Part shown: piece after piece, positions 1 to 64,000 of the stretch | Position numbering within the stretch: the first letter of the stretch is position 1 | Layout: each line of letters opens with the position of its first letter | Made by a program: the position numbers and the translations under genes | Notes under the pieces: model-generated | What the model was told of the DNA's origin: nothing | Database searches by the model: none | Seen by the model: the letters and a program-made list of their open reading frames with translations, nothing else | Source: Xanthomonas sontii | GTDB taxonomy: Bacteria; Pseudomonadota; Gammaproteobacteria; Xanthomonadales; Xanthomonadaceae | Direction: 5' to 3' | Assembly (NCBI RefSeq): GCF_040529055.1 | Contig: NZ_CP132342.1 | Coordinates: forward strand, 2,664,001-2,728,000 | DNA length: 64,000 nt

Positions 1-119
1 AGGAGTTGCTGGGGCCGCGTTTCGTGCGGGCGTACATTTCGGTCAAGCGCAAGGAGTACGAGACGTTCTTCCGGGTGATCAGTTCGTGGGAGCGGGAGTT
101 TTTGTTGTTGAACGTGTGA
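1..119 (+). CDS. C-terminal end of a glutamine synthetase family protein (gamma-glutamylputrescine synthetase-like), cut by window start
   Basis: Only the last 38 codons are present, read from position 3 to a TGA at 117-119. The peptide ends with a charged, aromatic tail (SSWEREFLLLNV), which resembles the end of type III/PuuA-like glutamine synthetases. The inference leans on context: the next genes are a putrescine aminotransferase, a putrescine importer and a succinate-semialdehyde dehydrogenase. A ligase that glutamylates putrescine would fit this pathway. The active site lies outside the window, so the substrate cannot be judged. Confidence 0.55.
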   Translation, partial: ELLGPRFVRAYISVKRKEYETFFRVISSWEREFLLLNV

Positions 120-179
120 GCTGCTGTTGGCTGTTGTGGTTGGGCTGCTGCGCAGTTGTTCGTACTCCTCGACGCTGCT

Positions 180-990
<811 letters not shown>

Positions 991-1019
991 GCGGCCTTGG
1001 TACCGACATTGGAGTGGAC

Positions 1020-2384
1020 ATGGACCCGATCGATACGCGCGCCCTGCAGGACCTGGATGCCGCGCACCACCTGCACCCGTTCAACGACAACGCCGCCCTG
1101 GCGCAGAAAGGCACCCGCATCCTCACCCGCGGCGATGGCGCCTACGTCTGGGATGCCGACGGCAACAAGTTGCTGGATGCCTTCGCCGGCCTGTGGTGCG
1201 TCAACGTCGGCTACGGGCGCAAGGAACTCGGCCAGGCCGCCGCGCGGCAGATGGAACAGCTGGCGTACTACAACAGCTTCTTCCAGTGCACCACCGAACC
1301 CACCATCCGCCTGGCCGCCAAGCTCGCCGAACTGGCGCCCGGCGACCTCGACCATGCCTTCTTCACCAACTCCGGCTCCGAGGCCAACGACACCATCCTG
1401 CGCCTGGTGCGGCACTTCTGGGCCGTGCAGAACCAGCCCCAGAAGACCATCTTCATCGGCCGCCACGACGGCTACCACGGCACCACCATGGCCGGCGCCA
1501 GCCTAGGCGGGATGAAGGGCATGCACCGCCAGGGCGGCCTGCCTATCCCGGACATCCACCACATCGATCCGCCGTACTGGTTCGGCGACGGCGGCGACAT
1601 GGATCCGGAGGAATACGGGCTGCTCGCCGCGCGGCGACTGGAGGACAAGATCCTGGAACTGGGGTCGGAGCGGGTGGCCGCGTTCATCGGCGAGCCGATC
1701 ATGGGCGCGATCGGCGTGTACATTCCGCCGCGCAGCTACTGGCCGGAGATCGAGCGCATCTGCCGCCGCTACGACGTGCTGCTGGTCGCCGACGAGGTGA
1801 TCTGCGGCTTCGGCCGCACCGGCGAATGGTTCGGGTCGCAATACTTCGGCTTCCAGCCGGACGTGATGACCATCGCCAAGGGCATCACCTCCGGCTACAT
1901 CCCGCTCGGCGCGGCCATGTTCGGCACGCGCGTGGCCACGGTGCTGAAGGGGCAGGGCGGCGAGTTGGCGCATGGCTGCACCTATTCCGGGCACCCGGTG
2001 TGCGCGGCAGTGGCGCTGGAGAACCTGCGCCTGCTGCAGGACGAGGGCATCGTCGAACGCGCGCGCAGCGAGATCGCGCCGTACCTGGCGCAACGCTGGG
2101 CCGAGCTGGGCGAGCACCGGCTGGTGGGCGAGGCGCGCATCGTCGGCATGATCGGCGCGCTGGAACTGGTGCCGGACAAGCCGCGCCGGCAGTACTTCCC
2201 CGAGCGCGGCAAGGTCGGCGCATTGTGCCGCGACAACGCGCTGCGCCGCGGCCTGATCCTGCGCGCCACCAACGACGCGATGTTGCTGTCGCCGCCGCTG
2301 ATCCTCAGCCGTGCCCAGGTCGACGAACTGTTCGACAAGGCCTGGCTGGCGCTGGAGGATACGGCCCAGGCGCTGGGCAAATAG
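1020..2384 (+). CDS. spuC: Class III aminotransferase, putrescine:pyruvate aminotransferase-like
   Basis: This 454-aa PLP-dependent class III aminotransferase is predicted to move the amino group of putrescine to pyruvate, giving 4-aminobutanal. Visible family features are the glycine-rich TNSGSEAND cofactor loop (about residues 116-124), the FIGRHDGYHG segment (about 145-154), the VADEV aspartate near residue 258 and the Schiff-base lysine in MTIAKGITSG (K287). The frame is open upstream to about position 636, but that part is repeat sequence, so I chose the ATG at 1020; GTG 1014 is an alternative. It lies between a glutamine-synthetase-like gene and potF, which supports polyamine as substrate. 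Other amine donors such as beta-alanine or cadaverine cannot be excluded. Confidence 0.85.
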   Translation: MDPIDTRALQDLDAAHHLHPFNDNAALAQKGTRILTRGDGAYVWDADGNKLLDAFAGLWCVNVGYGRKELGQAAARQMEQLAYYNSFFQCTTEPTIRLAAKLAELAPGDLDHAFFTNSGSEANDTILRLVRHFWAVQNQPQKTIFIGRHDGYHGTTMAGASLGGMKGMHRQGGLPIPDIHHIDPPYWFGDGGDMDPEEYGLLAARRLEDKILELGSERVAAFIGEPIMGAIGVYIPPRSYWPEIERICRRYDVLLVADEVICGFGRTGEWFGSQYFGFQPDVMTIAKGITSGYIPLGAAMFGTRVATVLKGQGGELAHGCTYSGHPVCAAVALENLRLLQDEGIVERARSEIAPYLAQRWAELGEHRLVGEARIVGMIGALELVPDKPRRQYFPERGKVGALCRDNALRRGLILRATNDAMLLSPPLILSRAQVDELFDKAWLALEDTAQALGK

Positions 2385-2477
2385 CCCGGCGCTGGGTAGT
2401 CTGGAGCCCCGATCCCGGATCCGGCACGCGCCGCCGATCCTTCCATTCCTGCCCCCACGGACCCGCGGAGACCTGCG

Positions 2478-3599
2478 ATGAAGCTGCGACTGCTCACTCT
2501 TTCCCTGGCCACGGCGCTGCTCGCCGGCTGCGGCGGCTCCGGCGGCGACGCGGACAAGGCGGGGCAGGGCGAGGCGAAGGTCCTCAACGTCTACAACTAC
2601 TCGGACTACATCGCCGAGAACACGATTCCCGACTTCGAGAAACAGAGCGGGATCAAGGTCACCTACGACGTCTTCGACAGCGACGAGATGGTGGAGACCA
2701 AGCTGCTGGCCGGCGGCAGCGGCTACGACGTGGTGGTGCCGACGCTGAACTTCTTCGGCCGGCAGATCCAGGCCGGCGTGTTCCTGCCGCTGGACAAGAG
2801 CAAGATCCCGAACCTGGCCAATCTCGATCCGCAGATCATGCAGCGCATCGCGCAGCAGGATCCGGGCAACAAGTACGGCGTGCCGTACATGGTCGGCACC
2901 ACCGGCATCGGCTACAACGTGGACAAGGTCAAGGCCGCGTTCGGCAGCACCGACATCGCCAACAGCTGGGACCTGGTGTTCAAGCCGGAGAACCTGTCCA
3001 AGCTCAAGGACTGCGGCGTGACCCTGCTGGACACGCCCTCGGACCTGATCCCGATCGCGCTGCATTACCTGGGCGAGGATCCGCACACCACCGACCCGGC
3101 CAAGATCGAGCAGGCCGCGGCGCTGATCAAGCGCATCCGCCCCTACGTGCAGAACTTCCACTCCTCGCAGTACGTGACCTCGCTGGCCAACGGCAGCACC
3201 TGCCTGGCGGTGGGCTGGTCCGGCGACATCATCCAGGCCCGCGACCGCGCCGAGGAAGCCAAGAACGGCGTGCACGTGGCCTATTCGATTCCCAAGGAAG
3301 GCGCGCCGCAGTGGTTCGACATGCTGGCCATCCCCAAGGACGCCAAGCATCCGGAGAACGCCTACGCGTTCATCAACTACCTGCTGACGCCCAAGGTGGC
3401 CGCGGCCAATACCGACTTCATCCACTACGCCAACCCGGTGCCGCAGGCGACCCCGCTGGTGGACGCGGCGATCCGCAACGATCCCACCATCTATCCGCCG
3501 CCGGACGTGGCCGCGAAGATGTTCACCTATTCGATCAACCCGCCCGAAGTGGACAAGCTGTACACCCGCCTGTGGACGGAGATCAAGACCGGCCGTTGA
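2478..3599 (+). CDS. potF: Putrescine-binding periplasmic lipoprotein of the Pot ABC importer
   Basis: This 373-aa extracellular solute-binding protein belongs to the PotD/PotF/SpuD family. The N-terminus is a lipoprotein signal (LLAGC, Cys18), so the mature protein should be anchored to a membrane rather than free in the periplasm. The mature part starts with the typical LNVYNYSDYI strand followed by TIPDFEKQSGIKVTYDVFDS, and later shows VPYMVGTTGIGYN and CLAVGWSGDI. It should capture putrescine for the PotG/H/I transporter encoded at 8697-11643. It is separated from those genes by an efflux cassette, which is unusual for a pot operon. A purine-rich segment before ATG 2478 (GCGGAG) serves as ribosome site. 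Confidence 0.88.
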   Translation: MKLRLLTLSLATALLAGCGGSGGDADKAGQGEAKVLNVYNYSDYIAENTIPDFEKQSGIKVTYDVFDSDEMVETKLLAGGSGYDVVVPTLNFFGRQIQAGVFLPLDKSKIPNLANLDPQIMQRIAQQDPGNKYGVPYMVGTTGIGYNVDKVKAAFGSTDIANSWDLVFKPENLSKLKDCGVTLLDTPSDLIPIALHYLGEDPHTTDPAKIEQAAALIKRIRPYVQNFHSSQYVTSLANGSTCLAVGWSGDIIQARDRAEEAKNGVHVAYSIPKEGAPQWFDMLAIPKDAKHPENAYAFINYLLTPKVAAANTDFIHYANPVPQATPLVDAAIRNDPTIYPPPDVAAKMFTYSINPPEVDKLYTRLWTEIKTGR

Positions 3600-3697
3600 G
3601 CCGCCGGCGTTTCGGTCCGGGTAAGGCTTTGCGGGTTGCCCCGGACCGCTATCGCGCTGCGCTTGCCCGAGCGACCAGGGGGAGCGTAAGCGGCTGT

Positions 3698-3780
3698 TGT
3701 GGGAGGGACTTCAGTCCCGACGCGATGCTGCCTGGGACGCATCGCGTCTTCGCCCGTGGCGGCTGAAGCCGCTCCTGGAG
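3698..3780. repeat. REP-like pair, two sequence flavours facing each other
   Basis: The left unit (3698-3721) begins TGTGGGAGGGACTTCAGTCC. The right unit (about 3756-3777) is the reverse complement of the GGAGCGGCTTCAGCCGC flavour. In the left unit the inner palindrome is GGGACTtcAGTCCC instead of GCGGCTtcAGCCGC: both sides changed together. The remainder of the 3600-4163 gap holds one more unit and no gene I can support. Confidence 0.75.
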
Positions 3781-3854
3781 TTTTTTGCCGGTCCACGCAG
3801 GCACCGCGCCGGCACGCTCTCCCGGTTGAGATCGGAGCCAGTAACACCCTCTCC

Positions 3855-3883
3855 CGCAGGAGCGGCTTCAGTCGCGACGGGCC
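3855..3883. repeat. Solitary REP-like unit
   Basis: The unit reads GCAGGAGCGGCTTCAGTCGC followed by GACGGG. It matches the other GGAGCGGCTTCAGCCGC copies with one change in the inner stem. No inverted partner is visible within 100 nt. Confidence 0.65.
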
Positions 3884-4163
3884 GTCCCGATCGCACCTCG
3901 TCGCGCGAGTGAAGGTCGCCCCCGATACATCGCTCCCCCCATCGGGATGAGAGACCGGGGACATCGCTCCCTCGACCCAAGCGGCCGGGGCGGGCGCCGC
4001 ACAGCGTCCGTTATCGCGGCGACGCTGCAGCGCCACCGCCACGTGATGCTCACACACTCTGTACTCACCGGTACAAATAATGCGCCGGCTGGCGTACGCT
4101 ACCGTTTGGTGGCGTCGCCGTTCCGACCCGGCGACGTTCTTCCTCTCCCCAGGAATCAGCGAC

Positions 4164-5432
4164 TTGAGCAACCACGACCCAGACTCCTCACAGGCGCCGC
4201 GGCAGGCCGCCGCGCGCGACGCCCATGCCGGCCAGGGCCAGTCCGGCTCGCCCCGGGACGACACGGGCCATGACGGCAAGGGCCAAGCCGACGACGGCAA
4301 GTCCGACACGCCGTCGCCGCTGAAGAACCCCAAGGTCAAATGGACCCTGCTGCTGATCGGCCTGCTGGTGGTGATCGGCCTGGTGGTGTGGCTGATCTAT
4401 TACCTCACCACCGGCCGCTACCTGCAGGAAACCAACAACGCCTATCTGCAGGCCGATACGGTGGCGGTGGCGCCGCGGGTCAACGGCTACGTGACCGCGG
4501 TGTATGTGCGCGACAACCAGAGCGTGACCGCTGGGCAGCCGCTGCTGGAGATCGACCCGCGCACCTACCGCGCCACCCTGGAGCAGGCGCAGGCGGCGAT
4601 CGCGGTACGCCAGGCCGACATCGCTGCCGCCGAGGCCGGGCTGCAGGCGCAGCGCGCCAGCCTGCTGCAGGCGCGCACCCAGGTCACTGCCGCCGCCGCC
4701 AGCCTGCGCTTCGCCCAGGGCGAGGCCAAGCGCTTCGGGCCGTTGGCCGCCTCCGGCGCCGACACCCACGAACACTACGAAAGCATCGTCCACGACCGCG
4801 ACCGCGCGCAGGCGCAGTTCGACGCGGCCAAGGCCCAGGTCGTCGCTGCGGAGAGCCAGGTGCAGGGCACCAGCGCCAAGCTCGACCAGGCCCGTGCCGG
4901 GCTGGTGCAGGCGCAGGCCGACGCCGCGCAGGCGCAGGTGGCGGTGGAGGACACCCGCCTGACCGCGCGCATCGCCGGTCGCATCGGCGACAAGACCGTG
5001 CAGGTCGGCCAGTTCGTCGCGGCCGGCACCCGGTTGATGAGCGTGGTGCCGGTGGACGCGCTGTACCTGAGCGCCAACTTCAAGGAAACCCAGGTCGGGC
5101 TGATGCGGCCGGGGCAGCCGGCGCGGATCGAGGTCGATGCGCTGTCCGGGGTGGAGCTGGACGGCGTGGTCGAGAGCATCGCCCCGGGCACCGGGTCGCA
5201 GTTCGCGCTGCTGCCGCCGGAGAACGCCACCGGCAACTTCACCAAGGTGGTGCAGCGGGTGCCGGTGCGCATCCGCCTCAAGGCCGGCGCCGAGGCGCGC
5301 AAGGTGCTGGTGCCGGGCATGTCGGTGACGGTGACGGTCGATACGCGCAGCGCCAAGGATGCCAAGGAGCGCGTGGAGGAAGAGGACGCGCAGGGCCAGG
5401 ATGCGGTCGCCCCGCGCGGGCGCACCCCGTGA
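4164..5432 (+). CDS. emrA: HlyD/EmrA-family membrane fusion protein of a multidrug efflux pump (TTG start)
   Basis: This is a periplasmic adaptor linking an inner-membrane MFS pump to an outer-membrane channel. I chose the TTG at 4164 because an AGGAA ribosome site lies 8 nt upstream; the frame stays open to an ATG at 4080 without such a site. The 422-aa product has a hydrophilic Gly/Asp/Gln-rich cytoplasmic tail (1-55), one membrane anchor (about 60-80), a biotinyl-lipoyl-like half motif (VAPRVNGYVTAVYVRDNQSV), a long Ala/Gln-rich alpha-hairpin, and a barrel segment with the LSANFKETQV signature of EmrA proteins. It overlaps the next gene by 4 nt, so it is translationally coupled to the pump. 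The exported substrate is unknown. Confidence 0.85.
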   Translation: MSNHDPDSSQAPRQAAARDAHAGQGQSGSPRDDTGHDGKGQADDGKSDTPSPLKNPKVKWTLLLIGLLVVIGLVVWLIYYLTTGRYLQETNNAYLQADTVAVAPRVNGYVTAVYVRDNQSVTAGQPLLEIDPRTYRATLEQAQAAIAVRQADIAAAEAGLQAQRASLLQARTQVTAAAASLRFAQGEAKRFGPLAASGADTHEHYESIVHDRDRAQAQFDAAKAQVVAAESQVQGTSAKLDQARAGLVQAQADAAQAQVAVEDTRLTARIAGRIGDKTVQVGQFVAAGTRLMSVVPVDALYLSANFKETQVGLMRPGQPARIEVDALSGVELDGVVESIAPGTGSQFALLPPENATGNFTKVVQRVPVRIRLKAGAEARKVLVPGMSVTVTVDTRSAKDAKERVEEEDAQGQDAVAPRGRTP

Positions 5433-7006
5433 GCGAAGCGGCCGCGGCGGCTGGCACGCAGGCGCCGGGCAAGGCCGACACCGGGGCCTGGCTGGCGGTG
5501 GCCGCCGGCACCATCGGTTCGTTCATGGCGACGCTGGACATCTCCATCGTCAACGCCGCACTGCCGACCATCCAGGGCGAGGTTGGCGCCAGCGGCACCG
5601 AAGGCACCTGGATCTCGACCTCCTACCTGGTCGCCGAGATCGTGATGATCCCGCTGACCGGCTGGTTCGTGCGCACCCTGGGGCTGCGCAACTTCCTGCT
5701 GATCTGCGCGCTGCTTTTCACGTTTTTCTCGGTGGTGTGCGGGCTGTCCAGCAGCCTGACCATGATGATCCTCGGCCGGGTCGGCCAGGGCTTCGCCGGC
5801 GGCGCGCTGATCCCCACCGCGCTGACCATCGTCGCCACGCGGCTGCCGCCAGCGCAGCAGACCCTGGGCACGGCGCTGTTCGGCATGACCGTGATCCTGG
5901 GCCCGGTGATCGGGCCGCTGCTGGGCGGCTGGCTCACCGAGAACGTGAGCTGGCACTACGCGTTCTTCCTCAACGTGCCGGTCTGCGCCGGCCTGGTGGC
6001 GCTGCTGCTGCTCGGGCTGCCGCATGAGCGCATGTATCTGCGCGGGCTGCTTGACGCCGACTGGCTCGGCATCTTCGGCCTGACCGCCGGACTGGGCGCG
6101 CTGACCGTGGTGCTGGAAGAAGGCCAGCGCGAGCGCTGGTTCGAATCCACCGAGATCGTGCTGCTGAGCGTGGTGTCGCTGGTCGGCTTCATCGCTCTGG
6201 TCGGCTCGCAATTCCTCAGCCGGCAGCCGGTGATCCGCCTGTCGATCCTGCTGCAACGCAGTTTCGGCGCGGTGTTCGTGATGGTGATGGCGGTGGGCAT
6301 GATCCTGTTCGGGGTCATGTACATGATCCCGCAGTTCCTGGCGGTGATCTCCGGCTACAACACCGAGCAGTCCGGCTACGTGGTGCTGCTGTCGGGCGTC
6401 CCCACGGTGCTGCTGATGCCGATGATGCCCAAGCTGCTGACCACGGTGGATGTGCGCGTGCTGGTGCTCGGCGGGTTGAGCTGCTTCGCCGCGGCCTGCT
6501 TCGTCAACATGCACCTCACCGCCGAGTCGGTGGGCATGCATTTCGTGGCCGGGCAGCTGCTGCAGGGCTGCGGGCTGGCGCTGGCGATGATGTCGCTCAA
6601 CCAGGCGGCGATCTCCTCGGTGCCGCCGGACCTGGCCGGCGACGCCTCGGGCCTGTTCAATGCCGCGCGCAACATGGGCGGCTCGATCGGCCTGGCGCTG
6701 ATCTCCACCTTCCAGGAGCGGCGCATGGTGTTCCATACGCAGATGCTCGGCAGCGGCACCACCGCCAATTCGCCGCTGGCGCAGGACTACCTGCACGGCA
6801 TCGCCGCGCAACTGCAGTCGGTGTCCGGCGCCGGCGCGGCGATGCAGTCGCTGGCGCAACTGGCGCGGCTGGTGCAGCAGCAGGCCCTGGTGATGACCTA
6901 CAACGATCTGTTCTGGATCTTCGGGGTGATCGTGGTCTGCACGATCCCGCTGGCGTTCCTGCTCAAGCCGCTGCCCAAGGGCGGCGCTCCGCTCGCGATG
7001 CATTGA
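5429..7006 (+). CDS. emrB: DHA2-family MFS drug transporter (EmrB/QacA type)
   Basis: This 525-aa proton-driven exporter starts at GTG 5429 within the stop of emrA (GTGA overlap). Family marks include the N-terminal LDISIVNAALPTIQG motif (D1 of DHA2 pumps), the GRVGQGFAGGALIPTAL segment, motif C-like GPVIGPLLGGWLTENVSWHYAFFLNVP and the late NAARNMGGSIGLALISTF. About 14 hydrophobic segments can be traced, as expected for EmrB. Its gene lies between the adaptor and the outer-membrane channel, so the three should form one tripartite pump. The cassette interrupts polyamine uptake genes, so polyamines or toxic amines are conceivable substrates, but nothing in the sequence shows that. Confidence 0.88.
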   Translation: MSEAAAAAGTQAPGKADTGAWLAVAAGTIGSFMATLDISIVNAALPTIQGEVGASGTEGTWISTSYLVAEIVMIPLTGWFVRTLGLRNFLLICALLFTFFSVVCGLSSSLTMMILGRVGQGFAGGALIPTALTIVATRLPPAQQTLGTALFGMTVILGPVIGPLLGGWLTENVSWHYAFFLNVPVCAGLVALLLLGLPHERMYLRGLLDADWLGIFGLTAGLGALTVVLEEGQRERWFESTEIVLLSVVSLVGFIALVGSQFLSRQPVIRLSILLQRSFGAVFVMVMAVGMILFGVMYMIPQFLAVISGYNTEQSGYVVLLSGVPTVLLMPMMPKLLTTVDVRVLVLGGLSCFAAACFVNMHLTAESVGMHFVAGQLLQGCGLALAMMSLNQAAISSVPPDLAGDASGLFNAARNMGGSIGLALISTFQERRMVFHTQMLGSGTTANSPLAQDYLHGIAAQLQSVSGAGAAMQSLAQLARLVQQQALVMTYNDLFWIFGVIVVCTIPLAFLLKPLPKGGAPLAMH

Positions 7007-7013
7007 GGATTCC

Positions 7014-8522
7014 ATGGCCCTGCGTTTCTCCCGCGTTCTCGTCGCCGCCGCGCTGCCCTCGCTGCTGTCGGCCTGCATGCTCGGCCCGGACTACGTGAAG
7101 CCGCCGCCGGTGGCCGAGGCGGCGCTGGCGCAGCCGCGGCTGCACCGCGCCGATGCCACGGCCGCGGCCGCCGGCGTGGTGCCGGCACCGCCGCCGCAGC
7201 GCTGGTGGGACACCCTGCAGGATCCGCAGTTGACCATGCTGGTCGAGCAGGCCCTGCAGCACAGTCCCAACCTGCGGGTGGCGCAGGCGCGCCTGCGCGC
7301 CTCGCGCGCGCTGGTCGACCAGCGCCACGCCGAGCAGTTGCCCAGCGTCGGAGCGACGGCCGCCTATCTCAACGCGCGCGCGCCGGATGCGCTGACCGAC
7401 CGCCTGGGCAGCATCGCCGCCGGCACCGGCCAGCCGGTGGAGATCGATCCGCGCGCGCAGCTCTACAGCGTCGGCATCGATGCCAGCTGGGAACTGGATT
7501 TCTTCGGCCGCCGCCGCCGCGCCAGCGAGGGCGCACTGGCCGATGCCCAGGCCGACGAGGCCGACCTGGCCGACACCCAGGTGCAGATTGCCGCCGAAGT
7601 GGGGCAGGCCTACCTGGGCTACCGCAGCACGCGTGCGCGCATGGCCGTGGCCCAGCGCAACCTGGAGGCTGCCCGGCAGACCCTGCAGCTGACCCGGCAG
7701 CGCCGCGAGCGCGGCGCCGACGCCGACCTGCAGGTGGAACGCGCGCAGGCGCAACTGCAGCAACAGGAAGCGGTACTCCCGGACCTGCAGGCGCAGGCGC
7801 AGGTGGCGCTGGACCAGTTGGCGCTGCTGATCGGCCGCGAGCCCGGCGCGCTCGATGCCGAACTGGCCGCCGACCGGCCGTTGCCGACGCTGCCGGCGAC
7901 GGTGCCGGTGGACGATGCCGGCGCGCTGATCCGGCGGCGCCCGGACGTGCGCCGCGCCGAGCGCCAGCTGGCCGCCTCGTCGGCAAAGATCGGCGAAGCG
8001 CTGACCGCGTATTTCCCGCAGGTCACGCTGCTGGGAAATATCGGCATGGCCGCGACCTCGCCGGGCGATCTCGGCCGCGACGCCGTCAACAGCGTGGTGG
8101 CGCCGTTCCTGCGCTGGTCGATCTTCGATTTCGGCGGCACCCGTGCCAAGGTCGAGCAGGCCCGCGCCGGCAACGCCGCGCGGCTGGCCGCCTACGAAGG
8201 TACGGTGCTGGCCGCGCTGCAGGACGCCAACGGCGCCCTGGCGCGGTTCGGCGCCGCGCGCCAGCAGGCGCTGGCCGCGGACAAGGCCGCCGCCTCGGCC
8301 GATCGTTCCGCGGCGTTGCTGCAACAGCGCTATGCCGCCGGCGCCTCGTCGCTGATCGATGCGCTGGACGTGCAGCGCCAGCAGGCCTCCGCCCAGGACA
8401 GTGCGCTGCAGGCGCATACCCAGGTGCTGCTGCGCTACGTGGCCTTGCAGAAGAGCCTGGGCCTGGGCTGGGCGGCGCCGCAGGCACCGGCGTCCGCGCC
8501 AGCGCCAGCCACGGCGCAGTAA
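7014..8522 (+). CDS. Outer-membrane efflux lipoprotein, NodT/OprM family
   Basis: This 502-aa TolC-like channel has a lipoprotein signal (LLSAC, Cys21) followed by MLGPDYVKPP, the typical start of NodT-type outer-membrane factors. Two outer-membrane efflux repeats are recognisable: an RWWDTLQDPQLTMLVEQAL segment opens the first and a second begins after RRRPDVRRAERQLAA (about residue 310). It starts 7 nt after the emrB stop and completes the EmrAB pump across the envelope. The predicted heptad-like helices with Ala/Gln-rich faces fit the periplasmic tunnel. The gap from 8523 to 8696 separates it from potG and includes a cluster of AATCCC-type repeats. Confidence 0.87.
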   Translation: MALRFSRVLVAAALPSLLSACMLGPDYVKPPPVAEAALAQPRLHRADATAAAAGVVPAPPPQRWWDTLQDPQLTMLVEQALQHSPNLRVAQARLRASRALVDQRHAEQLPSVGATAAYLNARAPDALTDRLGSIAAGTGQPVEIDPRAQLYSVGIDASWELDFFGRRRRASEGALADAQADEADLADTQVQIAAEVGQAYLGYRSTRARMAVAQRNLEAARQTLQLTRQRRERGADADLQVERAQAQLQQQEAVLPDLQAQAQVALDQLALLIGREPGALDAELAADRPLPTLPATVPVDDAGALIRRRPDVRRAERQLAASSAKIGEALTAYFPQVTLLGNIGMAATSPGDLGRDAVNSVVAPFLRWSIFDFGGTRAKVEQARAGNAARLAAYEGTVLAALQDANGALARFGAARQQALAADKAAASADRSAALLQQRYAAGASSLIDALDVQRQQASAQDSALQAHTQVLLRYVALQKSLGLGWAAPQAPASAPAPATAQ

Positions 8523-8535
8523 GCGCGTGCTGCTT

Positions 8536-8572
8536 TGACGAATCCCCAATCCCGACTCCCGAATCCCGCGCC
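8536..8572. repeat. AATCCC-type intergenic mini-repeat cluster
   Basis: The segment reads GAATCCCCAATCCCGACTCC and then CGAATCCCG, a run of imperfect hexamers. Similar clusters lie at 13314-13347, 13438-13471, 32253-32271 and 36794-36826, all in gaps between genes. Confidence 0.6.
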
Positions 8573-8696
8573 GCCGCGCGGCGTGGCCGCCGCGGTATCG
8601 CCGACGCGGCGCCCACGGCTACACTGAGGCTCACCGCGCCGCGGTCGCCGTCGCAGCGGCGCTCCGCACGACGGCGTGCTTCACGGGGAATCACCG

Positions 8697-9839
8697 ATGG
8701 CGTTGAGCGAAGCGAGAACCGACCATCTGCCGGCACCGCCGCCGGCCAAGGGTGCCGGCTATGTGTCCATCGCCGGTCTGCGTAAGGAATTCGACGGCTT
8801 CGTCGCGCTGGACGACATCGACCTGGATATCGGCCAGGGCGAGATCTTCGCGCTGCTGGGCGGTTCCGGCAGCGGCAAGTCGACGCTGCTGCGCTGCCTG
8901 GGTGGATTCGAGCAGCCCAGCCGCGGCCGCATCGTGCTCGACGGCCAGCCGCTGGATGGGCTGCCGCCGTACCAGCGCCCGCTCAACATGATGTTCCAGT
9001 CCTATGCGCTGTTCCCGCACATGAGCGTGGAGCAGAACATCGCCTTCGGGCTGAAGCAGGACGGCCTGTCGCGCAGCGCCATCGCCAGCCGTGTCGGCGA
9101 GATGCTGGAGCTGGTGCGGCTGGGCACGCTCGGCAAGCGCAAGCCGCACCAGCTCTCCGGCGGCCAGCAGCAGCGCGTGGCGCTGGCGCGCTCGCTGGCC
9201 AAGCGGCCGAAACTGCTGCTGCTGGACGAGCCGATGGGCGCGCTGGACAAGAAGCTGCGCTCGCAGATGCAGCTGGAACTGGTCTCGATCATCGAGACCT
9301 CGGGGGTGACCTGCGTGATGGTCACCCACGACCAGGAGGAGGCGATGACCATGGCCACGCGCATCGCGCTGATGGAGCAGGGCCGCATCCGCCAGGTCGG
9401 CACGCCGGGCGACATCTACGAGTCGCCGAACAGCCGTTTCGTCGCCGAGTTCATCGGCTCGGTGAACATGTTCGAGGGCCGCATCGGCGAGGACCATCCC
9501 GACCACGTGACCGTGCTCTGCCCGCAGTTCCCGGTGCCGATCTACATCAGCCACGGCATCACCGGCGTGGAAGGGCAGGAGGTGGCGTTCGCGGTGCGCC
9601 CGGAAAAGGTCTGGATCACCAAGGGCGAACCCGAGCAGACCTACAACAAGGCGCGCGGCACCATCGAGGACATCGCCTATTTCGGCAGCCACTCGATCTT
9701 CCACGTGCGTCTGCCCAGCGGCATCCGCGTGCAATCCAACTTCGCCAACCAGAAGCGCTGGGACAGCGAAGGCATGACCTGGGGCGACACGGTGTGGGTG
9801 TCGTGGGACGACAACGACGGCGTGGTGCTGACCGCATGA
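8697..9839 (+). CDS. potG: Putrescine/spermidine ABC importer ATP-binding subunit
   Basis: This 380-aa ATPase powers the Pot importer. The Walker A is GGSGSGKS (about 55-62), the Q-loop region MMFQSYALFPHMSVEQNI, the signature LSGGQQQRVALARS (from 153), Walker B LLLLDEP (about 173-179) and the switch histidine in MVTHDQEEAM. A C-terminal TOBE regulatory domain starts after EFIGSVNMFEGRI. The ATG at 8697 follows a GGGGAA ribosome site; the frame is open 21 nt further upstream. It overlaps potH by 4 nt (ATGA). The binding protein gene potF lies 5 kb upstream, across the efflux cassette. Confidence 0.92.
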   Translation: MALSEARTDHLPAPPPAKGAGYVSIAGLRKEFDGFVALDDIDLDIGQGEIFALLGGSGSGKSTLLRCLGGFEQPSRGRIVLDGQPLDGLPPYQRPLNMMFQSYALFPHMSVEQNIAFGLKQDGLSRSAIASRVGEMLELVRLGTLGKRKPHQLSGGQQQRVALARSLAKRPKLLLLDEPMGALDKKLRSQMQLELVSIIETSGVTCVMVTHDQEEAMTMATRIALMEQGRIRQVGTPGDIYESPNSRFVAEFIGSVNMFEGRIGEDHPDHVTVLCPQFPVPIYISHGITGVEGQEVAFAVRPEKVWITKGEPEQTYNKARGTIEDIAYFGSHSIFHVRLPSGIRVQSNFANQKRWDSEGMTWGDTVWVSWDDNDGVVLTA

Positions 9840-10795
9840 GCGCGCCCGTGGTCCCGGTGCCGCAACCGACGCCACGGCTGCGCCTGCAGCAGCGCCTGCG
9901 CCTGGGCTCGCTGCCGGCGCTGCGCTGGCTGGTGATCGCCGCGCCGTACCTGTGGCTGCTGCTGTTCTTCGCGATCCCGTTCCTGATCGTGCTGCGCATC
10001 TCCTTCGCCGAGCAGGCCATCCGCAGCCCGCCGTACAGCGAACTGCTCGAAGTCCGCGATGGCGTGCTGACGCTGAAGCTGACCCTGCAGAACTACCTGG
10101 CGCTGCTGCGCGACCACCAGTACATCGAGGCCTACTGGGGCTCGATCAAGATCGCCGGCATCTCCACCGCGCTGACCCTGCTGATCGGTTACCCGATGGC
10201 CTACGCGATCGCGCGGCTGTCGCCGTCGGCGCGCAACATCGCGATGATGCTGGTGGTGCTGCCGTCGTGGACCTCGTTCCTGATCCGCGTCTACGCCTGG
10301 ATCGGCATCCTCGACAGCAACGGCGTGCTCAACCGGGCGCTGCTGGCGCTGGGCCTGATCGATGCGCCGCTGCACATCCTCTACACCCCGGTCGCCGCCT
10401 ACATCGGCATCGTCTACTGCTACCTGCCGTTCATGGTGCTGCCGCTGTACGCGACCCTGGTCAAGCTCGACCAGCGCCTGCTCGAGGCCGCCTACGATCT
10501 CGGTGCGCCGCCGTGGAAGGCGTTCCTGACCGTGACCCTGCCGCTGTCGCGGCCGGGCATCGTCGCCGGCTGCATGCTGGTGATGATCCCGGCGGTGGGC
10601 GAGTTCGTGATCCCGGAGATGCTCGGCGGCCCGGACACGCTGATGATCGGCCGGGTGCTGTGGGGCGAGTTCTTCAACAACCGCGACTGGCCGACCGCCT
10701 CGGCGGTGGCGATCGCGATGCTGGCGTTGCTGATGGTGCCGATCCTGATCTTCAACCGCTACCAGCAGCGCCAGCTCGAAGGCGGGCAGGCATGA
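9836..10795 (+). CDS. potH: Putrescine ABC importer permease subunit PotH
   Basis: This 319-aa inner-membrane permease of the PotB/PotH type has about six membrane segments. The first is APYLWLLLFFAIPFLIVLRISF, which also carries the short FAEQ motif after it. The cytoplasmic EAA loop that contacts the ATPase is EAAYDLGAPPWKAFLTVTLPLSRPGI (about residues 222-247). The start ATG overlaps the potG stop, and the stop overlaps the potI start. These overlaps imply coupled translation of potG-potH-potI. Confidence 0.92.
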   Translation: MSAPVVPVPQPTPRLRLQQRLRLGSLPALRWLVIAAPYLWLLLFFAIPFLIVLRISFAEQAIRSPPYSELLEVRDGVLTLKLTLQNYLALLRDHQYIEAYWGSIKIAGISTALTLLIGYPMAYAIARLSPSARNIAMMLVVLPSWTSFLIRVYAWIGILDSNGVLNRALLALGLIDAPLHILYTPVAAYIGIVYCYLPFMVLPLYATLVKLDQRLLEAAYDLGAPPWKAFLTVTLPLSRPGIVAGCMLVMIPAVGEFVIPEMLGGPDTLMIGRVLWGEFFNNRDWPTASAVAIAMLALLMVPILIFNRYQQRQLEGGQA

Positions 10796-11643
10796 GCGGC
10801 GCGCGCGGCGGCATGGGCAGGGTATTGCGCTGGACGGTGCTGGGCGCCGGCTTCGCCTTCCTGTACCTGCCGATCCTGCTGTTGATGGTGTATTCGTTCA
10901 ACGCCTCCAAGCTGGCGACGGTGTGGGCCGGCTTCTCCACCAAGTGGTACGGCGAACTGCTGCGCGACCGGCAGATCCTGCAGGCGGCGTGGATCAGCCT
11001 GAAGGTGGCGTTCTGGACCGCTACCGCGTCGATGGTGCTCGGCACGCTGGCGGCGATGGCGATGACCCGCTTCCGCCGCTTCCCCAGCAAGAGCCTGTTC
11101 GGCGCGCTGGTGACCGCGCCGCTGGTGATGCCGGAGGTGATCATCGGCCTGTCGATCATGATGATGCTGGTATCGATGGGCGGCGTGCTCGGCATCCCGC
11201 CCAAGGGCGTGATGGCGATCTGGGCCGCGCATGTCACCTTCACCCTGTCCTTCGTCACCGTGGTGGTGTCCTCGCGCCTGCAGGAGCTGGATCGCTCGCT
11301 GGAAGAGGCGGCGATGGACCTGGGCGCCAACCGGCTCAAGGTGTTCTTCCTGATCACCGTGCCGATCATCGCCCCGGCGCTGGTGTCGGGCTGGCTGCTG
11401 GCGTTCACCCTGTCGCTGGACGACGTGGTGATCGCCAACTTCGTCGCCGGCCCGGATTCGACCACGCTGCCGATGACCGTGTTCTCCTCGGTGCGCATGG
11501 GCCTGAAGCCCAAGATCAACGCGCTGGCCACGCTGATGGTGCTGGCGGTGTCGATCGCCGCCGTCGTCGGCTGGTGGCTGATGGCGCGCAGCGAGAAGCG
11601 CCGCCAGCGCGACATGCAGTTGGCGCAACAGCAGGGGGGATGA
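10792..11643 (+). CDS. potI: Putrescine ABC importer permease subunit PotI
   Basis: This 283-aa permease is the partner of PotH. It starts with a membrane segment followed by MVYSFNASK, typical of PotC/PotI, and has an EAA loop EEAAMDLGANRLKVFFLITVPIIAPAL. The segment SLDDVVIANFVAGPDSTTLPM matches the conserved post-EAA region that helps form the pore in PotC/PotI proteins. ATG 10792 overlaps the potH stop. It is the last gene of the pot transcription unit before a gap with REP-like palindromes. Confidence 0.92.
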   Translation: MSGARGGMGRVLRWTVLGAGFAFLYLPILLLMVYSFNASKLATVWAGFSTKWYGELLRDRQILQAAWISLKVAFWTATASMVLGTLAAMAMTRFRRFPSKSLFGALVTAPLVMPEVIIGLSIMMMLVSMGGVLGIPPKGVMAIWAAHVTFTLSFVTVVVSSRLQELDRSLEEAAMDLGANRLKVFFLITVPIIAPALVSGWLLAFTLSLDDVVIANFVAGPDSTTLPMTVFSSVRMGLKPKINALATLMVLAVSIAAVVGWWLMARSEKRRQRDMQLAQQQGG

Positions 11644-11659
11644 TGTGCGCTGCTTTTCC

Positions 11660-11725
11660 GTGGAGCGGCGTCAGCCGCGAAACGCATTGCCGGTAAGCCC
11701 TGTCGCGGCTTAAGCCGCTCCCGCA
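11660..11725. repeat. REP-like inverted pair after potI
   Basis: The arms are GTGGAGCGGCGTCAGCCGCG (11660) and GTCGCGGCTTAAGCCGCTCC (11702), imperfect complements about 20 nt apart. They sit 16 nt after the potI stop and might also protect or terminate the pot transcript. The 11644-11945 gap otherwise holds only the unit listed next. Confidence 0.7.
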
Positions 11726-11754
11726 GGATCTTGCGCCGAGCTTGCCTGGTGCAC

Positions 11755-11778
11755 TGTGGGAGGGACTCCAGTCCCGAC
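11755..11778. repeat. Solitary REP-like unit, GGGAGGGAC flavour
   Basis: It reads TGTGGGAGGGACTCCAGTCC then CGAC. It is nearly identical to the unit at 3698-3721. The inner stem is GGGACTccAGTCCC. Confidence 0.65.
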
Positions 11779-11945
11779 GCATTGCGCCATCGGAAAGCAC
11801 GGCGCGTCGCTCCTGGCTGCTGCATGACAGTCGACTCACACAGGCCACGCGGAACACTGTGAGCCATCGCGCTCTCTGGCATCGCCACGTCGCCGCAACG
11901 TCCACGGCGCTAGGCTGGCCGGACACTTTTCCAGGAGTCCGCGCG

Positions 11946-13310
11946 ATGCCTTACGACACCGTCAATCCGGCCAACGGCCAGGTCGAATACAGTCTCGAGC
12001 TGATGGATGCCGCCGCCGTCGAACAGCGCCTGGCCGCTGCGGCGCAGGCGTTCCCGGGCTGGGCGGCGACGCCGCTGGAGCAGCGCGGCGCGCTGCTGCG
12101 CAAGGTCGGTGCGCAACTGCGCGAACAGCGCGACGCGATCCAGCGGGTGATGACCGCGGAAATGGGCAAGCTGCGCAAGGAGGCGCTGGCCGAACTCGAC
12201 AAGTGCGCCGCCGCCTGCGACTACTACGCCGAGCATGCGGCCGACTACCTGCGCGAGCAGGCGGTGGCCACCGATGCGCAGCGCAGCTACGTGCGCTACG
12301 AACCGCTGGGCTGCGTGCTGGCGGTGATGCCGTGGAACTTCCCGATCTGGCAGGTGTTCCGCTTCCTGGCGCCGGCGCTGATGGCCGGCAACGTCGCCCT
12401 GCTCAAGCACGCCAGCAACGTGCCGCGCTGCGCCGACGCGATCCGCAAGGTGCTGGCCGACGCCGGCGTGCCGGACGGGGTGTTCGACGTGCTGCACATC
12501 GACAACGACCAGGCCGCCGAGGTGTTGCGCGATGCACGCGTGGCTGCAGTCACGCTCACCGGCAGCGAGCGCGCCGGCCGCTCCATCGCCGCCAATGCCG
12601 GTGGGCAGCTGAAGAAGTGCGTGATGGAGCTGGGCGGCAGCGACGCCTTCGTGGTGCTGGACGACGCCGACCTCGACGCCACCGTGGCCGCGGCGGTGAA
12701 GTCCCGCTTCGACAACGCCGGGCAGACCTGCATCGCGGCCAAGCGTTTCGTGGTGGTGGAGGCGATCGCCGACGAATTCGTGCGCCGCTTCGTGGCCGCC
12801 GCCGCCGAGCGTCGCCTCGGCGACCCGCAGGACGAGGCGACCACGCTGGCGCCGATGGCGCGCCAGGACCTGCGCGACGAACTGCACAAGCAGGTGCAGG
12901 CCAGCATCGCCAAGGGCGCGAAGCCGCTGCTCGGGTGCGAACCCAAGCGCGACAGCCACGCCGGCTATCCGGCGTCGATCCTCGACAATGTGGCGCCGGG
13001 CATGCCGGCCTACGACGAGGAACTGTTCGGCCCGGTCGCGGCGATCCTGCGCGTGGCCGACGAAGCCGAGGCGGTGCGCGTGGCCAACGACACCACCTTC
13101 GGCCTCGGCGGCAGCGTCTGGACCCGTGATCGCGCCCGCGGCGAGCGCGTGGCCTGCCAGCTGCAGTGCGGCGCCGCCTTCGTCAACGCCATCGTCAAGA
13201 GCGACGTGCGCCTGCCGTTCGGCGGCATCAAGCGCTCCGGCTTCGGCCGCGAACTGGCCGAGCATGGCATCCATGAGTTCATGAACATCAAGTCGGTGTA
13301 TGTGGCGTAA
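11946..13310 (+). CDS. NAD(P)-dependent succinate-semialdehyde dehydrogenase (Sad/GabD-like)
   Basis: This 454-aa aldehyde dehydrogenase should oxidise succinate semialdehyde (or 4-aminobutanal) in the last steps of putrescine/GABA breakdown. The catalytic cysteine is C262 in FDNAGQTCIAAKRF, the general base is E228 in MELGGSD, and the cofactor loop is LTGSERAGRSIAANAG. The length matches the YneI/Sad branch (about 460 aa) better than GabD (about 480 aa). The ATG at 11946 has AGGAG 9 nt upstream; the longer open frame runs into repeat sequence. It directly follows the potGHI genes, fitting catabolism of the imported amine. Confidence 0.85.
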   Translation: MPYDTVNPANGQVEYSLELMDAAAVEQRLAAAAQAFPGWAATPLEQRGALLRKVGAQLREQRDAIQRVMTAEMGKLRKEALAELDKCAAACDYYAEHAADYLREQAVATDAQRSYVRYEPLGCVLAVMPWNFPIWQVFRFLAPALMAGNVALLKHASNVPRCADAIRKVLADAGVPDGVFDVLHIDNDQAAEVLRDARVAAVTLTGSERAGRSIAANAGGQLKKCVMELGGSDAFVVLDDADLDATVAAAVKSRFDNAGQTCIAAKRFVVVEAIADEFVRRFVAAAAERRLGDPQDEATTLAPMARQDLRDELHKQVQASIAKGAKPLLGCEPKRDSHAGYPASILDNVAPGMPAYDEELFGPVAAILRVADEAEAVRVANDTTFGLGGSVWTRDRARGERVACQLQCGAAFVNAIVKSDVRLPFGGIKRSGFGRELAEHGIHEFMNIKSVYVA

Positions 13311-13313
13311 GGC

Positions 13314-13471
13314 AGGGAATTGGGAGTAGGGAATGGGGAATGGGAAAAGCGGCGGCGCCCGATGGGCGCCGTCTGTCACGGATGATTGCTGCACGCCGAT
13401 GGTTACAGCACTGCCTCACGTGAGCGGCGCGCTGTCTATTCCCGATTCCCGTTTCCCCATTCCCGCCGCCG
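13314..13471. repeat. Two opposed clusters of GGGAATGGGG-type repeats
   Basis: The left cluster (13314-13347) reads as GGGAAT/GGGAGT units. The right cluster (13438-13471) is the complement type (ATTCCCGATTCCCG, TTTCCCCATTCCCG). They flank the hairpin at 13353 and could pair with each other. Confidence 0.5.
13353..13371. terminator. GC-rich hairpin between convergent genes
   Basis: The sequence CGGCGCCC-GAT-GGGCGCCG forms an 8-bp perfect stem with a 3-nt loop. It lies 42 nt after the dehydrogenase stop and before the end of the converging corA gene. No T-run follows, so intrinsic termination is uncertain. Confidence 0.4.
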
Positions 13472-13483
13472 CGACGCGGCGGC

Positions 13484-14479
13484 TCACAACCACCTCGCCC
13501 GCTTGAACGCCACATACAGCGCCACGCACACCGCGGCGACGCCGCCGACCATCAGTGGGTAGGCCCAGGGCCATTCCAGTTCCGGCATCTGTTTGAAGTT
13601 CATGCCGTACCAGCTGGTGATCAGGGTCGGAGCGGCGAGCAGGGCGGCCCAGGCGCCGAGGCGCTTGACCGTCTCGCCCTGGGCCAGGGTGACCAGCGAC
13701 AGGTTCACGCTCAGCGCGGTGCCGAGCATTTCGCGCAGGGTGTCGATGGCGTCGTTGGTGCGCACCGCATGGTCGAGCACGTCACGCACGTACAGCCGCA
13801 CTTCCTCGGCGATCAGCGGGCCGGGGTGGCGCTTGAGGTGCGCCAGCACGTCCTGCAGCGGCGCCACCGCCAGACGCATCTGGTTGAGTTCGCGCTTGAG
13901 TTCGTACAGACGGATCGCGGTGTCGCGCCGATACGACTCGGCGAAGATGTCGGCCTCCAGCCGTTCCAGGCTCTGCCGGAAGGCGTCGAGGATCGGCTGG
14001 TAGTTGTCCACCACATAGTCCAGCACCGCGTACAGCGCGTAGGACGGGCCCAGTTTCATCAGCGAGGCCTCGCGTTCCAGCCGCTCGCGCACCGGCGCGT
14101 AGGGCAGCGAGGCGCCGTGGCGCACGGTCAGCAGGAAGCGCGCGCCGAGGAAGGCGTGGGTTTCGCCGTAGACGATGCGTTCGTCGATCACCTGCGCGGT
14201 GTGCACCGCCAGGAACAGCGAGTTGCCGAAGGCCTCGACCTTCGGCCGCTGGTGCGCCTTGCGGGTGTCCTCGATCGCCAGTTCGTGCAGCTGGAACTCC
14301 TCCTTGAGCTGCTGCAGCACCGCGTCGCCGGGTTCGTACATGCCGACCCAGACGAAGCCGTCGTCGTGGCCGGCCAGCACGTCGCTGATCTGCTCCAGGG
14401 CGATGTCGTGGCGGCGGCCGTGGCCGTCGTAGTGCACGCAGTTGATGACGCAGGCGGGATTGGCGGTCGCGGAGGCCAT
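13484..14479 (-). CDS. corA: CorA-family magnesium/divalent cation channel
   Basis: This 331-aa CorA protein forms a pentameric Mg2+ channel in the inner membrane. The selectivity signature YGMNF is at about residues 291-295, followed by the second membrane helix (YPLMVGGVAAVCVALYVAF) and a basic tail ending RARWL. The large N-terminal cytoplasmic domain is rich in charged helices such as LERLEADIFAESYRRD. The gene is 49 nt downstream of the Lnb-type gene and in the same direction as corC. Transport of Co2+ or Ni2+ is also possible in this family. Confidence 0.92.
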   Translation of the reverse strand: MASATANPACVINCVHYDGHGRRHDIALEQISDVLAGHDDGFVWVGMYEPGDAVLQQLKEEFQLHELAIEDTRKAHQRPKVEAFGNSLFLAVHTAQVIDERIVYGETHAFLGARFLLTVRHGASLPYAPVRERLEREASLMKLGPSYALYAVLDYVVDNYQPILDAFRQSLERLEADIFAESYRRDTAIRLYELKRELNQMRLAVAPLQDVLAHLKRHPGPLIAEEVRLYVRDVLDHAVRTNDAIDTLREMLGTALSVNLSLVTLAQGETVKRLGAWAALLAAPTLITSWYGMNFKQMPELEWPWAYPLMVGGVAAVCVALYVAFKRARWL

Positions 14480-14528
14480 GGCGGGAGTGGGTTCGGCGGA
14501 GGCGCGCGTGGCGAGTGGCGCGACGGTA

Positions 14529-15818
14529 TCAGGGCTGCGGGCGAGGGCGGGTGAGCGCCCAGGCCAGCGCCGCGTGCACCGGCAGCAGCAATGCGATCCA
14601 TTGCAGGTTGAATTGCGGCTGCAGCATCGACAGCCAATGGATCAGCAGCGCGGCGCCGGCCAGCGCCACCACCAGCCACAGCAGCACGTCGAACCAGCGT
14701 CCGGGGCGGCGCCCGCGCAGCACGGCAATGCCGCCGACCAGCAGCGGCAGGCACAGCGGATCCAGCAGCAGCAGGTTGCGGTTGCCCCAGGCGGCACGAT
14801 GCTCGCTGAAGCCCCACAGGTACAGCAGGACCGCGCCGCCGAGCGCGCACAGCAGCCAGAACGGCAGCGCCAGCGCGGCCAGCCAGCGCGGGCGGCGGCC
14901 CAGCGCCAGCACCCCCGCCGCCGCGACCAGCCCGACCAGCAGCCACGGCCACCAGTGCCGCAGCTGTTCCGGCGGCTCCGGCGGCAGCCGCTGCGGCAGC
15001 AACTGCTGGCGCGTCTGCACCAGCGGGCGGCCTTCGCTGTTGCGCACCTCGCTCAGGCTCTCGGCCAGGCGCATCGGCACGAACGCCTCTTCCCAGCGCG
15101 ACAGCGGTTTGTCGGCGTACGGGCCCAGGCCCAGGTCGAAGCCCAGCCACATCCACGGTGCCGGCGAGGCCAGGCGCACCGATTCGCTGCGGTAGGTATT
15201 GCCGCGCGAGCGGCCCGACAGTTGCGCGTGCAGCGCGCCGCCCATGGCCCGGTCCAGCGCGTCGCGGACCATCGTGGCGCAGTTGGCGGTGTAGTAGTCG
15301 TAGCGGTAGCGCGCGTTCTCCGGGCGCGCGCGCCAGGCCAGCGCCTGCTGCAGCGCGCGTGCCTGCGCCGGGGCAAGGTCCAGCCACTGGATGTCGACGC
15401 CGCGGCCGGCTTCGCGGTATTGCTCCAGATCCTCCTGCAGCGGCAGCGCGACCAGGTAGTAGCGCATGTCGCCGGCGGCGAAGCGGCCGACGAAGCCCGG
15501 TTCGCTGGGGTCGAAGAAACCGAAGTTGTACGAGGTGGCCTGGCCCGTGCGCGGGTCGAGCACCACGATGGCGTCGTGGCCGAAGCGCTCGAAGAACACT
15601 TCGCCGGGCTGCATCGTGGCCACGCCGATGCGCGGCGCCGGGTCGCTGGCGTCGGCGGTCGCAGCCGCGTCGGGCGCTGCGGGCGCCGCTGCGGCCAGCG
15701 GCGGCGGTGCCGCCGGATCCGCAGGCGCGGTCTGCGCGAAGGCCAGCCCGGTCCACAGGGCCAGCAGCATTCCCAGCCAGCAGGCCGCGCGCATGCGCGG
15801 CACGCGGTGCGTGCTCAA
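14529..15818 (-). CDS. Lnb_N/DUF4105 membrane protein, possible lipoprotein-processing or cysteine-dependent enzyme
   Basis: This 429-aa protein has a signal peptide (cleavage near AFA-Q, residue 28), an Ala/Pro-rich linker (30-62), a periplasmic domain and about five C-terminal membrane segments (about 270-425). The periplasmic domain matches DUF4105, now named Lnb N-terminal periplasmic domain. Visible conserved residues are H81 in ERFGHDAIVVLD, the YNFGFFDP strand and C180 in YDYYTANCATMVRDAL, a His/Cys pair suited to acyl or thioester chemistry. It starts within the corC stop (4-nt overlap), so both are co-translated. In E. coli the gene after corC is lnt, so a role in lipoprotein acyl remodelling is an attractive but unproven guess. 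Confidence 0.7.
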   Translation of the reverse strand: MSTHRVPRMRAACWLGMLLALWTGLAFAQTAPADPAAPPPLAAAAPAAPDAAATADASDPAPRIGVATMQPGEVFFERFGHDAIVVLDPRTGQATSYNFGFFDPSEPGFVGRFAAGDMRYYLVALPLQEDLEQYREAGRGVDIQWLDLAPAQARALQQALAWRARPENARYRYDYYTANCATMVRDALDRAMGGALHAQLSGRSRGNTYRSESVRLASPAPWMWLGFDLGLGPYADKPLSRWEEAFVPMRLAESLSEVRNSEGRPLVQTRQQLLPQRLPPEPPEQLRHWWPWLLVGLVAAAGVLALGRRPRWLAALALPFWLLCALGGAVLLYLWGFSEHRAAWGNRNLLLLDPLCLPLLVGGIAVLRGRRPGRWFDVLLWLVVALAGAALLIHWLSMLQPQFNLQWIALLLPVHAALAWALTRPRPQP

Positions 15819-16696
15819 GCGCCGTCCTGCGCGGGAGGCGGCAGGATGGTGACGTGGAACGCCTGCACCCGGCGCGCGTCGGCCTTCGCCACACGGAACG
15901 CGAATCGGCCCAGGGTCAGTTCCTCGCCGGTCTCGGGCAGGTGCCCGATCGCCTCGGTGACCAATCCACCGACGGTGTCGTAGTCGTCGTCGGGGAAGTC
16001 GGCGCCGAAGCGCTCGTTGAAATCCTCGATCGGGGTCAGCGCATCCACCACGTACTGGCCGTCGGCCTGTGCGGCGATCAGCGAGGCCTCGTCCTCGGCG
16101 TCGTCGTGCTCGTCGTCGATGTCGCCGACGATCTGCTCCAGCACGTCCTCGATGGTCACCAGCCCGGCCACGCCGCCGTACTCGTCGACCACGATCGCCA
16201 TGTGGTTGCGCGAGAGCCGGAACTCCTTGAGCAGCACGTTGAGCTTCTTCGACTCGGGAATCAGCACCGCCGGGCGCAGCAGTTCGCGCACCGTGCCGGG
16301 ACCGTGGTCGGCGACCACGCCGCGCAGCAGGTCCTTGGCCAGCAGGATGCCGAGGATGTCGTCCTTGTTCTCGCCATGCACCGGGAAGCGCGAGTGGCCG
16401 GATTCGACCACCTGCTTCATCAGGTCGAGGAAGCGCGACTCCACCGGCAGCGACACCATCTGCGCGCGCGAGACCATCACGTCGCCGACGGTGAGTTCGG
16501 AGACCGACAGCGCGCCCTCCATCATGCGCAGCGTGTCGGCGGCGATCAGGCCATCGTGCTGCGCGTCGCGCAGCACCTCGACCAGATCGTCGCGGGTGTG
16601 CGGGTCGCCGGAGAACACCGAGGTCAGGCGTTCCAGCCAGCCGCGACGTTTTTCGTGGGATTCCGGGGAGGTACTACTCGGTCCGTCTTCTGACAT
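15815..16696 (-). CDS. corC: CBS-domain protein CorC (HlyC/CorC family)
   Basis: This 293-aa cytoplasmic protein contains two CBS domains (about 60-180) and a C-terminal CorC_HlyC transporter-associated domain (about 200-285). The segment VGDVMVSRAQMVSLPVE opens the first CBS domain, and NHMAIVVDEYGGVAGLVTIEDVLEQIVGDI is highly typical of CorC/YbeX. I start at ATG 16696 (MSEDGPSS), which matches the length of E. coli CorC; the frame is open 42 nt further. It is linked to Mg2+/Co2+ homeostasis in enteric bacteria. corA is two genes away on the same strand. Confidence 0.9.
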   Translation of the reverse strand: MSEDGPSSTSPESHEKRRGWLERLTSVFSGDPHTRDDLVEVLRDAQHDGLIAADTLRMMEGALSVSELTVGDVMVSRAQMVSLPVESRFLDLMKQVVESGHSRFPVHGENKDDILGILLAKDLLRGVVADHGPGTVRELLRPAVLIPESKKLNVLLKEFRLSRNHMAIVVDEYGGVAGLVTIEDVLEQIVGDIDDEHDDAEDEASLIAAQADGQYVVDALTPIEDFNERFGADFPDDDYDTVGGLVTEAIGHLPETGEELTLGRFAFRVAKADARRVQAFHVTILPPPAQDGA

Positions 16697-16807
16697 GTTC
16701 TGTGGGTAGGCGCCCGGTCGAACGGGCGGTAGCCGCAAGTCTAGCAGGGCGCTCGCGACAGCATCGCGACGTCGGCGGCCCGCACCGGTCGGCCCGCCGG
16801 CGCGGGT

Positions 16808-17419
16808 TCAGCCGCCCTTGGCCGGCGTGTGCAGCGCGTCCAGTGCCGGTGCCGCGCCCGGCTCCTCGGGCAGGTCCAGGCTGTAGCTGCAGCCGGCCAG
16901 GGTCTTGCCGGGATGCGATTTCACAGTGGACACGCTGAGGATGATCGACTCGATCATCGGCTCGCCGGTCTTGGGATCGTGGACGTCGCGGCTGAGCACT
17001 TCGCGGCCGAACATGGCCTTCTTCGGGGTGTCCACCGCCGCTTCCAGATTCAGCCGCTTGGCCAGCGGCCGCGGGTCGGGCAGGTCCAGGATCGCCATTA
17101 CGCTGGCGCCGGAGAAGGCGATGCGCTCGCTGCTGTAGCCGAATACCTGGATCGGCCGGGTCAGCGCGTACTCGGTCATGAACAGGTTGGACTGCGGCAG
17201 CGGCCGCCAGCCGTGCGCGACCGCCTTCAGCGGATCGGCCAGCAGCGGCGCCAGCGCGGCGAAGTCGGCCTCGTGCTTGCGGCATTCCAGCAGTCCCGGC
17301 AGGTCGATGGCGGGATCGGCGGCCGTGCTGGCAGCAGGCGCGGCAGCGGGTGGCGTGGCGGTCGCCGCCGCCGGAGCGACACAGCCGAGCGCGAGCAGGA
17401 CGAGCGAGGGACGGATCAA
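16808..17419 (-). CDS. Predicted lipoprotein of unknown function (TTG start proposed)
   Basis: I do not recognise a family. From the proposed TTG at 17419, preceded by GAGG 9 nt upstream, the product begins MIRPSLVLLALGC, a compact lipoprotein signal with the Cys at position 13; a GTG start at 17470 would add 17 basic residues. After an Ala/Pro/Thr-rich linker comes a domain of about 160 residues with a Cys (LLECRKHEADF), an LPQSNLFMTEYALTRPIQVFGY stretch and a final Cys (TLAGCSYSL). The paired Cys could form a disulfide in the periplasm. It is one of several unknown exported proteins interspersed in the phoH-ybeY-corC region. Confidence 0.6.
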   Translation of the reverse strand: MIRPSLVLLALGCVAPAAATATPPAAAPAASTAADPAIDLPGLLECRKHEADFAALAPLLADPLKAVAHGWRPLPQSNLFMTEYALTRPIQVFGYSSERIAFSGASVMAILDLPDPRPLAKRLNLEAAVDTPKKAMFGREVLSRDVHDPKTGEPMIESIILSVSTVKSHPGKTLAGCSYSLDLPEEPGAAPALDALHTPAKGG

Positions 17420-17627
17420 CGCACGGAACCTCGAAGAAAAGCGGGGCTGCGGCGATCGCCGCGCGGCCACGTTACCGCCGGCGCCCGCGCTTGACCAGCG
17501 CGGGACGACACCGGGGTCGGGACGCGGTCTGTGCGAGGGTGTTGCCGCAGTGTCGCAATGACGCTTTCGTCCATTCCAGATGGACAGCGTGCGGCTGGTA
17601 TTGGCAAGGCAGGACGGACGAGCCCGA

Positions 17628-18122
17628 TTACCTAGCCGAGGAATTCGGTTCGGATACGTTGGTCGAGCGCCGCGCCTGCCGCAGCCATTGCCATGCGTTA
17701 GGCAGGGTCAGCAATCCGGCGGCGAGGAACAGCAGCGACAACGCCAGCAGCGTGTTGTTGGCATCGACATGCCGGCGCAGGCTGGACAGGCACTGCCACG
17801 CCGCGAACGCCAGCGGGCACAACAGGGCCACGCGTCCGGCGCGCACCGGGATGCGGACTGGTTCGGCGCCTGTGCGGTGCCGGCGCTGGTACAGCCAGCG
17901 CCAGGCGCTCGGGGTGGTCGCGAGCACCAGCAGGGTCAACAGGCCCAATGCTGCCTGATTGGGCGCGGAAAGGACGCCGCTGCCGCCGAACGTGGGCGCC
18001 GGCCGGATCAGGCCGAGGTAGACGTGGCAGCACAGGGCGATCGTCCAGACCAAGGCGGCGATGCCGTGACGGCGCTGCGACGCGCTTGCCTGTCGGGATT
18101 GCGGGGCGGTGGGTGCATCCAT
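17628..18122 (-). CDS. Small integral membrane protein of unknown function
   Basis: This 164-aa protein has four likely membrane segments: GIAALVWTIALCCHVYLGLI, NQAALGLLTLLVLAT, ALLCPLAFAAWQCLSSL and NTLLALSLLFLAAGLLTL. Basic loops (RRRHRTGAEPVRIPVRAGR) suggest the inside-facing side. ATG 18122 (MDAPTAPQ) lies 53 nt after the ybeY stop on the same strand. I know no function. The codon pattern is like its neighbours. Confidence 0.55.
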   Translation of the reverse strand: MDAPTAPQSRQASASQRRHGIAALVWTIALCCHVYLGLIRPAPTFGGSGVLSAPNQAALGLLTLLVLATTPSAWRWLYQRRHRTGAEPVRIPVRAGRVALLCPLAFAAWQCLSSLRRHVDANNTLLALSLLFLAAGLLTLPNAWQWLRQARRSTNVSEPNSSAR

Positions 18123-18175
18123 GCGTGGCGATCTCCTGCGGAAGACCAGAAGAGTGCCGTGTCGGCGTCGCTGGA

Positions 18176-18661
18176 TCAACGCTCGCCAGCGTAGGGGTCG
18201 GAGACGCCGAGGTCGGCCAGTATCTCGCGCTCCAACTGCTCCATCGCTTCGGCTTCCTTGTCGTCCTCGTGGTCCCAGCCGAGCAGGTGCAGCACGCCGT
18301 GCACGGTCAGGTGCGCGTAGTGCGCGTTGAGCGGCTTGTCCTGTTCGGCGGCCTCGCGTGCCACCACCGGTGCGCAGATCACCAGATCGCCGAGCAGCGG
18401 CAGCTTGACGCCCTTCGGCAGCCCCTCGGGCAGTTCGGCCGGGAAGCTGAGCACGTTGGTGGCGTAGTCCTTGCCGCGGTAGTGCTGGTTGAGGGCGCGG
18501 CCTTCGCGGTCGTCGACCAGGCGGATCGCCAGGTCGGCCTCGCGGATGCGGCCCTTCAGTGCCGCAGCGACCCACTTGCGGAAGCTCGGCGCCGCCGGCA
18601 GCCCGGCGCGGGGCAGGGCGTAGCTGACGCCGACATCGAGGCGGACGGGACCTTTGGTCAT
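18176..18661 (-). CDS. ybeY: Endoribonuclease YbeY (rRNA maturation/quality control)
   Basis: This 161-aa zinc-dependent endoribonuclease acts in 16S rRNA 3' maturation and 70S ribosome quality control. The metal site HxxxHxxxxxH is seen as [11 protein letters not shown] (H121, H125, H131). The upstream signature [12 protein letters not shown] and the [11 protein letters not shown] strand are also present. I chose ATG 18661 ([10 protein letters not shown]) over 18694 because it fits the family start. In many proteobacteria ybeY directly follows phoH/ybeZ; here two unknown genes intervene. Confidence 0.92.
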
Positions 18662-18714
18662 GGCGGAACGGCCGGGTGCTGCGGTGGGGGCCACAGTATC
18701 GCGCTAACGCGCGC

Positions 18715-19602
18715 TCAGGGCGACGCCCAGTCGCCGGCGTCGTAGGCGATCTCGATCACAGCGGCATTGCCTGCCGCGCGGTCGATGCCAGCGTCTGCGG
18801 CGGATTTGCTGCAGTTGAAGCCCTGGTAGAGGGTGCTCTGGCGGACGAGCTGCAGTGCCGCCTGTTCCGGCTTGCCGTTCGGGTCGATCTGGATGGTCGG
18901 TGTCGCGCAGCCGCCGACATTGTTCACCTGGATGGCGGGCACGAGCGTGCGCGCCGCCTGGTCGGCGAGGGTGTCGAAGGCATCCGGTCCGATGTCCTGC
19001 GCGGCGGCCGACACGCGCACCTTGAAGTAGTAGAGCTGTTTGTAGAACAGATAGCCGTTGGAGCGGGCCGGTGCATCCTCCGGGTCGAGGCGCAGTTCCA
19101 TCCGCAGCTTTTCTCCGGGCACACGTTGGGCCTCGGCGATCGCCGCGACCAGCGCCTTGTCCAGGGCGCTGGCGGCCTTCGGCGCCGGTTCGACGACGAT
19201 GCCCAGCTCGAATCGTTGCGCGCCCAGTTCGTGCAGTTCCGCGTAGGTGCCGCCGGAGACCGCTGCGCCCAGATCGGCACGGAAGCCCGCCATGCCGTCG
19301 GCGATGGCCCGCGCCGATTCCTTTTGTCCGGCGGGATAGACGAACACGTTGATGGTCAGTTCCGGATGACCGTTCAGCACGTAGAGGAAGCCGGCGCCGG
19401 CGGCCTTGGCGGCCGGGTCGTACTTGCTGCTGCGCAGGCTGAAGTCGCCCACGGTGCCGGGAGCGACCACGTAGCTGGTTTCGACGAAGGGGCGCGCCGG
19501 CGTTGCTGCGGGCGGCGCAGCCGTGGCGGCAGCCGCTGGCGCGGCGCAAGTGGCCAGGATCGGCCAGAGCAGACAGGCGAACGACGACGATCGCTGGAAC
19601 AT
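18715..19602 (-). CDS. Exported protein of unknown function
   Basis: This 295-aa product has an N-terminal signal peptide (about 1-25; AAPAAAA) preceded by a strong GGGGAGG ribosome site 5 nt before ATG 19602. The rest is soluble, starting with FVETSYVVAPGTVGDFSLRSSKYDP. Two late Cys residues (NNVGGCATPTIQ and YQGFNCSKSA) could form a disulfide. I recognise no domain. It lies between the 19707 gene and ybeY on the same strand, with 104 nt to the upstream neighbour. Confidence 0.55.
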   Translation of the reverse strand: MFQRSSSFACLLWPILATCAAPAAAATAAPPAATPARPFVETSYVVAPGTVGDFSLRSSKYDPAAKAAGAGFLYVLNGHPELTINVFVYPAGQKESARAIADGMAGFRADLGAAVSGGTYAELHELGAQRFELGIVVEPAPKAASALDKALVAAIAEAQRVPGEKLRMELRLDPEDAPARSNGYLFYKQLYYFKVRVSAAAQDIGPDAFDTLADQAARTLVPAIQVNNVGGCATPTIQIDPNGKPEQAALQLVRQSTLYQGFNCSKSAADAGIDRAAGNAAVIEIAYDAGDWASP

Positions 19603-19706
19603 GGCACCTCCCCGTGCACGGCAGCAGCATCGCAGTGTACGTCGGTCACTGCCGGGTGGTGCGTGCGGTCGCTACGGAGTGCCGCGACAGGCGCGCAGCA
19701 GCAGGT

Positions 19707-20273
19707 TCACGTCACGCATGCGACCAGGAACAGCAGCGGGGTCTTTTCGTCGTCGATGCGGTAGGCCAGGCTGCCCATCGGGCCTCGCTGGCATTGCGGA
19801 TTGTCGCGCCGGATGTCCACCGTGGCGGCGAAGCGCCCCGACGCGGGCAGCCACACCGCGGCCTGGCCGTGTTCGAGCAGTTGGCCGACGAGGTAGAAAC
19901 TGTCCGCTGGCACCTTTGCGTAGGCCAGCGCATTGCAGCCGAAGCGGTCGCGCGTCACGCCGGCGCCTTCGGCCGCATCGAGCAGCGCTTGCGCGCGGGT
20001 GCCGGCGATCCAGGCCAGGCGTTGCGCTTCGTTGCCGTGCGGCGCAGTCGGCAAAGTACGGGCGATCGCCGCGGCGCGCTCGAGCACATCGCGCTGCAGG
20101 CCGATGCTGGCGGTGTCCTGCACGATCGACAGGCACGGCGGGGTCAGCGATTGCGCCAGGGCGATGCGCTGCGGTGCCGGGTCCTGCGCTGGCGGCGGAT
20201 CCTGCGGCTGGCCGCTGGCGCCGCCGGCCGCGCAAAGCAGCGCTGCCAGCAGGCCGGGCCAGGGCCGGATCAT
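19707..20273 (-). CDS. Secreted small protein of unknown function, translationally coupled to phoH
   Basis: This 188-aa protein starts with ATG 20273 overlapping the phoH stop by 4 nt. It has a signal peptide (about 1-21, cleavage near SGQ), a Pro/Gln-rich linker and four later Cys residues (PPCLSIVQD, RFGCNALAY, DNPQCQRG, VACVT). A helix-rich middle part and a strand-rich end (GRFAATVDIRRD, LLFLVACVT) are visible. No family is recognised. The tight overlap with phoH implies joint expression. Confidence 0.55.
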   Translation of the reverse strand: MIRPWPGLLAALLCAAGGASGQPQDPPPAQDPAPQRIALAQSLTPPCLSIVQDTASIGLQRDVLERAAAIARTLPTAPHGNEAQRLAWIAGTRAQALLDAAEGAGVTRDRFGCNALAYAKVPADSFYLVGQLLEHGQAAVWLPASGRFAATVDIRRDNPQCQRGPMGSLAYRIDDEKTPLLFLVACVT

Positions 20274-21256
20274 GCGGAAGGGCCGCTGGCGCGGTCGACC
20301 ACGTCGCGCTTCTCGTAGGCGTTGACGATGCGCGCCACCAGCGGATGCCGGACCACGTCGCGCGCCTCGAAGAAGGTGAAGCTGACTCCGTCCACCTCGT
20401 GCAGCACCTCGACGGCATCGCGCAGGCCGGACTTGACGTGCTTGGGCAGGTCGATCTGGGTCAGGTCGCCGGTGACCACCGCGGTGCTGCCGAAGCCGAG
20501 GCGGGTCAGGAACATCTTCATCTGCTCGATGGTGGTGTTCTGCGCCTCGTCCAGGATCACGTAGGCGTCGTTGAGGGTGCGCCCGCGCATGTACGCCAGC
20601 GGCGCGATCTCGATGACGTTCTTCTCCAGCAGCTTGACCACCTTCTCCACGCCCAGCATCTCGTACAGCGCGTCGTACAGCGGGCGCAGGTAGGGGTCGA
20701 CCTTCTGGGTGAGGTCGCCCGGCAGAAAGCCCAGCTTCTCGCCGGCCTCCACCGCCGGGCGCACCAGGATCAGCCGCTGCACCCGCGATTCGTTCAGCGC
20801 CTCCACCGCGCTGGCCACGGCCAGGAAGGTCTTGCCGGTGCCGGCCGGGCCGATGCCGAAGTTGATGTCGTGGGTGGCGATCTGGTGCAGGTACTTGGCC
20901 TGGTTGGCGCCGCGGCCGCGCACCGTGCCGCGCCTGACCTTGATCGCCACGTCCTGCGGCTGGTACGCGCGCTGCGTCACCTGGTCGACGTTGGACTGGT
21001 TGAGCCGCAGGTGGATTTCCTGGTCGTCGAAGGCGACGTGGTCGGCCTCGGCGTACAGCGCCTGCAGCAGCCGCTCGGCCGCCGCCACCGCCGGCTCCGG
21101 CCCGGTCACCCGGTACACGTTGCCGCGGTTGGAGATCTCCACGCCCAGGCGCAGTTCGATCTGCCGCAGGTGCGCATCGAACGGGCCGGCCAGGTTGGCC
21201 AGGCGCTCGGTGTCGGCGGGATCCAGGGTGAAGTCGCGTTGCGCGGGGGTGGTCAT
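20270..21256 (-). CDS. phoH: PhoH-like ATPase (PhoL/YbeZ)
   Basis: This 328-aa cytoplasmic ATPase of the PhoH family carries Walker A GPAGTGKT (136-143), a Walker B-type VILDEAQN and the typical [12 protein letters not shown] motif. The N-terminal part (10-100) resembles a KH-like RNA-binding region ([22 protein letters not shown]). The ATG at 21256 begins [13 protein letters not shown]; the frame is open further, but the upstream stretch is compositionally odd and has no ribosome site. PhoH/YbeZ works with YbeY in RNA handling. Confidence 0.9.
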
Positions 21257-21455
21257 GGCGGGCGCGCGCCGCCGGCGGCGACGTCGAAAAAAGAGGGGCG
21301 CAAAGGGTAGCGCGCGGCGCGTAGCCGGGCCAGTGAAGGGCGCGCGGCGGCGACGTCGGCGTCGGCCCGCCGGTGCGGTCGAGGTACGCCTTGCGGATCT
21401 GCAGGCGCACGTGCCCCGCCATCGCCCGGACCTGCGCGCCGCGGCAATGGCAACG

Positions 21456-21501
21456 TTGTCCACAATGCGTGTGGATCGATTGTCCAAAAGCCTGTGGACA
21501 A
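21456..21501. other. Cluster of three DnaA-box-like 9-mers in the 21257-21653 gap
   Basis: TTGTCCACA (21456-21464), TGTGGATCG (21470-21478) and TGTGGACAA (21493-21501) each differ by one or two bases from TTATCCACA or its complement. They lie in a 397-bp gap upstream of phoH and downstream of the ACT-domain gene. No AT-rich unwinding element or dnaA/dnaN gene is near, so an origin is unlikely. I see no gene in the gap. Confidence 0.35.
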
Positions 21502-21653
21502 CCGCGCGAACGCCTTGCCACGCAAGGCGCCGCCCTGTGCTGGCGAAAAAATCGCACGCGTGCGGCCGGCGATGCATCCGTGGCAACGGCGTTCGTCTTT
21601 TCCGGGATCGGTTATGACGTGCCTTGGCGGCGATCACCATCGCCAGCGCCGTC

Positions 21654-22055
21654 TCAACGCCGCGCGTCGCGCGCCTGCATCCAGGCGTCCGCAATCGCGC
21701 GTGCACCGCCGGGGTCGTCCACGACCAGGATCAGGTGCCCGTGGTGGTCGCTGTACTGCACGGCGATGTTGATGCCGGCGGCGCCGAGCATGCCGGTCAG
21801 CAGGCCGAGCTGTCCCGGCGTGTCCTGGTCCAGGCGCAGGCTCACCACCGGGTGTTCGGCGGCCACGTGCAAACCGTGCGCGCGCAAGGCCTCGCTTGCC
21901 GGTGCGGCGGCATCGAACAGGAAGTGCGCCACCGCGCGCCCGTCCACGCGCCACACGCCCCCGCCTTCGATGCTGATGCCGGCCGCGCCGAGTGCCTGGG
22001 CCATGGCGGACAGAGCGCCGGGGCGGTCTTCGAGGTGGATTTCGACGTCCTTCAT
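21654..22055 (-). CDS. ACT-domain protein, possible amino-acid-sensing regulator
   Basis: This 133-aa protein is made of two ACT-like halves. The first is DVEIHLEDRPGALSAMAQALGAAGISIEGGGVW (1-70). The second is LRLDQDTPGQLGLLTGMLGAAGINIAVQYSD (75-130). ACT domains usually bind amino acids and regulate enzymes; no catalytic domain is attached here. The ATG overlaps the OsmC stop by 4 nt (22052-22055), so the two are co-translated. The link to OsmC is not explained by known pathways. Confidence 0.75.
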   Translation of the reverse strand: MKDVEIHLEDRPGALSAMAQALGAAGISIEGGGVWRVDGRAVAHFLFDAAAPASEALRAHGLHVAAEHPVVSLRLDQDTPGQLGLLTGMLGAAGINIAVQYSDHHGHLILVVDDPGGARAIADAWMQARDARR

Positions 22056-22549
22056 CGCGCGGCCTCCGGCGGCTCGCCCGGGCGCACGATCGTCGCCTCG
22101 CAACGCACCGGCATGGCGCAGCTGTTGGCGATGAAGCACTGCGCGTGGGCCTGTGCGTGCAAGGCCTGTGCGCGGTGCGCGTCGCTGTCCGCCGCGATGG
22201 TCACGCGCGGCGCCAGCGCCACCTCGCGAAAGCGTCCGCCGTGGCCGGGGCGCATCTCCAGCCAGCCCTGGGCCTGGTCCTCGTAGGCCAGCACCTGGAT
22301 GCCGCCATGCGCGCACAGGGCCAGGTAGGTGAGCATGTGGCAGGCGGCGAGAGCGCCGACGAACAGGTCTTCCGGATTGTGCAGCGCCGGATCGCCGAGG
22401 AAGAGCGGGTCGGCGCTGCCTGGCAGTGCCGCCTTGCCGGGAATCTGCAGCGTGTAGTCGCGGCCATAGTGGCTGTAGTCGGCGGTGCCGTTGCCGCGGT
22501 TGCCGGTCCAGCGCAACTGCGAAGCGTAGTGGTGCAGCGTGTCGGTCAT
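22052..22549 (-). CDS. OsmC/Ohr-family thiol peroxidase-like protein
   Basis: This 165-aa OsmC-fold protein probably reduces organic or fatty-acid hydroperoxides. The first redox Cys is C70 in LFVGALAACHMLTYL and the second is C138 in HAQCFIANSC; an extra Cys (C144) is nearby. The sequence is nearer to OsmC-like (SACOL1771-type) proteins than to Ohr. It is transcribed away from the ArsR-family gene at 22621, with 71 nt between start codons and a palindrome in the gap. That arrangement suggests the regulator controls osmC and the ACT gene. Confidence 0.85.
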   Translation of the reverse strand: MTDTLHHYASQLRWTGNRGNGTADYSHYGRDYTLQIPGKAALPGSADPLFLGDPALHNPEDLFVGALAACHMLTYLALCAHGGIQVLAYEDQAQGWLEMRPGHGGRFREVALAPRVTIAADSDAHRAQALHAQAHAQCFIANSCAMPVRCEATIVRPGEPPEAAR

Positions 22550-22597
22550 GCGCCTGCCTCATGTGGGGAGCACGCAAGGTAGGCGCCAGCGTGGCGG

Positions 22598-22623
22598 CAT
22601 GCTTCGTCTAGAATCGAAGCATG
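22598..22623. promoter_or_regulatory. Interrupted palindrome overlapping the ArsR-gene start, candidate operator with a -10 box
   Basis: CATGCTTCG-TCTAGAAT-CGAAGCATG has perfect 9-bp arms around 8 nt. The second arm includes the ATG of the regulator (22621). The spacer holds TAGAAT (22609-22614), a good -10 box. Transcription would then begin about at the ATG, and no Shine-Dalgarno is present, so the regulator mRNA may be leaderless and self-repressed. Confidence 0.55.
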
Positions 22624-23286
22624 AGCGAAGACACCCTGCTTGCACGTGCCGCCTTTCTGCTCGGCGACCCGGCGCGCAGTCGCATGCTGGCGGCGTTGAT
22701 GAGCGGACAGGCGCGCACTGCCAGCGAACTGGCGCTGGACGGCGCGGTGGCGCCGTCGACTGCGAGCCGGCACTTGTCGCAACTGGTCGAAGCCGGCTTG
22801 CTCGCGGTGGCGCGCCAAGGGCGACACCGCTATTTCCGTCTGGCCGGCGCAGACGTCGCCGCGGTGGTCGAGGCGATGATGGGACTGGCGCCGCCGCCGA
22901 TGACGCGGCGGGTCGGCCCGGCGGATCCCGGCCTGCGCCGGGCGCGGGTGTGCTACGACCACCTTGCCGGCGAACTGGCGATCCGCTGGCGCCAACAGAT
23001 GGAAGCGCGCGGGCATCTGCTGTGCAGCGACGGCATGGCCTTGAGCGCATCCGGCGCCGCCTGGTGCGCGGCGATCGGCATCGACGTGGCGGCGCTGCGT
23101 GCGTCGCGGCGGCCGCTGTGCCGGCCGTGCCTGGACTGGAGCGAGCGCCGCGACCACGTTGCCGGTGCGCTGGGCAGCGCCTTGCTCCGGTATCTCCTCG
23201 ACACCGGCCTGGCCCTGCGCGTGCCGGATTCGCGGGTGGTGCAGATCGGCCCGCGCGGCGAGCGCTTCCTCAGCGCGCTCGACTAG
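22621..23286 (+). CDS. ArsR/SmtB-family winged-helix transcriptional regulator
   Basis: This 221-aa regulator has an ArsR-type winged helix at residues 5-85: LLGDPARSRMLAALMSG, then VAPSTASRHLSQLVEAGLLAVARQGRHRYFRLA. The C-terminal 110 residues contain six Cys (including VCYDHLAGEL, HLLCSDGM, AAWCAAIG and LCRPCLDWSERRDH), more than in simple ArsR repressors; they could bind metal or sense thiol stress. It diverges from the OsmC-ACT pair. The CYDHLAG and RPCLDWSERRDH motifs occur in a large ArsR subgroup next to transporters or oxidoreductases, so the ligand stays open. Confidence 0.85.
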   Translation: MSEDTLLARAAFLLGDPARSRMLAALMSGQARTASELALDGAVAPSTASRHLSQLVEAGLLAVARQGRHRYFRLAGADVAAVVEAMMGLAPPPMTRRVGPADPGLRRARVCYDHLAGELAIRWRQQMEARGHLLCSDGMALSASGAAWCAAIGIDVAALRASRRPLCRPCLDWSERRDHVAGALGSALLRYLLDTGLALRVPDSRVVQIGPRGERFLSALD

Positions 23287-23303
23287 CGCGCGCCCGGCGC
23301 CGC

Positions 23304-24728
23304 TCAGGCCGCGGCGTCGTCCTCGGCCAGGTGCAGGCGGCCGCGCAGCGAATTGCTCAGCGCCTCGGTGATCGTCACCTCGACGAACTGGCCGATCAGG
23401 CGCGGGTGGCCGGGGAAGTTCACCGAGCGCATGTTCTCGGTCTTGCCGGTCAGCTCGGCCGTGTTCTTCTTCGACGGTCCTTCCACCAGCACGGTCTGCA
23501 CGCTGCCGATCATCCCCTGCGAGATCTGCTGCGCATGCGCATTGATGTGCGCCTGCAACCGCGCCAGCCGCGCGTGCTTGACCGCCTCGGGCGTGTCGTC
23601 TTCCAGGTCGGCGGCGGGCGTGCCCGGGCGCCGCGAGTAGATGAAGGAGAAGCTCTGGTCGAAGCCCACGTCCTCGATGAGCTTCATGGTCTTGTCGAAG
23701 TCGGCGTCGCTCTCGCCGGGAAAACCGACGATGAAGTCCGAGCTGATCGAGATGTCCGGGCGCACCGCGCGCAGCTTGCGGATCTTCTGCTTGAACTCCA
23801 GCGCGGTGTAGCCGCGCTTCATCGCGCTGAGGATGCGGTCGCTGCCGGCCTGCACCGGCAGGTGCAGATAGTTGGCCAGCTGCGGCACGTCGCGGTAGGC
23901 CTCCACCAGCGAGTCGCTGAATTCCAGCGGATGCGAGGTGGTGAAGCGGATGCGGCCGATGCCCTCGATCTGCGCGATGCTGCGGATCAGCAGGCCCAGG
24001 TCCGCGTACTGCGCTTCCTCGCCGGCCTCGGCGTCGGCGTAGGGGCCGCGGTAGGCGTTGACGTTCTGGCCGAGCAGGTTGATCTCGCGCACGCCTTGCG
24101 CTGCCAGTTGCGCGACTTCCACCAGCACGTCCTCGAACGGGCGGCTGATCTCCTCGCCGCGGGTGTAGGGCACCACGCAGAACGAGCAGTATTTGGAGCA
24201 GCCTTCCATGATCGACACGAAGGCCGAGGGGCCTTCGGCACGCGGTTCCGGCAGGCGGTCGAACTTCTCGACCTCGGGGAAGCTGATGTCCACCTGCGAC
24301 TTGCCCGATTCGCGGCGCGCGCGGATCAGCTCCGGCAGCCGGTGCAGGGTCTGCGGGCCGAACACCAGGTCCACGTAGGGCGCGCGCTTGACGATCGCCT
24401 CGCCTTCCTGCGAGGCCACGCAGCCGCCGACGCCGATGATCACCGGCTTGCCGCCGGCCTTCAGCGCCTTCCAGCGGCCGAGCTGGCTGAACACCTTCTC
24501 CTGCGCCTTCTCGCGGATCGAGCAGGTGTTGACCAGGACCACGTCCGCTTCTTCGGGGTTGTCGGTCAGCTCCAGGCCTTCGGACGCGGCGAGCACGTCG
24601 GCCATCTTGGCCGAGTCGTACTCGTTCATCTGGCAACCGTGGGTCTTGATGTACAGCTTGCCGCGCACCGGCGCGGGTGCGGCGGCGGTGCCGGCGGAGG
24701 GCAGGGGATGCAGGACGGTCCCGGGCAT
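23304..24728 (-). CDS. miaB: tRNA-2-methylthio-N6-dimethylallyladenosine synthase MiaB
   Basis: This 474-aa radical-SAM methylthiotransferase modifies A37 of tRNAs reading UNN codons. The auxiliary cluster Cys are C32 ([11 protein letters not shown]), C69 (NTCSIRE) and C103 (GGCVASQEG). The radical-SAM cluster is [17 protein letters not shown] (C177, C181, C184). A C-terminal TRAM domain ends the protein ([26 protein letters not shown]). An Ala/Pro-rich extension of about 20 residues precedes the first domain. It faces the stop of the ArsR gene 17 nt away. In many gammaproteobacteria miaB sits directly before phoH; here the OsmC/ACT/ArsR block intervenes. Confidence 0.94.
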
Positions 24729-24797
24729 GGCGCTTAATCCAGGCGGGTGGAAAGGAAGCCGGCTAGTTTACCCCTGCCTGCGCGCCAGCGCAGGACG

Positions 24798-25415
24798 CTA
24801 GCCCGCGGCGGCATCCACCGCCAGCGCGCGCTGCACCGCCGGCCGCGCCGCCATGCGCTCGGCGTAGGCGCGGGTCGGCGCCGGCGGGTCGAGCAGGCCG
24901 AACTGCAGCATCCAGCCCAGCGCGCTGCCCCACAGCACGTCGGCGGCGCTGCAGCGCGCGCCGAGCAGGTAGTCGCCGCGCGCCAGTTGCGCGTCCACCA
25001 CCGCCAGCACGGTGTCGCAGTCGGCGTAAGGCGACATCGCCCGCGGTGGCGGCTCGCGCTTGAGCGCGCGGTCGACCAGGGCCGGTTCGAAGCAGGCGCC
25101 GTAGAACGCCAGCCAGCGCAGGTAGGGGCCGCGCAGCGGGTCGCCGATCGGCGGTGCCAGCCCGGCCTCGGGATACAGGTCGGCCAGATAGGGGTAGATC
25201 GCGCCCTGCTCGGTCACCACCGCGCCGGCGTGCACGATCGTCGGCACCTTGCCCATCGGGTTGATCGCCAGGTAGTCCGGCGCCAGTTGCGCCTGCCGAT
25301 CGAAGTCGATGCGCTCGATGGCGTAATCGGCGCCCAGTTCCTCGAGCAGGATCAGCACGCCGCGCGAGCGCGAATGCGGGTTGTGGAACAGGGTGATGTG
25401 GCGGTCGCTGGTCAT
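24798..25415 (-). CDS. Glutathione S-transferase family protein
   Basis: This 205-aa cytoplasmic GST-fold protein has a thioredoxin-like N-domain: ITLFHNPHSRSRGVLILLEELGADYAIERID with a Ser in the catalytic position, then NPMGKVPTIVHAGAVVTEQGAIYPYLADLYPE. The all-helical C-domain covers about 90-200 with the N-capping-type DYLLGARCSAADVLWG motif. I start at ATG 25415 (MTSDRHI) after an AGGAGC ribosome site; the frame is open 42 nt further. It diverges from a WYL regulator with a perfect palindrome between them. Substrates are unknown. Confidence 0.85.
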   Translation of the reverse strand: MTSDRHITLFHNPHSRSRGVLILLEELGADYAIERIDFDRQAQLAPDYLAINPMGKVPTIVHAGAVVTEQGAIYPYLADLYPEAGLAPPIGDPLRGPYLRWLAFYGACFEPALVDRALKREPPPRAMSPYADCDTVLAVVDAQLARGDYLLGARCSAADVLWGSALGWMLQFGLLDPPAPTRAYAERMAARPAVQRALAVDAAAG

Positions 25416-25455
25416 GGGCGGCTCCTGGCTGGTCGGTGCGAACACCCTAGACCCC

Positions 25456-25480
25456 ATTGCGGACAGATCCTGTCCGCAAT
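25456..25480. promoter_or_regulatory. Perfect 11-bp palindrome between GST and WYL-regulator genes, candidate operator
   Basis: ATTGCGGACAG-ATC-CTGTCCGCAAT is a perfect inverted repeat with a 3-bp centre. It is placed 12 nt upstream of the regulator start and 41 nt upstream of the GST start. Its length and symmetry fit a dimeric helix-turn-helix protein such as the neighbouring WYL regulator. Confidence 0.65.
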
Positions 25481-25491
25481 AGCGTGCGCCG

Positions 25492-26466
25492 ATGTCATCG
25501 CCCGCCGCCCGCCTGTTGCGCCTGATCGCCCTGCTGCAGACCCGCCGGCTGTGGTCCGGCGCCGAACTGGCCGCGCGGCTCGGTGTGGACCGGCGCAGCC
25601 TGCGCCGCGACGTGGAGCGGCTGCGCGCGCTGGGCTACGCCGTGGAGGCCGCGGCCGGGGTCGGCGGCGGGTACCGGCTGGCGGCCGGCGCGCAGATGCT
25701 GCCGCTGCTGTTCGAGGAGGACGAGGCGGTGGCGGTCGCGGTGGCGCTGCGCGCGGCCTGCGCCAGCATGGCCGGCCTGGAGGACACCGCGGTGCGGGTG
25801 CTGGCCAAGCTCGAACCGCTGCTGCCGACGCGGGTGCGGCAGCGCGCCGAGGCCTTGCAGGGGGCGACCCTGGCGCTGGGCCAGGACCCGCTACGGCCGG
25901 ACACGCGGGTGCTGATCGGGGTCGCCAGCGCTTGCCGCGACCGGCGCCTGCTCGGTTTCGCCTACCGCGACCATTCCGGGCGCGCCAGCGAGCGGCTGGT
26001 CGAGCCCTTGCGCCTGGTCAACGCCGGCCGCCGCTGGTACCTGCTGGCCTGGGACCGCGATCGTGCCGACTGGCGCACCTTCCGCGCCGAACGCATCGTG
26101 CCGCCCTTGCAGCTCGGCGCGGCGGTGGCGTTGCGCCTGCCGCCGCAGGAACCGGCGGCCATGGTCGACGCGGCGATCCGCTACAGCCCGCAGGCGATGG
26201 GTTTTGCCCTCAGTGTGCGGCTGCGTGGCAGCGCCGCCGAGCTGGGGGCGCGCATTCCAATGTGGTGCGGCACCCTGCAGGACGAGGCCGACGGCCACTG
26301 CCGGCTGTCGCTGCTGGCCGACGCCGTGCCGTGGCTGGCGGCGCAATTGCTGACCATCGGCGTGCCGTTCGCAGGTCTGGAGGCCACGGCCGAGGTGCGG
26401 ACGGCGCTGCGCGGGGTGCTGAACGCGTTGCTGGAGCAGGTGCCGGAGCCGGCACCGGTGGAGTAG
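25492..26466 (+). CDS. YafY-like HTH/WYL-domain transcriptional regulator
   Basis: This 324-aa DeoR-like regulator has an N-terminal helix-turn-helix (about 5-60; LLQTRRLWSGAELAARLGVDRRSLRRDVERLRALGY) followed by VEAAAGVGGGYRLAAG. The WYL domain (about 140-210) is seen as RLVEPLRLVNAGRRWYLLAWDRDRADWRTFRAERI, and a WCX extension ends the protein. WYL domains sense small ligands, often nucleic-acid or nucleotide signals. The gene diverges from the GST gene, and the palindrome at 25456 gives a likely binding site for both promoters. Confidence 0.87.
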   Translation: MSSPAARLLRLIALLQTRRLWSGAELAARLGVDRRSLRRDVERLRALGYAVEAAAGVGGGYRLAAGAQMLPLLFEEDEAVAVAVALRAACASMAGLEDTAVRVLAKLEPLLPTRVRQRAEALQGATLALGQDPLRPDTRVLIGVASACRDRRLLGFAYRDHSGRASERLVEPLRLVNAGRRWYLLAWDRDRADWRTFRAERIVPPLQLGAAVALRLPPQEPAAMVDAAIRYSPQAMGFALSVRLRGSAAELGARIPMWCGTLQDEADGHCRLSLLADAVPWLAAQLLTIGVPFAGLEATAEVRTALRGVLNALLEQVPEPAPVE

Positions 26467-26565
26467 GTGATACGGACGGGGAGGGCGCACTGGCCGCCCG
26501 GCGCTGCTCCAGCCCCGGACGGTGCGGACTTGGCAAGCGGCGGGGAAGTTGGGACACTCGCCGCC

Positions 26566-27516
26566 ATGAAGGGGATGCTGTGGCTCCTGGGGCTGGGACT
26601 CGCCACGTTGACGGCTGCGCCGGCCAGCGCCGGCACCCTGTACAAGTGCACCGGCAACGACGGCGTGCCCAGCTACGGCAGCAAGCGCGTGTCCGGCGCC
26701 AGCTGCAGCGTGATCGGCCGCTACACCCCCGACCGCCGCGCCGCGCGGGCCGCCCCTGCGCCGGCCAGGGCCAGCACCGAGCGGCCGCCCAGCCGCGGCG
26801 TCATCGCCAGCGCCGGCACCGTGGCGCCGGCCACCCTGATCAGCGCGCCGGTCGCCGCCCCGGCCCCGGTGACCGCCAACGCCGTGCCCAACCGGGTCGC
26901 CCCGGTGTCGCCCAGCAGCAGTGGCGCGCCACGGCGTCTGGTCAGCGGTCAGCTGTATTCGTACATGAAGGACGGCGTGCGCCACTACACCAGTGCGCGT
27001 CCGACCCAGGTCGCCAATCTCGGCGCGGTGCGCACGATCCGCTACAGCTTCATGGAAACCTGCTATGCCTGCGCCAACCCGGGGGTCAACTTCGGTGCGG
27101 TGCGCCTGAACACCACCGCCTACCAGAGCGAGATCGCCGCCGCCGCGCGCGAGTACGGTGTCGACGAAGCGGTGGTGCGCGCCATCATCCACGCCGAGTC
27201 CGCCTACAACCCGACGGCCCTCAGCCGCGCCGGTGCGCAGGGGCTGATGCAGTTGATGCCGCCGACCGCGCGCCGCTTCGGCGTCAGCGATTCGTTTGAT
27301 GCAGCGCAAAACATTCGCGGCGGCGTGCAGTACCTGGCGTGGCTGCTGAAGCGCTTCAACGGCAACCTCAGTCTGGCCGCGGCCGGCTACAACGCTGGCG
27401 AAGGCGCGGTAGACAAACACGGCGGGGTGCCGCCGTACAGCGAGACCCAACGCTACGTGCAGCGGGTGGGCGTGCTCGCCGAGCGCTACCGCGGCGTGCT
27501 GGCGACCGCGCATTGA
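26566..27516 (+). CDS. Secreted lytic transglycosylase with N-terminal DUF4124-like segment
   Basis: This 316-aa periplasmic murein transglycosylase has a signal peptide (1-22, ending ASA-G). A DUF4124-like segment follows (GTLYKCTGNDGVPSYGSKRV), then a Pro/Ala-rich linker (about 60-125) and a family-1 SLT domain. The catalytic Glu is E211 in IIHAESAYNPTALSRAGAQGLMQLMPPTARRFGV, followed by the conserved AAAGYNAGEGAV loop. I start at ATG 26566; a longer frame begins directly after the previous stop and lacks a signal peptide. It stands alone between the WYL regulator and petA. Confidence 0.88.
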   Translation: MKGMLWLLGLGLATLTAAPASAGTLYKCTGNDGVPSYGSKRVSGASCSVIGRYTPDRRAARAAPAPARASTERPPSRGVIASAGTVAPATLISAPVAAPAPVTANAVPNRVAPVSPSSSGAPRRLVSGQLYSYMKDGVRHYTSARPTQVANLGAVRTIRYSFMETCYACANPGVNFGAVRLNTTAYQSEIAAAAREYGVDEAVVRAIIHAESAYNPTALSRAGAQGLMQLMPPTARRFGVSDSFDAAQNIRGGVQYLAWLLKRFNGNLSLAAAGYNAGEGAVDKHGGVPPYSETQRYVQRVGVLAERYRGVLATAH

Positions 27517-27554
27517 GCCGTCGCCGCGGCCCGGCAGGAGGCGTTGCACGTCCA

Positions 27555-27584
27555 TTGTCGGCGCGTTAAGGGTTCCGCTACACT
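27555..27584 (+). promoter_or_regulatory. Candidate promoter of petABC
   Basis: TTGTCG (27555-27560) and TACACT (27579-27584) are spaced 18 nt. The start of transcription would lie about 70 nt before petA ATG 27663. No other promoter-like pair is as good in this gap. Confidence 0.42.
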
Positions 27585-27662
27585 GCAGTGGATTCAGTGC
27601 GGCTCGACCCCCACCGAGCTGCTGGCAGCCTCACGCTACCCAATCACAGATCGGAGTGCCGG

Positions 27663-28292
27663 ATGGCCAACGATGGGGTCAACGATTCTGTAAATGTAGG
27701 ACGCCGCCGCTTTCTCACCGCCACCACGTCCGTCGTGGGCGCGGTCGGTGCGGGGTTCGTCGCGGTTCCTTTCATCAAGTCCTGGAATCCGAGCGCAAAG
27801 GCCAAGCTGGCCGGCGCGCCGGTCACCGCCGACATCAGCGCCCTGCAGGAAGGGCAGCGCCTGATCCTGGAATGGCGCGGCCAGCCGATCTGGATCGTCA
27901 AGCGCTCCAAGGCGATGCTCGATGCGTTGCCGTCGCTGGACAGCCGGCTCAAGGATCCGGAGTCCACCAACAAGGACCAGCAGCCGGACTACGTGCTGAA
28001 GAATCCGGAGTACCGCTCGATCAAGCCCGACGTCTCGGTACTGGTCGGCCTGTGCACCCATCTGGGCTGCTCGCCGGAAATGGTCGCCGAGATCCGCCCC
28101 GAACCCTACGACCCCGACTGGAAGGGCGGCTATTTCTGCCCCTGCCACAAGTCGCGCTTCGACATGTCCGGCCGCGTGTTCCAGGGCGTGCCGGCGCCGA
28201 TCAACCTGCTGGTGCCGCCGCACCACTACCAGGACGACAACACGCTGGTGATCGGCGTGGACCCGAGCGCGTCCGCGAAGGGAGGGGCGTAA
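27663..28292 (+). CDS. petA: Ubiquinol-cytochrome c reductase iron-sulfur (Rieske) subunit
   Basis: This 209-aa subunit of the cytochrome bc1 complex carries the [2Fe-2S] cluster that takes electrons from ubiquinol. A twin-arginine-type start (GRRRFLTATTSVVGAVGAGFVAVPFI) acts as signal and anchor. Cluster ligands are in CTHLGC (C131, H133, with C136 for the disulfide) and CPCHKS (C159, C161 disulfide partner, H162). ATG 27663 (MANDGV) has GGAG 7 nt upstream; an upstream start at 27588 lacks one. It is first in petA-petB-petC. Confidence 0.95.
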   Translation: MANDGVNDSVNVGRRRFLTATTSVVGAVGAGFVAVPFIKSWNPSAKAKLAGAPVTADISALQEGQRLILEWRGQPIWIVKRSKAMLDALPSLDSRLKDPESTNKDQQPDYVLKNPEYRSIKPDVSVLVGLCTHLGCSPEMVAEIRPEPYDPDWKGGYFCPCHKSRFDMSGRVFQGVPAPINLLVPPHHYQDDNTLVIGVDPSASAKGGA

Positions 28293-28295
28293 GTC

Positions 28296-29558
28296 ATGGC
28301 CGACAACATCCTCACCCGCACCGCGGGCAACGTGTTCGACTGGGTCAACGAGCGCGCTCCCGGGCTGATGCCGTTCTACCGCAAGCACGTCACCGAGTAC
28401 TACGCGCCGAAGAACTTCAACCTCTGGTACTACTTCGGCTCGCTGGCGATGGTGGTGCTGGTCAACCAGATCGTCACCGGCATCTTCCTGACGATGCACT
28501 ACAAGACCAGCGCGGCCGAGGCGTTCAACTCGGTCGAGTACATCATGCGCGACGTCGAGTGGGGCTGGCTGATCCGCTACATGCACTCCACCGGCGCCTC
28601 GCTGTTCTTCATCGTGGTGTACCTGCACATGTTCCGCGGGCTGATGTACGGCAGCTACAAGAAGCCGCGCGAGCTGGTGTGGATCCTGGGCATGCTGATC
28701 TACCTGGTGCTGATGGCCGAAGCCTTCATGGGCTACGTGCTGCCCTGGGGGCAGATGTCGTTCTGGGGCGCGAAGGTGATCATCTCGCTGTTCGGCGCGA
28801 TCCCCGTGATCGGCAACGGCCTGACCGAGTGGATCATGGGCGATTACCTGCCGTCCGACGCCACCCTCAACCGCTTCTTCGCCCTGCACGTGATCGCCCT
28901 GCCGCTGGTGCTGCTGCTGCTGGTGGTGCTGCACCTGGGCGCGCTGCACGAGGTCGGTTCCAACAATCCCGACGGCGTGGAGATCAAGAAGGGGCCCAAG
29001 GGCAACCGTTGGAGCCCGAACAAGCCGGCCGACGGCATCCCGTTCCATCCGTACTACACGGTCAAGGACCTGGTCGGCGTCGGTTTCCTGCTGATGATCG
29101 GCGCTTTTATCATCTTCTTCGCGCCCGGCTTCGGCGGCCTGTTCCTGGAGCACGACAACTTCACCGAGGCCAACCGCCTGGTGACGCCGGAGCACATCAA
29201 GCCGGTCTGGTACTACACCCCGTACTACGCGATGTTGCGGGTGGTGCCGAACAAGCTTGGCGGCGTGCTGGTGATGTTCTCGGCCATCGCGATCCTGTTC
29301 CTGGTGCCGTGGCTGGATCGCGCCAAGGTCAAGTCGATCCGCTACCGCGGCTGGATCTCGCGGGTGATGCTGGGGATTCTTGCGGTGTGCTTCGTCTGGC
29401 TCGGCGTGATCGGTTCCGGCCCCGGTACCGAGATCATCGAGACCTACATCGGCCGCGTGCTGACCGTGCTGTATTTCGCCTTCTTCCTGACGATGCCGAT
29501 ATGGACCTCGCTGGATCGAACCAAGCCGGTGCCGGAGCGGGTGAGCAGCCATGACTAA
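28296..29558 (+). CDS. petB: Cytochrome b of the bc1 complex
   Basis: This 420-aa integral membrane protein holds hemes bL and bH and the quinol sites. Family signatures include WYYFGSLAMVVLVNQIVTGIFLTMHY, the heme-ligand region GASLFFIVVYLHMFRGLMYGSYK, GYVLPWGQMSFWGAKVI and a Qo-site PEHIKPVWYYTPYYAMLR (the PEWY region, here PVWY). It starts 3 nt after the petA stop and overlaps petC by 8 nt. Confidence 0.96.
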   Translation: MADNILTRTAGNVFDWVNERAPGLMPFYRKHVTEYYAPKNFNLWYYFGSLAMVVLVNQIVTGIFLTMHYKTSAAEAFNSVEYIMRDVEWGWLIRYMHSTGASLFFIVVYLHMFRGLMYGSYKKPRELVWILGMLIYLVLMAEAFMGYVLPWGQMSFWGAKVIISLFGAIPVIGNGLTEWIMGDYLPSDATLNRFFALHVIALPLVLLLLVVLHLGALHEVGSNNPDGVEIKKGPKGNRWSPNKPADGIPFHPYYTVKDLVGVGFLLMIGAFIIFFAPGFGGLFLEHDNFTEANRLVTPEHIKPVWYYTPYYAMLRVVPNKLGGVLVMFSAIAILFLVPWLDRAKVKSIRYRGWISRVMLGILAVCFVWLGVIGSGPGTEIIETYIGRVLTVLYFAFFLTMPIWTSLDRTKPVPERVSSHD

Positions 29559-30297
29559 GCGCCTGATCGCCGTGCTCGCCGGCTTCGCGTCGGCCCTGCT
29601 GCTGTCCGCCTCGGCCATGGCCGCCGAGGGTGCCGCCACCCTGCAGGCCGGCAACGACCTGGGCGACCGCGCCTCGCTGCAGCGCGGCGCCAAGCTGTTC
29701 ATGAACTACTGTTCCGGCTGCCATTCGCTGAAGTACCTGCGCTACCAGCGCATGGCCGAGGATCTGGGCCTGAGCGAGGACGAGGTGATGCACAACCTCA
29801 ACTTCACCGGCGCCAAGATCGGCGAACACATCGAGACGGCGATGCCGCACGATGCGGCGACCAAATGGTTCGGCAAGGCGCCGCCGGACCTGAGCCTGAT
29901 CGCCCGCGTGCGCGGCACCGACTGGGTCTACACATACCTCAAGTCGTTCTATCTCGACCAGTCGCGGCCGCTGGGCTGGAACAACAAGCTGTTCGCCAAC
30001 GCCTCCATGCCCAATCCGCTGTGGGACCTGCAGGGCCTGCAGCAGCCGGTCTACGGCAAGGCCGAGCAGCCGGGCGTGGACAAGCCGGTGGAGCGGCTGC
30101 AACTGGCGACGCCGGGCAAGCAGAGCCCGGTCGAGTTCGACCAGACGGTGCGCGACATCAGCAATTTCCTCGAATACGCCGGCGAGCCGGCGGCGCTGAA
30201 GCGGCAGAACCTGGGCGTGTGGGTGGTGCTGTTCCTGGCGCTGCTGACCTTCCTGGCCTATCTGCTGAAGAAGGAATACTGGAAGGACGTGCATTGA
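29551..30297 (+). CDS. petC: Cytochrome c1 of the bc1 complex
   Basis: This 248-aa heme protein has a signal peptide (1-25, ending AMA-A), heme-binding CSGCH (C54, C57, H58) and a C-terminal membrane anchor (LGVWVVLFLALLTFLAYLLKK, about 222-242). The distal Met ligand is likely in the NASMPNPLWDLQG segment. It overlaps the end of petB. A GC hairpin follows at 30300. Electrons pass from the Rieske protein through this heme to soluble or membrane cytochromes. Confidence 0.95.
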   Translation: MTKRLIAVLAGFASALLLSASAMAAEGAATLQAGNDLGDRASLQRGAKLFMNYCSGCHSLKYLRYQRMAEDLGLSEDEVMHNLNFTGAKIGEHIETAMPHDAATKWFGKAPPDLSLIARVRGTDWVYTYLKSFYLDQSRPLGWNNKLFANASMPNPLWDLQGLQQPVYGKAEQPGVDKPVERLQLATPGKQSPVEFDQTVRDISNFLEYAGEPAALKRQNLGVWVVLFLALLTFLAYLLKKEYWKDVH

Positions 30298-30299
30298 GT

Positions 30300-30318
30300 C
30301 GCGGCCGTTTCGGCCGCG
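30300..30318 (+). terminator. GC-rich hairpin after petC
   Basis: CGCGGCCG-TTT-CGGCCGCG forms an 8-bp perfect stem 3 nt after the petC stop. No T-run follows. It may stabilise or end the petABC message before sspA, whose start is 150 nt away. Confidence 0.4.
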
Positions 30319-30467
30319 TCCCGGCTGCACCGTTGCTGAGCCGATCCCCTGTTCATCCTATTGGCTTTTGTGAGCGAGGGTTGCACACTCAGGGGCCGTG
30401 ACGACCGTCCGCAATGTGCGGGCGGCGTCGATGCGGCCGGCGGATTCCGGCCGTCGGAGAGCCTTGA

Positions 30468-31103
30468 ATGGCGGCGAGTTTGCGCATGCGAAATACCTTG
30501 ACGTTGTTTTCCTCCACGGATGATGTCCTGTGCCACCGCGTCCGCCTGGTGCTCGCGGCCAAGGGCGTGACCTACGATTTCGTGGCGGTGGATCCGCAGA
30601 ATCCGCCGGAAGACCTGATCGACCTGAATCCCTACCACTCGGTGCCGACCCTGGTCGAGCGCGAGCTGGTGCTGTACGCCGCCTCGGTGGTCAGCGAGTA
30701 CCTGGACGAGCGCTATCCGCATCCGCCGCTGATGCCGGTCGACCCGCTTTCGCGCGCGCGCCTGCGCCTGGCGATGCTGCGCATCGAGCACGACTGGGTG
30801 CCGCAGGTGCAGGCGATCCAGCTCGGCAACAAGGCGCAGGCCGAAGCCGGGCGCAAGCGCCTGAAGGAGCTGCTGACCGCGTCGGTGCCGCTGTTCAAGG
30901 CCAGCAAGTTCTTCCTCAATCCGGAGATGAGCCTGGCCGACTGCGCGATGGCGCCGATCATCTGGCGCCTGCAGGCGCTGGACATCCCGCTGCCGAAAGA
31001 CGGCAAGGCGATCGAGGATTACGGCAACCGCATCTTCCGCAATCCGGGGTTCATCCGCAGCCTGACCGATCAGGAAAAGAAACTGCGCGACCTGCCGGCA
31101 TGA
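30468..31103 (+). CDS. sspA: Stringent starvation protein A (RNA-polymerase-associated GST-fold protein)
   Basis: This 211-aa GST-fold protein lacks the usual catalytic residue and in other proteobacteria binds RNA polymerase to alter gene expression in stationary phase. Typical parts are LTLFSSTDDVLCHRVRLVLAAKGVTYDFVAVDPQNPPEDLIDLNPYHSVPTLVER and the helical C-domain with FFLNPEMSLADCAMAPIIWRL. The petABC-sspA-sspB order is conserved across beta- and gammaproteobacteria. ATG 30468 has GGAG about 10 nt before it; a second Met at codon 7 is possible. Confidence 0.93.
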   Translation: MAASLRMRNTLTLFSSTDDVLCHRVRLVLAAKGVTYDFVAVDPQNPPEDLIDLNPYHSVPTLVERELVLYAASVVSEYLDERYPHPPLMPVDPLSRARLRLAMLRIEHDWVPQVQAIQLGNKAQAEAGRKRLKELLTASVPLFKASKFFLNPEMSLADCAMAPIIWRLQALDIPLPKDGKAIEDYGNRIFRNPGFIRSLTDQEKKLRDLPA

Positions 31104-31164
31104 TGCTGTCCGCCGCACCGTCTCCATTGTCTTCCGAGCTGTACCGGCATTGCGCGCCGGCACG

Positions 31165-31170
31165 TAGAAT
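31165..31170 (+). promoter_or_regulatory. Possible -10 box just before sspB
   Basis: TAGAAT is followed by 6 nt and then the sspB ATG at 31177. If used, the sspB message would start at or next to the start codon. No clear -35 is visible. Confidence 0.3.
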
Positions 31171-31176
31171 GGGCGC

Positions 31177-31608
31177 ATGAGCGACGACACTTCCCGCATG
31201 ACCAGCCATCGCCCGTACCTGCTGCGGGCGCTGGTGGAATGGATCAACGACAACGGCATGACCCCGCACATTCTGGTGGATGCGGGCCTGCCCGGCGTCC
31301 AGGTGCCGCCGAGCGCGGTCAAGGACGGGCGGGTGGTGCTGAACATCGCCGAGCGTGCGGTGGTGCGTCTGCAGATCGACAACGACGGGGTCAGCTTCAC
31401 CGCCCGCTTCGGCGGCGTCAGCTACCCGGTGCAGGTGCCGATGTCCGCGGTGCTGGCGGTCTATGCACGCGAAACCGGGCAGGGCATGGCGCTGCCGGAC
31501 GACATCCATGGCGCCAGCGAGCCGCCGGGCGACGACACCCCGCCACCGCCGCGGCCGGGCGGTTCCGACGACGCCGGCAAGCGGCCGCGCCTGCGCGTGG
31601 TCAAGTAA
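31177..31608 (+). CDS. sspB: ClpXP protease specificity-enhancing factor SspB
   Basis: This 143-aa adaptor delivers ssrA-tagged proteins to ClpXP. The folded N-domain starts with RPYLLRALVEWINDNGMTPHILVDAGLPGVQVP and includes VVLNIAERAV and ISYP-like strands. A Pro/Asp/Gly-rich flexible tail leads to the ClpX-docking end RPRLRVVK, as in other SspB proteins. It follows sspA by 73 nt. The start may instead be Met at codon 8 (31198). Confidence 0.92.
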   Translation: MSDDTSRMTSHRPYLLRALVEWINDNGMTPHILVDAGLPGVQVPPSAVKDGRVVLNIAERAVVRLQIDNDGVSFTARFGGVSYPVQVPMSAVLAVYARETGQGMALPDDIHGASEPPGDDTPPPPRPGGSDDAGKRPRLRVVK

Positions 31609-31698
31609 TTAGTCGATGCGCGGCCTCGGTGGCTGCGCTTCACCCATCCAAGCGTTGGCGTTTTCGGTAATCGCGCGCCGCGCACCGCGTTGTTCTGT

Positions 31699-31765
31699 CG
31701 CAGGAGCGGCTTCAGCCGCGACGGGCTTGCCGGTAACGCCCATCGCGGCTGAAGCCGCTCCTGCA
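31699..31765. repeat. REP-like inverted pair after sspB
   Basis: The left arm CGCAGGAGCGGCTTCAGCCG begins at about 31699 and the right arm CATCGCGGCTGAAGCCGCTC at 31741, giving near-perfect complement arms around 18 nt. The remaining part of the 31609-31877 gap shows no gene. Confidence 0.8.
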
Positions 31766-31877
31766 TTCGCCGTCGATTGCATGTGGCATGCGTATCGCCC
31801 GCGCACTCAGCTTCGCTGTCGCCCGACACGCCGCACGCCATCGGTACCGGCATCGGTGCGCGGCCGTGGTGCACGGC

Positions 31878-32222
31878 TCAGTCGCGCTGCGCGCGGGCTT
31901 CCTGCAGGCTGCTCACGCTGGCGACCGACGGCCCGGTGAACGCGATCAGCTGATCGCCGAGCAGCACCAGGCGCCCGCTGTGGCGGTCGGTGCCATCGTA
32001 GGAATAGTCGAAGCGGAAACTGCGCTCGAAGCCGAGCCAGCCGTTGGGCAGGCGCCGCAGGCGCAGGCCGGTGCCGTGCACGCTCTGGTCCAGCCACTGC
32101 ACGTCGGCGGCCTTGCAGGCGTTGCGGCCGAGGATTTCGGCGCGTTCGGCGGCCGCACGCGAGGCGTTCCAGAACGCGAACACCGCGGCGCCGGCGATCA
32201 TCAACAGGATCAGGCTGGGCAT
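31878..32222 (-). CDS. DUF3301 single-pass membrane protein
   Basis: This 114-aa protein has an N-terminal membrane helix (SLILLMIAGAAVFAFW) and then a charged domain with NACKAADVQWLDQSVHGTGLRLRRLPNGWLGFERSFRFDYSYDGTDRHSGRLVL. The pattern, especially LDQSV and RRYxFEFSxxGxxR-like strands, matches DUF3301. Function is unknown in the family. It stands alone, facing sspB across a REP pair. Confidence 0.8.
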   Translation of the reverse strand: MPSLILLMIAGAAVFAFWNASRAAAERAEILGRNACKAADVQWLDQSVHGTGLRLRRLPNGWLGFERSFRFDYSYDGTDRHSGRLVLLGDQLIAFTGPSVASVSSLQEARAQRD

Positions 32223-32252
32223 GGCGCCACTGTAGCGAGGCGCTGGTGGGTG

Positions 32253-32271
32253 GGCAATCGGGAATGGGGAT
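32253..32271. repeat. GGGAATGGGG-type mini-repeat
   Basis: The short run AATCGGGAATGGGGATTTG resembles the clusters at 13314 and, in complement, at 8536 and 36794. No gene is visible in the 32223-32458 gap. Confidence 0.45.
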
Positions 32272-32458
32272 TTGCGAGAGCTGCGCCTCGCGCGCTGCTC
32301 GTAGATGTCTTGGAGCGAGGTGCAGCGGCTGACGGACGCCTCCGTTCCCCGTCATGGTCCTGAGCGAGGCACCTGCATGCATTGATGACGCGCGGTGTGC
32401 GTCCGCCGGACTCCCGGTGTTGAGAGGCGCCCTGGCGTTGCGATTGGACGAATACGCC

Positions 32459-33607
32459 TTAGCGCTGTGGCTGTGACTGCGGTTCGGTCTTGGGTGCCTG
32501 GTTGCCGGTGGGCGCGGTGGGGTGCGGCGCTGCTGGTGTCGCGCTGGGTATGGGGGATGCCGCCGCCGGCGTGTTCGGGCCGGTGGGTGGTGCGGGCGGT
32601 GCCTGCGGGGCGGCGGGCGTGCCGGGGACCGCACTGGCCGCGGGCGCGGCGGGCGTCGTCATCGGCGCGGCGGCGGGATCGGTCGGGGCGGGCGGCAGCA
32701 GCACCTGCGCCTGCGGTTGCAGCTTCAGCAGGGCCGACCAGTCCTGGCGATTGAAGTCGCACAGTTCCTCGTGGCCGGGCGTGCATTCGAGTGCGGCGCC
32801 TTCGTCGTTCTGGTCCTGCGCCAGCGGCGCATCCAGTTGCAGGCGCCCGCTGCGGTCCAGCTTGAGCTTGCGCATGGTCACCGCGTTGAACACGTTGCCG
32901 CCGATCAGGTACAGGGTCTGGTCGCCGCCGACATTGGCCGCGACCACGATGTCGCAATGCGATTCCCACGGCAGCGGGCGGCCGCGCGCCAGCGCCTCGC
33001 GCAGGCCGGCGGTGCCGACCGGCTGCCGGCGTCCGCGCAGGAAGCACAGCAGATCGCCGGGGGCAGGCTTTTCCTGCTGCGGGTCGGCAAAGCGATAGGG
33101 CAGGCCGTCGGCGCCGGCCTGGTAGGCGGCGCGGATGTAGTCGATATGCCGGATCGAGGTGTGGAAGCCGGCCACGCCGGCGCGCACCATCACGTAGGAC
33201 ACGAAGGCTGCCGACCACGGGTTGTCGACGATGAAGGCGCGGCAGTCGTTCTCGCGGTAGCGCGACCCGTCCAACTGCTGGCAGCTCTCGGCACCGTCGA
33301 AGCGGCCCATCGCGCCCAGCGTGCCGCTGTCGCGCCAGTAGGCGGCGACGCGCTGCCAGGCTTCGATGCCGTCGTCGGCAAGGTCGGCGCGCTCGGCCTC
33401 GGTGACGCGCAGGCCGGCCAGGCGGCCGTCGCGATCGATGAACGGGCGCCACCACAGCCGGTGCTCGTTGCAGGCGGTGCGCACGATCGCCACCGCCGCC
33501 GGGGTCAGGCCGAAGCGCGGCGGCAGATCGCAGACTTCCGCGGCCGCGGCGCGGCCGGCGGGAAACAGGGCGGCGACACACAGCAGCGCGAACCAGGGGC
33601 GGAACAT
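32459..33607 (-). CDS. Secreted DUF2272 protein with Pro/Ala-rich C-terminal tail
   Basis: This 382-aa protein has a signal peptide (1-22, ending RAAAA) and a globular DUF2272 domain (about 60-270). DUF2272 proteins have an NlpC/P60-like appearance; here AFIVDNPWSAAFVSYVMVRAGV and CDIVVAANVGGDQTLYLIGGNV carry plausible elements, but the usual catalytic Cys is not obvious (SAAF in place of CAAF). The last 90 residues are a low-complexity Pro/Ala/Thr tail. I start at ATG 33607 (MFRPWFALL); the frame is open further upstream without a signal peptide. Function is unknown. Confidence 0.7.
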   Translation of the reverse strand: MFRPWFALLCVAALFPAGRAAAAEVCDLPPRFGLTPAAVAIVRTACNEHRLWWRPFIDRDGRLAGLRVTEAERADLADDGIEAWQRVAAYWRDSGTLGAMGRFDGAESCQQLDGSRYRENDCRAFIVDNPWSAAFVSYVMVRAGVAGFHTSIRHIDYIRAAYQAGADGLPYRFADPQQEKPAPGDLLCFLRGRRQPVGTAGLREALARGRPLPWESHCDIVVAANVGGDQTLYLIGGNVFNAVTMRKLKLDRSGRLQLDAPLAQDQNDEGAALECTPGHEELCDFNRQDWSALLKLQPQAQVLLPPAPTDPAAAPMTTPAAPAASAVPGTPAAPQAPPAPPTGPNTPAAASPIPSATPAAPHPTAPTGNQAPKTEPQSQPQR

Positions 33608-33683
33608 CGGCGAACTCGGTGGGGACGGGGAAGCGCGCAGCGTCGCAGAGCGGCGTCGGCGAGGCCGTGAAGTGTAGGGCGTG

Positions 33684-33709
33684 CGGCGCGATCCGGGCAG
33701 ATCGCGCCG
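33684..33709. terminator. 10-bp perfect hairpin between nadC and the DUF2272 gene
   Basis: CGGCGCGATC-CGGGCA-GATCGCGCCG is a perfect 10-bp stem with a 6-nt loop. It lies between the nadC stop (33902) and the DUF2272 start (33607) on the same strand. No T-run is present, so it may be a Rho-assisted end, an mRNA-stabilising hairpin or a protein-binding site. The remainder of this gap shows nothing else. Confidence 0.4.
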
Positions 33710-33901
33710 TGCTGGCTGGCGCGTTGCCGGCGGATCAGGCGCTTGGCGGTTACCCTTGGGGTGGTGGGACTCACCCAGCGGGGTGGAAACGAGCAACGTC
33801 GCGACTGGGCCATGCGTGCGGACATGCACGCACGGGATGTATCCGCATTCGCCGCGGGTGTGGAAAGGGCGCGCGGTCGCCTCGTCGCGCGATCTGGCCG
33901 C

Positions 33902-34780
33902 CTACTGCGGCGGCGTTCCGAGTTTCAGCGACAGATCCACGGCCTGCACATGCTTGGTGAGTGCGCCGATGGAGATGCAGTCGATGCCGTCCTGCGCGAT
34001 CGCGCGCACCGCCTCCAGGTCGACGCCGCCGGAGACTTCCAGCGGAATCGCGCGATTGAATGGTGCGGCCGCGGCGATCGCCACCGCGTCGCGGCGCTGT
34101 TCCGCAGTGAAGTCGTCGATCAGGATGCGATCGCAGCCGGCCTGCAGCGCTTCGCGCAGTTGCTCCAGGGTTTCCACCTCGACCACCAGCGGCAGCGCCG
34201 GCCACTGCGCGCGCGCGGCGGCCACCGCCGCAGGCAGCGAGCCGGCGGCGTGGATGTGGTTTTCCTTGAGCATCACCGTGTCGTACAGGCCGATGCGGTG
34301 GTTGCTGCCGCCGCCGCAGCGCACCGCGTACTTCTGCGCCAGGCGCAGGCCGGGCAGGGTCTTGCGCGTGTCCAGGATGCGCGCGCCGGTGCCGGCGACC
34401 GCGGCCACGTAGGCGGCGGTGGCCGTGGCGGTGGCCGACAGGGTCTGCAGGAAGTTCAGCGAGGCGCGCTCGGCGCTGACCAGGGCGCGGCTGCGCCCGT
34501 GCAGCAACGCCAGCACCGTGCCGGCGGCCACGCGCTGGCCTTCGCTCACATGCCAGTCGATGCGGACCTGCGGATCCAGCGCCTGGTGGCAGGCGTCGAA
34601 CCAGGGGCGGCCGGCGATCACCGCGTCTTGCTTGCACAGCAGGTAGGCGCTGTCGGCGCGGTCGGGCAGCAGCGCGGCGGTGACGTCGCCGCTGCCGAGA
34701 TCCTCGGCCAGCGCACGCGCGACATCGGCGGCGATCAGCTCCGCGGCGGGCGCCTGCGGCGGCGCCATGTCGCGGCTCAT
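33902..34780 (-). CDS. nadC: Nicotinate-nucleotide pyrophosphorylase (carboxylating)
   Basis: This 292-aa enzyme turns quinolinate and PRPP into nicotinate mononucleotide in NAD synthesis. Typical motifs are LAEDLGSGDVTA near the start, ERASLNFLQTLSATAT, ILDTRKTLPGLRLAQKYAVRCGGGSNHR, DTVMLKENHI and the PRPP-site region LEVSGGVDLEAVRAIAQDGIDCISIGALTKH. ATG 34780 overlaps the stop of the Trm112-like gene by 4 nt, so the two are coupled. Confidence 0.94.
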   Translation of the reverse strand: MSRDMAPPQAPAAELIAADVARALAEDLGSGDVTAALLPDRADSAYLLCKQDAVIAGRPWFDACHQALDPQVRIDWHVSEGQRVAAGTVLALLHGRSRALVSAERASLNFLQTLSATATATAAYVAAVAGTGARILDTRKTLPGLRLAQKYAVRCGGGSNHRIGLYDTVMLKENHIHAAGSLPAAVAAARAQWPALPLVVEVETLEQLREALQAGCDRILIDDFTAEQRRDAVAIAAAAPFNRAIPLEVSGGVDLEAVRAIAQDGIDCISIGALTKHVQAVDLSLKLGTPPQ

Positions 34781-35046
34781 TTGGCCGGGAAGTCGGCGAG
34801 CTGGGCGGTGCCGATGGCCTCTTCGGCCAGCAGCACCGGGATGCCGTCGTCGACGCGGAACACCTGCTTGCGGTCGCGGGTGATCAGGGCTTCGCGCAGC
34901 GGTTGCGCCTGCGCACTGCCATCGGCGCGCTGCACGCCGCCGGCGGCGATGGCGCGGTTCAGCGCCTCCAGGCCGCGCGCCTCCAGCAGCGCCAGCGGTT
35001 GGCGGGTGTCGGGCGAGCACAGCAGGTCGAGCAGTTTGCGGTCCAT
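34777..35046 (-). CDS. Trm112/YcaR-like small protein with a single cysteine
   Basis: This 89-aa protein begins MDRKLLDLLCSPDTRQPL and ends with FRVDDGIPVLLAEEA, the start and end pattern of the Trm112/YcaR family. Usual members have CPxC near the start and further Cys for zinc; here only one Cys remains. The role in bacteria is uncertain; eukaryotic and archaeal Trm112 activate methyltransferases. It is translationally coupled to nadC and diverges from purE with 58 nt between. Confidence 0.75.
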   Translation of the reverse strand: MDRKLLDLLCSPDTRQPLALLEARGLEALNRAIAAGGVQRADGSAQAQPLREALITRDRKQVFRVDDGIPVLLAEEAIGTAQLADFPAK

Positions 35047-35074
35047 CCGGTCTTCGTCTTGCGTGGAAGACGGC

Positions 35075-35080
35075 TAGAAT
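35075..35080 (+). promoter_or_regulatory. Candidate -10 box for purEK
   Basis: TAGAAT lies 24 nt before the purE ATG. A weak -35 (TTCGTC, 35053-35058) is 16 nt upstream. The gap is shared with the divergent Trm112-nadC unit. Confidence 0.35.
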
Positions 35081-35104
35081 ACGTCTTTAAGGCAGGGGAC
35101 GGCC

Positions 35105-35608
35105 ATGACCTCCAAGCAAACCGCGCCGCTCGTCGGCATCGTGATGGGTTCCCGCTCCGACTGGGAGACCATGCAGCATGCGGCGCAGAAACTCGATGCG
35201 CTGGGTGTGCCCTATGAAGTGAAGGTGGTGTCGGCGCACCGCACCCCCGACGTGTTGTTCTCCTATGCCGAGCAAGCGGCTGGGCGCGGCCTGCGCGCGA
35301 TCGTGGCCGGCGCTGGCGGCGCCGCGCACCTGCCGGGCATGCTCGCGGCCAAGACCGCGGTTCCGGTGCTGGGCGTGCCGGTGCAGTCCAAGGCGCTCAA
35401 CGGCATGGACTCGCTGCTGTCGATCGTGCAGATGCCGGCCGGCATCCCGGTGGCCACCTTCGCGATCGGCAATGCCGGCGCGGCCAACGCCGCGCTGTTC
35501 GCCGCGGCGATGCTGGCCCACGACCACGCTGAGATCGGTGCCGCGCTGGGCGAGTTCCGTCAGCGCCAGACCGACGACGTGATGGCCAAGGACGATCCGC
35601 GCCAATGA
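35105..35608 (+). CDS. purE: N5-carboxyaminoimidazole ribonucleotide mutase
   Basis: This 167-aa class I PurE converts N5-CAIR to CAIR in purine synthesis. The phosphate loop is [13 protein letters not shown], the active-site histidine region VVSAHRTPD, and the glycine-rich [14 protein letters not shown] follows. The [25 protein letters not shown] segment is characteristic. It overlaps purK by 4 nt (ATGA). Confidence 0.96.
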
Positions 35609-36753
35609 CCACCGTCGGCATTCTGGGGGCGGGGCAGTTGGCACGGATGATGGCGGTGGCCGGCGTGCCGCTGGGCCTGCGCTTCGCGCTGCTGGATCCG
35701 GCAGCCGATGCCTGCGCCGGACAGGTCGCGCCGCTGCGGGTCGGCGACTATGGCGACCGAGCCGCGCTGGCCGCGTTCGCGGACGCGGTCGACGTGGCGA
35801 CCTTCGATTTCGAGAACGTGCCCGCGGATAGCGCGGCTGCCCTGGCTGGGCAGGTGCCGGTGTTCCCGAGCCCGGATGCGCTGGCCGTGGCGCAGGATCG
35901 CCTGGCCGAGAAGACCCTGTTCCGCGAGCTCGGCGTTCCCGTGCCGGCGTTCGCCGCGATCGACACCCGCGCCGATCTGGATGCGGCGCTGGCGCAGGTC
36001 GGCACGCCGTGCATCCTCAAGACCCGCCGGCTTGGCTACGACGGCAAGGGCCAGTTCCGCATCGCCTCCGCCGCCGACGCCGATGCGGCCTGGGCGGCGC
36101 TGGGCGCGCAGGCGGCCAGCGTCGGCCTGATCGCCGAGGCGTTCGTACCGTTCCAGCGCGAGGTCAGCGTGGTGGCGGTGCGCGGCCGCGACGGCGAGTT
36201 CCGCACCTGGCCGCTGACCGAGAACTGGCATGTGCACGGCGTGCTGTCGGCCAGCCTGGCGCCGACGCAGGCCGATGCCGCGCTGGAGCAGGCGGCGGTG
36301 GCGCATGCGCGTGCCCTGGCCGAACGCCTGCAGTATGTGGGCGTGTTCGCGCTGGAACTGTTCTGCCGCGACGGCGAACTGCTGGCCAACGAGATGGCCC
36401 CGCGCGTGCATAACTCCGGCCACTGGACCATCGAAGGCGCGGAGACCTCGCAGTTCGAGAACCACCTGCGCGCGGTGCTGGGGCTGCCGCTGGGCTCCAC
36501 GCGCATGCGTGGCCATGCCTGCATGCTCAACTGGATCGGCGCGATGCCCGACGCCGCACCGGTCCTGGCGCAGCCCGGCGGGCATTGGCACGACTACGGC
36601 AAGCAGCCGCGCGAAGGCCGCAAGGTCGGCCACGCCACCCTGCGCGAGGACACGCCGGAGGCGCTGGCGCTGGCCCTGCAGACCGTGGGCGCGCAACTGC
36701 AGCGCGAGGCCCAGGTCGCCCCGGTGATCGCCGCCCTGCGCGGCGAGCGCTGA
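35605..36753 (+). CDS. purK: N5-carboxyaminoimidazole ribonucleotide synthase
   Basis: This 382-aa ATP-grasp enzyme makes N5-CAIR from AIR, bicarbonate and ATP. It opens with [15 protein letters not shown], has the ATP-grasp segment [18 protein letters not shown] and the metal-binding [36 protein letters not shown]. It is co-translated with purE. A strong GC hairpin follows its stop. Confidence 0.95.
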
Positions 36754-36766
36754 GTCTGCAGCACGC

Positions 36767-36787
36767 GGCCCAGGCGACGCCTGGGCC
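36767..36787. terminator. 9-bp perfect hairpin between convergent purK and sod genes
   Basis: GGCCCAGGC-GAC-GCCTGGGCC has a perfect 9-bp stem. It lies 14 nt after purK and 42 nt beyond the end of the convergent sod gene. Lack of a T-run makes intrinsic termination doubtful. Confidence 0.45.
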
Positions 36788-36793
36788 AGGCAA

Positions 36794-36826
36794 CTGCGAA
36801 TCCCAAATCCCGAATCTCCAATCCCG
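36794..36826. repeat. AATCCC-type intergenic mini-repeat cluster
   Basis: GCGAATCCCAAATCCCGAAT and then CTCCAATCCCG repeat an AATCCC-like unit. It resembles the clusters at 8536 and 13438. Confidence 0.55.
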
Positions 36827-36828
36827 GC

Positions 36829-37407
36829 TCAACGCAGATTGGACGCTGCGAACTCCCAATTGACCAGTTTCCAGAACGCCTGCAGATAGCGCGCGCGGTC
36901 GCCGGGATGGTCGATGTAGTAAGCGTGTTCCCAGACGTCGCAGCCGAGCAGCGGCGTGTCGTCGCCGGTCAGCGGGGTGCCGGCGTTGGCGGTGCTGACC
37001 ACGGCCAGGTTGCCGTCGGGACGCTGCACCAGCCACACCCAGCCCGAACCGAACAGCGCCAGGGCCATGCGCTCGAACTCGGCCTTGAACCGCGCCACGT
37101 CGCCGAAACTCCTGGTCAGGCGCTCGCCGAGCGCGCCGCCCGGTTCGCCGCCGCCGCGCGGGCGCAGGCCGCGCCAGTAGAACTCGTGATTCCAGACCTC
37201 GGCCGCTTCCTGGAACAGCCGGCCCTGCGCGCGCCGCAGCAGGTCCGGCAGCGCCAGCTCGGCCAGGTCGCTGCCGACGAGCCGCGCATTGAGCCGTTCC
37301 ACCAACGCGCGCTGGTGCTGGCCGTGGTGCTGTTCCACCGCGGCGGCGGACAGGTGCGGGGCCAGCGCCGCGGCGGCGTAGGGCAGGGGAGCGAGTTCGA
37401 TGGGCAT
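36829..37407 (-). CDS. sodB: Iron/manganese superoxide dismutase
   Basis: This 192-aa cytoplasmic dismutase has all four metal ligands: H27 (EQHHGQH), H74 (VWNHEFYW), D157 and H161 (DVWEHAYYID). The FGSGWVWLV and NAGTPLTGDDTPLL segments are typical. It has somewhat more Ala/Gly than usual, and a Gly-rich insert (RPRGGGEPGGALGE) after the second ligand. Fe versus Mn preference cannot be settled from these residues. It is transcribed alone, convergent with purK. Confidence 0.92.
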   Translation of the reverse strand: MPIELAPLPYAAAALAPHLSAAAVEQHHGQHQRALVERLNARLVGSDLAELALPDLLRRAQGRLFQEAAEVWNHEFYWRGLRPRGGGEPGGALGERLTRSFGDVARFKAEFERMALALFGSGWVWLVQRPDGNLAVVSTANAGTPLTGDDTPLLGCDVWEHAYYIDHPGDRARYLQAFWKLVNWEFAASNLR

Positions 37408-37532
37408 GGATCCTCTGGCGGTTTCGGGCGCGCGTCGCGGTACTGCCGCGCGCAGGGCTTACACTATGCGGCTACGCGAGAGTCTAGCCGACCGCCAAGG
37501 TCGTTCTTTCGCCCCAGCAGGAGAGAACCCGC

Positions 37533-37853
37533 ATGCAGGTGATGGAGCGCATCCAGGCCGACGTCGAACGCCATCCCATCGTGTTGTTCATGAAGGGCAC
37601 GCCGCAGTACCCGATGTGCGGCTTTTCCAGCCGCGCGTTGCAGGCGTTGCTGGCCGCCGGCGCCGACCGCCTGCACACCGTCAACGTGCTCGACGAGCCG
37701 GAGATCCGTGCCAATCTGCCGCGCTACTCGAACTGGCCGACGTTCCCGCAGCTGTTCATCCATGGCGAGCTGATCGGTGGCTGCGACATCACCATGGAGC
37801 TGTTCGAGTCCGGCGAGTTGCAGCGCATCGTGACCGAGGCCTACCAGTCGTGA
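37533..37853 (+). CDS. grxD: Monothiol glutaredoxin (Grx4/GrxD type)
   Basis: This 106-aa monothiol glutaredoxin has the CGFS active site (C29 in KGTPQYPMCGFSSRAL), followed by NWPTFPQLFIHGELIGGCDI with the glutathione-binding TFPQ and GGCD motifs. Such proteins bind and deliver [2Fe-2S] clusters. The next gene overlaps the stop by 4 nt. Confidence 0.95.
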   Translation: MQVMERIQADVERHPIVLFMKGTPQYPMCGFSSRALQALLAAGADRLHTVNVLDEPEIRANLPRYSNWPTFPQLFIHGELIGGCDITMELFESGELQRIVTEAYQS

Positions 37854-38590
37854 GTGCGCCTGCGTCGCCGCAGGCCGGCGCGCTGGCGCAGCGGGTGGTC
37901 CTGGTCAGCGGCGCCGCCGGCGGGCTCGGCAGCGCTGCGGCGCTGGCCTGCGCCCAGGCGGGGGCCACCGTGGTCCTGCTCGGGCACAAGCCGGCACGCT
38001 TGAACCGCGTCTACGACGCGATCGCCGCGGTCGGCGCCGCGCCGCTGCTGTACCCGCTGGACCTGCTCGGCGCCACTCCGCCGGACTACGCGACCCTGGC
38101 CGAGCGCCTGCAGGGCGAGCTCGGCCGCCTGGACGGGCTGCTGCACTGCGCCGCCGACTTCGCCGGGCTGACCCCGTTCGAGCATGCCGATCCGGCCCAG
38201 TTCGCGCGCGCCATCCACGTCAACCTGACCGCCGCGGCCTGGCTGACCCAGGCCTGCCTGCCGTTGCTGCGACAGGCCGAGGATGCCGCGATCGTGTTCG
38301 CGGTGGACGATCCGGCGCGGGTCGGCCAGGCCTATTGGGGCGGCTACGGCGCGGCCCAGCACGGCCGCCGCGGCCTGCTGGCGAGCCTGCACGGCGAGCT
38401 GGCCGCCTCGCGCGTGCGCGTGTCCGGCCTGCAGCCGGGGCCGATGCGCACCGCCTTGCGCGCCCGCGCCTACACCCATCAAGAAGACCGCGACGCGGTC
38501 GATCCGGCACGCTACGCCGGCGCCTGCGTCGACCTGCTGTCGCCCGCCGGCGCCGCGCACCGCGGCGCAATCTGGAATCCCCTGGCATGA
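37850..38590 (+). CDS. Short-chain dehydrogenase/reductase (YciK-like), GTG start
   Basis: This 246-aa Rossmann-fold protein starts at GTG 37850 overlapping the grxD stop. The cofactor loop is VVLVSGAAGGLGSAAALACAQAGATVVLLGHKPARL, followed by the LLHCAADFAGLTPFEHAD strand. The usual catalytic S-Y-K triad is altered: the region reads AYWGGYGAAQHGRRGLLASL, where GYGAAQHGR stands where YxxxK is expected. This resembles YciK-type SDRs, whose physiological substrate is unknown. It is coupled at its end to the MarC-family gene by ATGA. Confidence 0.8.
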   Translation: MSAPASPQAGALAQRVVLVSGAAGGLGSAAALACAQAGATVVLLGHKPARLNRVYDAIAAVGAAPLLYPLDLLGATPPDYATLAERLQGELGRLDGLLHCAADFAGLTPFEHADPAQFARAIHVNLTAAAWLTQACLPLLRQAEDAAIVFAVDDPARVGQAYWGGYGAAQHGRRGLLASLHGELAASRVRVSGLQPGPMRTALRARAYTHQEDRDAVDPARYAGACVDLLSPAGAAHRGAIWNPLA

Positions 38591-39186
38591 CCATCCTGTC
38601 GGCAGCGCTGCTGCTGTTCCTGATCCTCGACCCGCTGGGCAACATCCCGGTATTCCTCAGCGTGCTCAAGCCGCTGCCGGCGCGGCGCCAGCGCGTCGTG
38701 CTGGCGCGCGAACTGCTGATCGCGCTGGGCGTGCTGATGGGCTTCCTGTGGGGCGGCAAGTACGCCCTGGAAGTGATGCACCTGCGTCAGGAGTCGGTGG
38801 CGATCGCCGGCGGCATCGTGCTGTTCCTGATCGGCATCCGCATGATCTTCCCGCGCCCGGAAGGGCTGATGGGCGAAATTCCCGACGGCGAGCCCTTCAT
38901 CGTGCCGCTGGCCATCCCGCTGGTCGCCGGCCCTTCCGGCATGGCCGCGGTGATGCTGATGGGCAGCAACGAGCCGACTCGGCTGGGCGAATGGAGCCTG
39001 GCGCTGATCCTGGCCTGGCTGGCGACCTCGGCCCTGCTGTTCTCCGGCACGCTGCTGTACAAGCTGCTCGGCATGCGCGTGCTGACCGCGGTCGAGCGGC
39101 TGATGGGCATGCTGCTGGTGGCGATCTCGGTGCAGATGTTCCTGGACGGGCTCAGCGCTTATCTGAAGCTGCCGGTCGCCGGCTGA
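38587..39186 (+). CDS. MarC/YhgN-family integral membrane protein
   Basis: This 199-aa protein has about six membrane segments and the family motif LDPLGNIPVFLSVLK near the start, then GGIVLFLIGIRMIFP and IVPLAIPLVAGPSGMAAVMLM. The conserved PLAIPLVAGPS-like sequence is typical. It was once thought to relate to multiple antibiotic resistance, but function in this family is unproven. The start overlaps the previous gene, making grxD-SDR-marC one coupled unit. Confidence 0.88.
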   Translation: MTILSAALLLFLILDPLGNIPVFLSVLKPLPARRQRVVLARELLIALGVLMGFLWGGKYALEVMHLRQESVAIAGGIVLFLIGIRMIFPRPEGLMGEIPDGEPFIVPLAIPLVAGPSGMAAVMLMGSNEPTRLGEWSLALILAWLATSALLFSGTLLYKLLGMRVLTAVERLMGMLLVAISVQMFLDGLSAYLKLPVAG

Positions 39187-39419
39187 GGTTGCATCGCGGC
39201 CGAGTCGGGCGCCGTGGGGACGGCGCGCTGGCCCCGGGCGGGCCTCGCTTCGAGCACGCCAGGCTGCTTGCTGCTGCCCCCTCAGGCGGCACGGGTAGGG
39301 GGGGCGTGGCCGGCGGCGGTCCCGGGCGGCCTTCCGTGCCTGTCCCGGCGTTGTCGCCGAAGCCCGCCAGGACTGGGATCGACGTCTTCTGATGTCCGCT
39401 TGTGCCGCGCTGTCACGGT

Positions 39420-39448
39420 TTGGCAACAAATTGGCCCTATGGTGTTAA
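39420..39448 (+). promoter_or_regulatory. Candidate promoter of the Oar-type receptor gene
   Basis: TTGGCA (39420-39425) and TGTTAA (39443-39448) are spaced exactly 17 nt. Immediately downstream comes GTTAAC-type symmetry (39445-39460). The leader to ATG 39571 would be about 115 nt. The rest of the 39187-39570 gap is GC-rich and holds no gene I can support. Confidence 0.45.
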
Positions 39449-39570
39449 ACTCATGTTAACCCTTGCGGGGAATCGGCAAGGGTGACCAGCCCCCTCATTC
39501 CGCGGCCGTGCGTCCGTATCCCGCACGGCCTGCCATGCGCATTTCGTCAAACTCCATCGAGGCTATTGCA

Positions 39571-42500
39571 ATGATTCAACCCCGTCTGCGGATGTCCAAG
39601 CTCACTCTGGGCCTCGTTGCGGCGCTGGCCGCGGCGCCGGTGTTCGCCCAGAGCACCTCCGCCGGTGTCGGCGGTGTGGTGACCCACGGCGGCCAGCCGG
39701 TCGCCGGCGCCGAGGTGACCATCACCCACGTCGAGTCGGGCACGGTCAGCCGCGCCACCACCGATGCCGCCGGTCGCTACAACGCGCGCGGCCTGCGCGT
39801 CGGCGGTCCGTACAGCATCACCATCACCAAGTCGGGTGACGGCACCAAGACCGAAGACGGCGTGTACCTGAGCGTCAACCAGAACGCCACCATCAACGCC
39901 GACCTGACCGGCGACATGGCTGCGCCGACCACGCTGGAGACGGTCAACGCGGTCGCCATCGCCAGTGGCTCGGAAGTGTTCAGCGCCACCAAGATGGGGT
40001 CGGGCACCAACGTCGGCCGCGAGCAGATCGAAGCGCTGCCGTCGATCAACGGCAACATCCAGGACTACATGCGCCTGGATCCGCGCGTGGCCTTCGTCGA
40101 TCGCGCCTCGGGCACGATCAGCGCCGGCGGCCTGAACCCGCGCTACAACTCGATCAACATCGACGGCGTCTCGGCCAGCGACACCTTCGGCCTGGAAGGC
40201 AACAACATGACCACCCGGCGTCAGCCGGTGTCGATGGAGGCGATCGAAGCCATCGACGTCAACCTGTCCAACTACGACGTCAGCATCGCCAGCGCCGCCG
40301 GCGCCACCGTCAACGCGGTGACCAAGTCCGGTACCAACGAGTTCCACGGTTCGGTGTACGGCAGCTATCGCGATGGCGACTGGTTCGGCGACAACCCGGA
40401 CGGCAGCAAGTTCAATGGCTTCACCAAGGAGAAGACCTACGGCGCGACCTTCGGCGGCCCGATCGTCAAGGACAAGCTGTTCTTCTTCGCCAACTACGAG
40501 AAGTTCCAGCAGGACGCGCCGGGCCTCGACCTGGGCAGCACCGCGCTGGGCAAGGCCAACGCCAAGTACGGCATGGCCGACGTGACCCGCGCCCAGCAGA
40601 TCGCCAAGAACTACGGCTTCGACGCCGGCACCCTGGACAGCGACGGCAACACCGACCTGAAGGAATACGCGCTCAAGCTGGACTGGAACATCAGCGACAA
40701 CCACCGCGCCAGCTTCCGCTACAGCAAGCTCGACCAGAGCAAGCTGCGCATCAATGGTGCCGGCAACTCCAGCCAGGCCTCGCTGAGCTCGTACTGGTAC
40801 CAGCACGAGAAGTCCGTCGAGAGCTACGTCGGCCAGCTGTTCAGCGACTGGTCCGAGAACTTCTCCACCGAGTTCAAGGTGTCCTACCGCGACTACTCCG
40901 CGATCCGCGTGGTGCCGACCAATGCGCCGAGCATCGCCGTGTACTTCGACGGTACGGTCGCCCAGCCGTCCGGCGACGTGCTGTTCCTGGGTACCGAGAC
41001 CAACTCGCAGGGCAACATCCTCACCACCAAGACCTGGAACTACTACGGTGCGGGCACCCTGACCCTGGACAACCACAACCTGAAGTTCGGCGTCGACTAC
41101 AGCACCAACGACATCTACAACCTGTACGGCCGCAACACCTGGGGCGTGTACACCTTCTTCGGCCTGGACAACTTCGCCAGCGGCCGCTGGAGCTCGTACC
41201 AGCTCAACCAGGAGCGTAGCCCGGGTTCGATCGCGGCCGATTACAAGAACAGCAACCTCGGCCTGTTCGTGCAGGACACCTGGTACGTCAACAACAACCT
41301 GACCCTGACCCTGGGCCTGCGTGGCGATCGCGCGAAGGTGAGCCCGGATCCGACCTACAACGCCGGTGCGCAGGCGGTGTTCGGCTACGACAACAGCAAG
41401 ATCTTCAATGGCGATTTCCTGATCCAGCCGCGCGTCGGCTTCAACTACACCTTCGACACCGACCGTCCGACCCAGTTGCGCGGTGGCGTGGGCCTGTTCC
41501 AGGGCGATGCGCCGCAGGTGTGGATCGGCAACAGCTACTCCAATACCGGCTTCAACTACAACGCCTACAGCTTCACCACCTACGATCCCCGTCTGCGGTT
41601 CAGCGCCAACAAGGACACCCAGCCGGTGCCGACCACGCCGGGTTCCGCGACCCAGGGCGTGAGCTTCGTCGGCAAGGACTTCAAGCTGCCGTCGCTGTAC
41701 AAGGCCAACCTGGCCCTGGACCACGAATTGCCGTGGTACGGCATCGTCGCCTCGGCCGAGTTGCTGGTGACCAAGGTCAACAACGGCCTGTACTACAAGA
41801 GCCTGAACATCGGTCGTGTCACCCCGGGGCAGGATCCGAGCCCGGCCTACTACGGTCCGGATGGCCGCGCGCTGTACTGGAACCCGGCGCAGACCGGTCG
41901 TCCGTGGGCCGCTGGCAACAACCGCTACAACCGCAATCCGGCGTATAGCGACGTCTACCTGATCGACAACACCGACAAGGGCAAGACCCAGCAGTTCACC
42001 GTGTCGCTGTCCAAGCCGTTCAGCGAAGGCGGCGACTGGTCCTGGACCCTGGGCTACACCTACACCCACGCCACCGAAGTCGGTTCGCTGACCAGCTCCA
42101 CCGCCAGCTCGGGCTGGGGCTACCAGTACGCCTTCAACGCCAACTCGGAAACCGAGAACACCTCGCGCTACGAGATCAAGGACCGGATCTCCGGCTCGCT
42201 GGACTGGAAGCACATGTTCTTCGGCGACTACGAGACCCGCGTGGGCCTGGTCTACGAAGGCCGCAGCGGCCGTCCGTACAGCTACGTGTTCAACGGCGAC
42301 GCCAACGGCGACGGCCGTTCGACCAACGACCTGTTCTACGTGCCGAAGGGCCCGGGCGACGTGCTGTTCGGCACGCTGAGCAACACCGGTGCGTTCACCG
42401 CCAACCCGGCGCTGCAGCAGCAGTTCTTCGACTGGCTGGCCAAGAACCCGCAGCTGGCCAAGTACGCCGGCAGCTACGCCCCGGCCAACGGCTTCCGTTC

Positions 42501-42810
42501 CGGCTGGATCAACACCTTCGACGTGCGCATCACCCAGCAGCTGCCGGGCTTCTTCAAGGGCCACAAGTCCGAGGTCTGGCTGGACATCCAGAACGTGGGC
42601 AACCTGCTGAACAAGAAGTGGGGCCGGATCTACGACTACGGCTTCTACGCCGACGCCCGCGTCGCCAACCTGCAGGGCATCTACCAGGGCAAGTACGTGT
42701 ACAACACCCTGTACACCGACCAGCCGACGGCTGCCAATGCCGACGCCGACGGCTTCAACACCGGCGTGTCGCAGTGGTCGCTGCAGCTGGGCTTCCGCTA
42801 TCAGTTCTGA
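39571..42810 (+). CDS. Oar-type TonB-dependent outer-membrane receptor with N-terminal carboxypeptidase-regulatory-like domain
   Basis: This 1079-aa outer-membrane protein has a signal peptide (about 1-26, ending VFA-Q), a CarboxypepD_reg-like domain (about 27-110; GVGGVVTHGGQPVAGAEVTI to NADLTGDM), a plug (about 120-260; INGNIQDYMRLDPRVAF, GASAGATVN-like stretch) and a large beta-barrel ending in SLQLGFRYQF, whose terminal Phe fits BAM recognition. This is the Oar architecture known from Myxococcus and many Xanthomonadaceae. ATG 39571 has GAGG 8 nt upstream; an earlier Met at 39535 is possible. It is monocistronic with its own terminator. The transported substrate, or export role, is unknown. 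Confidence 0.88.
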   Translation: MIQPRLRMSKLTLGLVAALAAAPVFAQSTSAGVGGVVTHGGQPVAGAEVTITHVESGTVSRATTDAAGRYNARGLRVGGPYSITITKSGDGTKTEDGVYLSVNQNATINADLTGDMAAPTTLETVNAVAIASGSEVFSATKMGSGTNVGREQIEALPSINGNIQDYMRLDPRVAFVDRASGTISAGGLNPRYNSINIDGVSASDTFGLEGNNMTTRRQPVSMEAIEAIDVNLSNYDVSIASAAGATVNAVTKSGTNEFHGSVYGSYRDGDWFGDNPDGSKFNGFTKEKTYGATFGGPIVKDKLFFFANYEKFQQDAPGLDLGSTALGKANAKYGMADVTRAQQIAKNYGFDAGTLDSDGNTDLKEYALKLDWNISDNHRASFRYSKLDQSKLRINGAGNSSQASLSSYWYQHEKSVESYVGQLFSDWSENFSTEFKVSYRDYSAIRVVPTNAPSIAVYFDGTVAQPSGDVLFLGTETNSQGNILTTKTWNYYGAGTLTLDNHNLKFGVDYSTNDIYNLYGRNTWGVYTFFGLDNFASGRWSSYQLNQERSPGSIAADYKNSNLGLFVQDTWYVNNNLTLTLGLRGDRAKVSPDPTYNAGAQAVFGYDNSKIFNGDFLIQPRVGFNYTFDTDRPTQLRGGVGLFQGDAPQVWIGNSYSNTGFNYNAYSFTTYDPRLRFSANKDTQPVPTTPGSATQGVSFVGKDFKLPSLYKANLALDHELPWYGIVASAELLVTKVNNGLYYKSLNIGRVTPGQDPSPAYYGPDGRALYWNPAQTGRPWAAGNNRYNRNPAYSDVYLIDNTDKGKTQQFTVSLSKPFSEGGDWSWTLGYTYTHATEVGSLTSSTASSGWGYQYAFNANSETENTSRYEIKDRISGSLDWKHMFFGDYETRVGLVYEGRSGRPYSYVFNGDANGDGRSTNDLFYVPKGPGDVLFGTLSNTGAFTANPALQQQFFDWLAKNPQLAKYAGSYAPANGFRSGWINTFDVRITQQLPGFFKGHKSEVWLDIQNVGNLLNKKWGRIYDYGFYADARVANLQGIYQGKYVYNTLYTDQPTAANADADGFNTGVSQWSLQLGFRYQF

Positions 42811-42838
42811 TCGCGGCGCACGCTAGCTGAAGCGTTGG

Positions 42839-42871
42839 AAACGGCCGGGGCGACCCGGCCGTTTTCTTTTT
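42839..42871 (+). terminator. Intrinsic terminator of the Oar-type receptor gene
   Basis: AAACGGCCGGG-GCGA-CCCGGCCGTTT is an 11-bp perfect stem with a 4-nt loop followed by TCTTTTT. It lies 28 nt after the stop codon. Confidence 0.9.
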
Positions 42872-42923
42872 GTGGGGGCTGACGTTAAAGTCGCCGGCTG
42901 ACGACACCGACAAGACATTCGAT

Positions 42924-44312
42924 ATGACGACCAGCAATACGGCGGCGCGCGCGCTGCCGGTAGTGGATGCGCGGATCTACCCGCGCGGCGGCCTGGACAT
43001 CCTCTCGCGCGTGGAAGTGGCGCGCCTGCGCGATGCCTCCAGCGGCGGCCTGCACGAACTGCTGCGGCGCTGCGCGCTGGCGGTGCTGACCAGCGGCAGC
43101 GCCTCGGACGATCCGCGCGCGGCGCGCGATCTGTATCCCGACTTCGACATCCAGGTGGTGCAGCGCGACCGTGGCGTGCGCATCGACCTGCTCAACGCGC
43201 CGGCGATGGCCTTCGTCGACGGCGAGATCATCAATGGCGTGGCCGAGCTGCTGTTCGCCGTGGTCCGCGACCTGGCCTACATGGCCATCGAGCTGGGCCC
43301 CGAATCCAGCACCGACCTGCAGTCCAGCGAAGGCATCACCAATGCGGTGTTCGGCCAGTTGCGCAATGCGCGCATCCTGCAGCCGACCGATCCCAAGCTG
43401 GTGGTGTGCTGGGGCGGCCATTCGATCTCGCGCGACGAGTACCTGTACACCAAGCAGGTCGGGTACGAGTTGGGCCTGCGCGGGCTGGACATCTGCACCG
43501 GTTGCGGCCCAGGCGCGATGAAGGGGCCGATGAAGGGCGCCACCATCGCCCATGCCAAGCAGCGCAAGCACGACAACCGCTACATCGGCGTGACCGAGCC
43601 GGGCATCATCGCCGCCGAGTCGCCGAACCCGATCGTCAACCACCTGGTGATCATGCCGGACATCGAGAAGCGCCTGGAGGCCTTCGTCCGCATCGGCCAC
43701 GGCATCATCGTGTTCCCCGGCGGTGTCGGCACCGCCGAGGAGATCCTGTATCTGCTCGGCATCCTGCTGCGCGAGGAGAACCGCGACCTGCCGTTCCCGC
43801 TGATCCTCACCGGCCCGACCATCGCCGCGCCGTATTTCGAGCAGATCGACCGCTTCCTGCGCCTGACCCTGGGCGAAGTGGCCACCTCGCGCTACGAGAT
43901 CGTGGTCGGCGATCCGGTGGCGGTGGCGCGCAAGATGGCTGCCGGCATCCAGCACGTGCGCACGCACCGCAAGGAGCAGAAGGACGCGTTCTACTTCAAC
44001 TGGTCGGTCGACATCCCGCTGGAGTATCAGCGTCCGTTCGAGCCGACCCACGAGGCGATGGCCGCGCTGGATCTGCACCATGGCCGTCCGCCGCATGCGC
44101 TGGCCGCGGACCTGCGCCGCGCCTTCTCCGGCATCGTTGCCGGCAACGTCAAGGAAGACGGCATGCGCCGCATCGAGCAGCATGGCCCGTTCGAGATCCA
44201 CGGCGATGCGGACATGATGCAGGCCCTGGACGAGTTGCTGCGCGCCTTCGTCGAACAGCGCCGCATGAAGATCTCCGGCGAGTATCGGCCTTGCTACCGG
44301 GTCATGGCCTGA
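42924..44312 (+). CDS. ppnN: Pyrimidine/purine nucleotide 5'-monophosphate nucleosidase (LOG family, PpnN/YgdH)
   Basis: This 462-aa enzyme should cleave nucleoside 5'-monophosphates into base and ribose 5-phosphate. It has the LOG signature PGGVGTAEE (about residue 265) in FVRIGHGIIVFPGGVGTAEEIL and the CTGCGPGAMKGPMKGA loop. N- and C-terminal extensions (about 1-130 and 380-462) match the regulated PpnN subtype, which binds (p)ppGpp in E. coli, rather than short cytokinin-type LOG proteins. It ends convergent with and overlapping the sensor kinase gene by 11 nt. Confidence 0.92.
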   Translation: MTTSNTAARALPVVDARIYPRGGLDILSRVEVARLRDASSGGLHELLRRCALAVLTSGSASDDPRAARDLYPDFDIQVVQRDRGVRIDLLNAPAMAFVDGEIINGVAELLFAVVRDLAYMAIELGPESSTDLQSSEGITNAVFGQLRNARILQPTDPKLVVCWGGHSISRDEYLYTKQVGYELGLRGLDICTGCGPGAMKGPMKGATIAHAKQRKHDNRYIGVTEPGIIAAESPNPIVNHLVIMPDIEKRLEAFVRIGHGIIVFPGGVGTAEEILYLLGILLREENRDLPFPLILTGPTIAAPYFEQIDRFLRLTLGEVATSRYEIVVGDPVAVARKMAAGIQHVRTHRKEQKDAFYFNWSVDIPLEYQRPFEPTHEAMAALDLHHGRPPHALAADLRRAFSGIVAGNVKEDGMRRIEQHGPFEIHGDADMMQALDELLRAFVEQRRMKISGEYRPCYRVMA

Positions 44313-45402
44313 GTCCGATCCGGATCGTCGCGACGAACCAGGCGCCATCGCTGGCGGTGTGCAGCGAGGCGCCTTCCAGGCTGTCTATGCGCGTGCGCAG
44401 CGCCGACAGGCCAACGCGGTGACCGCGGCCGATATGCGGCGACAGGCCGCCTATCGGCACCGGGTTGCGCACGCTGATCTCCAGGGCGCCGTCGCGTTCG
44501 CCGATGGCGATGCCGATCTCGCCGCCCTCGGCACTGCATTCGATGCCGTGGTGCACGGCGTTCTCCAGTAGCGGTTGCAGCGACAGCCGCGGAATCCGCA
44601 CCGGTGCCGGCGCCTCCGGCACCTCCCAATGGACGCGCAGGCGTGGCCCGAAGCGGATCGCCTCGATGTCCAGGTAACGCCTGGCCAGGTCGATCTCGTC
44701 CTGCAGGTCGACCAGGTCCGGCGCGGCCAGCGCGGCGCGGAACAGATCCGACAGATCCATCAGCAGTTGTTCCACCTGTTGCGGTTGCCGGTGCACCAGC
44801 ATCACCGCGGTGTTGAGCGTGTTGAACAGGAAGTGCGGCTGCACGCGCGCGGTCAGTGCGTCGATCTCGGCCTGCTTGGCGCGTTCCACCAGTTGCTTGA
44901 TGCGCACGTGGTTGTGCAGCGCGGCCATGCCGAGCAGGCCGATCAGCAGGGCGATGCCGGACAACTGCAGCGACAGCGTCAGCCATGCGCGGTCGGAGAG
45001 CTGCCAGTAGTCGCCGAAGGCATAGAGAATCACGCCGCTGATCAGCCAGGTCAGTGCCTGCATCAGGCCCAGTGTGGCCACGGTGATGGACAGGAAACCG
45101 CATCCGGCCAGCGCCCGGCGCAACAGCAGCAGGCTCGCCAGGGTCAGCAGCGCGACCCACTGGATGCCCAGCGACGCCAGCCCGAAGTAGACCCAGCGGC
45201 TCCCTGCCATGCCCGTGCCCGGGACCGGGGTCAGGGCCAGGATGGCCGCGATGCACTCGCCGGCCATCACGATCCAGATCAGGGTCGAGGGTTGCTTGAG
45301 GACCTGGAGCTGGTCCTTGGAGTAGGCGGAGGCGGGCATCGGGGCGGAAGGCGGTGGGGCAGGGCCGAGGTGCATCATGCCGGCTGGCGCCCTGTCGCGC
45401 AC
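44302..45402 (-). CDS. LytS/YehU/AlgZ-type sensor histidine kinase without adjacent response regulator
   Basis: This 366-aa kinase has about four membrane segments (40-62, 70-95, 100-130, 145-163), a His_kinase domain with QPHFLFNTLNTAVML (H190) and a HATPase domain with LSLQPLLENAVHHGIE, GRGHRVGLSALRTRI. This is the LytS/YehU/AlgZ-FimS class. I use GTG 45402, which has GGGGGAG 10 nt upstream; Met at codon 9 is an alternative. No LytTR response regulator lies next to it. It diverges from the minor-pilin operon with 98 nt between starts, and AlgZ/FimS in Pseudomonas controls that same operon, so a similar link is plausible. Confidence 0.85.
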   Translation of the reverse strand: MRDRAPAGMMHLGPAPPPSAPMPASAYSKDQLQVLKQPSTLIWIVMAGECIAAILALTPVPGTGMAGSRWVYFGLASLGIQWVALLTLASLLLLRRALAGCGFLSITVATLGLMQALTWLISGVILYAFGDYWQLSDRAWLTLSLQLSGIALLIGLLGMAALHNHVRIKQLVERAKQAEIDALTARVQPHFLFNTLNTAVMLVHRQPQQVEQLLMDLSDLFRAALAAPDLVDLQDEIDLARRYLDIEAIRFGPRLRVHWEVPEAPAPVRIPRLSLQPLLENAVHHGIECSAEGGEIGIAIGERDGALEISVRNPVPIGGLSPHIGRGHRVGLSALRTRIDSLEGASLHTASDGAWFVATIRIGLRP

Positions 45403-45500
45403 GGTCCGTCCACTCCCCCATATCCGCCATCCGTCGGCAACGGCTGGCGCGGTCGCGGTCCGGCCGCTAGCGTGGCCGGCGGGAGAATCTGGGGAAGGAT

Positions 45501-46061
45501 ATGGCTGTTCCTTGCGCGCGTGGCCTTGCCGAACGGACGCAGCGTGGTTTCACGCTGGTGGAATTGATGGTCACCGTGGCGGTGCTGGCGATCATCATGG
45601 CGCTGGCGGTGCCCAGTTTCACCGGTCTGATCCGCAGCAACCGCTTGACCGGCGCCGCCAACGAACTGATCGCCGCGGTGCAGTTGACGCGCTCGGAGGC
45701 GGTGCGCCTGAACGGTGGCGTCAGCCTGTGCCGCAGCGACGACGGTGCGACTTGCGCCAGCGGCGGCAACTGGACCCGCTACCTGACCGTGGCCCGCGAC
45801 GGCACCGTGCTGCGCAGCACGACCCTGCGCACTGGCCTGGTCGTCACCAGTACGACCCTGGATGCGATGGGCGACAAGCTGACCTTCGGAGCAGACGGCA
45901 TCGCGCGCAACAGCAGCGGTACGCCGGTGACAGGAGGCATCGTCGTCTGCATGGCGGTTACCAACCCATCCAACAATGTCCGGAGCGTCAAACTGATGGG
46001 CGGCAGCCGCGCCCAGGTCACATCGACATCCGACGGCGGCAGCTGCACCACCACCGGCTGA
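45501..46061 (+). CDS. fimT: Type IV minor pilin FimT/FimU (GspH family)
   Basis: This 186-aa pseudopilin has a prepilin leader cut by PilD at RG-FTLVELMVTVAVLAII (Phe +1, Glu +5 present). The globular domain fits GspH/FimT. It opens the operon fimT-pilV-pilW-pilX-pilY1-pilE, whose products prime type IVa pilus assembly. A GGGGAAGG ribosome site is next to ATG 45501. FimT of some gammaproteobacteria also binds DNA during natural transformation; this one has basic residues but that role is not shown. Confidence 0.87.
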   Translation: MAVPCARGLAERTQRGFTLVELMVTVAVLAIIMALAVPSFTGLIRSNRLTGAANELIAAVQLTRSEAVRLNGGVSLCRSDDGATCASGGNWTRYLTVARDGTVLRSTTLRTGLVVTSTTLDAMGDKLTFGADGIARNSSGTPVTGGIVVCMAVTNPSNNVRSVKLMGGSRAQVTSTSDGGSCTTTG

Positions 46062-46086
46062 GCCGGTTCCGGCAAGCGGAGACACC

Positions 46087-46563
46087 ATGAAGCGGTTCGA
46101 GAACGGTAGACACATGGCGGGCGTCACCCTCATCGAGGTGATGATCTCGGTGCTGATCCTGGGGGTGGGGATGCTGGGCGTGGCGGCGATGCAGACCACG
46201 GCGTTGCGCAACAACCAGAGCGCGCTGCAGCGCAGCCAGATCGTCATGCAGACCTACACCATCCTCGATGCGATGCGGGCCAACCGCAGCGCGGCGATGC
46301 TGGGGGCCTACAACACCGGCAGTATGCTCTGCACGGCGCCGGCGGCGGGCGACCTGGCGGCGAACGACAAGGCGGTCTGGCTCAGCGGGTTGAAGGCGGC
46401 GATCGGGGGCGACCCGGCTACCACGTGCGGCTCCATCGCCTGCAACGACGGCAATTGCACGATCACCGTGCAATGGGACGACAGCCGCGGCGTGAACTCC
46501 AGTGCCGGCGGCAACACCAGCGGCAGCGCGACCCAGACCCTGAGCACGACGGCCCAACTGTGA
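46087..46563 (+). CDS. pilV: Type IV minor pilin PilV
   Basis: This 158-aa minor pilin has the leader RHMAG-VTLIEVMISVLILGVGMLGVAAMQTTALRNNQ, typical of PilV including the LGVAAMQ helix end. A small globular domain with Cys pairs (CTAPAAGD, TTCGSIACNDGNC) follows. It starts 25 nt after fimT and its stop overlaps the GTG of pilW. Minor pilins sit at the pilus tip under PilY1. Confidence 0.9.
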   Translation: MKRFENGRHMAGVTLIEVMISVLILGVGMLGVAAMQTTALRNNQSALQRSQIVMQTYTILDAMRANRSAAMLGAYNTGSMLCTAPAAGDLAANDKAVWLSGLKAAIGGDPATTCGSIACNDGNCTITVQWDDSRGVNSSAGGNTSGSATQTLSTTAQL

Positions 46564-47528
46564 ACATACTGATCGCGCGGGCGCTGCCACGGCGCCAATC
46601 CGGCTTCAACCTGATCGAGCTGATGATCTCGATGCTGCTCGGCCTGCTGGTGGTCGGTGCGGCGATCGGCATCTTTCTCTCCAACCGCCAGACATATGCG
46701 GCGACCGAGGGCCTCAGCCGGCTCCAGGAGTCGGCCCGGACCGGTTTCGAGATGATGGCGCAGGACATCCGCGAGGCTGGCGGCAATCCTTGCGATTCCG
46801 GATTGCCGGTCGCGAACGTGCTGAACAATCCCACGGCGAGTTGGTGGATGAATTGGGCGCTGCCGCTGACGGGCTACAAAAACAGCAACCCGTCCGGTCT
46901 CACCGTCACGGCAGGCACCGACGCGATCCAGATCCTCTCCGCGGGTACCGGCGGCGCCACCGTGACCGCGCACAACCCGGCGAACCAGACGCTGACGCTC
47001 AACGCGGCGGCGCCGGACCTGCACAGCAACGCGATCATGCTGCTGTGCGACCGCCAGCAATTGGCGGTGCTGCAGGTGAACAGCGTTTCCGGCACCACGG
47101 CCAGTTACGCGAGCGGCGGCCTCAATGCCTGCACACGGCTCGGGCGCCTGCCGGGCGTGTGCGTCGCCGGCTCGAACAATTACACCTACGAGATCAACTC
47201 CATCCTGACCGAAGTGCGGGCGGTGCGCTGGTATGTCGCGGCCAGCAGCGGAGGAACGGGTGGCACCTCCTTGTATCAGGAAGTGGCCTTGCCGGGCGGC
47301 ACGAGCCAGAAGAACGAAATCGCCGATGGCGTCACCGGCCTGCAGTTCAAGTATCTGTCCACCGGCGGCACCGCCTATGCCGATGCCAGCGGCGTGGGCA
47401 ACTGGGCCAACGTGATCGCGGTGAAGATCGACATGACCGTCAGCGCCGATACGTCGGCCGGCGCCAACAAGCAGCCGGTGACGCGGACCTTCAGCACGAT
47501 CGTGAGCATCAGGAACCGGAACCCGTGA
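46560..47528 (+). CDS. pilW: Type IV minor pilin PilW (GTG start)
   Basis: This 322-aa protein starts at GTG 46560 in the pilV stop. The leader RRQSG-FNLIELMISMLLGLLVVGAAIGIFLSNRQTY matches PilW. The C-terminal part has the typical long globular domain with ADGVTGLQFKYLSTGG and NVIAVKIDMTVSAD. It overlaps pilX by 4 nt. It belongs to the tip complex of the type IVa pilus. Confidence 0.9.
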   Translation: MNILIARALPRRQSGFNLIELMISMLLGLLVVGAAIGIFLSNRQTYAATEGLSRLQESARTGFEMMAQDIREAGGNPCDSGLPVANVLNNPTASWWMNWALPLTGYKNSNPSGLTVTAGTDAIQILSAGTGGATVTAHNPANQTLTLNAAAPDLHSNAIMLLCDRQQLAVLQVNSVSGTTASYASGGLNACTRLGRLPGVCVAGSNNYTYEINSILTEVRAVRWYVAASSGGTGGTSLYQEVALPGGTSQKNEIADGVTGLQFKYLSTGGTAYADASGVGNWANVIAVKIDMTVSADTSAGANKQPVTRTFSTIVSIRNRNP

Positions 47529-48103
47529 ACACGTCGCCATCGCCCCGCCGGCAGTCCGGCATTTCGCTCATCGTCGTCCTGTTGCTGTTGCTGGTGATGA
47601 CCCTGCTGGGGCTCGCCGTCTTGCGCGGCACGCTGCTGCAGGAGCGCATGTCCTCCAACATGTACGACCGCAGCCTGGGGTTCCAGGCCGCCGAAGGCGC
47701 CTTGCGCGATGCGGAGAAGGCCATTCAGGACGCCGCCAAGTCCGGCAATACCATCGGCTTCAATTGTTCGTCGGGAACGACGGTATGCCCGGCCGTTCCC
47801 AGCAACACGTATACCGGCAATGCCTCCAGCGGTTGTGCGCTCGGCACCCAGGAGTGCTGGGTGGACGGCACGGTGACCCCGACGGGCCAGGCCGTCCCCG
47901 CGCAGTACTACATCCAGTATCTGGGCCAGCGCACCAGCGAGGATCAGCTGGGCCTGGGGTCGAGCATCAATCAGAACCAGTACGGCGGCACCGGCGGCAC
48001 CTCGCTGGAGCACTACTACCGCGTCATCGCGCGCAGCGGCAACCCGGCCGCGTCCAATGGCCGGGCCATTGTCGTGCTGCAGACCAACGTCACCGTCAAG
48101 TAA
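47525..48103 (+). CDS. pilX: Type IV minor pilin PilX (GTG start)
   Basis: This 192-aa protein starts at GTG 47525 overlapping the pilW stop. The leader [57 protein letters not shown] shows the PilX pattern: Val in place of Glu +5, and the helix end AAEAALRDAE-like. The loss of Glu +5 is normal for PilX/GspK, which sits first in the fibre tip. The C-terminal domain has a Cys pair ([13 protein letters not shown]). Confidence 0.9.
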
Positions 48104-48113
48104 GGATCCCACT

Positions 48114-51100
48114 ATGACCAGCCGAGCGAAGAAGACGACGTACCGGGACTGGCTCCTTGCCGTGGTGGCCGGTCTATTCATCGGTACCGTCGGCGGGGCC
48201 GGTGCGGATGTGGATGTCTCGCAGTCGCCGTTATATGTGGGCAGCGACGTGCCGGGCAACCTGGCATTCGTGCCGTCGGTGGAGTTTCCGACGGTGATCA
48301 GCAAGGCGAATTTGTCCGATACGTATTCGGCGTCCAGCAGGTTTGTTGGCTATTTCGATTCCGAGAAGTGCTACAGATACCACTACAGCGCCACGGAGAG
48401 CGATCGTTATTTCTATCCCGTCAGCTTGCTGGGCAACAATCCGAGCAGCTATGCCTGCGCTGGGGCGGGCGTGTGGGCAGGCAACTTCCTCAACTGGGCC
48501 GCAACCCAGACCATCGATCCGTTCCGCTCGGCATTGACGGGCGGCTATCGTTCGCGCGACACGGCGAGCGAGACGCTGCTGGAAAAGGCGGTCGCCGATC
48601 GCGTGGCGACCAGTAATTTCCCGCGCCGTTCGATCAGCAACAATGCCACGCTGATCGCGGGAGGGACGGGTGCGCAGTGGCAGAACTTCAACATGCGCAT
48701 CGACGGGCTGGGCAACCAGATGTTCTTTGCCAACGGCAACCTGGTCGATCCCTCTTCGAATCAGCAGATTGCCTACGATCCAAGCAAGCATGCCTTGAAT
48801 GGCAGCTTTCTCAAACCGGATGGCTCGCCTTGCGACACACTTTTCAATCTCGGCTGCGTGCGCGATACGACGCTGACGTTCCAGGTCTCGGTGCGGGTCA
48901 AGGTATGCGATGCCAGCCTCGGAACCGCCTATCTTGAAGATAACTGCGTCGCTTACCCTAGCGGCTACTACAAGCCGGAAGGGTTGATCCAGCAGTATGC
49001 AAAACGGATCCGTTACAGCATCTTCGGTTACAAGAATACCGATGATCCGGCCGTGGATAGCGGTATTCTGCGCGCCAACCAAAAATTCGTCGGGCCTTAC
49101 ACCTACAATCCTGATCAAGGGACACTTGCGAATGCGGCGCGAGAGTGGGATCCGCAGACTGGCGTCATCTATCAAAATCCCGATGTTGCCGATGCTGCAG
49201 CAACGAACGCGGCGATCGGCGGGACAGACCCGCGCTATCAGATCGTCAACAGCGGCGTCATCAATTATCTGAACAAGTTCGGTCAACTCAATACCGGCAA
49301 GAACGTCAAGTCGTACGATGATGTCAGCGAGCTCTATTACGCCGCAATCCGCTATTTCAAGCATCAGGGCAATATCGCGGCCTACTCTTCGTTGAGCGGA
49401 AACGCGCAGCAGCGATACCAGCAAGCCGATGGTTTTCCGGTCATCACCCAGTGGAACGATCCGATTTCCTATCGCTGCCAGATCAATGTGATCTTGGGCA
49501 TCGGCGACACCAATACGCATTTGGACAAGAATCTGCCAGGCAACACCACCAACCTGAGTGGCGAGCCGGCCACACCTCCGGAAGTGACCCGCGATACCTC
49601 GGTCAGCGTCATCGACCGTATGACCCAGATCTGGCGTAAGGAAGGCAAGTCTGCCAACGACGCCGCCTCCGCCGCGGTCACGTCGCAGTTCAACAGCGAC
49701 AAGAACTCCGCCTACATCGCGGCGCTCGCCTACGACGCGCACACCAAGGATCTGCGTCCCGACACCGCCAGCGATGGCTTGCCTGGCAAGCAGACCCTCT
49801 CCACACACTGGGTCGACGTGGTGGAATATGGCGATTACAAGTCGCCGAGCACCAACCAGTATTGGCTGACCACGAAGTACGGCGGTTTCCGTGTGCCGGA
49901 AGGCTACGATCCGGAGACCAATATCAGCGCCTTGGCGGACTCCACCTGGTGGGACGGCAGCTCCTATGTCAATGGCAATACCAATTACAAGAAGCCTGAC
50001 AATTACTACCTTGCCGCCGACGCGGAAAAGATGGTGGCGAGCCTGCGCCAGGCGTTCGAGCGCATCCTGGAGGAGATGAAGGGGTCTGCAGCTTCCCTCG
50101 CCAGCAATACGACCAAGCTTGAAGCGGGCGCGCGGACGTACCAGTCCGTGTTCTACAGCGGCACCTGGCGTGGCGATGTGGTGGCGTACGACGTCAACCA
50201 GACCACCGGCGCGCTGACGCAGGCGTGGAGCGCGGGCGCGCAGCTCCCGGCCTGGGATACCCGGACGATCAAGTTCGTCAACTCGAATGGGAATCTGGAC
50301 AATTTCGCCTACGGCAAGCTCGCCGGAACCCCGTTGTCGTCTGCAACGCAGAACCAGATCAACTATCTGCGTGGCGATCGCTCGCAGGAGAAGGCCAACG
50401 GTGGCGTCCTGCGTACCCGTAGCGGCATCCTTGGCGACATCGTCAACTCGCAGCCGGTCTATGTGGGAGCACCCAACCCACGGCTGTACACGACGGCGAC
50501 GTTCAACGGCGCCAGCGCTTATGCCTCCTTCGCTGCGGCCAAGTCCACGCGCGCGCCGATGATCTATGTCGGTGCCAATGACGGCATGCTGCATGGGTTC
50601 GATGCCAGCACCGGTGCGGAGAAGTTCGCCTTCGTGCCGAAAGCGGCGATGACCGGGTTGCTGGACTACACCGATCCGAACTACCAGCACCGGTATTACG
50701 TGGATGGCGAACTCACCGTGTCGGACGTCTACTCCGGGGGCAGCTGGCGCTCGGTGCTGATCGGCACCATGGGGCGGGGCGGAAAGGGCATGTTCGCGCT
50801 TGACGTCACCGATCCCAACAACATCACTCTGCTGTGGGACAAGACCTCCACGACCACCGACCTCGTCGGGCTGGGCAACAATCTCGGCAAGCCGATCATC
50901 GGGCAGCTCGCCAACGGCCAGTGGTACGCGATGCTCGGCAATGGTCCTAACAGCAGCGGCGATTCGGCCGATCTCATCCTGGTGAATGCCATCACCGGTG
51001 CGTCCAGCCGTATCCAGACGGGGTCGAGCGGCAACAATGGCCTGTCCGGTGTCCTGGCCTGGTCGTCCAACAACGATTTCATCGTCGATCGTCTGTACGC

Positions 51101-51866
51101 TGGCGATCTCAACGGGAATGTCTGGCGGTTCGACATGTCCGGCGCGACCGGGACGGTGCGCCAGCTGTTCTCCGCCAACTATGCGTCCAAGGCGCAACCG
51201 ATCACCGCTGCACCCACGGCGGCGAAGGATCCGGCGACGGGCCTGACCTGGGTGTTCTTCGGGACCGGCAAGTACCTGTCCAGCGGCGATCTGGGCAACA
51301 AGGACGTGCAGAGTTGGTATGGCCTGATCGACCGCGGCAGCACCATCCCCTCCAATCGTTCCACCCTGAACAAGGTCAACATCCTGCAGGAAGGCACCGT
51401 CAACGGCTTTGCCGTGCGCGTGATCGAGGACAAGCCCAACGCCGGGCAGGACGGCTGGTACATGGACCTGCTGTCGCCTCCCGGCACGCCGCAGGGCGAG
51501 CGCATGGTGGTGTCCAACTTCTTCCAGGGCACGGCGCTGATCGGGACCACGCGTATTCCGGATTCGGGCGATGTGTGCAGCCCCAGCGGCAAGGGCTTCG
51601 TGATGGCGATCAACCCGTTCACCGGCGGCCGGCTGTCGCAATCCTTCTTCGACTTGGACGGCAGCGGCGGATCCAGCACCGGCGATACACTCAATGGCAC
51701 CCCTGTCTCCGGCATCGGCCTGAACAGCAGCCCCAACAGTCCGATCTTCATTGGCAACCAGATGCAGATCGCGTTGGATAACGCGAGTACGACCACGCTC
51801 GGTACCAACAGCAGCGCGCTCAGCATGAAGCGCGTGTCCTGGCGCGAACTTCTGAGGAACAATTGA
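48114..51866 (+). CDS. pilY1: Type IV pilus tip adhesin/assembly factor PilY1
   Basis: This 1250-aa protein has a signal peptide (about 1-30, ending GAGA-D). The C-terminal half (about 670-1150) is the PilY1 beta-propeller: [22 protein letters not shown], then [54 protein letters not shown] and [25 protein letters not shown] loop near the end might bind calcium. The N-terminal half lacks the von Willebrand A motif (DxSxS) of Pseudomonas PilY1 and instead holds an unrecognised domain with [17 protein letters not shown]. The 5' part (48300-49700) looks less GC-rich than its neighbours. Confidence 0.9.
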
Positions 51867-52288
51867 TGCGACTTTCTTCCTTTCCGTCCCGCCGGCAGCG
51901 CGGCTTCACCCTGATCGAACTGATGATCGTGGTCGCGATCGTGGGTGTTCTGGCGGCGATCGCGTTCGCCAGCTATCAGTCGCACGTCATCAAGGCACGC
52001 CGCTCGGCCGCGTCCGTCTGTCTGCAGCAGGGGGTGCAACTCATCGAGCGGTACTACACGACCAAGATGTCGTATGCCAATGTGCCGCTGCCGACGTGTC
52101 CGAGCGATGCGGTGCAGTTCTATGATCTTTCGTTCAGCGTCGCTCCGACTGCGAATGCGTTCAAGTTGACCGCGACGCCTCGTACGGACAGTCCTCAGGC
52201 CAAGGACACCCAGTGCGGTGCGCTCAGCATCGATCAGAAGGGCACGCGTACGACGTCTACCGGCGCTGGCGAGGGCACCTGCTGGTGA
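51866..52288 (+). CDS. pilE: Type IV minor pilin PilE-like
   Basis: This 140-aa pilin has the leader RRQRG-FTLIELMIVVAIVGVLAAIAFASYQSHVIKARRSAA with Phe +1 and Glu +5. A C-terminal Cys pair (PTCPSDAVQ to DTQCGALS) should form the D-region disulfide. I use ATG 51866, with GAGGA 8 nt upstream, overlapping the pilY1 stop by one base; a TTG at 51863 is in frame. It closes the fimT-pilE operon. Confidence 0.9.
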   Translation: MRLSSFPSRRQRGFTLIELMIVVAIVGVLAAIAFASYQSHVIKARRSAASVCLQQGVQLIERYYTTKMSYANVPLPTCPSDAVQFYDLSFSVAPTANAFKLTATPRTDSPQAKDTQCGALSIDQKGTRTTSTGAGEGTCW

Positions 52289-52337
52289 AGCTGGGTCGGT
52301 AGGGCGCAGTTGCAGTCAGGAAAGCACGGGTTCACCC

Positions 52338-52365
52338 CTTGCGATCGGCATGAGGCCTCTATACA
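52338..52365 (+). promoter_or_regulatory. Candidate promoter of tRNA-Asn
   Basis: CTTGCG (52338-52343) and TATACA (52360-52365) are 16 nt apart. The tRNA begins 12 nt after the -10 box. Confidence 0.45.
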
Positions 52366-52377
52366 ATGCGCCTCCCC

Positions 52378-52454
52378 GCCCGAATAGCTCAGCCGGTTAG
52401 AGCACTTGACTGTTAATCAGGGGGTCGTTGGTTCGAGTCCAACTTCGGGCGCCA
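52378..52454 (+). tRNA. tRNA-Asn (anticodon GTT)
   Basis: The 77-nt cloverleaf has acceptor GCCCGAA pairing with TTCGGGC, anticodon arm CTTGA-CTGTTAA-TCAGG with GTT, T-arm GTTGG-TTCGAGT-CCAAC, discriminator G and encoded CCA. Confidence 0.96.
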
Positions 52455-52459
52455 AATCC

Positions 52460-52493
52460 GCAAAGGCCGCGAGCGATCGCGGCCTTTGCTTTT
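52460..52493 (+). terminator. Intrinsic terminator after tRNA-Asn
   Basis: GCAAAGGCCGCGA-GCGA-TCGCGGCCTTTGC is a perfect 13-bp stem with a 4-nt loop, followed by TTTT. It lies 6 nt after the tRNA and just beyond the stop of the convergent pseudopilin gene. Confidence 0.9.
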
Positions 52494-52498
52494 GCGCG

Positions 52499-53035
52499 TC
52501 AGTCCGGCATCCGGCAGGGCATCGGTTCGGTCGCTTTTCGCGTGCGGATGCGTCCGGTGTTGTTCACCACCACCGCCGCGCGTAGCCGGCCCCGTTCGCA
52601 GATGTTGACGGTCAGGTTGCTGCCGGCGCTGCGCCCATCGGGCAGGAAGCGGATCGAGGGCCGGCCATGGTTGGAGCGCATGACCAGCTCGCCGGCGCCC
52701 GGTGCGCTGCCTTCACTGAGGATGCTGTCCGGCGCGATCGGCTGGCCTTGTCGCTCCGGGTCGCGGAACACCAGCCAGCCGTGGCTCCAGTCGCTGTCGC
52801 TGCGGCAATTGCCGTCTCCGTTGGACGGGCAGGCGCTGACCGGGACGCCGAAGCTGATGGCGCTGCTGCGTGCCAGGGCGAAGTGCGCGCTCAGCTGGTG
52901 CGTGGCGGCCGTCAAGCGCTGGTTCGCCAGCAGTTCCCGGAATGCCGGCAGGCCGATGCCGGCGAGCAGGCAGATCACCGCCATCACGATCATGGCCTCG
53001 AGCAATGTGTAGCCTTTGGTTGCAGTGTTCCGCAT
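52499..53035 (-). CDS. Second FimT/GspH-like type IV pseudopilin
   Basis: This 178-aa pseudopilin starts at ATG 53035 (MRNTATKG-YTLLEAMIVMAVICLLAGIGLPAF). The prepilin cleavage site is KG-YTLLEAM with Glu +5. The globular domain resembles GspH/FimT (ALARSSAISFGVPVSACPSNGDGNCRSDSDWSHGWLVF). It is transcribed alone, opposite to the main minor-pilin operon and separated from it by tRNA-Asn. It is a distinct paralogue of the fimT at 45501, not a copy of it. Function in DNA uptake or pilus assembly is possible. Confidence 0.85.
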   Translation of the reverse strand: MRNTATKGYTLLEAMIVMAVICLLAGIGLPAFRELLANQRLTAATHQLSAHFALARSSAISFGVPVSACPSNGDGNCRSDSDWSHGWLVFRDPERQGQPIAPDSILSEGSAPGAGELVMRSNHGRPSIRFLPDGRSAGSNLTVNICERGRLRAAVVVNNTGRIRTRKATEPMPCRMPD

Positions 53036-53182
53036 GTCCGTCGTCTCCCGGTGCGAGGTCGGCAGTCTCGCGGCCGGGCGGCGGGGCTTGAATGAGGGGG
53101 TTGTGCGTTCCCATGTAGGAAATCTCCCCGGCGCGGGGTCGGCCGACACTGTCGGCCTCGCTCTTCACCTTGAGGCTTGTGC

Positions 53183-55213
<2,031 letters not shown>

Positions 55214-55248
55214 GCGGGCCGCAGCGTTGCCCGATCGGAAGGTGGGTA

Positions 55249-55277
55249 TTGTTCTTGTCCGCCAGGTGGGCTAAAAT
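55249..55277 (+). promoter_or_regulatory. Candidate promoter of tRNA-Val
   Basis: TTGTTC (55249-55254) and TAAAAT (55272-55277) are 17 nt apart. Transcription would start about 28 nt before the mature tRNA 5' end. Confidence 0.6.
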
Positions 55278-55311
55278 TCGCGCCCCTGCAGCGGTGCGCC
55301 GCGGCAGAGAA

Positions 55312-55386
55312 GGGCGGTTAGCTCAGCGGTAGAGCACTACCTTGACATGGTAGGGGTCACAGGTTCGAACCCTGTACCGCCCACCA
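55312..55386 (+). tRNA. tRNA-Val (anticodon GAC)
   Basis: The 75-nt cloverleaf has acceptor GGGCGGT pairing with ACCGCCC, anticodon arm CTACC-TTGACAT-GGTAG with GAC, T-arm CACAG-GTTCGAA-CCCTG region, discriminator A and encoded CCA. Confidence 0.96.
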
Positions 55387-55415
55387 CGACGCGAAGAAGC
55401 GAACGTGGAAACGAC

Positions 55416-55441
55416 AAAGCCGGCAGACGCCGGCTTTTTTG
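55416..55441 (+). terminator. Intrinsic terminator after tRNA-Val
   Basis: AAAGCCGGC-AGAC-GCCGGCTTT forms a 9-bp perfect stem followed by TTTG. It lies 30 nt after the tRNA. Confidence 0.88.
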
Positions 55442-55538
55442 TGTCTGCGCTCACGCCAGCGGGTGCGCTCGGATGCTGGCCGCGCGGCCGGGCTTGCTTT
55501 AGCATCCGAGCGGACGATCAGGCGAGGAGGCCAGGCGC

Positions 55539-55796
55539 ATGGTGGAATACCATCATACGGTGCAAGTCAAAGGACGCTACCAGCTCGTGGCGTTGACCCG
55601 GGAGCCGGACTACAGCCAGGCCAACGTGGTGGGCTATACGGTCACCACCGACGGCGGTGCGCGGGTGGATCCGCACGACATGTCCTGGGACGAGGCGCGT
55701 GTCTTCCTGGACACCCTGATCGAGCGCGATCGGGACGCGGTCAGCGCGGAAAAGAAGCCCTCGCGGAACAAGCCGAGCACGCGGCAGCGTCGCTAG
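55539..55796 (+). CDS. Small protein of unknown function between tRNA-Val and virD4
   Basis: This 85-aa product begins MVEYHHTVQVKGRYQLVAL and ends in a basic tail (KPSRNKPSTRQRR). It has a short strand-rich first half and an acidic helix (SWDEARVFLDTLIERDRD). AGGAGG lies 12 nt before ATG 55539, which supports translation. There is no signal peptide or membrane segment. I do not recognise a family. It stands alone 255 nt before virD4; whether it belongs to the secretion locus is unknown. Confidence 0.55.
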   Translation: MVEYHHTVQVKGRYQLVALTREPDYSQANVVGYTVTTDGGARVDPHDMSWDEARVFLDTLIERDRDAVSAEKKPSRNKPSTRQRR

Positions 55797-55990
55797 CGCG
55801 TCTGCACGTCTGGGCGGTCGCAAGCCCACCAGCAGTACTCGCCGGGCAGGACGTGCCGAAGTCCCGGGCATTGCGCAGGCGCCATCTAGGGCCTGGCGCT
55901 TGTGACGGGCTGACCTCCCTGGCCAAGCGCCGTTTCCGGTCGATGCCGTGCTTGCAGGTCATCCCGACGCGTACACCACCGACGCAACTC

Positions 55991-56050
55991 CTTTCAAAGC
56001 GCGGAACTCGCTCTAGAATGTCGGCCAGGATGGATCAGGGAGGATAGGGC
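55991..56050 (+). promoter_or_regulatory. Candidate promoter and GGA-rich short leader of virD4
   Basis: TAGAAT (56014-56019) is preceded by CTTTCA 17 nt upstream. The leader contains AGGATGGATCAGGGAGGAT, with three GGA triplets, the last inside the ribosome site of the TTG at 56051. This would suit a CsrA/RsmA-type translational repressor. The preceding 55797-55990 shows no gene. Confidence 0.4.
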
Positions 56051-57724
56051 TTGTCGAATCGTAAACTCGTTGCGGCGGCGCTCGTCGTCGTGCTCACAGC
56101 CGTCTGCGGCTATTTCCTGTCCGGCTACCTGGTCCTGCTGCTGCTGAAGCTGGACACACGGATGTTCGGGCTAGGCACCTACTACCAGTACGTTCATGCC
56201 ATCGGCTTGCCGGAGGTGGCTCCGTACGTCGGCAAGATCAAATGGGCCGGCTACCTCGGCTTCGGCTTGCCCGGCCTGGTGGCCCTGCTGATCCTGGTAC
56301 TGATGTTCAGGCCGCCCAAGCGCAGCCTGCATGGCGACGCGCGCTTCGCCGGCGCGGCCGATCTGTCCAAGCATGGGCTGTTCAAGACCAGCGGCGACGG
56401 CATCGTGGTCGGCAAGTTCCGCGGCAAGCTGGTGCGCCTCAGCGGCCAGCAGTTCGTGATCCTGGCGGCCCCGACCCGGTCGGGCAAGGGCGTCGGCGTG
56501 GTCATTCCGAACCTGCTGGAGTACCAGGAATCGGTGGTCGTCCTGGACATCAAGCAGGAGAATTTCGATCTGACCAGCGGCTGGCGCGCCAGCCAGGGCC
56601 AGGAGGTGTTCCTGTTCAATCCGTTCGCCGAGGACCGTCGCACCCATCGCTGGAATCCGCTCAGCTATGTCTCCGACGATCCGGCGTTCCGCGTCTCGGA
56701 CCTGATGAGCATCGCCGCCATGTTGTATCCGGATGGCTCCGACGACCAGAAGTTCTGGGTCAGCCAGGCGCGCAATGCATTCATGGCGTTCTCGCTCTAC
56801 CTGTTCGAGAACTGGGACGACGAGCGCAACATCGGCTTTCCCGGCGGTCTCGGCACGCCGACGCTGGGCGCGATCTACCGTCTGTCGTCCGGCGACGGCA
56901 CCGACCTGAAGAAGTACCTGAAGTCGCTGTCGGAGCGGCGCTTCCTCAGCGGCAATGCCAAGTCGGCGTTCTCCAACCTGCTGTCGCAGGCGGACGAGAC
57001 CTTCGCCTCGATCATGGGCACGCTGAAGGAGCCGCTCAATGCCTGGATCAATCCGGTGCTGGATGCGGCCACCAGCGACAACGACTTCCTGCTGACCGAC
57101 CTGCGCAAGAAGAAGATGACCATCTACATCGGCATCCAGCCCAACAAGCTGGCCGAGAGCCGCCTGATCATCAACCTGTTCTTCAGCCAGATCATCAACC
57201 TCAACACCAAGGAACTGCCCAAGAGCAATCCGGCGCTGAAGTATCAGTGCCTGCTGCTGATGGACGAGTTCACCGCGATCGGCAAGGTCGACATCATCGC
57301 CTCGGCAGTGTCATATATGGCTGGCTACAATGTCCGCCTTCTGCCGATCATCCAGAGCATGGCGCAGCTCGATGCCACCTATGGCAAGGACATCTCGCGG
57401 ACCATCATCACGAATCATGCACTGCAGATTCTCTACGCTCCGCGCGAGCAGCAGGATGCCAACGACTACTCCGAGATGCTCGGCTACACCACCTTCCGCA
57501 AGAAGAACGTCACCCGCGGCAAGGATGTGACCCGAAGCGTGTCGGAGGAGAAGCGGGCGCTGATGCTGCCGCAAGAGTTGAAGGCGATGGGCAACGATCA
57601 AGAGGTGTTCTTGTACGAGGGCATTCCGCATCCGGTGAAGTGCGACAAGATCAAGTACTACAAGGATCGCTACTTCACCGCGCGGCTGCGTCCCAAAGTC
57701 GATATTCCGACACTCTCGATATGA
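56051..57724 (+). CDS. virD4: Type IV secretion coupling protein VirD4 (TTG start)
   Basis: This 557-aa ATPase recruits effectors to the type IV secretion channel. Two N-terminal membrane segments (about 7-33 and 66-86) precede the motor domain. Walker A is PTRSGKGVGV (about 141-150) and Walker B LLLMDEF (about 400). An all-alpha domain between them would bind substrates; in the Xanthomonas system it recognises the XVIPCD tail of effectors. GGGAGGA stands 6 nt before the TTG. The next gene is virB7 385 nt downstream. The order virD4-virB7-B8-B9-B10-B11-B1-B2 matches the X-T4SS. Confidence 0.93.
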   Translation: MSNRKLVAAALVVVLTAVCGYFLSGYLVLLLLKLDTRMFGLGTYYQYVHAIGLPEVAPYVGKIKWAGYLGFGLPGLVALLILVLMFRPPKRSLHGDARFAGAADLSKHGLFKTSGDGIVVGKFRGKLVRLSGQQFVILAAPTRSGKGVGVVIPNLLEYQESVVVLDIKQENFDLTSGWRASQGQEVFLFNPFAEDRRTHRWNPLSYVSDDPAFRVSDLMSIAAMLYPDGSDDQKFWVSQARNAFMAFSLYLFENWDDERNIGFPGGLGTPTLGAIYRLSSGDGTDLKKYLKSLSERRFLSGNAKSAFSNLLSQADETFASIMGTLKEPLNAWINPVLDAATSDNDFLLTDLRKKKMTIYIGIQPNKLAESRLIINLFFSQIINLNTKELPKSNPALKYQCLLLMDEFTAIGKVDIIASAVSYMAGYNVRLLPIIQSMAQLDATYGKDISRTIITNHALQILYAPREQQDANDYSEMLGYTTFRKKNVTRGKDVTRSVSEEKRALMLPQELKAMGNDQEVFLYEGIPHPVKCDKIKYYKDRYFTARLRPKVDIPTLSI

Positions 57725-58109
57725 AAGTGTGACGAAAAACACCTATTTTTTGGGCGTATTTATCATTTGAACGTTTTTTTGCCAAATGCTTGACGTGGGC
57801 ATGCCCCTGCGGCACATTCTCGCGAGTATGGCGGTGCGTTGGTAACAGAAACAGGAACAGGGGCGTGGGCCGAACGGCGCACGTAAGGGGTGACATGGAA
57901 GGTTTGCTGTCAAATTCCGTTTTCTTCGGCGCTGATCGCGCGGCCTCGGATCCGTCCGGTTGTCTGCCGCAGATCCGTGCCCGCGCCGTTCCCGGCGCCT
58001 TCCTTGCCGCGACGCGCGTGTCGTGCCGTCGCGTCGAACTTCGCCATCCAGCAGTGGGCCGCCTGCGCGCCGCCCGCTCTCTATACGTTTCCGCAATTCA
58101 GAGGCTCGC
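57725..58109 (+). promoter_or_regulatory. Long leader and candidate promoter of the virB7 operon with CsrA/RsmA-type GGA motifs
   Basis: The first 60 nt are AT-rich with TTTTTT and TTTTTTT tracts. TTGACG (57790-57795) is a good -35; the best -10 candidates are CACATT (57813) or CATTCT (57815). A leader of about 280 nt follows. It includes ACAGGA (57851-57856) and ACATGGAAGG (57893-57902), which fit the ACANGGANGU consensus of CsrA/RsmA sites nearly fully. The short open frame at 57895 is probably not a gene. Confidence 0.5.
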
Positions 58110-58547
58110 GTGAAAAGAACGCATATGTTTCGGCTGATCGCTACGTTGAGTGCCGTCGCGCTGTTGAGCGCCTGTGCAACCAGGCCGGCACCCGACTTCC
58201 GCGGCAAGTGGAAGCCGGTCAACCGTTTCTCCGAGTCGACCATGGAGATCCCGCTGTACTCGTCGTACGTGTATCAGGCGATCCCGATGGACGGCACGCT
58301 CAAGACGATGCTCGAGCGCTGGGCCAAGGATTCGAACATGCAACTGTCCTACGGCATCCAGTCCGATTACACGCTGTATGCCCCGGTCGCCAAGATCAAC
58401 ACCACCAGCATCCAGCAGGCGGTCGCCGAGCTGAGCGTGGTCTATGCGCAGGAAGGGCTGAGCGTGACCGCGGCGGGCAATCGCATCCTGGTGCAGCCGT
58501 CGTCGTCGCTGAGCGGCGCGCCGGCAGCCAGCGGCAGCGCGAAGTGA
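58110..58547 (+). CDS. virB7: VirB7 outer-membrane lipoprotein with C-terminal N0-like domain
   Basis: This 145-aa lipoprotein (140 aa from the ATG at 58125) has lipobox LLSAC (Cys22 counting from GTG 58110, which has GAGG 5 nt upstream). Classical VirB7 is about 40-60 aa; here a folded domain follows (MDGTLKTMLERWAKDSNMQLSYGIQSDYTLYAPVAKINTTS...), similar to the N0/STN domain described for Xanthomonas VirB7. It should form the outer ring of the core complex with VirB9 and VirB10. The 58-bp gap to virB8 has no other feature. Confidence 0.88.
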   Translation: MKRTHMFRLIATLSAVALLSACATRPAPDFRGKWKPVNRFSESTMEIPLYSSYVYQAIPMDGTLKTMLERWAKDSNMQLSYGIQSDYTLYAPVAKINTTSIQQAVAELSVVYAQEGLSVTAAGNRILVQPSSSLSGAPAASGSAK

Positions 58548-58608
58548 CGTCACCGTCGGCCTGCACGCTGCGCGCCGACAGCCACATTACGAAACCTGGT
58601 GAAGTCTG

Positions 58609-59604
58609 ATGTTCGGTAAAAAGCCGGTCGAAAGCGAAAACGTCAACAAAGCGGTAGCGAAGGCGGTCAACTACGAAATCAGCATTGCTGATCTGGCTCG
58701 CCGCAGCGAGCGCCGTGCGTGGTGGGTCGCGTTCGGGGCGATCATTTTGTGTTTGCTTCTCGGTGGTGGTTACTACTACATGCTGCCGTTGAAGCAGAAA
58801 GTGCCGTATCTGGTGATGGCGGATGCGTACACCGGCAATTCGACGGTGTCGGTGCTGCGCGACATCAGCGATATGCACAGCATCACGACAAGCGAAGCGT
58901 TGGCCAGAAGCAATGTGGCAAGGTTCATCACCGCCAGAGAGTCCTATGATTTCGAGATGATGGGACTCAACGACTGGGATACGGTGTTCTCGATGGCGCC
59001 AAAGTCCACGGCGGTGGGCGCCGATTACTACAATTTGAATGTAGGTAATCCGAGTTCGCCATACAACACGTACGGTAAGGCTCGAGCCATTCGGGTGAAG
59101 ATCTTGAGCATCAACCTGCTGGGTGGAGGCGGCAAACCCTACACTGGTGCCAATGTTCGCTTCCAGCGCAGTGTTTACGACAAGAAGAACGGCCAGTCCA
59201 CGTTTCTGGACAACAAGTTCGCCATTCTTGGCTTCCGCTACAACAACAATCTTGCGATGGAAGAAAATCTGCGCGTCCAGAATCCGCTCGGCTTCCAGGT
59301 AACCGATTACCGGGTCGACAACGATTATTCGGCCATGCCGGTTCCTCCGTCGGCTGCCGTGCAGGCGCCTGCAACTGGTGCGGCTCAGCAGCCGATGACG
59401 GTGCAGCAGCAGGTACCAGGGCAGCAGCAGGTACCAGGGCAGCCGATGGCGCCGGACGCGAACGGCTCCATGCCGTTCCCGCAGCAGGCGCCGATGCCCA
59501 ACCCGGCGAGCCCGCCTGTCTATCAAGGGGGGCAGCCGGCTACGGCGCCCCCTGCACCCAACGTTGCACCTCAGCACAACGGTAATGGAGCGAACGTTCG
59601 ATGA
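58609..59604 (+). CDS. virB8: VirB8 inner-membrane assembly factor with Gln/Pro-rich tail
   Basis: This 331-aa protein has one membrane helix (about 38-58) and a periplasmic VirB8 domain (about 70-235) ending near NPLGFQVTDYRVDNDYS. The last 95 residues are a Gln/Pro/Ala-rich tail, longer than in Agrobacterium VirB8 (237 aa). The tail contains two identical 18-bp units at 59404-59439. It overlaps virB9 by 4 nt. The protein nucleates the inner-membrane complex. Confidence 0.9.
   Translation: MFGKKPVESENVNKAVAKAVNYEISIADLARRSERRAWWVAFGAIILCLLLGGGYYYMLPLKQKVPYLVMADAYTGNSTVSVLRDISDMHSITTSEALARSNVARFITARESYDFEMMGLNDWDTVFSMAPKSTAVGADYYNLNVGNPSSPYNTYGKARAIRVKILSINLLGGGGKPYTGANVRFQRSVYDKKNGQSTFLDNKFAILGFRYNNNLAMEENLRVQNPLGFQVTDYRVDNDYSAMPVPPSAAVQAPATGAAQQPMTVQQQVPGQQQVPGQPMAPDANGSMPFPQQAPMPNPASPPVYQGGQPATAPPAPNVAPQHNGNGANVR
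59404..59439 (+). repeat. Two tandem 18-bp units in the virB8 tail
   Basis: CAGCAGCAGGTACCAGGG occurs twice without gap, coding QQQVPG twice. Unit number may vary between strains by slippage. Confidence 0.85.
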
Positions 59605-60362
59605 GTTTCCTGACGAAAACCGGTTCGGCGCATCTTGCGTTGCTGGCTCTGGGCCTGTTCGCGCCGATCGCGTCGGCCCAGGTGGTCCAGCAGTACGAGT
59701 ACGAGCCTGACAAGATCTATCAGGTGCGTACCGGCCTGGGCATCACCACCCAGATCGAACTGAGCCCGAACGAGAAGATCCTCGATTACAGCACCGGTTT
59801 CACCAGTGGCTGGGAACTCAGCCGTCGCGAGAACGTCTTCTACCTGAAGCCGAAGAACGTCGACGTCGACACCAACATGATGATCCGCACCGCCACCCAC
59901 TCCTACATCCTCGAATTGAAGGTGGTAGCGACGGATTGGCAGCGGCTGGAGCAGGCCAAGCAGGCCGGCGTGCAATACAAGGTGACCTTCACCTATCCGA
60001 AGGACACCAGCTTTGCCGCAGCCAGCGACGAGGTGAAGGACGAGTCGCAGCTCGACACGCGCTTGACCAAGGATCGTCATTACTACTTCGACTACGACTA
60101 TTCCACGCGTTCCAAGCAAATGTGGATCGTGCCGAGCAGCGTCTACGATGATGGCAAGTTCACCTACATCAAAATGGATCTGACGCGTTTCCCCACTGGC
60201 AACTTCCCGGCCGTGTTCGGTCGCGAGAAGGAGAGCGATGAGGATTTCCTGGTCAATACGACAGTCGAGGGCAACACCCTGATTGTCCATGGGACCTATC
60301 CCTTCCTGGTCATCCGCCACGGCAAGAATGTTGTCGGCTTGCGTAGGAACAAGCAAAAGTGA
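59601..60362 (+). CDS. virB9: VirB9 core-complex protein
   Basis: This 253-aa periplasmic/outer-membrane protein has a signal peptide (1-26, ending ASA-Q). The N-terminal domain starts QVVQQYEYEPDKIYQVRTGLGITTQIELSPNEKI, typical of VirB9/TrbG, and the C-terminal VirB7-binding domain includes DDGKFTYIKMDL, NTLIVHGTYPFLVIRHGKNVVGLRRN. It overlaps virB8 and virB10 by 4 nt each, so these genes are coupled. Confidence 0.94.
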   Translation: MSFLTKTGSAHLALLALGLFAPIASAQVVQQYEYEPDKIYQVRTGLGITTQIELSPNEKILDYSTGFTSGWELSRRENVFYLKPKNVDVDTNMMIRTATHSYILELKVVATDWQRLEQAKQAGVQYKVTFTYPKDTSFAAASDEVKDESQLDTRLTKDRHYYFDYDYSTRSKQMWIVPSSVYDDGKFTYIKMDLTRFPTGNFPAVFGREKESDEDFLVNTTVEGNTLIVHGTYPFLVIRHGKNVVGLRRNKQK

Positions 60363-61537
60363 ACTCGAATCTACCCCCGTCTGACGAAAACTACGGCAAC
60401 GACCACGGTCAGCCGCGTTCCCCGCATGCGGACGATGCGCCGCGCGAGAATCCCTATTTCGCTCGCCAGCAGCAGACCGCTGACCCGGATCTGGACGCCA
60501 ATGAGCCGGTGCTCCGCTCCAGCGATCTGAAGAAGCTCAATCGCAAGGCGCTGGTGTTCCTGGGCGGCATCGCCGTGCTGTTGATCCTGGCGATCTTCTG
60601 GCTGGTGAGCGGCAGCAGCACGCCTGCGCCGGCGCCGAAGCCGCGCCAGGAAGCGGTAGTGGCGCCTGCGCTGCCGCAGACGGCACCGCCGCCGCCGGTG
60701 CAGCCGGCTGAGCCGGTACAGCTGGCTGAGCAGCCGAGCCTTCCGCCGCTGCCGCCGATGCCCACTGACAATGACCCCATGGTGCAGTCGTCGTCTCGGC
60801 AGGACCGCGGGCCGTCCCTCCTGGAGCGGCGCATGGCCGGCATGCAGCAGGAAGCAGGCATGGGCGGGCAGGGTATCGGCATGCCGCAGGGTCAGGAGCA
60901 GGGAGGCTTGCAGCAGCAGGACCAGGTGACGTCCGCCAAACCGATCGCCAACCCGGACGGTCTGCTGGTGCGCGGCACCTATATCCGTTGCGTGCTGGAG
61001 ACCCGGATCATCACCGATTTCCCGGGTTTCACCTCCTGCATCATCACCGAGCCGGTGTACTCCATCAACGGCCGTCGCCTGTTGCTGCCGAAGGGATCGA
61101 AGATCCTCGGCCAGTACGGTTCCGCTGAACCGAACGGCCCGCGCATGCAGGTTGTGTGGGATCGCATCACCACCCCCACCGGCATCGATGTGACCCTGGT
61201 CGGACCCGGCGTCGACAACCTCGGCAGCGCCGGCCATCCGGGCCAATACAGTGCGCATTGGGCGAGCCGCATCTCGTCCGCGCTGATGATCAGCTTGCTC
61301 AGCGACGCCTTCAAGTGGGCGGCGGCCGAGCATGGCCCGAAGACCACGACCACCGGCATCAATTCCGGTGTGGTCACCCAGCAGCCGTACGAGAGCAACA
61401 CGGCGCAGTCTATCCAGCGTCTGGCCGACCAGGCCCTGGATCGCCGCCGTCCCGCCACCGTGACCATCAACCAGGGCACCATCGTGAACGTCTACGTCGC
61501 GAAGGACGTCGACTTCACGGCTGTGCTGCCGCGTTGA
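60359..61537 (+). CDS. virB10: VirB10 core-complex protein (GTG start)
   Basis: This 392-aa protein spans both membranes. It starts at GTG 60359 within the virB9 stop. A cytoplasmic N-tail (1-62), one inner-membrane helix (RKALVFLGGIAVLLILAIFWLV, about 62-84) and a Pro-rich linker (about 88-135) lead to the conserved TrbI domain (about 200-390): LLPKGSKILGQYGSAEPNGPRMQVVWDRITTPTGIDV and a short outer-membrane antenna region around SRISSALMISLLSDAF. Confidence 0.94.
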   Translation: MNSNLPPSDENYGNDHGQPRSPHADDAPRENPYFARQQQTADPDLDANEPVLRSSDLKKLNRKALVFLGGIAVLLILAIFWLVSGSSTPAPAPKPRQEAVVAPALPQTAPPPPVQPAEPVQLAEQPSLPPLPPMPTDNDPMVQSSSRQDRGPSLLERRMAGMQQEAGMGGQGIGMPQGQEQGGLQQQDQVTSAKPIANPDGLLVRGTYIRCVLETRIITDFPGFTSCIITEPVYSINGRRLLLPKGSKILGQYGSAEPNGPRMQVVWDRITTPTGIDVTLVGPGVDNLGSAGHPGQYSAHWASRISSALMISLLSDAFKWAAAEHGPKTTTTGINSGVVTQQPYESNTAQSIQRLADQALDRRRPATVTINQGTIVNVYVAKDVDFTAVLPR

Positions 61538-61556
61538 CCGAGATCGAGACAGCGAC

Positions 61557-62600
61557 GTGACCTTCGACGACTCTCCGACCGCGCAGATCTCCACGGATTT
61601 CCTGGATTACCAGTATTCGGTGCTGGGCATCCTGGATTACCTCAACTCGCCGGAAGTGACGGAAATCTGCATCAACCGTCCCGGCGAGCTGTACCTGGAG
61701 ACCCTGCGTGGCTGGCAGCGGATGGACATCCCGTCGCTGACGTTCGACCGCGCGCGGCAGTTCTGTACAGCGGTGGTCAACGAGAGCAATACCGGCCAGC
61801 GCATCACCGATGCCGATCCGGTGGTGTCGTTGACCTTTCCCACCGGGCAGCGCGCGCAGTTCGTGATCCCGCCGGCCTGCGACGCCGGCAAGGTGTCGAT
61901 CACCATCCGTCTGCCGTCAAAGCACACCAAGACCCTGGAGCAGTACAAGGAAGACGGCTTCTTCCAGGAGATCCTGGAGGTGCAGTCGGGTCTGAGCGAG
62001 CAGGATCGCGAGCTTCTCGAGCTCCGGCGGCAGCGCGATTACGCCGAGTTCTTCAAGAAGGCGGTGCTGTTCAAGAAGAATGTGGTGGTTGCCGGGGCCA
62101 CCGGTAGCGGCAAGACCACCTTCATGAAGTCGCTGGTGAATCACATCCCGCACGAAGAGCGGCTGGTGACGATCGAGGACGCGCGCGAGCTCTTCATCAG
62201 CCAGCCCAATTCCGTGCATTTGCTCTACTCGAAAGGCGGACAAAGCTCGAGCAACGTCACCGCGAAGAGCTGCATGGAAGCGTGCCTGCGCATGAAGCCC
62301 GACCGCATCATCCTTGCGGAGTTGCGCGGCGACGAGTCGTTCTACTTCATCCGCAACTGCGCCTCCGGTCATCCCGGTTCCATCACCAGCTGCCATGCTG
62401 GCAGCATCGGGCAGACCTGGGATCAGTTGGCGCTCATGGTCAAGGCGTCGGCCGAAGGGTCGGGCCTGGAGTTCGCCGTCATCAAGCGGTTGTTGATGAT
62501 GACGATCGACATCGTTGTCCACATCAAATCGCACGCGGGCCGGCGCTATATCACCGGTATCGATTTCGATCCGGAACGCATGCAGTCGGGTGGGGGATGA
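61557..62600 (+). CDS. virB11: VirB11 traffic ATPase (GTG start)
   Basis: This 347-aa hexameric ATPase acts at the inner face of the channel. Walker A is GATGSGKT (180-187), the Asp box VTIEDARELF, Walker B-like RIILAELRGDESFYF, and the His box GHPGSITSCHAGS. The GTG at 61557 is preceded by GAGACAGCGAC, a weak ribosome site. It follows virB10 by 19 nt. It powers pilus assembly and, with VirD4 and VirB4, substrate transfer. Confidence 0.95.
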   Translation: MTFDDSPTAQISTDFLDYQYSVLGILDYLNSPEVTEICINRPGELYLETLRGWQRMDIPSLTFDRARQFCTAVVNESNTGQRITDADPVVSLTFPTGQRAQFVIPPACDAGKVSITIRLPSKHTKTLEQYKEDGFFQEILEVQSGLSEQDRELLELRRQRDYAEFFKKAVLFKKNVVVAGATGSGKTTFMKSLVNHIPHEERLVTIEDARELFISQPNSVHLLYSKGGQSSSNVTAKSCMEACLRMKPDRIILAELRGDESFYFIRNCASGHPGSITSCHAGSIGQTWDQLALMVKASAEGSGLEFAVIKRLLMMTIDIVVHIKSHAGRRYITGIDFDPERMQSGGG

Positions 62601-62637
62601 ATATGTTCATTAAAGTGATAGGGCGAAACAGCGCCGA

Positions 62638-62734
62638 TTGACTTTGAATTTTTCTTCCAACACGATTGATTTGCGACATCTGCGGCGTTCTGGGCGATTT
62701 GCCACGACGCCGATGCATAGGGAGTAACCACGGC
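62638..62734 (+). promoter_or_regulatory. Possible internal promoter between virB11 and virB1
   Basis: TTGACT (62638-62643) followed after 17 nt by CACGAT (62661-62666) is a moderate promoter candidate in an AT-richer gap of 134 nt. It could raise virB1-virB2 expression. A GGAGT ribosome site (62721-62725) precedes virB1. Confidence 0.3.
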
Positions 62735-63619
62735 ATGTTGCCAGGCATGGAACTACTCAGCTGTCCCGAAATGGCGGTTCCGGCTGAAGTCATGCAGCAC
62801 GTTGTGCGCGTCGAGTCGTCGCACAATCCGTTCGCGATCGGTGTGGTCGGTGGTCGCCTGGTGCGCCAGCCGCAGAACCTGTCCGAAGCGGTGGCCACGG
62901 CGCGGATGCTGGAAGAGAAGGGCTACAATTTCTCCCTCGGTCTCGGGCAGGTCAACCGCTACAACCTGATCAAGTACGGCCTGAATACCTACGAAAAAGC
63001 ATTCAGGACCTGTCCCAATCTGCAGGCCGCCTCGAAGATCCTGGCCGAGTGCTATAGCCGCTCCGGCGGCAACTGGGGCAAGTCGTTCAGCTGTTACTAC
63101 TCCGGAAACTTCGAGACCGGGTACCGCCACGGTTACGTGCAGAAGGTCTACGCGTCGATCAACCAGGGCAGGGCGCTCGCCGCGTCCACCGCTGGTGCGA
63201 TCCCGGTGATCCCGGCCGGAAGCGTGCGTCGTGTGGTCAACGACTCGGTGAGGGCCGCGGCGGTGCGCGAAGTCGATTCGATCGTGTCGCGGCGCATCGA
63301 CGCGGCGGCCAATCGACTCGCCAGCGATCTTGCGACGCAAGCTCAATCATCAGTACGTTCCCAGGCTGCCATTCCAGCGCCGGTGCAGCCAATAGCGGGT
63401 GCTATGGTTGCCGCATCGGCGCAGGCGACGGCTGCAGATTCCGATCTCTACATCATACGACCGACAGGCGCCGGCAAAGGAGTGGCGGTTCCTGCAGGTG
63501 GCGGAGCGACTCCAGCTCCGCAACCTCCCGCGCACGCGCCTCAGGCGGTGGCGGGAGCGGCCGTTCCTGGCGCAAGTACGCCGCCGCCGACGTCGGGCGA
63601 CGGGGCCTTCGTATTCTAG
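62735..63619 (+). CDS. virB1: VirB1-type lytic transglycosylase with long C-terminal tail
   Basis: This 294-aa protein contains an SLT-fold domain (about 5-150). The catalytic Glu is E27 in MQHVVRVESSHNPFAIGVVGG, followed by LGLGQVNRYNL and CYYSGNFETGYRHGYVQKV. ATG 62735 has GGAGT 9 nt upstream. No signal peptide is visible from this start or from codons upstream, so the route to the periplasm is unclear. The last 140 residues are an Ala/Pro/Val-rich tail. It should open the peptidoglycan for the secretion channel. Confidence 0.88.
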   Translation: MLPGMELLSCPEMAVPAEVMQHVVRVESSHNPFAIGVVGGRLVRQPQNLSEAVATARMLEEKGYNFSLGLGQVNRYNLIKYGLNTYEKAFRTCPNLQAASKILAECYSRSGGNWGKSFSCYYSGNFETGYRHGYVQKVYASINQGRALAASTAGAIPVIPAGSVRRVVNDSVRAAAVREVDSIVSRRIDAAANRLASDLATQAQSSVRSQAAIPAPVQPIAGAMVAASAQATAADSDLYIIRPTGAGKGVAVPAGGGATPAPQPPAHAPQAVAGAAVPGASTPPPTSGDGAFVF

Positions 63620-63636
63620 CCAGATGCAGTAGCACG

Positions 63637-63654
63637 GCCATGCAAATGGCTTTT
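63637..63654 (+). terminator. Small hairpin with T-run between virB1 and virB2
   Basis: GCCAT-GCAA-ATGGC-TTTT is a 5-bp stem with a T4 tail, 17 nt after the virB1 stop. It is weak as a terminator and might act as an attenuator or processing site before the pilin gene. Confidence 0.3.
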
Positions 63655-63688
63655 GATCACCCCCTGTTTTCCAGTCAAGGAGTTACTC

Positions 63689-64000
63689 ATGAAGTTCAAT
63701 AACGATCAAGTGAAGTCGAACGCCAAGGTTGTTGGTACGGCGGCGTTGAAGGCGGCAGTGTTTGTCGTCGCATTGCTCGCGTCCAACTTTGCGATGGCGC
63801 AGGAGTATGCAGATGTCGACACCAAGGTGTGTGGCTTCCTCGGCAAGACCAACAACATCCTGAACATGGCATCCATCGTGGTGGTGACGATCGCGGTCGT
63901 GTTCGCCGGTTACCAGATCGCGTTCGCACACAAGCGCGTTGCCGAAGTGGCGCCGGTGCTGCTGGGTGGCGTGCTGATCGGCGCGGCCGGTCAGTTGGCC
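63689..64000 (+). CDS. virB2: VirB2 pilin, cut by window end
   Basis: The first 104 codons are present. AAGGAG precedes ATG 63689 by 6 nt. A long signal peptide (about 1-37) ends FAMA-Q. The mature part has a Cys (VCGFLGKTNNILNMAS) and two hydrophobic helices (IVVVTIAVVFAGYQIAF and APVLLGGVLIGAAGQLA) typical of VirB2. The pilin forms the pilus and part of the channel. The stop lies just beyond the window. Confidence 0.9.
   Translation, partial: MKFNNDQVKSNAKVVGTAALKAAVFVVALLASNFAMAQEYADVDTKVCGFLGKTNNILNMASIVVVTIAVVFAGYQIAFAHKRVAEVAPVLLGGVLIGAAGQLA

What the first reader, a model, noticed from the sequence alone, without database searches (positions are those of the whole stretch)
55539..64000. 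Xanthomonas-type antibacterial type IV secretion locus at the window edge
The gene order virD4-virB7-virB8-virB9-virB10-virB11-virB1-virB2 and the long VirB7 match the X-T4SS known to inject toxic effectors into rival bacteria. No relaxase, oriT or conjugation gene is seen on this side. The effectors, their immunity partners and virB3-B6 must lie to the right.
Basis: partly seen in the sequence, partly recalled or inferred. Interest (0 to 1): 0.75.

Follow-up and report, generated by a model that had tools for sequence, protein, structure and literature searches.

The report
Bacteria-killing injector with changeable self-recognition tag
This Xanthomonas carries a known type of machine for injecting toxins into rival bacteria, and its membrane channel protein ends in a fast-changing tag that is inherited together with a secreted partner protein, a candidate for the still unknown way in which such bacteria avoid killing their own kin.

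Summary
virD4 and virB7, B8, B9, B10, B11, B1 and B2 lie at window 56051-64000. The chromosome continues with virB3, B4, B5 and B6, completing an X. citri-type antibacterial T4SS (X-T4SS). VirB10 and VirB7 match the X. citri core complex 6GYB. The genome has one VirD4, no relaxase of the two Pfam families tested, and 11 XVIPCD proteins. All this is a known kind of system.

New here: virB6 overlaps, by 4 nt, the first of three DUF4189 genes. In Xanthomonas, VirB6 ends in a hypervariable segment of about 30 aa, and DUF4189 alleles track that tail. Displaced [virB6 3' fragment + DUF4189] cassettes follow some virB6 genes: near-identical DNA up to the tail, then diverged. This is the anatomy of polymorphic toxin-immunity systems, built on a core T4SS channel subunit.

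I propose that DUF4189 proteins are exclusion factors that recognise the VirB6 tail of a sister cell's T4SS. That would supply the "still-to-be-characterized" protection against fratricide reported for X. citri in 2024. The modular anatomy is shown. Binding, location and function are inferred, and VirB6 topology argues against a simple version.

The parts
55312..55386 (+). tRNA-Val(gac) upstream of the locus
55539..55796 (+). 85-aa ORF upstream of virD4, unknown
   Evidence: no Pfam/NCBIfam hit
56051..57724 (+). virD4 coupling protein (only PF02534 hit in the genome)
   Evidence: PF02534
58125..58547 (+). virB7, 140-aa lipoprotein with N0 domain
   Evidence: 6gyb_a X. citri VirB7, E 1.4e-52; start chosen at the ATG
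58609..59604 (+). virB8 with AQGP-rich C-terminal extension
   Evidence: PF04335, composition
59601..60362 (+). virB9
   Evidence: PF03524
60359..61537 (+). virB10
   Evidence: PF03743; 6gyb_c 556 bits
61557..62600 (+). virB11 ATPase
   Evidence: PF00437
62666..63619 (+). virB1 lytic transglycosylase (start uncertain)
   Evidence: PF01464
63689..64000 (+). virB2 pilin, cut by the window end (ends at window-equivalent 64087). Beyond the window, in window-equivalent coordinates (genome C1 position minus 2664000): virB3 64080-64391, hairpin 64414-64451, virB4 64564-67035, virB5 67093-67878, virB6 67954-69033, DUF4189 genes 69030-69539, 69664-70152 and 70333-70821
   Evidence: PF04956, PF05101, PF03135, PF04610, PF13827; coordinates and overlaps; hairpin

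Best explanation
The locus encodes a complete chromosomal X-T4SS that injects dispersed XVIPCD effectors into rival bacteria. Attached to it is a polymorphic self-recognition module, virB5-virB6-DUF4189. VirB6, the inner-membrane channel subunit, ends in a hypervariable tail of about 30 aa followed by a partly conserved end. The adjacent, overlapping DUF4189 gene encodes an apparently exported, cysteine-rich protein that is cognate to that tail. New tail+DUF4189 cassettes enter by recombination in the conserved part of virB6 and push the old tail+DUF4189 pair downstream, building arrays. Most likely mechanism: DUF4189 in the periplasm of a target cell recognises a T4SS whose VirB6 carries the matching tail and blocks delivery, as entry-exclusion proteins do in conjugation. 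Sister cells, and strains whose alleles are stored in the array, are then spared. Shown: the module, the displaced cassettes, the tail-DUF4189 allele linkage. Inferred: export (signal-like N-terminus by eye), the order of the recombination events, binding, the point of contact, and the block.
For: (1) Linkage: 138 of the 150 listed DUF4189 hits (217 hits in 198 genomes; the rest not listed) lie within 8 kb downstream of a VirB6 (TrbL) hit on the same strand. Of the other 12, five follow virB6 fragments that Pfam missed. (2) Hypervariable tail: in 49 VirB6 proteins top-residue frequency is 0.59-0.98 in blocks of ten up to position 320 (0.22 in one block that is mostly gaps, 91-100), 0.20-0.26 at 321-350 and 0.52 at 351-360. 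Among 227 protein pairs whose constant region is at least 98% identical, median tail identity is 52%, and 44% of pairs are under 50%. (3) Displaced cassettes: full copy and fragment share near-identical DNA over some 160-280 nt, dropping to about 0.2-0.7 in the tail blocks (L077, L078, L086, L089, L114, L116). (4) Tail predicts DUF4189 allele: partial r 0.57 given the constant region, 0 of 2000 permutations as high (n=69); 0.72 within the genus (n=25). Controls: for full copies (n=49) 0.50 for the tail against 0.21 for VirB5; in 29 loci with two or more DUF4189, 0.47 for the first against 0.32 for the second. Within-locus choice test: 12 of 15 loci right, 6.6 expected; 31 of 31 non-independent comparisons at tail margin 0.1 or more. 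(5) In fetched loci, further DUF4189 genes are intact 66 to 23; further virB6 copies are full in 1 and partial in 47 hits. (6) 59 of 68 DUF4189 genomes also have XVIPCD, against 20 of 130 without DUF4189 (Fisher p 2e-23). (7) X. citri lacking immunity proteins is still not killed by sisters, by a 'still-to-be-characterized mechanism' (PMC10933484, passages). In F, exclusion protein TraS interacts with the donor's VirB6-type TraG (PMC12624023, passages).
Against: No experiment and no structure shows binding. Tail and DUF4189 are adjacent, so joint transfer alone gives allele correlation, and the Mantel-type test does not remove shared ancestry. Per a review passage, VirB6 homologues have their C-terminus in the cytosol, whereas DUF4189 looks periplasmic; how tail and DUF4189 meet is unexplained. 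22% of the near-identical VirB6 pairs keep tails over 90% identical. 20 of 79 XVIPCD genomes have no DUF4189 hit, and 49 of 124 long TrbL hits have no listed DUF4189 within 1.5 kb (18 of them score 128 bits or more and may be conjugative), so the partner is not universal. Outside the family DUF4189 was not seen downstream of VirB6 (14 genomes). 9 of 68 DUF4189 genomes have no XVIPCD. The fold relative Rv1813c gives no function. Without a margin the choice test is only 85 of 128, 55.7 expected, and 3 of 15 loci fail. In this genome no virB6 remnant lies between the three DUF4189 genes.
Confidence: 0.45

Rival explanations
1. DUF4189 is an ordinary accessory part of the T4SS: a periplasmic partner that helps VirB6/VirB5 assemble or gates the channel in the producing cell, co-evolving with the VirB6 tail. 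The arrays are mere leftovers of recombination.
For: virB6 and DUF4189 overlap by 4 nt; DUF4189 follows 54 of 54 full virB6 copies in 57 fetched loci, many of which were chosen for having DUF4189; allele correlation.
Against: Up to 6 near-complete DUF4189 genes per locus. Further DUF4189 copies are intact in 66 of 89 cases while further virB6 copies are full in 1 and partial in 47 hits. In G153 a DUF4189 remains where virB5-virB6 is gone from the T4SS (L076). 20 of 79 XVIPCD genomes have no DUF4189.
Confidence: 0.25
2. The VirB6 tail is itself a small toxin or toxin carrier delivered into target cells, and DUF4189 is its immunity protein, a polymorphic toxin fused to the machine.
For: The anatomy (constant part, variable C-terminus, linked second gene, displaced orphan cassettes) is that of polymorphic toxins as recalled.
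Against: The variable segment is only about 30 aa, rich in Asn/Ser/Gly/Gln/Pro by eye, with a partly conserved end. Toxin activity or fold was not tested.
Confidence: 0.1
3. The tail and DUF4189 diversify because of phages or another outside agent that uses the T4SS as a receptor; DUF4189 hides or decoys it.
For: Rapid tail change. T4SS-dependent phages are known (recalled).
Against: Does not explain arrays of kept DUF4189 next to displaced tails, nor tail-specific allele pairing.
Confidence: 0.07
4. Nothing beyond a plain X-T4SS: the tail is an unconstrained disordered end and DUF4189 an unrelated hitch-hiker.
For: The tail looks disordered by eye; DUF4189 also exists without VirB6 in other families.
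Against: Near-identical DNA upstream and abrupt divergence at the tail within one locus; a partly conserved end after the variable segment; allele pairing; strong linkage.
Confidence: 0.08

Closest known systems
X-T4SS of Xanthomonas citri and Stenotrophomonas maltophilia (review PMC6536674; PMC6759196; passages of both read)
   Same: Gene set, VirB7 with N0 domain, VirB8 extension, VirB10, XVIPCD effectors with upstream lipoprotein genes at several of them
   Different: No difference found in the machine itself, except MEIPL for [T/S]EIPL in VirB7 and the absence of effector genes beside the locus (some lie beside it in S. maltophilia). 'DUF4189' does not occur in the review's main text
Entry exclusion of conjugative plasmids (F TraS against donor TraG, a VirB6-type protein)
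   Same: Proposed: a recipient-side protein that recognises the donor's VirB6-type subunit
   Different: Here the machine injects toxins; alleles are polymorphic and stored in arrays; DUF4189 looks like a soluble exported protein, TraS is an inner-membrane protein
Polymorphic toxin-immunity systems such as CDI and Rhs (recalled)
   Same: Constant N-terminal part, variable C-terminal tip, linked cognate gene, displaced orphan tip+partner cassettes
   Different: The variable part sits on a core secretion channel subunit and is only about 30 aa, with a partly conserved end after it
Rv1813c of Mycobacterium tuberculosis (PDB 7nhz)
   Different: Unrelated biology; no function can be carried over

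Membership tests
X-T4SS (Xanthomonadales antibacterial T4SS) | Full class-A set virB1-B11 + virD4 in one chromosomal cluster, virD4 and virB7 first | tested here: met
   virB5 named by position and by similarity to other loci only
X-T4SS (Xanthomonadales antibacterial T4SS) | VirB7 with a C-terminal N0 domain | tested here: met
   6gyb_a E 1.4e-52
X-T4SS (Xanthomonadales antibacterial T4SS) | [T/S]EIPL motif before the N0 domain of VirB7 | tested here: inconclusive
   The sequence reads MEIPL, not [T/S]EIPL, at that place (motif)
X-T4SS (Xanthomonadales antibacterial T4SS) | AQGP-rich VirB8 extension | tested here: met
   87 aa (start set by me), 67% AQGP; review table 45-73% in 8 of 10, 32 and 39% in two Neisseria
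X-T4SS (Xanthomonadales antibacterial T4SS) | XVIPCD effectors in the genome | tested here: met
   11 over the cut-off
X-T4SS (Xanthomonadales antibacterial T4SS) | No relaxase belonging to the system | tested here: inconclusive
   0 hits for PF03432 and PF08751 in the genome; other relaxase families and oriT not tested
X-T4SS (Xanthomonadales antibacterial T4SS) | VirD4 all-alpha domain binds XVIPCD | not testable with these tools
   Needs binding data; the only PDB match was H. pylori Cag5
X-T4SS (Xanthomonadales antibacterial T4SS) | Kills other bacteria on contact | not testable with these tools
   -
Entry exclusion system | Exported or membrane protein encoded beside the VirB6-type gene | tested here: inconclusive
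   Adjacency met; export judged by eye from the N-terminus and helix 3-18 of the model, no signal-peptide program run
Entry exclusion system | Allele-specific match to the donor VirB6-type protein | tested here: inconclusive
   Genetic allele linkage only; no binding test
Entry exclusion system | Blocks transfer into cells that carry it | not testable with these tools
   -
Polymorphic toxin-immunity architecture | Displaced orphan tip+partner cassettes with high identity only upstream of the tip | tested here: met
   Met in relatives; in this genome only extra DUF4189 genes, no virB6 remnant
Polymorphic toxin-immunity architecture | The variable tip is a toxin | not tested
   Short and apparently disordered

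The most novel reading that the evidence does not exclude
X-T4SS killers carry a kin-exclusion system: a hypervariable password on the VirB6 tail read by allele-specific periplasmic DUF4189 proteins, diversified by cassette displacement and stored in arrays. It, rather than effector immunity, protects against fratricide.
Probability: 0.42. Interest if true: 0.9.

Novelty: new variant of a known kind. Interest (0 to 1): 0.72.

Why it matters
In 2024 an X. citri study reported that sister cells lacking effector immunity proteins are still not killed and that the protecting mechanism is unknown (PMC10933484). The VirB6-tail/DUF4189 module is a concrete candidate that can be tested by gene removal. 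If true, T4SS killers would have a polymorphic kin-recognition system akin to conjugative exclusion, which would help to predict which strains of plant-associated bacteria can live together.

Tried and rejected
Effectors at the locus: rejected, since all 11 XVIPCD proteins over the cut-off lie elsewhere. A second, conjugative T4SS in the genome: one VirD4 and one TrbI hit only; the second TrbL hit is an unlinked virB5-virB6-DUF4189 cassette. Orphan short XVIPCD as a novelty: such small ORFs are already noted in the review (XAC0323, XAC1165, XAC3404). DUF4189 on conjugative plasmids beside virB6: one plasmid record in PLSDB, without virB6 annotated nearby. virB6 remnants between the three DUF4189 genes of this genome: none by blastn. 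A plain hydropathy profile left the side of the tail open. A Foldseek search of its own was not run because the machine was busy; only the second-look aligner was. Literature searches: DUF4189 with type IV secretion, 0 papers; DUF4189 alone, 3 papers, seen in the listing only; VirB6/exclusion/antibacterial, entry exclusion/VirB6, Xanthomonas/T4SS/fratricide, VirB6/polymorphic, self-protection, VirB6/hypervariable. None of the titles and abstract beginnings listed describes this module; subscription journals are mostly not held.

Rows dropped or selected before counts: one search used the 150 listed of 217 DUF4189 hits. One search used 69 of 80 cassettes (4 without the boundary motif, 7 too short); one search used 78 of 80. 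One search used 109 of the 120 listed proteins (1479 hits in all). Searches used 57 of 59 loci (L099 and L100 dropped as other T4SSs). The loci were chosen because they had DUF4189 hits, so adjacency counts from fetched loci are biased. The 18 genus stretches were chosen on TrbL hits below 117 bits, not on DUF4189, and hits of 138 bits or more were left out: 16 of the 18 have DUF4189 beside VirB6 or a virB6 copy, two (L099, L100) do not.
Full report
What is in the window. The + strand at 56051-64000 reads virD4, virB7, virB8, virB9, virB10, virB11, virB1 and the start of virB2. The window is G000:C1:2664001-2728000 of a one-contig Xanthomonas chromosome. VirB7 is 99% identical to Xanthomonas sp. 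NCPPB 1128 and F10, and the first DUF4189 is 94% identical over 89% of its length to an X. sontii protein. Rightwards come the rest of virB2, virB3, a hairpin, virB4, virB5 and virB6, then three DUF4189 genes. No Pfam family matched VirB5; it is named from position and from its relatives in other loci.

It is an X-T4SS. VirB10 matches X. citri VirB10 of 6GYB over its full length and VirB7 matches X. citri VirB7. VirB8 carries an 87-aa extension with 67% A+Q+G+P, as described for the family (PMC6536674, passages). The genome has one VirD4 and one TrbI hit and no hit for relaxase families PF03432 and PF08751. One deviation: the motif before the N0 domain reads MEIPL rather than [T/S]EIPL.

Effectors. 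PF20410 (XVIPCD) gives 11 hits over the cut-off in 10 regions, none near the T4SS. Of the 11, ten were scanned with Pfam (starts of two chosen by me): two have peptidoglycan-binding domains, one of these also a VgrG3-like C-terminal domain, one a Mbeg1-like hit, and seven show only the XVIPCD. Lipobox-bearing ORFs lie directly upstream of several (by pattern at L020, L021, L026 and L028, by eye at L024). One hit is a stand-alone XVIPCD of 158 aa, of a kind already noted in the review. A further lipase-like gene with a lipoprotein gene upstream sits beside the second virB6; its C-terminus resembles an XVIPCD only by eye and is not in the Pfam hits.

The unexpected part. virB6 and the first DUF4189 gene overlap by 4 nt. 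Of 198 Xanthomonadaceae genomes 68 have DUF4189 and 86 have TrbL/VirB6. Of the 150 listed DUF4189 hits (217 in all), 138 lie within 8 kb downstream of a TrbL hit on the same strand; 75 of 124 long TrbL hits have a listed DUF4189 within 1.5 kb. The 18 best-scoring TrbL hits (128 bits or more, perhaps conjugative systems) have none. Of the 12 apparently unlinked DUF4189 hits, fetched stretches holding ten; five of these follow short virB6 fragments that Pfam missed. An eleventh, in L076, follows virB4 where virB5-virB6 is missing. The twelfth was not fetched. Outside the family, 14 genomes of a class-wide sample of 369 have DUF4189 at E 0.001; two of these have any TrbL hit, none upstream of DUF4189 on the same contig, though several assemblies are fragmented.

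Arrays. In 57 fetched loci (many chosen for DUF4189), 34 have two or more near-complete DUF4189 genes and 17 have virB6 C-terminal fragments. Of 47 partial virB6 hits, 28 are C-terminal, 10 N-terminal and 9 other. Comparing full copies with other copies in the same locus, protein identity per 30-column block is mostly 0.6-1.0 in the membrane part and 0-0.65 in the tail, with the adjacent DUF4189 at 0.31-0.75 (one pair 0.91, L093). At DNA level L086, L089, L078, L077, L114 and L116 show near-identical blocks of 40 columns (0.9-1.0) up to the tail, then 0.17-0.82, lowest in or just after the tail; L068 and L065 are less sharp. Further DUF4189 copies are intact 66 to 23; further virB6 copies are full in 1 and partial in 47 hits. 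So DUF4189 genes tend to be kept while the displaced virB6 pieces are incomplete. A paper on X. euvesicatoria 85-10 reports four copies of virB6 in its incomplete cluster (PMC10432156, passages), which fits.

The tail. In 49 VirB6 proteins, nearly all from Xanthomonas where named, conservation falls to 0.20-0.26 at positions 321-350 and recovers to 0.52 at 351-360, a GxRGxA-like end. Among pairs whose constant region is at least 98% identical (227 pairs from 109 proteins) the median tail identity is 52%; 44% of pairs are under 50% and 22% over 90%. DUF4189 alleles follow tails: partial correlation 0.57 given the constant region (n=69; 0 of 2000 permutations as high), 0.72 within the genus (n=25). 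Controls: among full copies (n=49) 0.50 for the tail against 0.21 for VirB5; in the 29 loci with at least two DUF4189, 0.47 for the first against 0.32 for the second. In the within-locus choice test, which limits the effect of shared ancestry, the cassette with the best tail match is also the best DUF4189 match in 85 of 128 comparisons at any margin (55.7 expected), 53 of 60 at margin 0.05 and 31 of 31 at 0.1 (comparisons not independent), and in 12 of 15 loci taken once each (6.6 expected).

Unlinked heads. This genome has a second virB5-virB6-DUF4189 cassette near G000:C1:4518 kb; no other vir gene was seen among the ORFs of the 20-kb stretch. In G153 the T4SS lacks virB5-virB6 and keeps one DUF4189, 93% identical to the cognate DUF4189 of another species, while its only TrbL/VirB6 hit sits elsewhere with a virB5 (L075, L076). 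The review notes that virB5 and virB6 lie elsewhere in two X. campestris strains. These cassettes look like exchangeable heads for one machine (inference).

Mechanism. A striking fact about X-T4SS is that wild-type X. citri does not kill sister strains lacking many immunity proteins; [quoted passage not shown] outline, abstract and passages seen). In conjugation, entry exclusion can work through the donor's VirB6-type protein: TraS in the F recipient interacts with donor TraG (PMC12624023, passages). In several plasmids the exclusion gene lies beside virB6 (recalled). A DUF4189-based exclusion that reads the VirB6 tail fits the anatomy: the exported partner, the polymorphism, the arrays that would widen protection, and retention without virB6. 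The weak step is topology. The C-terminus of VirB6 homologues is reported as cytosolic, so the tail would have to be exposed during attack or the X-T4SS protein would have to differ. Whether X. citri 306 itself has DUF4189 was not checked.

Verdict. The machine is a new member of a known kind. The VirB6-tail/DUF4189 module is, as far as the searches named under Tried and rejected show, undescribed, well supported as a polymorphic module, and a testable candidate for fratricide protection.

Noticed in passing
window-equivalent 64392-64563 (L002:9893-10064), beyond the window end: A strong hairpin sits between virB3 and virB4 in 23 of the 24 loci printed (25 asked, L074 not printed; L072 is weak), in several genera. 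Its position is kept while its sequence changes between genera. It may set the ratio of virB7-B3 to virB4-B6 products.
   Followed up: partly
G000:C1:461097-461573 (L019:6098-6574): Stand-alone XVIPCD protein of 158 aa, the best PF20410 score in the genome; open frames of 166 aa score alike in G006, G058, G085 and G153. Conservation suggests a function, perhaps as a VirD4 ligand, rather than decay.
   Followed up: partly
G000:C1:4515251-4520888 (L063:10252-15889): Second virB5-virB6-DUF4189 cassette, next to a lipase-like gene whose C-terminus resembles a divergent XVIPCD by eye and an upstream lipoprotein gene.
   Followed up: partly
L122, L123 (G170): In a 3.5 Mb Xanthomonas genome, DUF4189 genes are kept beside short virB6 pieces; both long TrbL hits of that genome are of the high-scoring type.
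   Followed up: partly
window-equivalent 70333-70821: The third DUF4189 gene has an atypical N-terminus with a poor signal peptide by eye, so it may not be exported.
   Followed up: no
L121 (CP041205.1, Rhizobium plasmid pMK-2): Four places match DUF4189 (three annotated genes) on a plasmid typed as conjugative, without virB6 annotated nearby.
   Followed up: no
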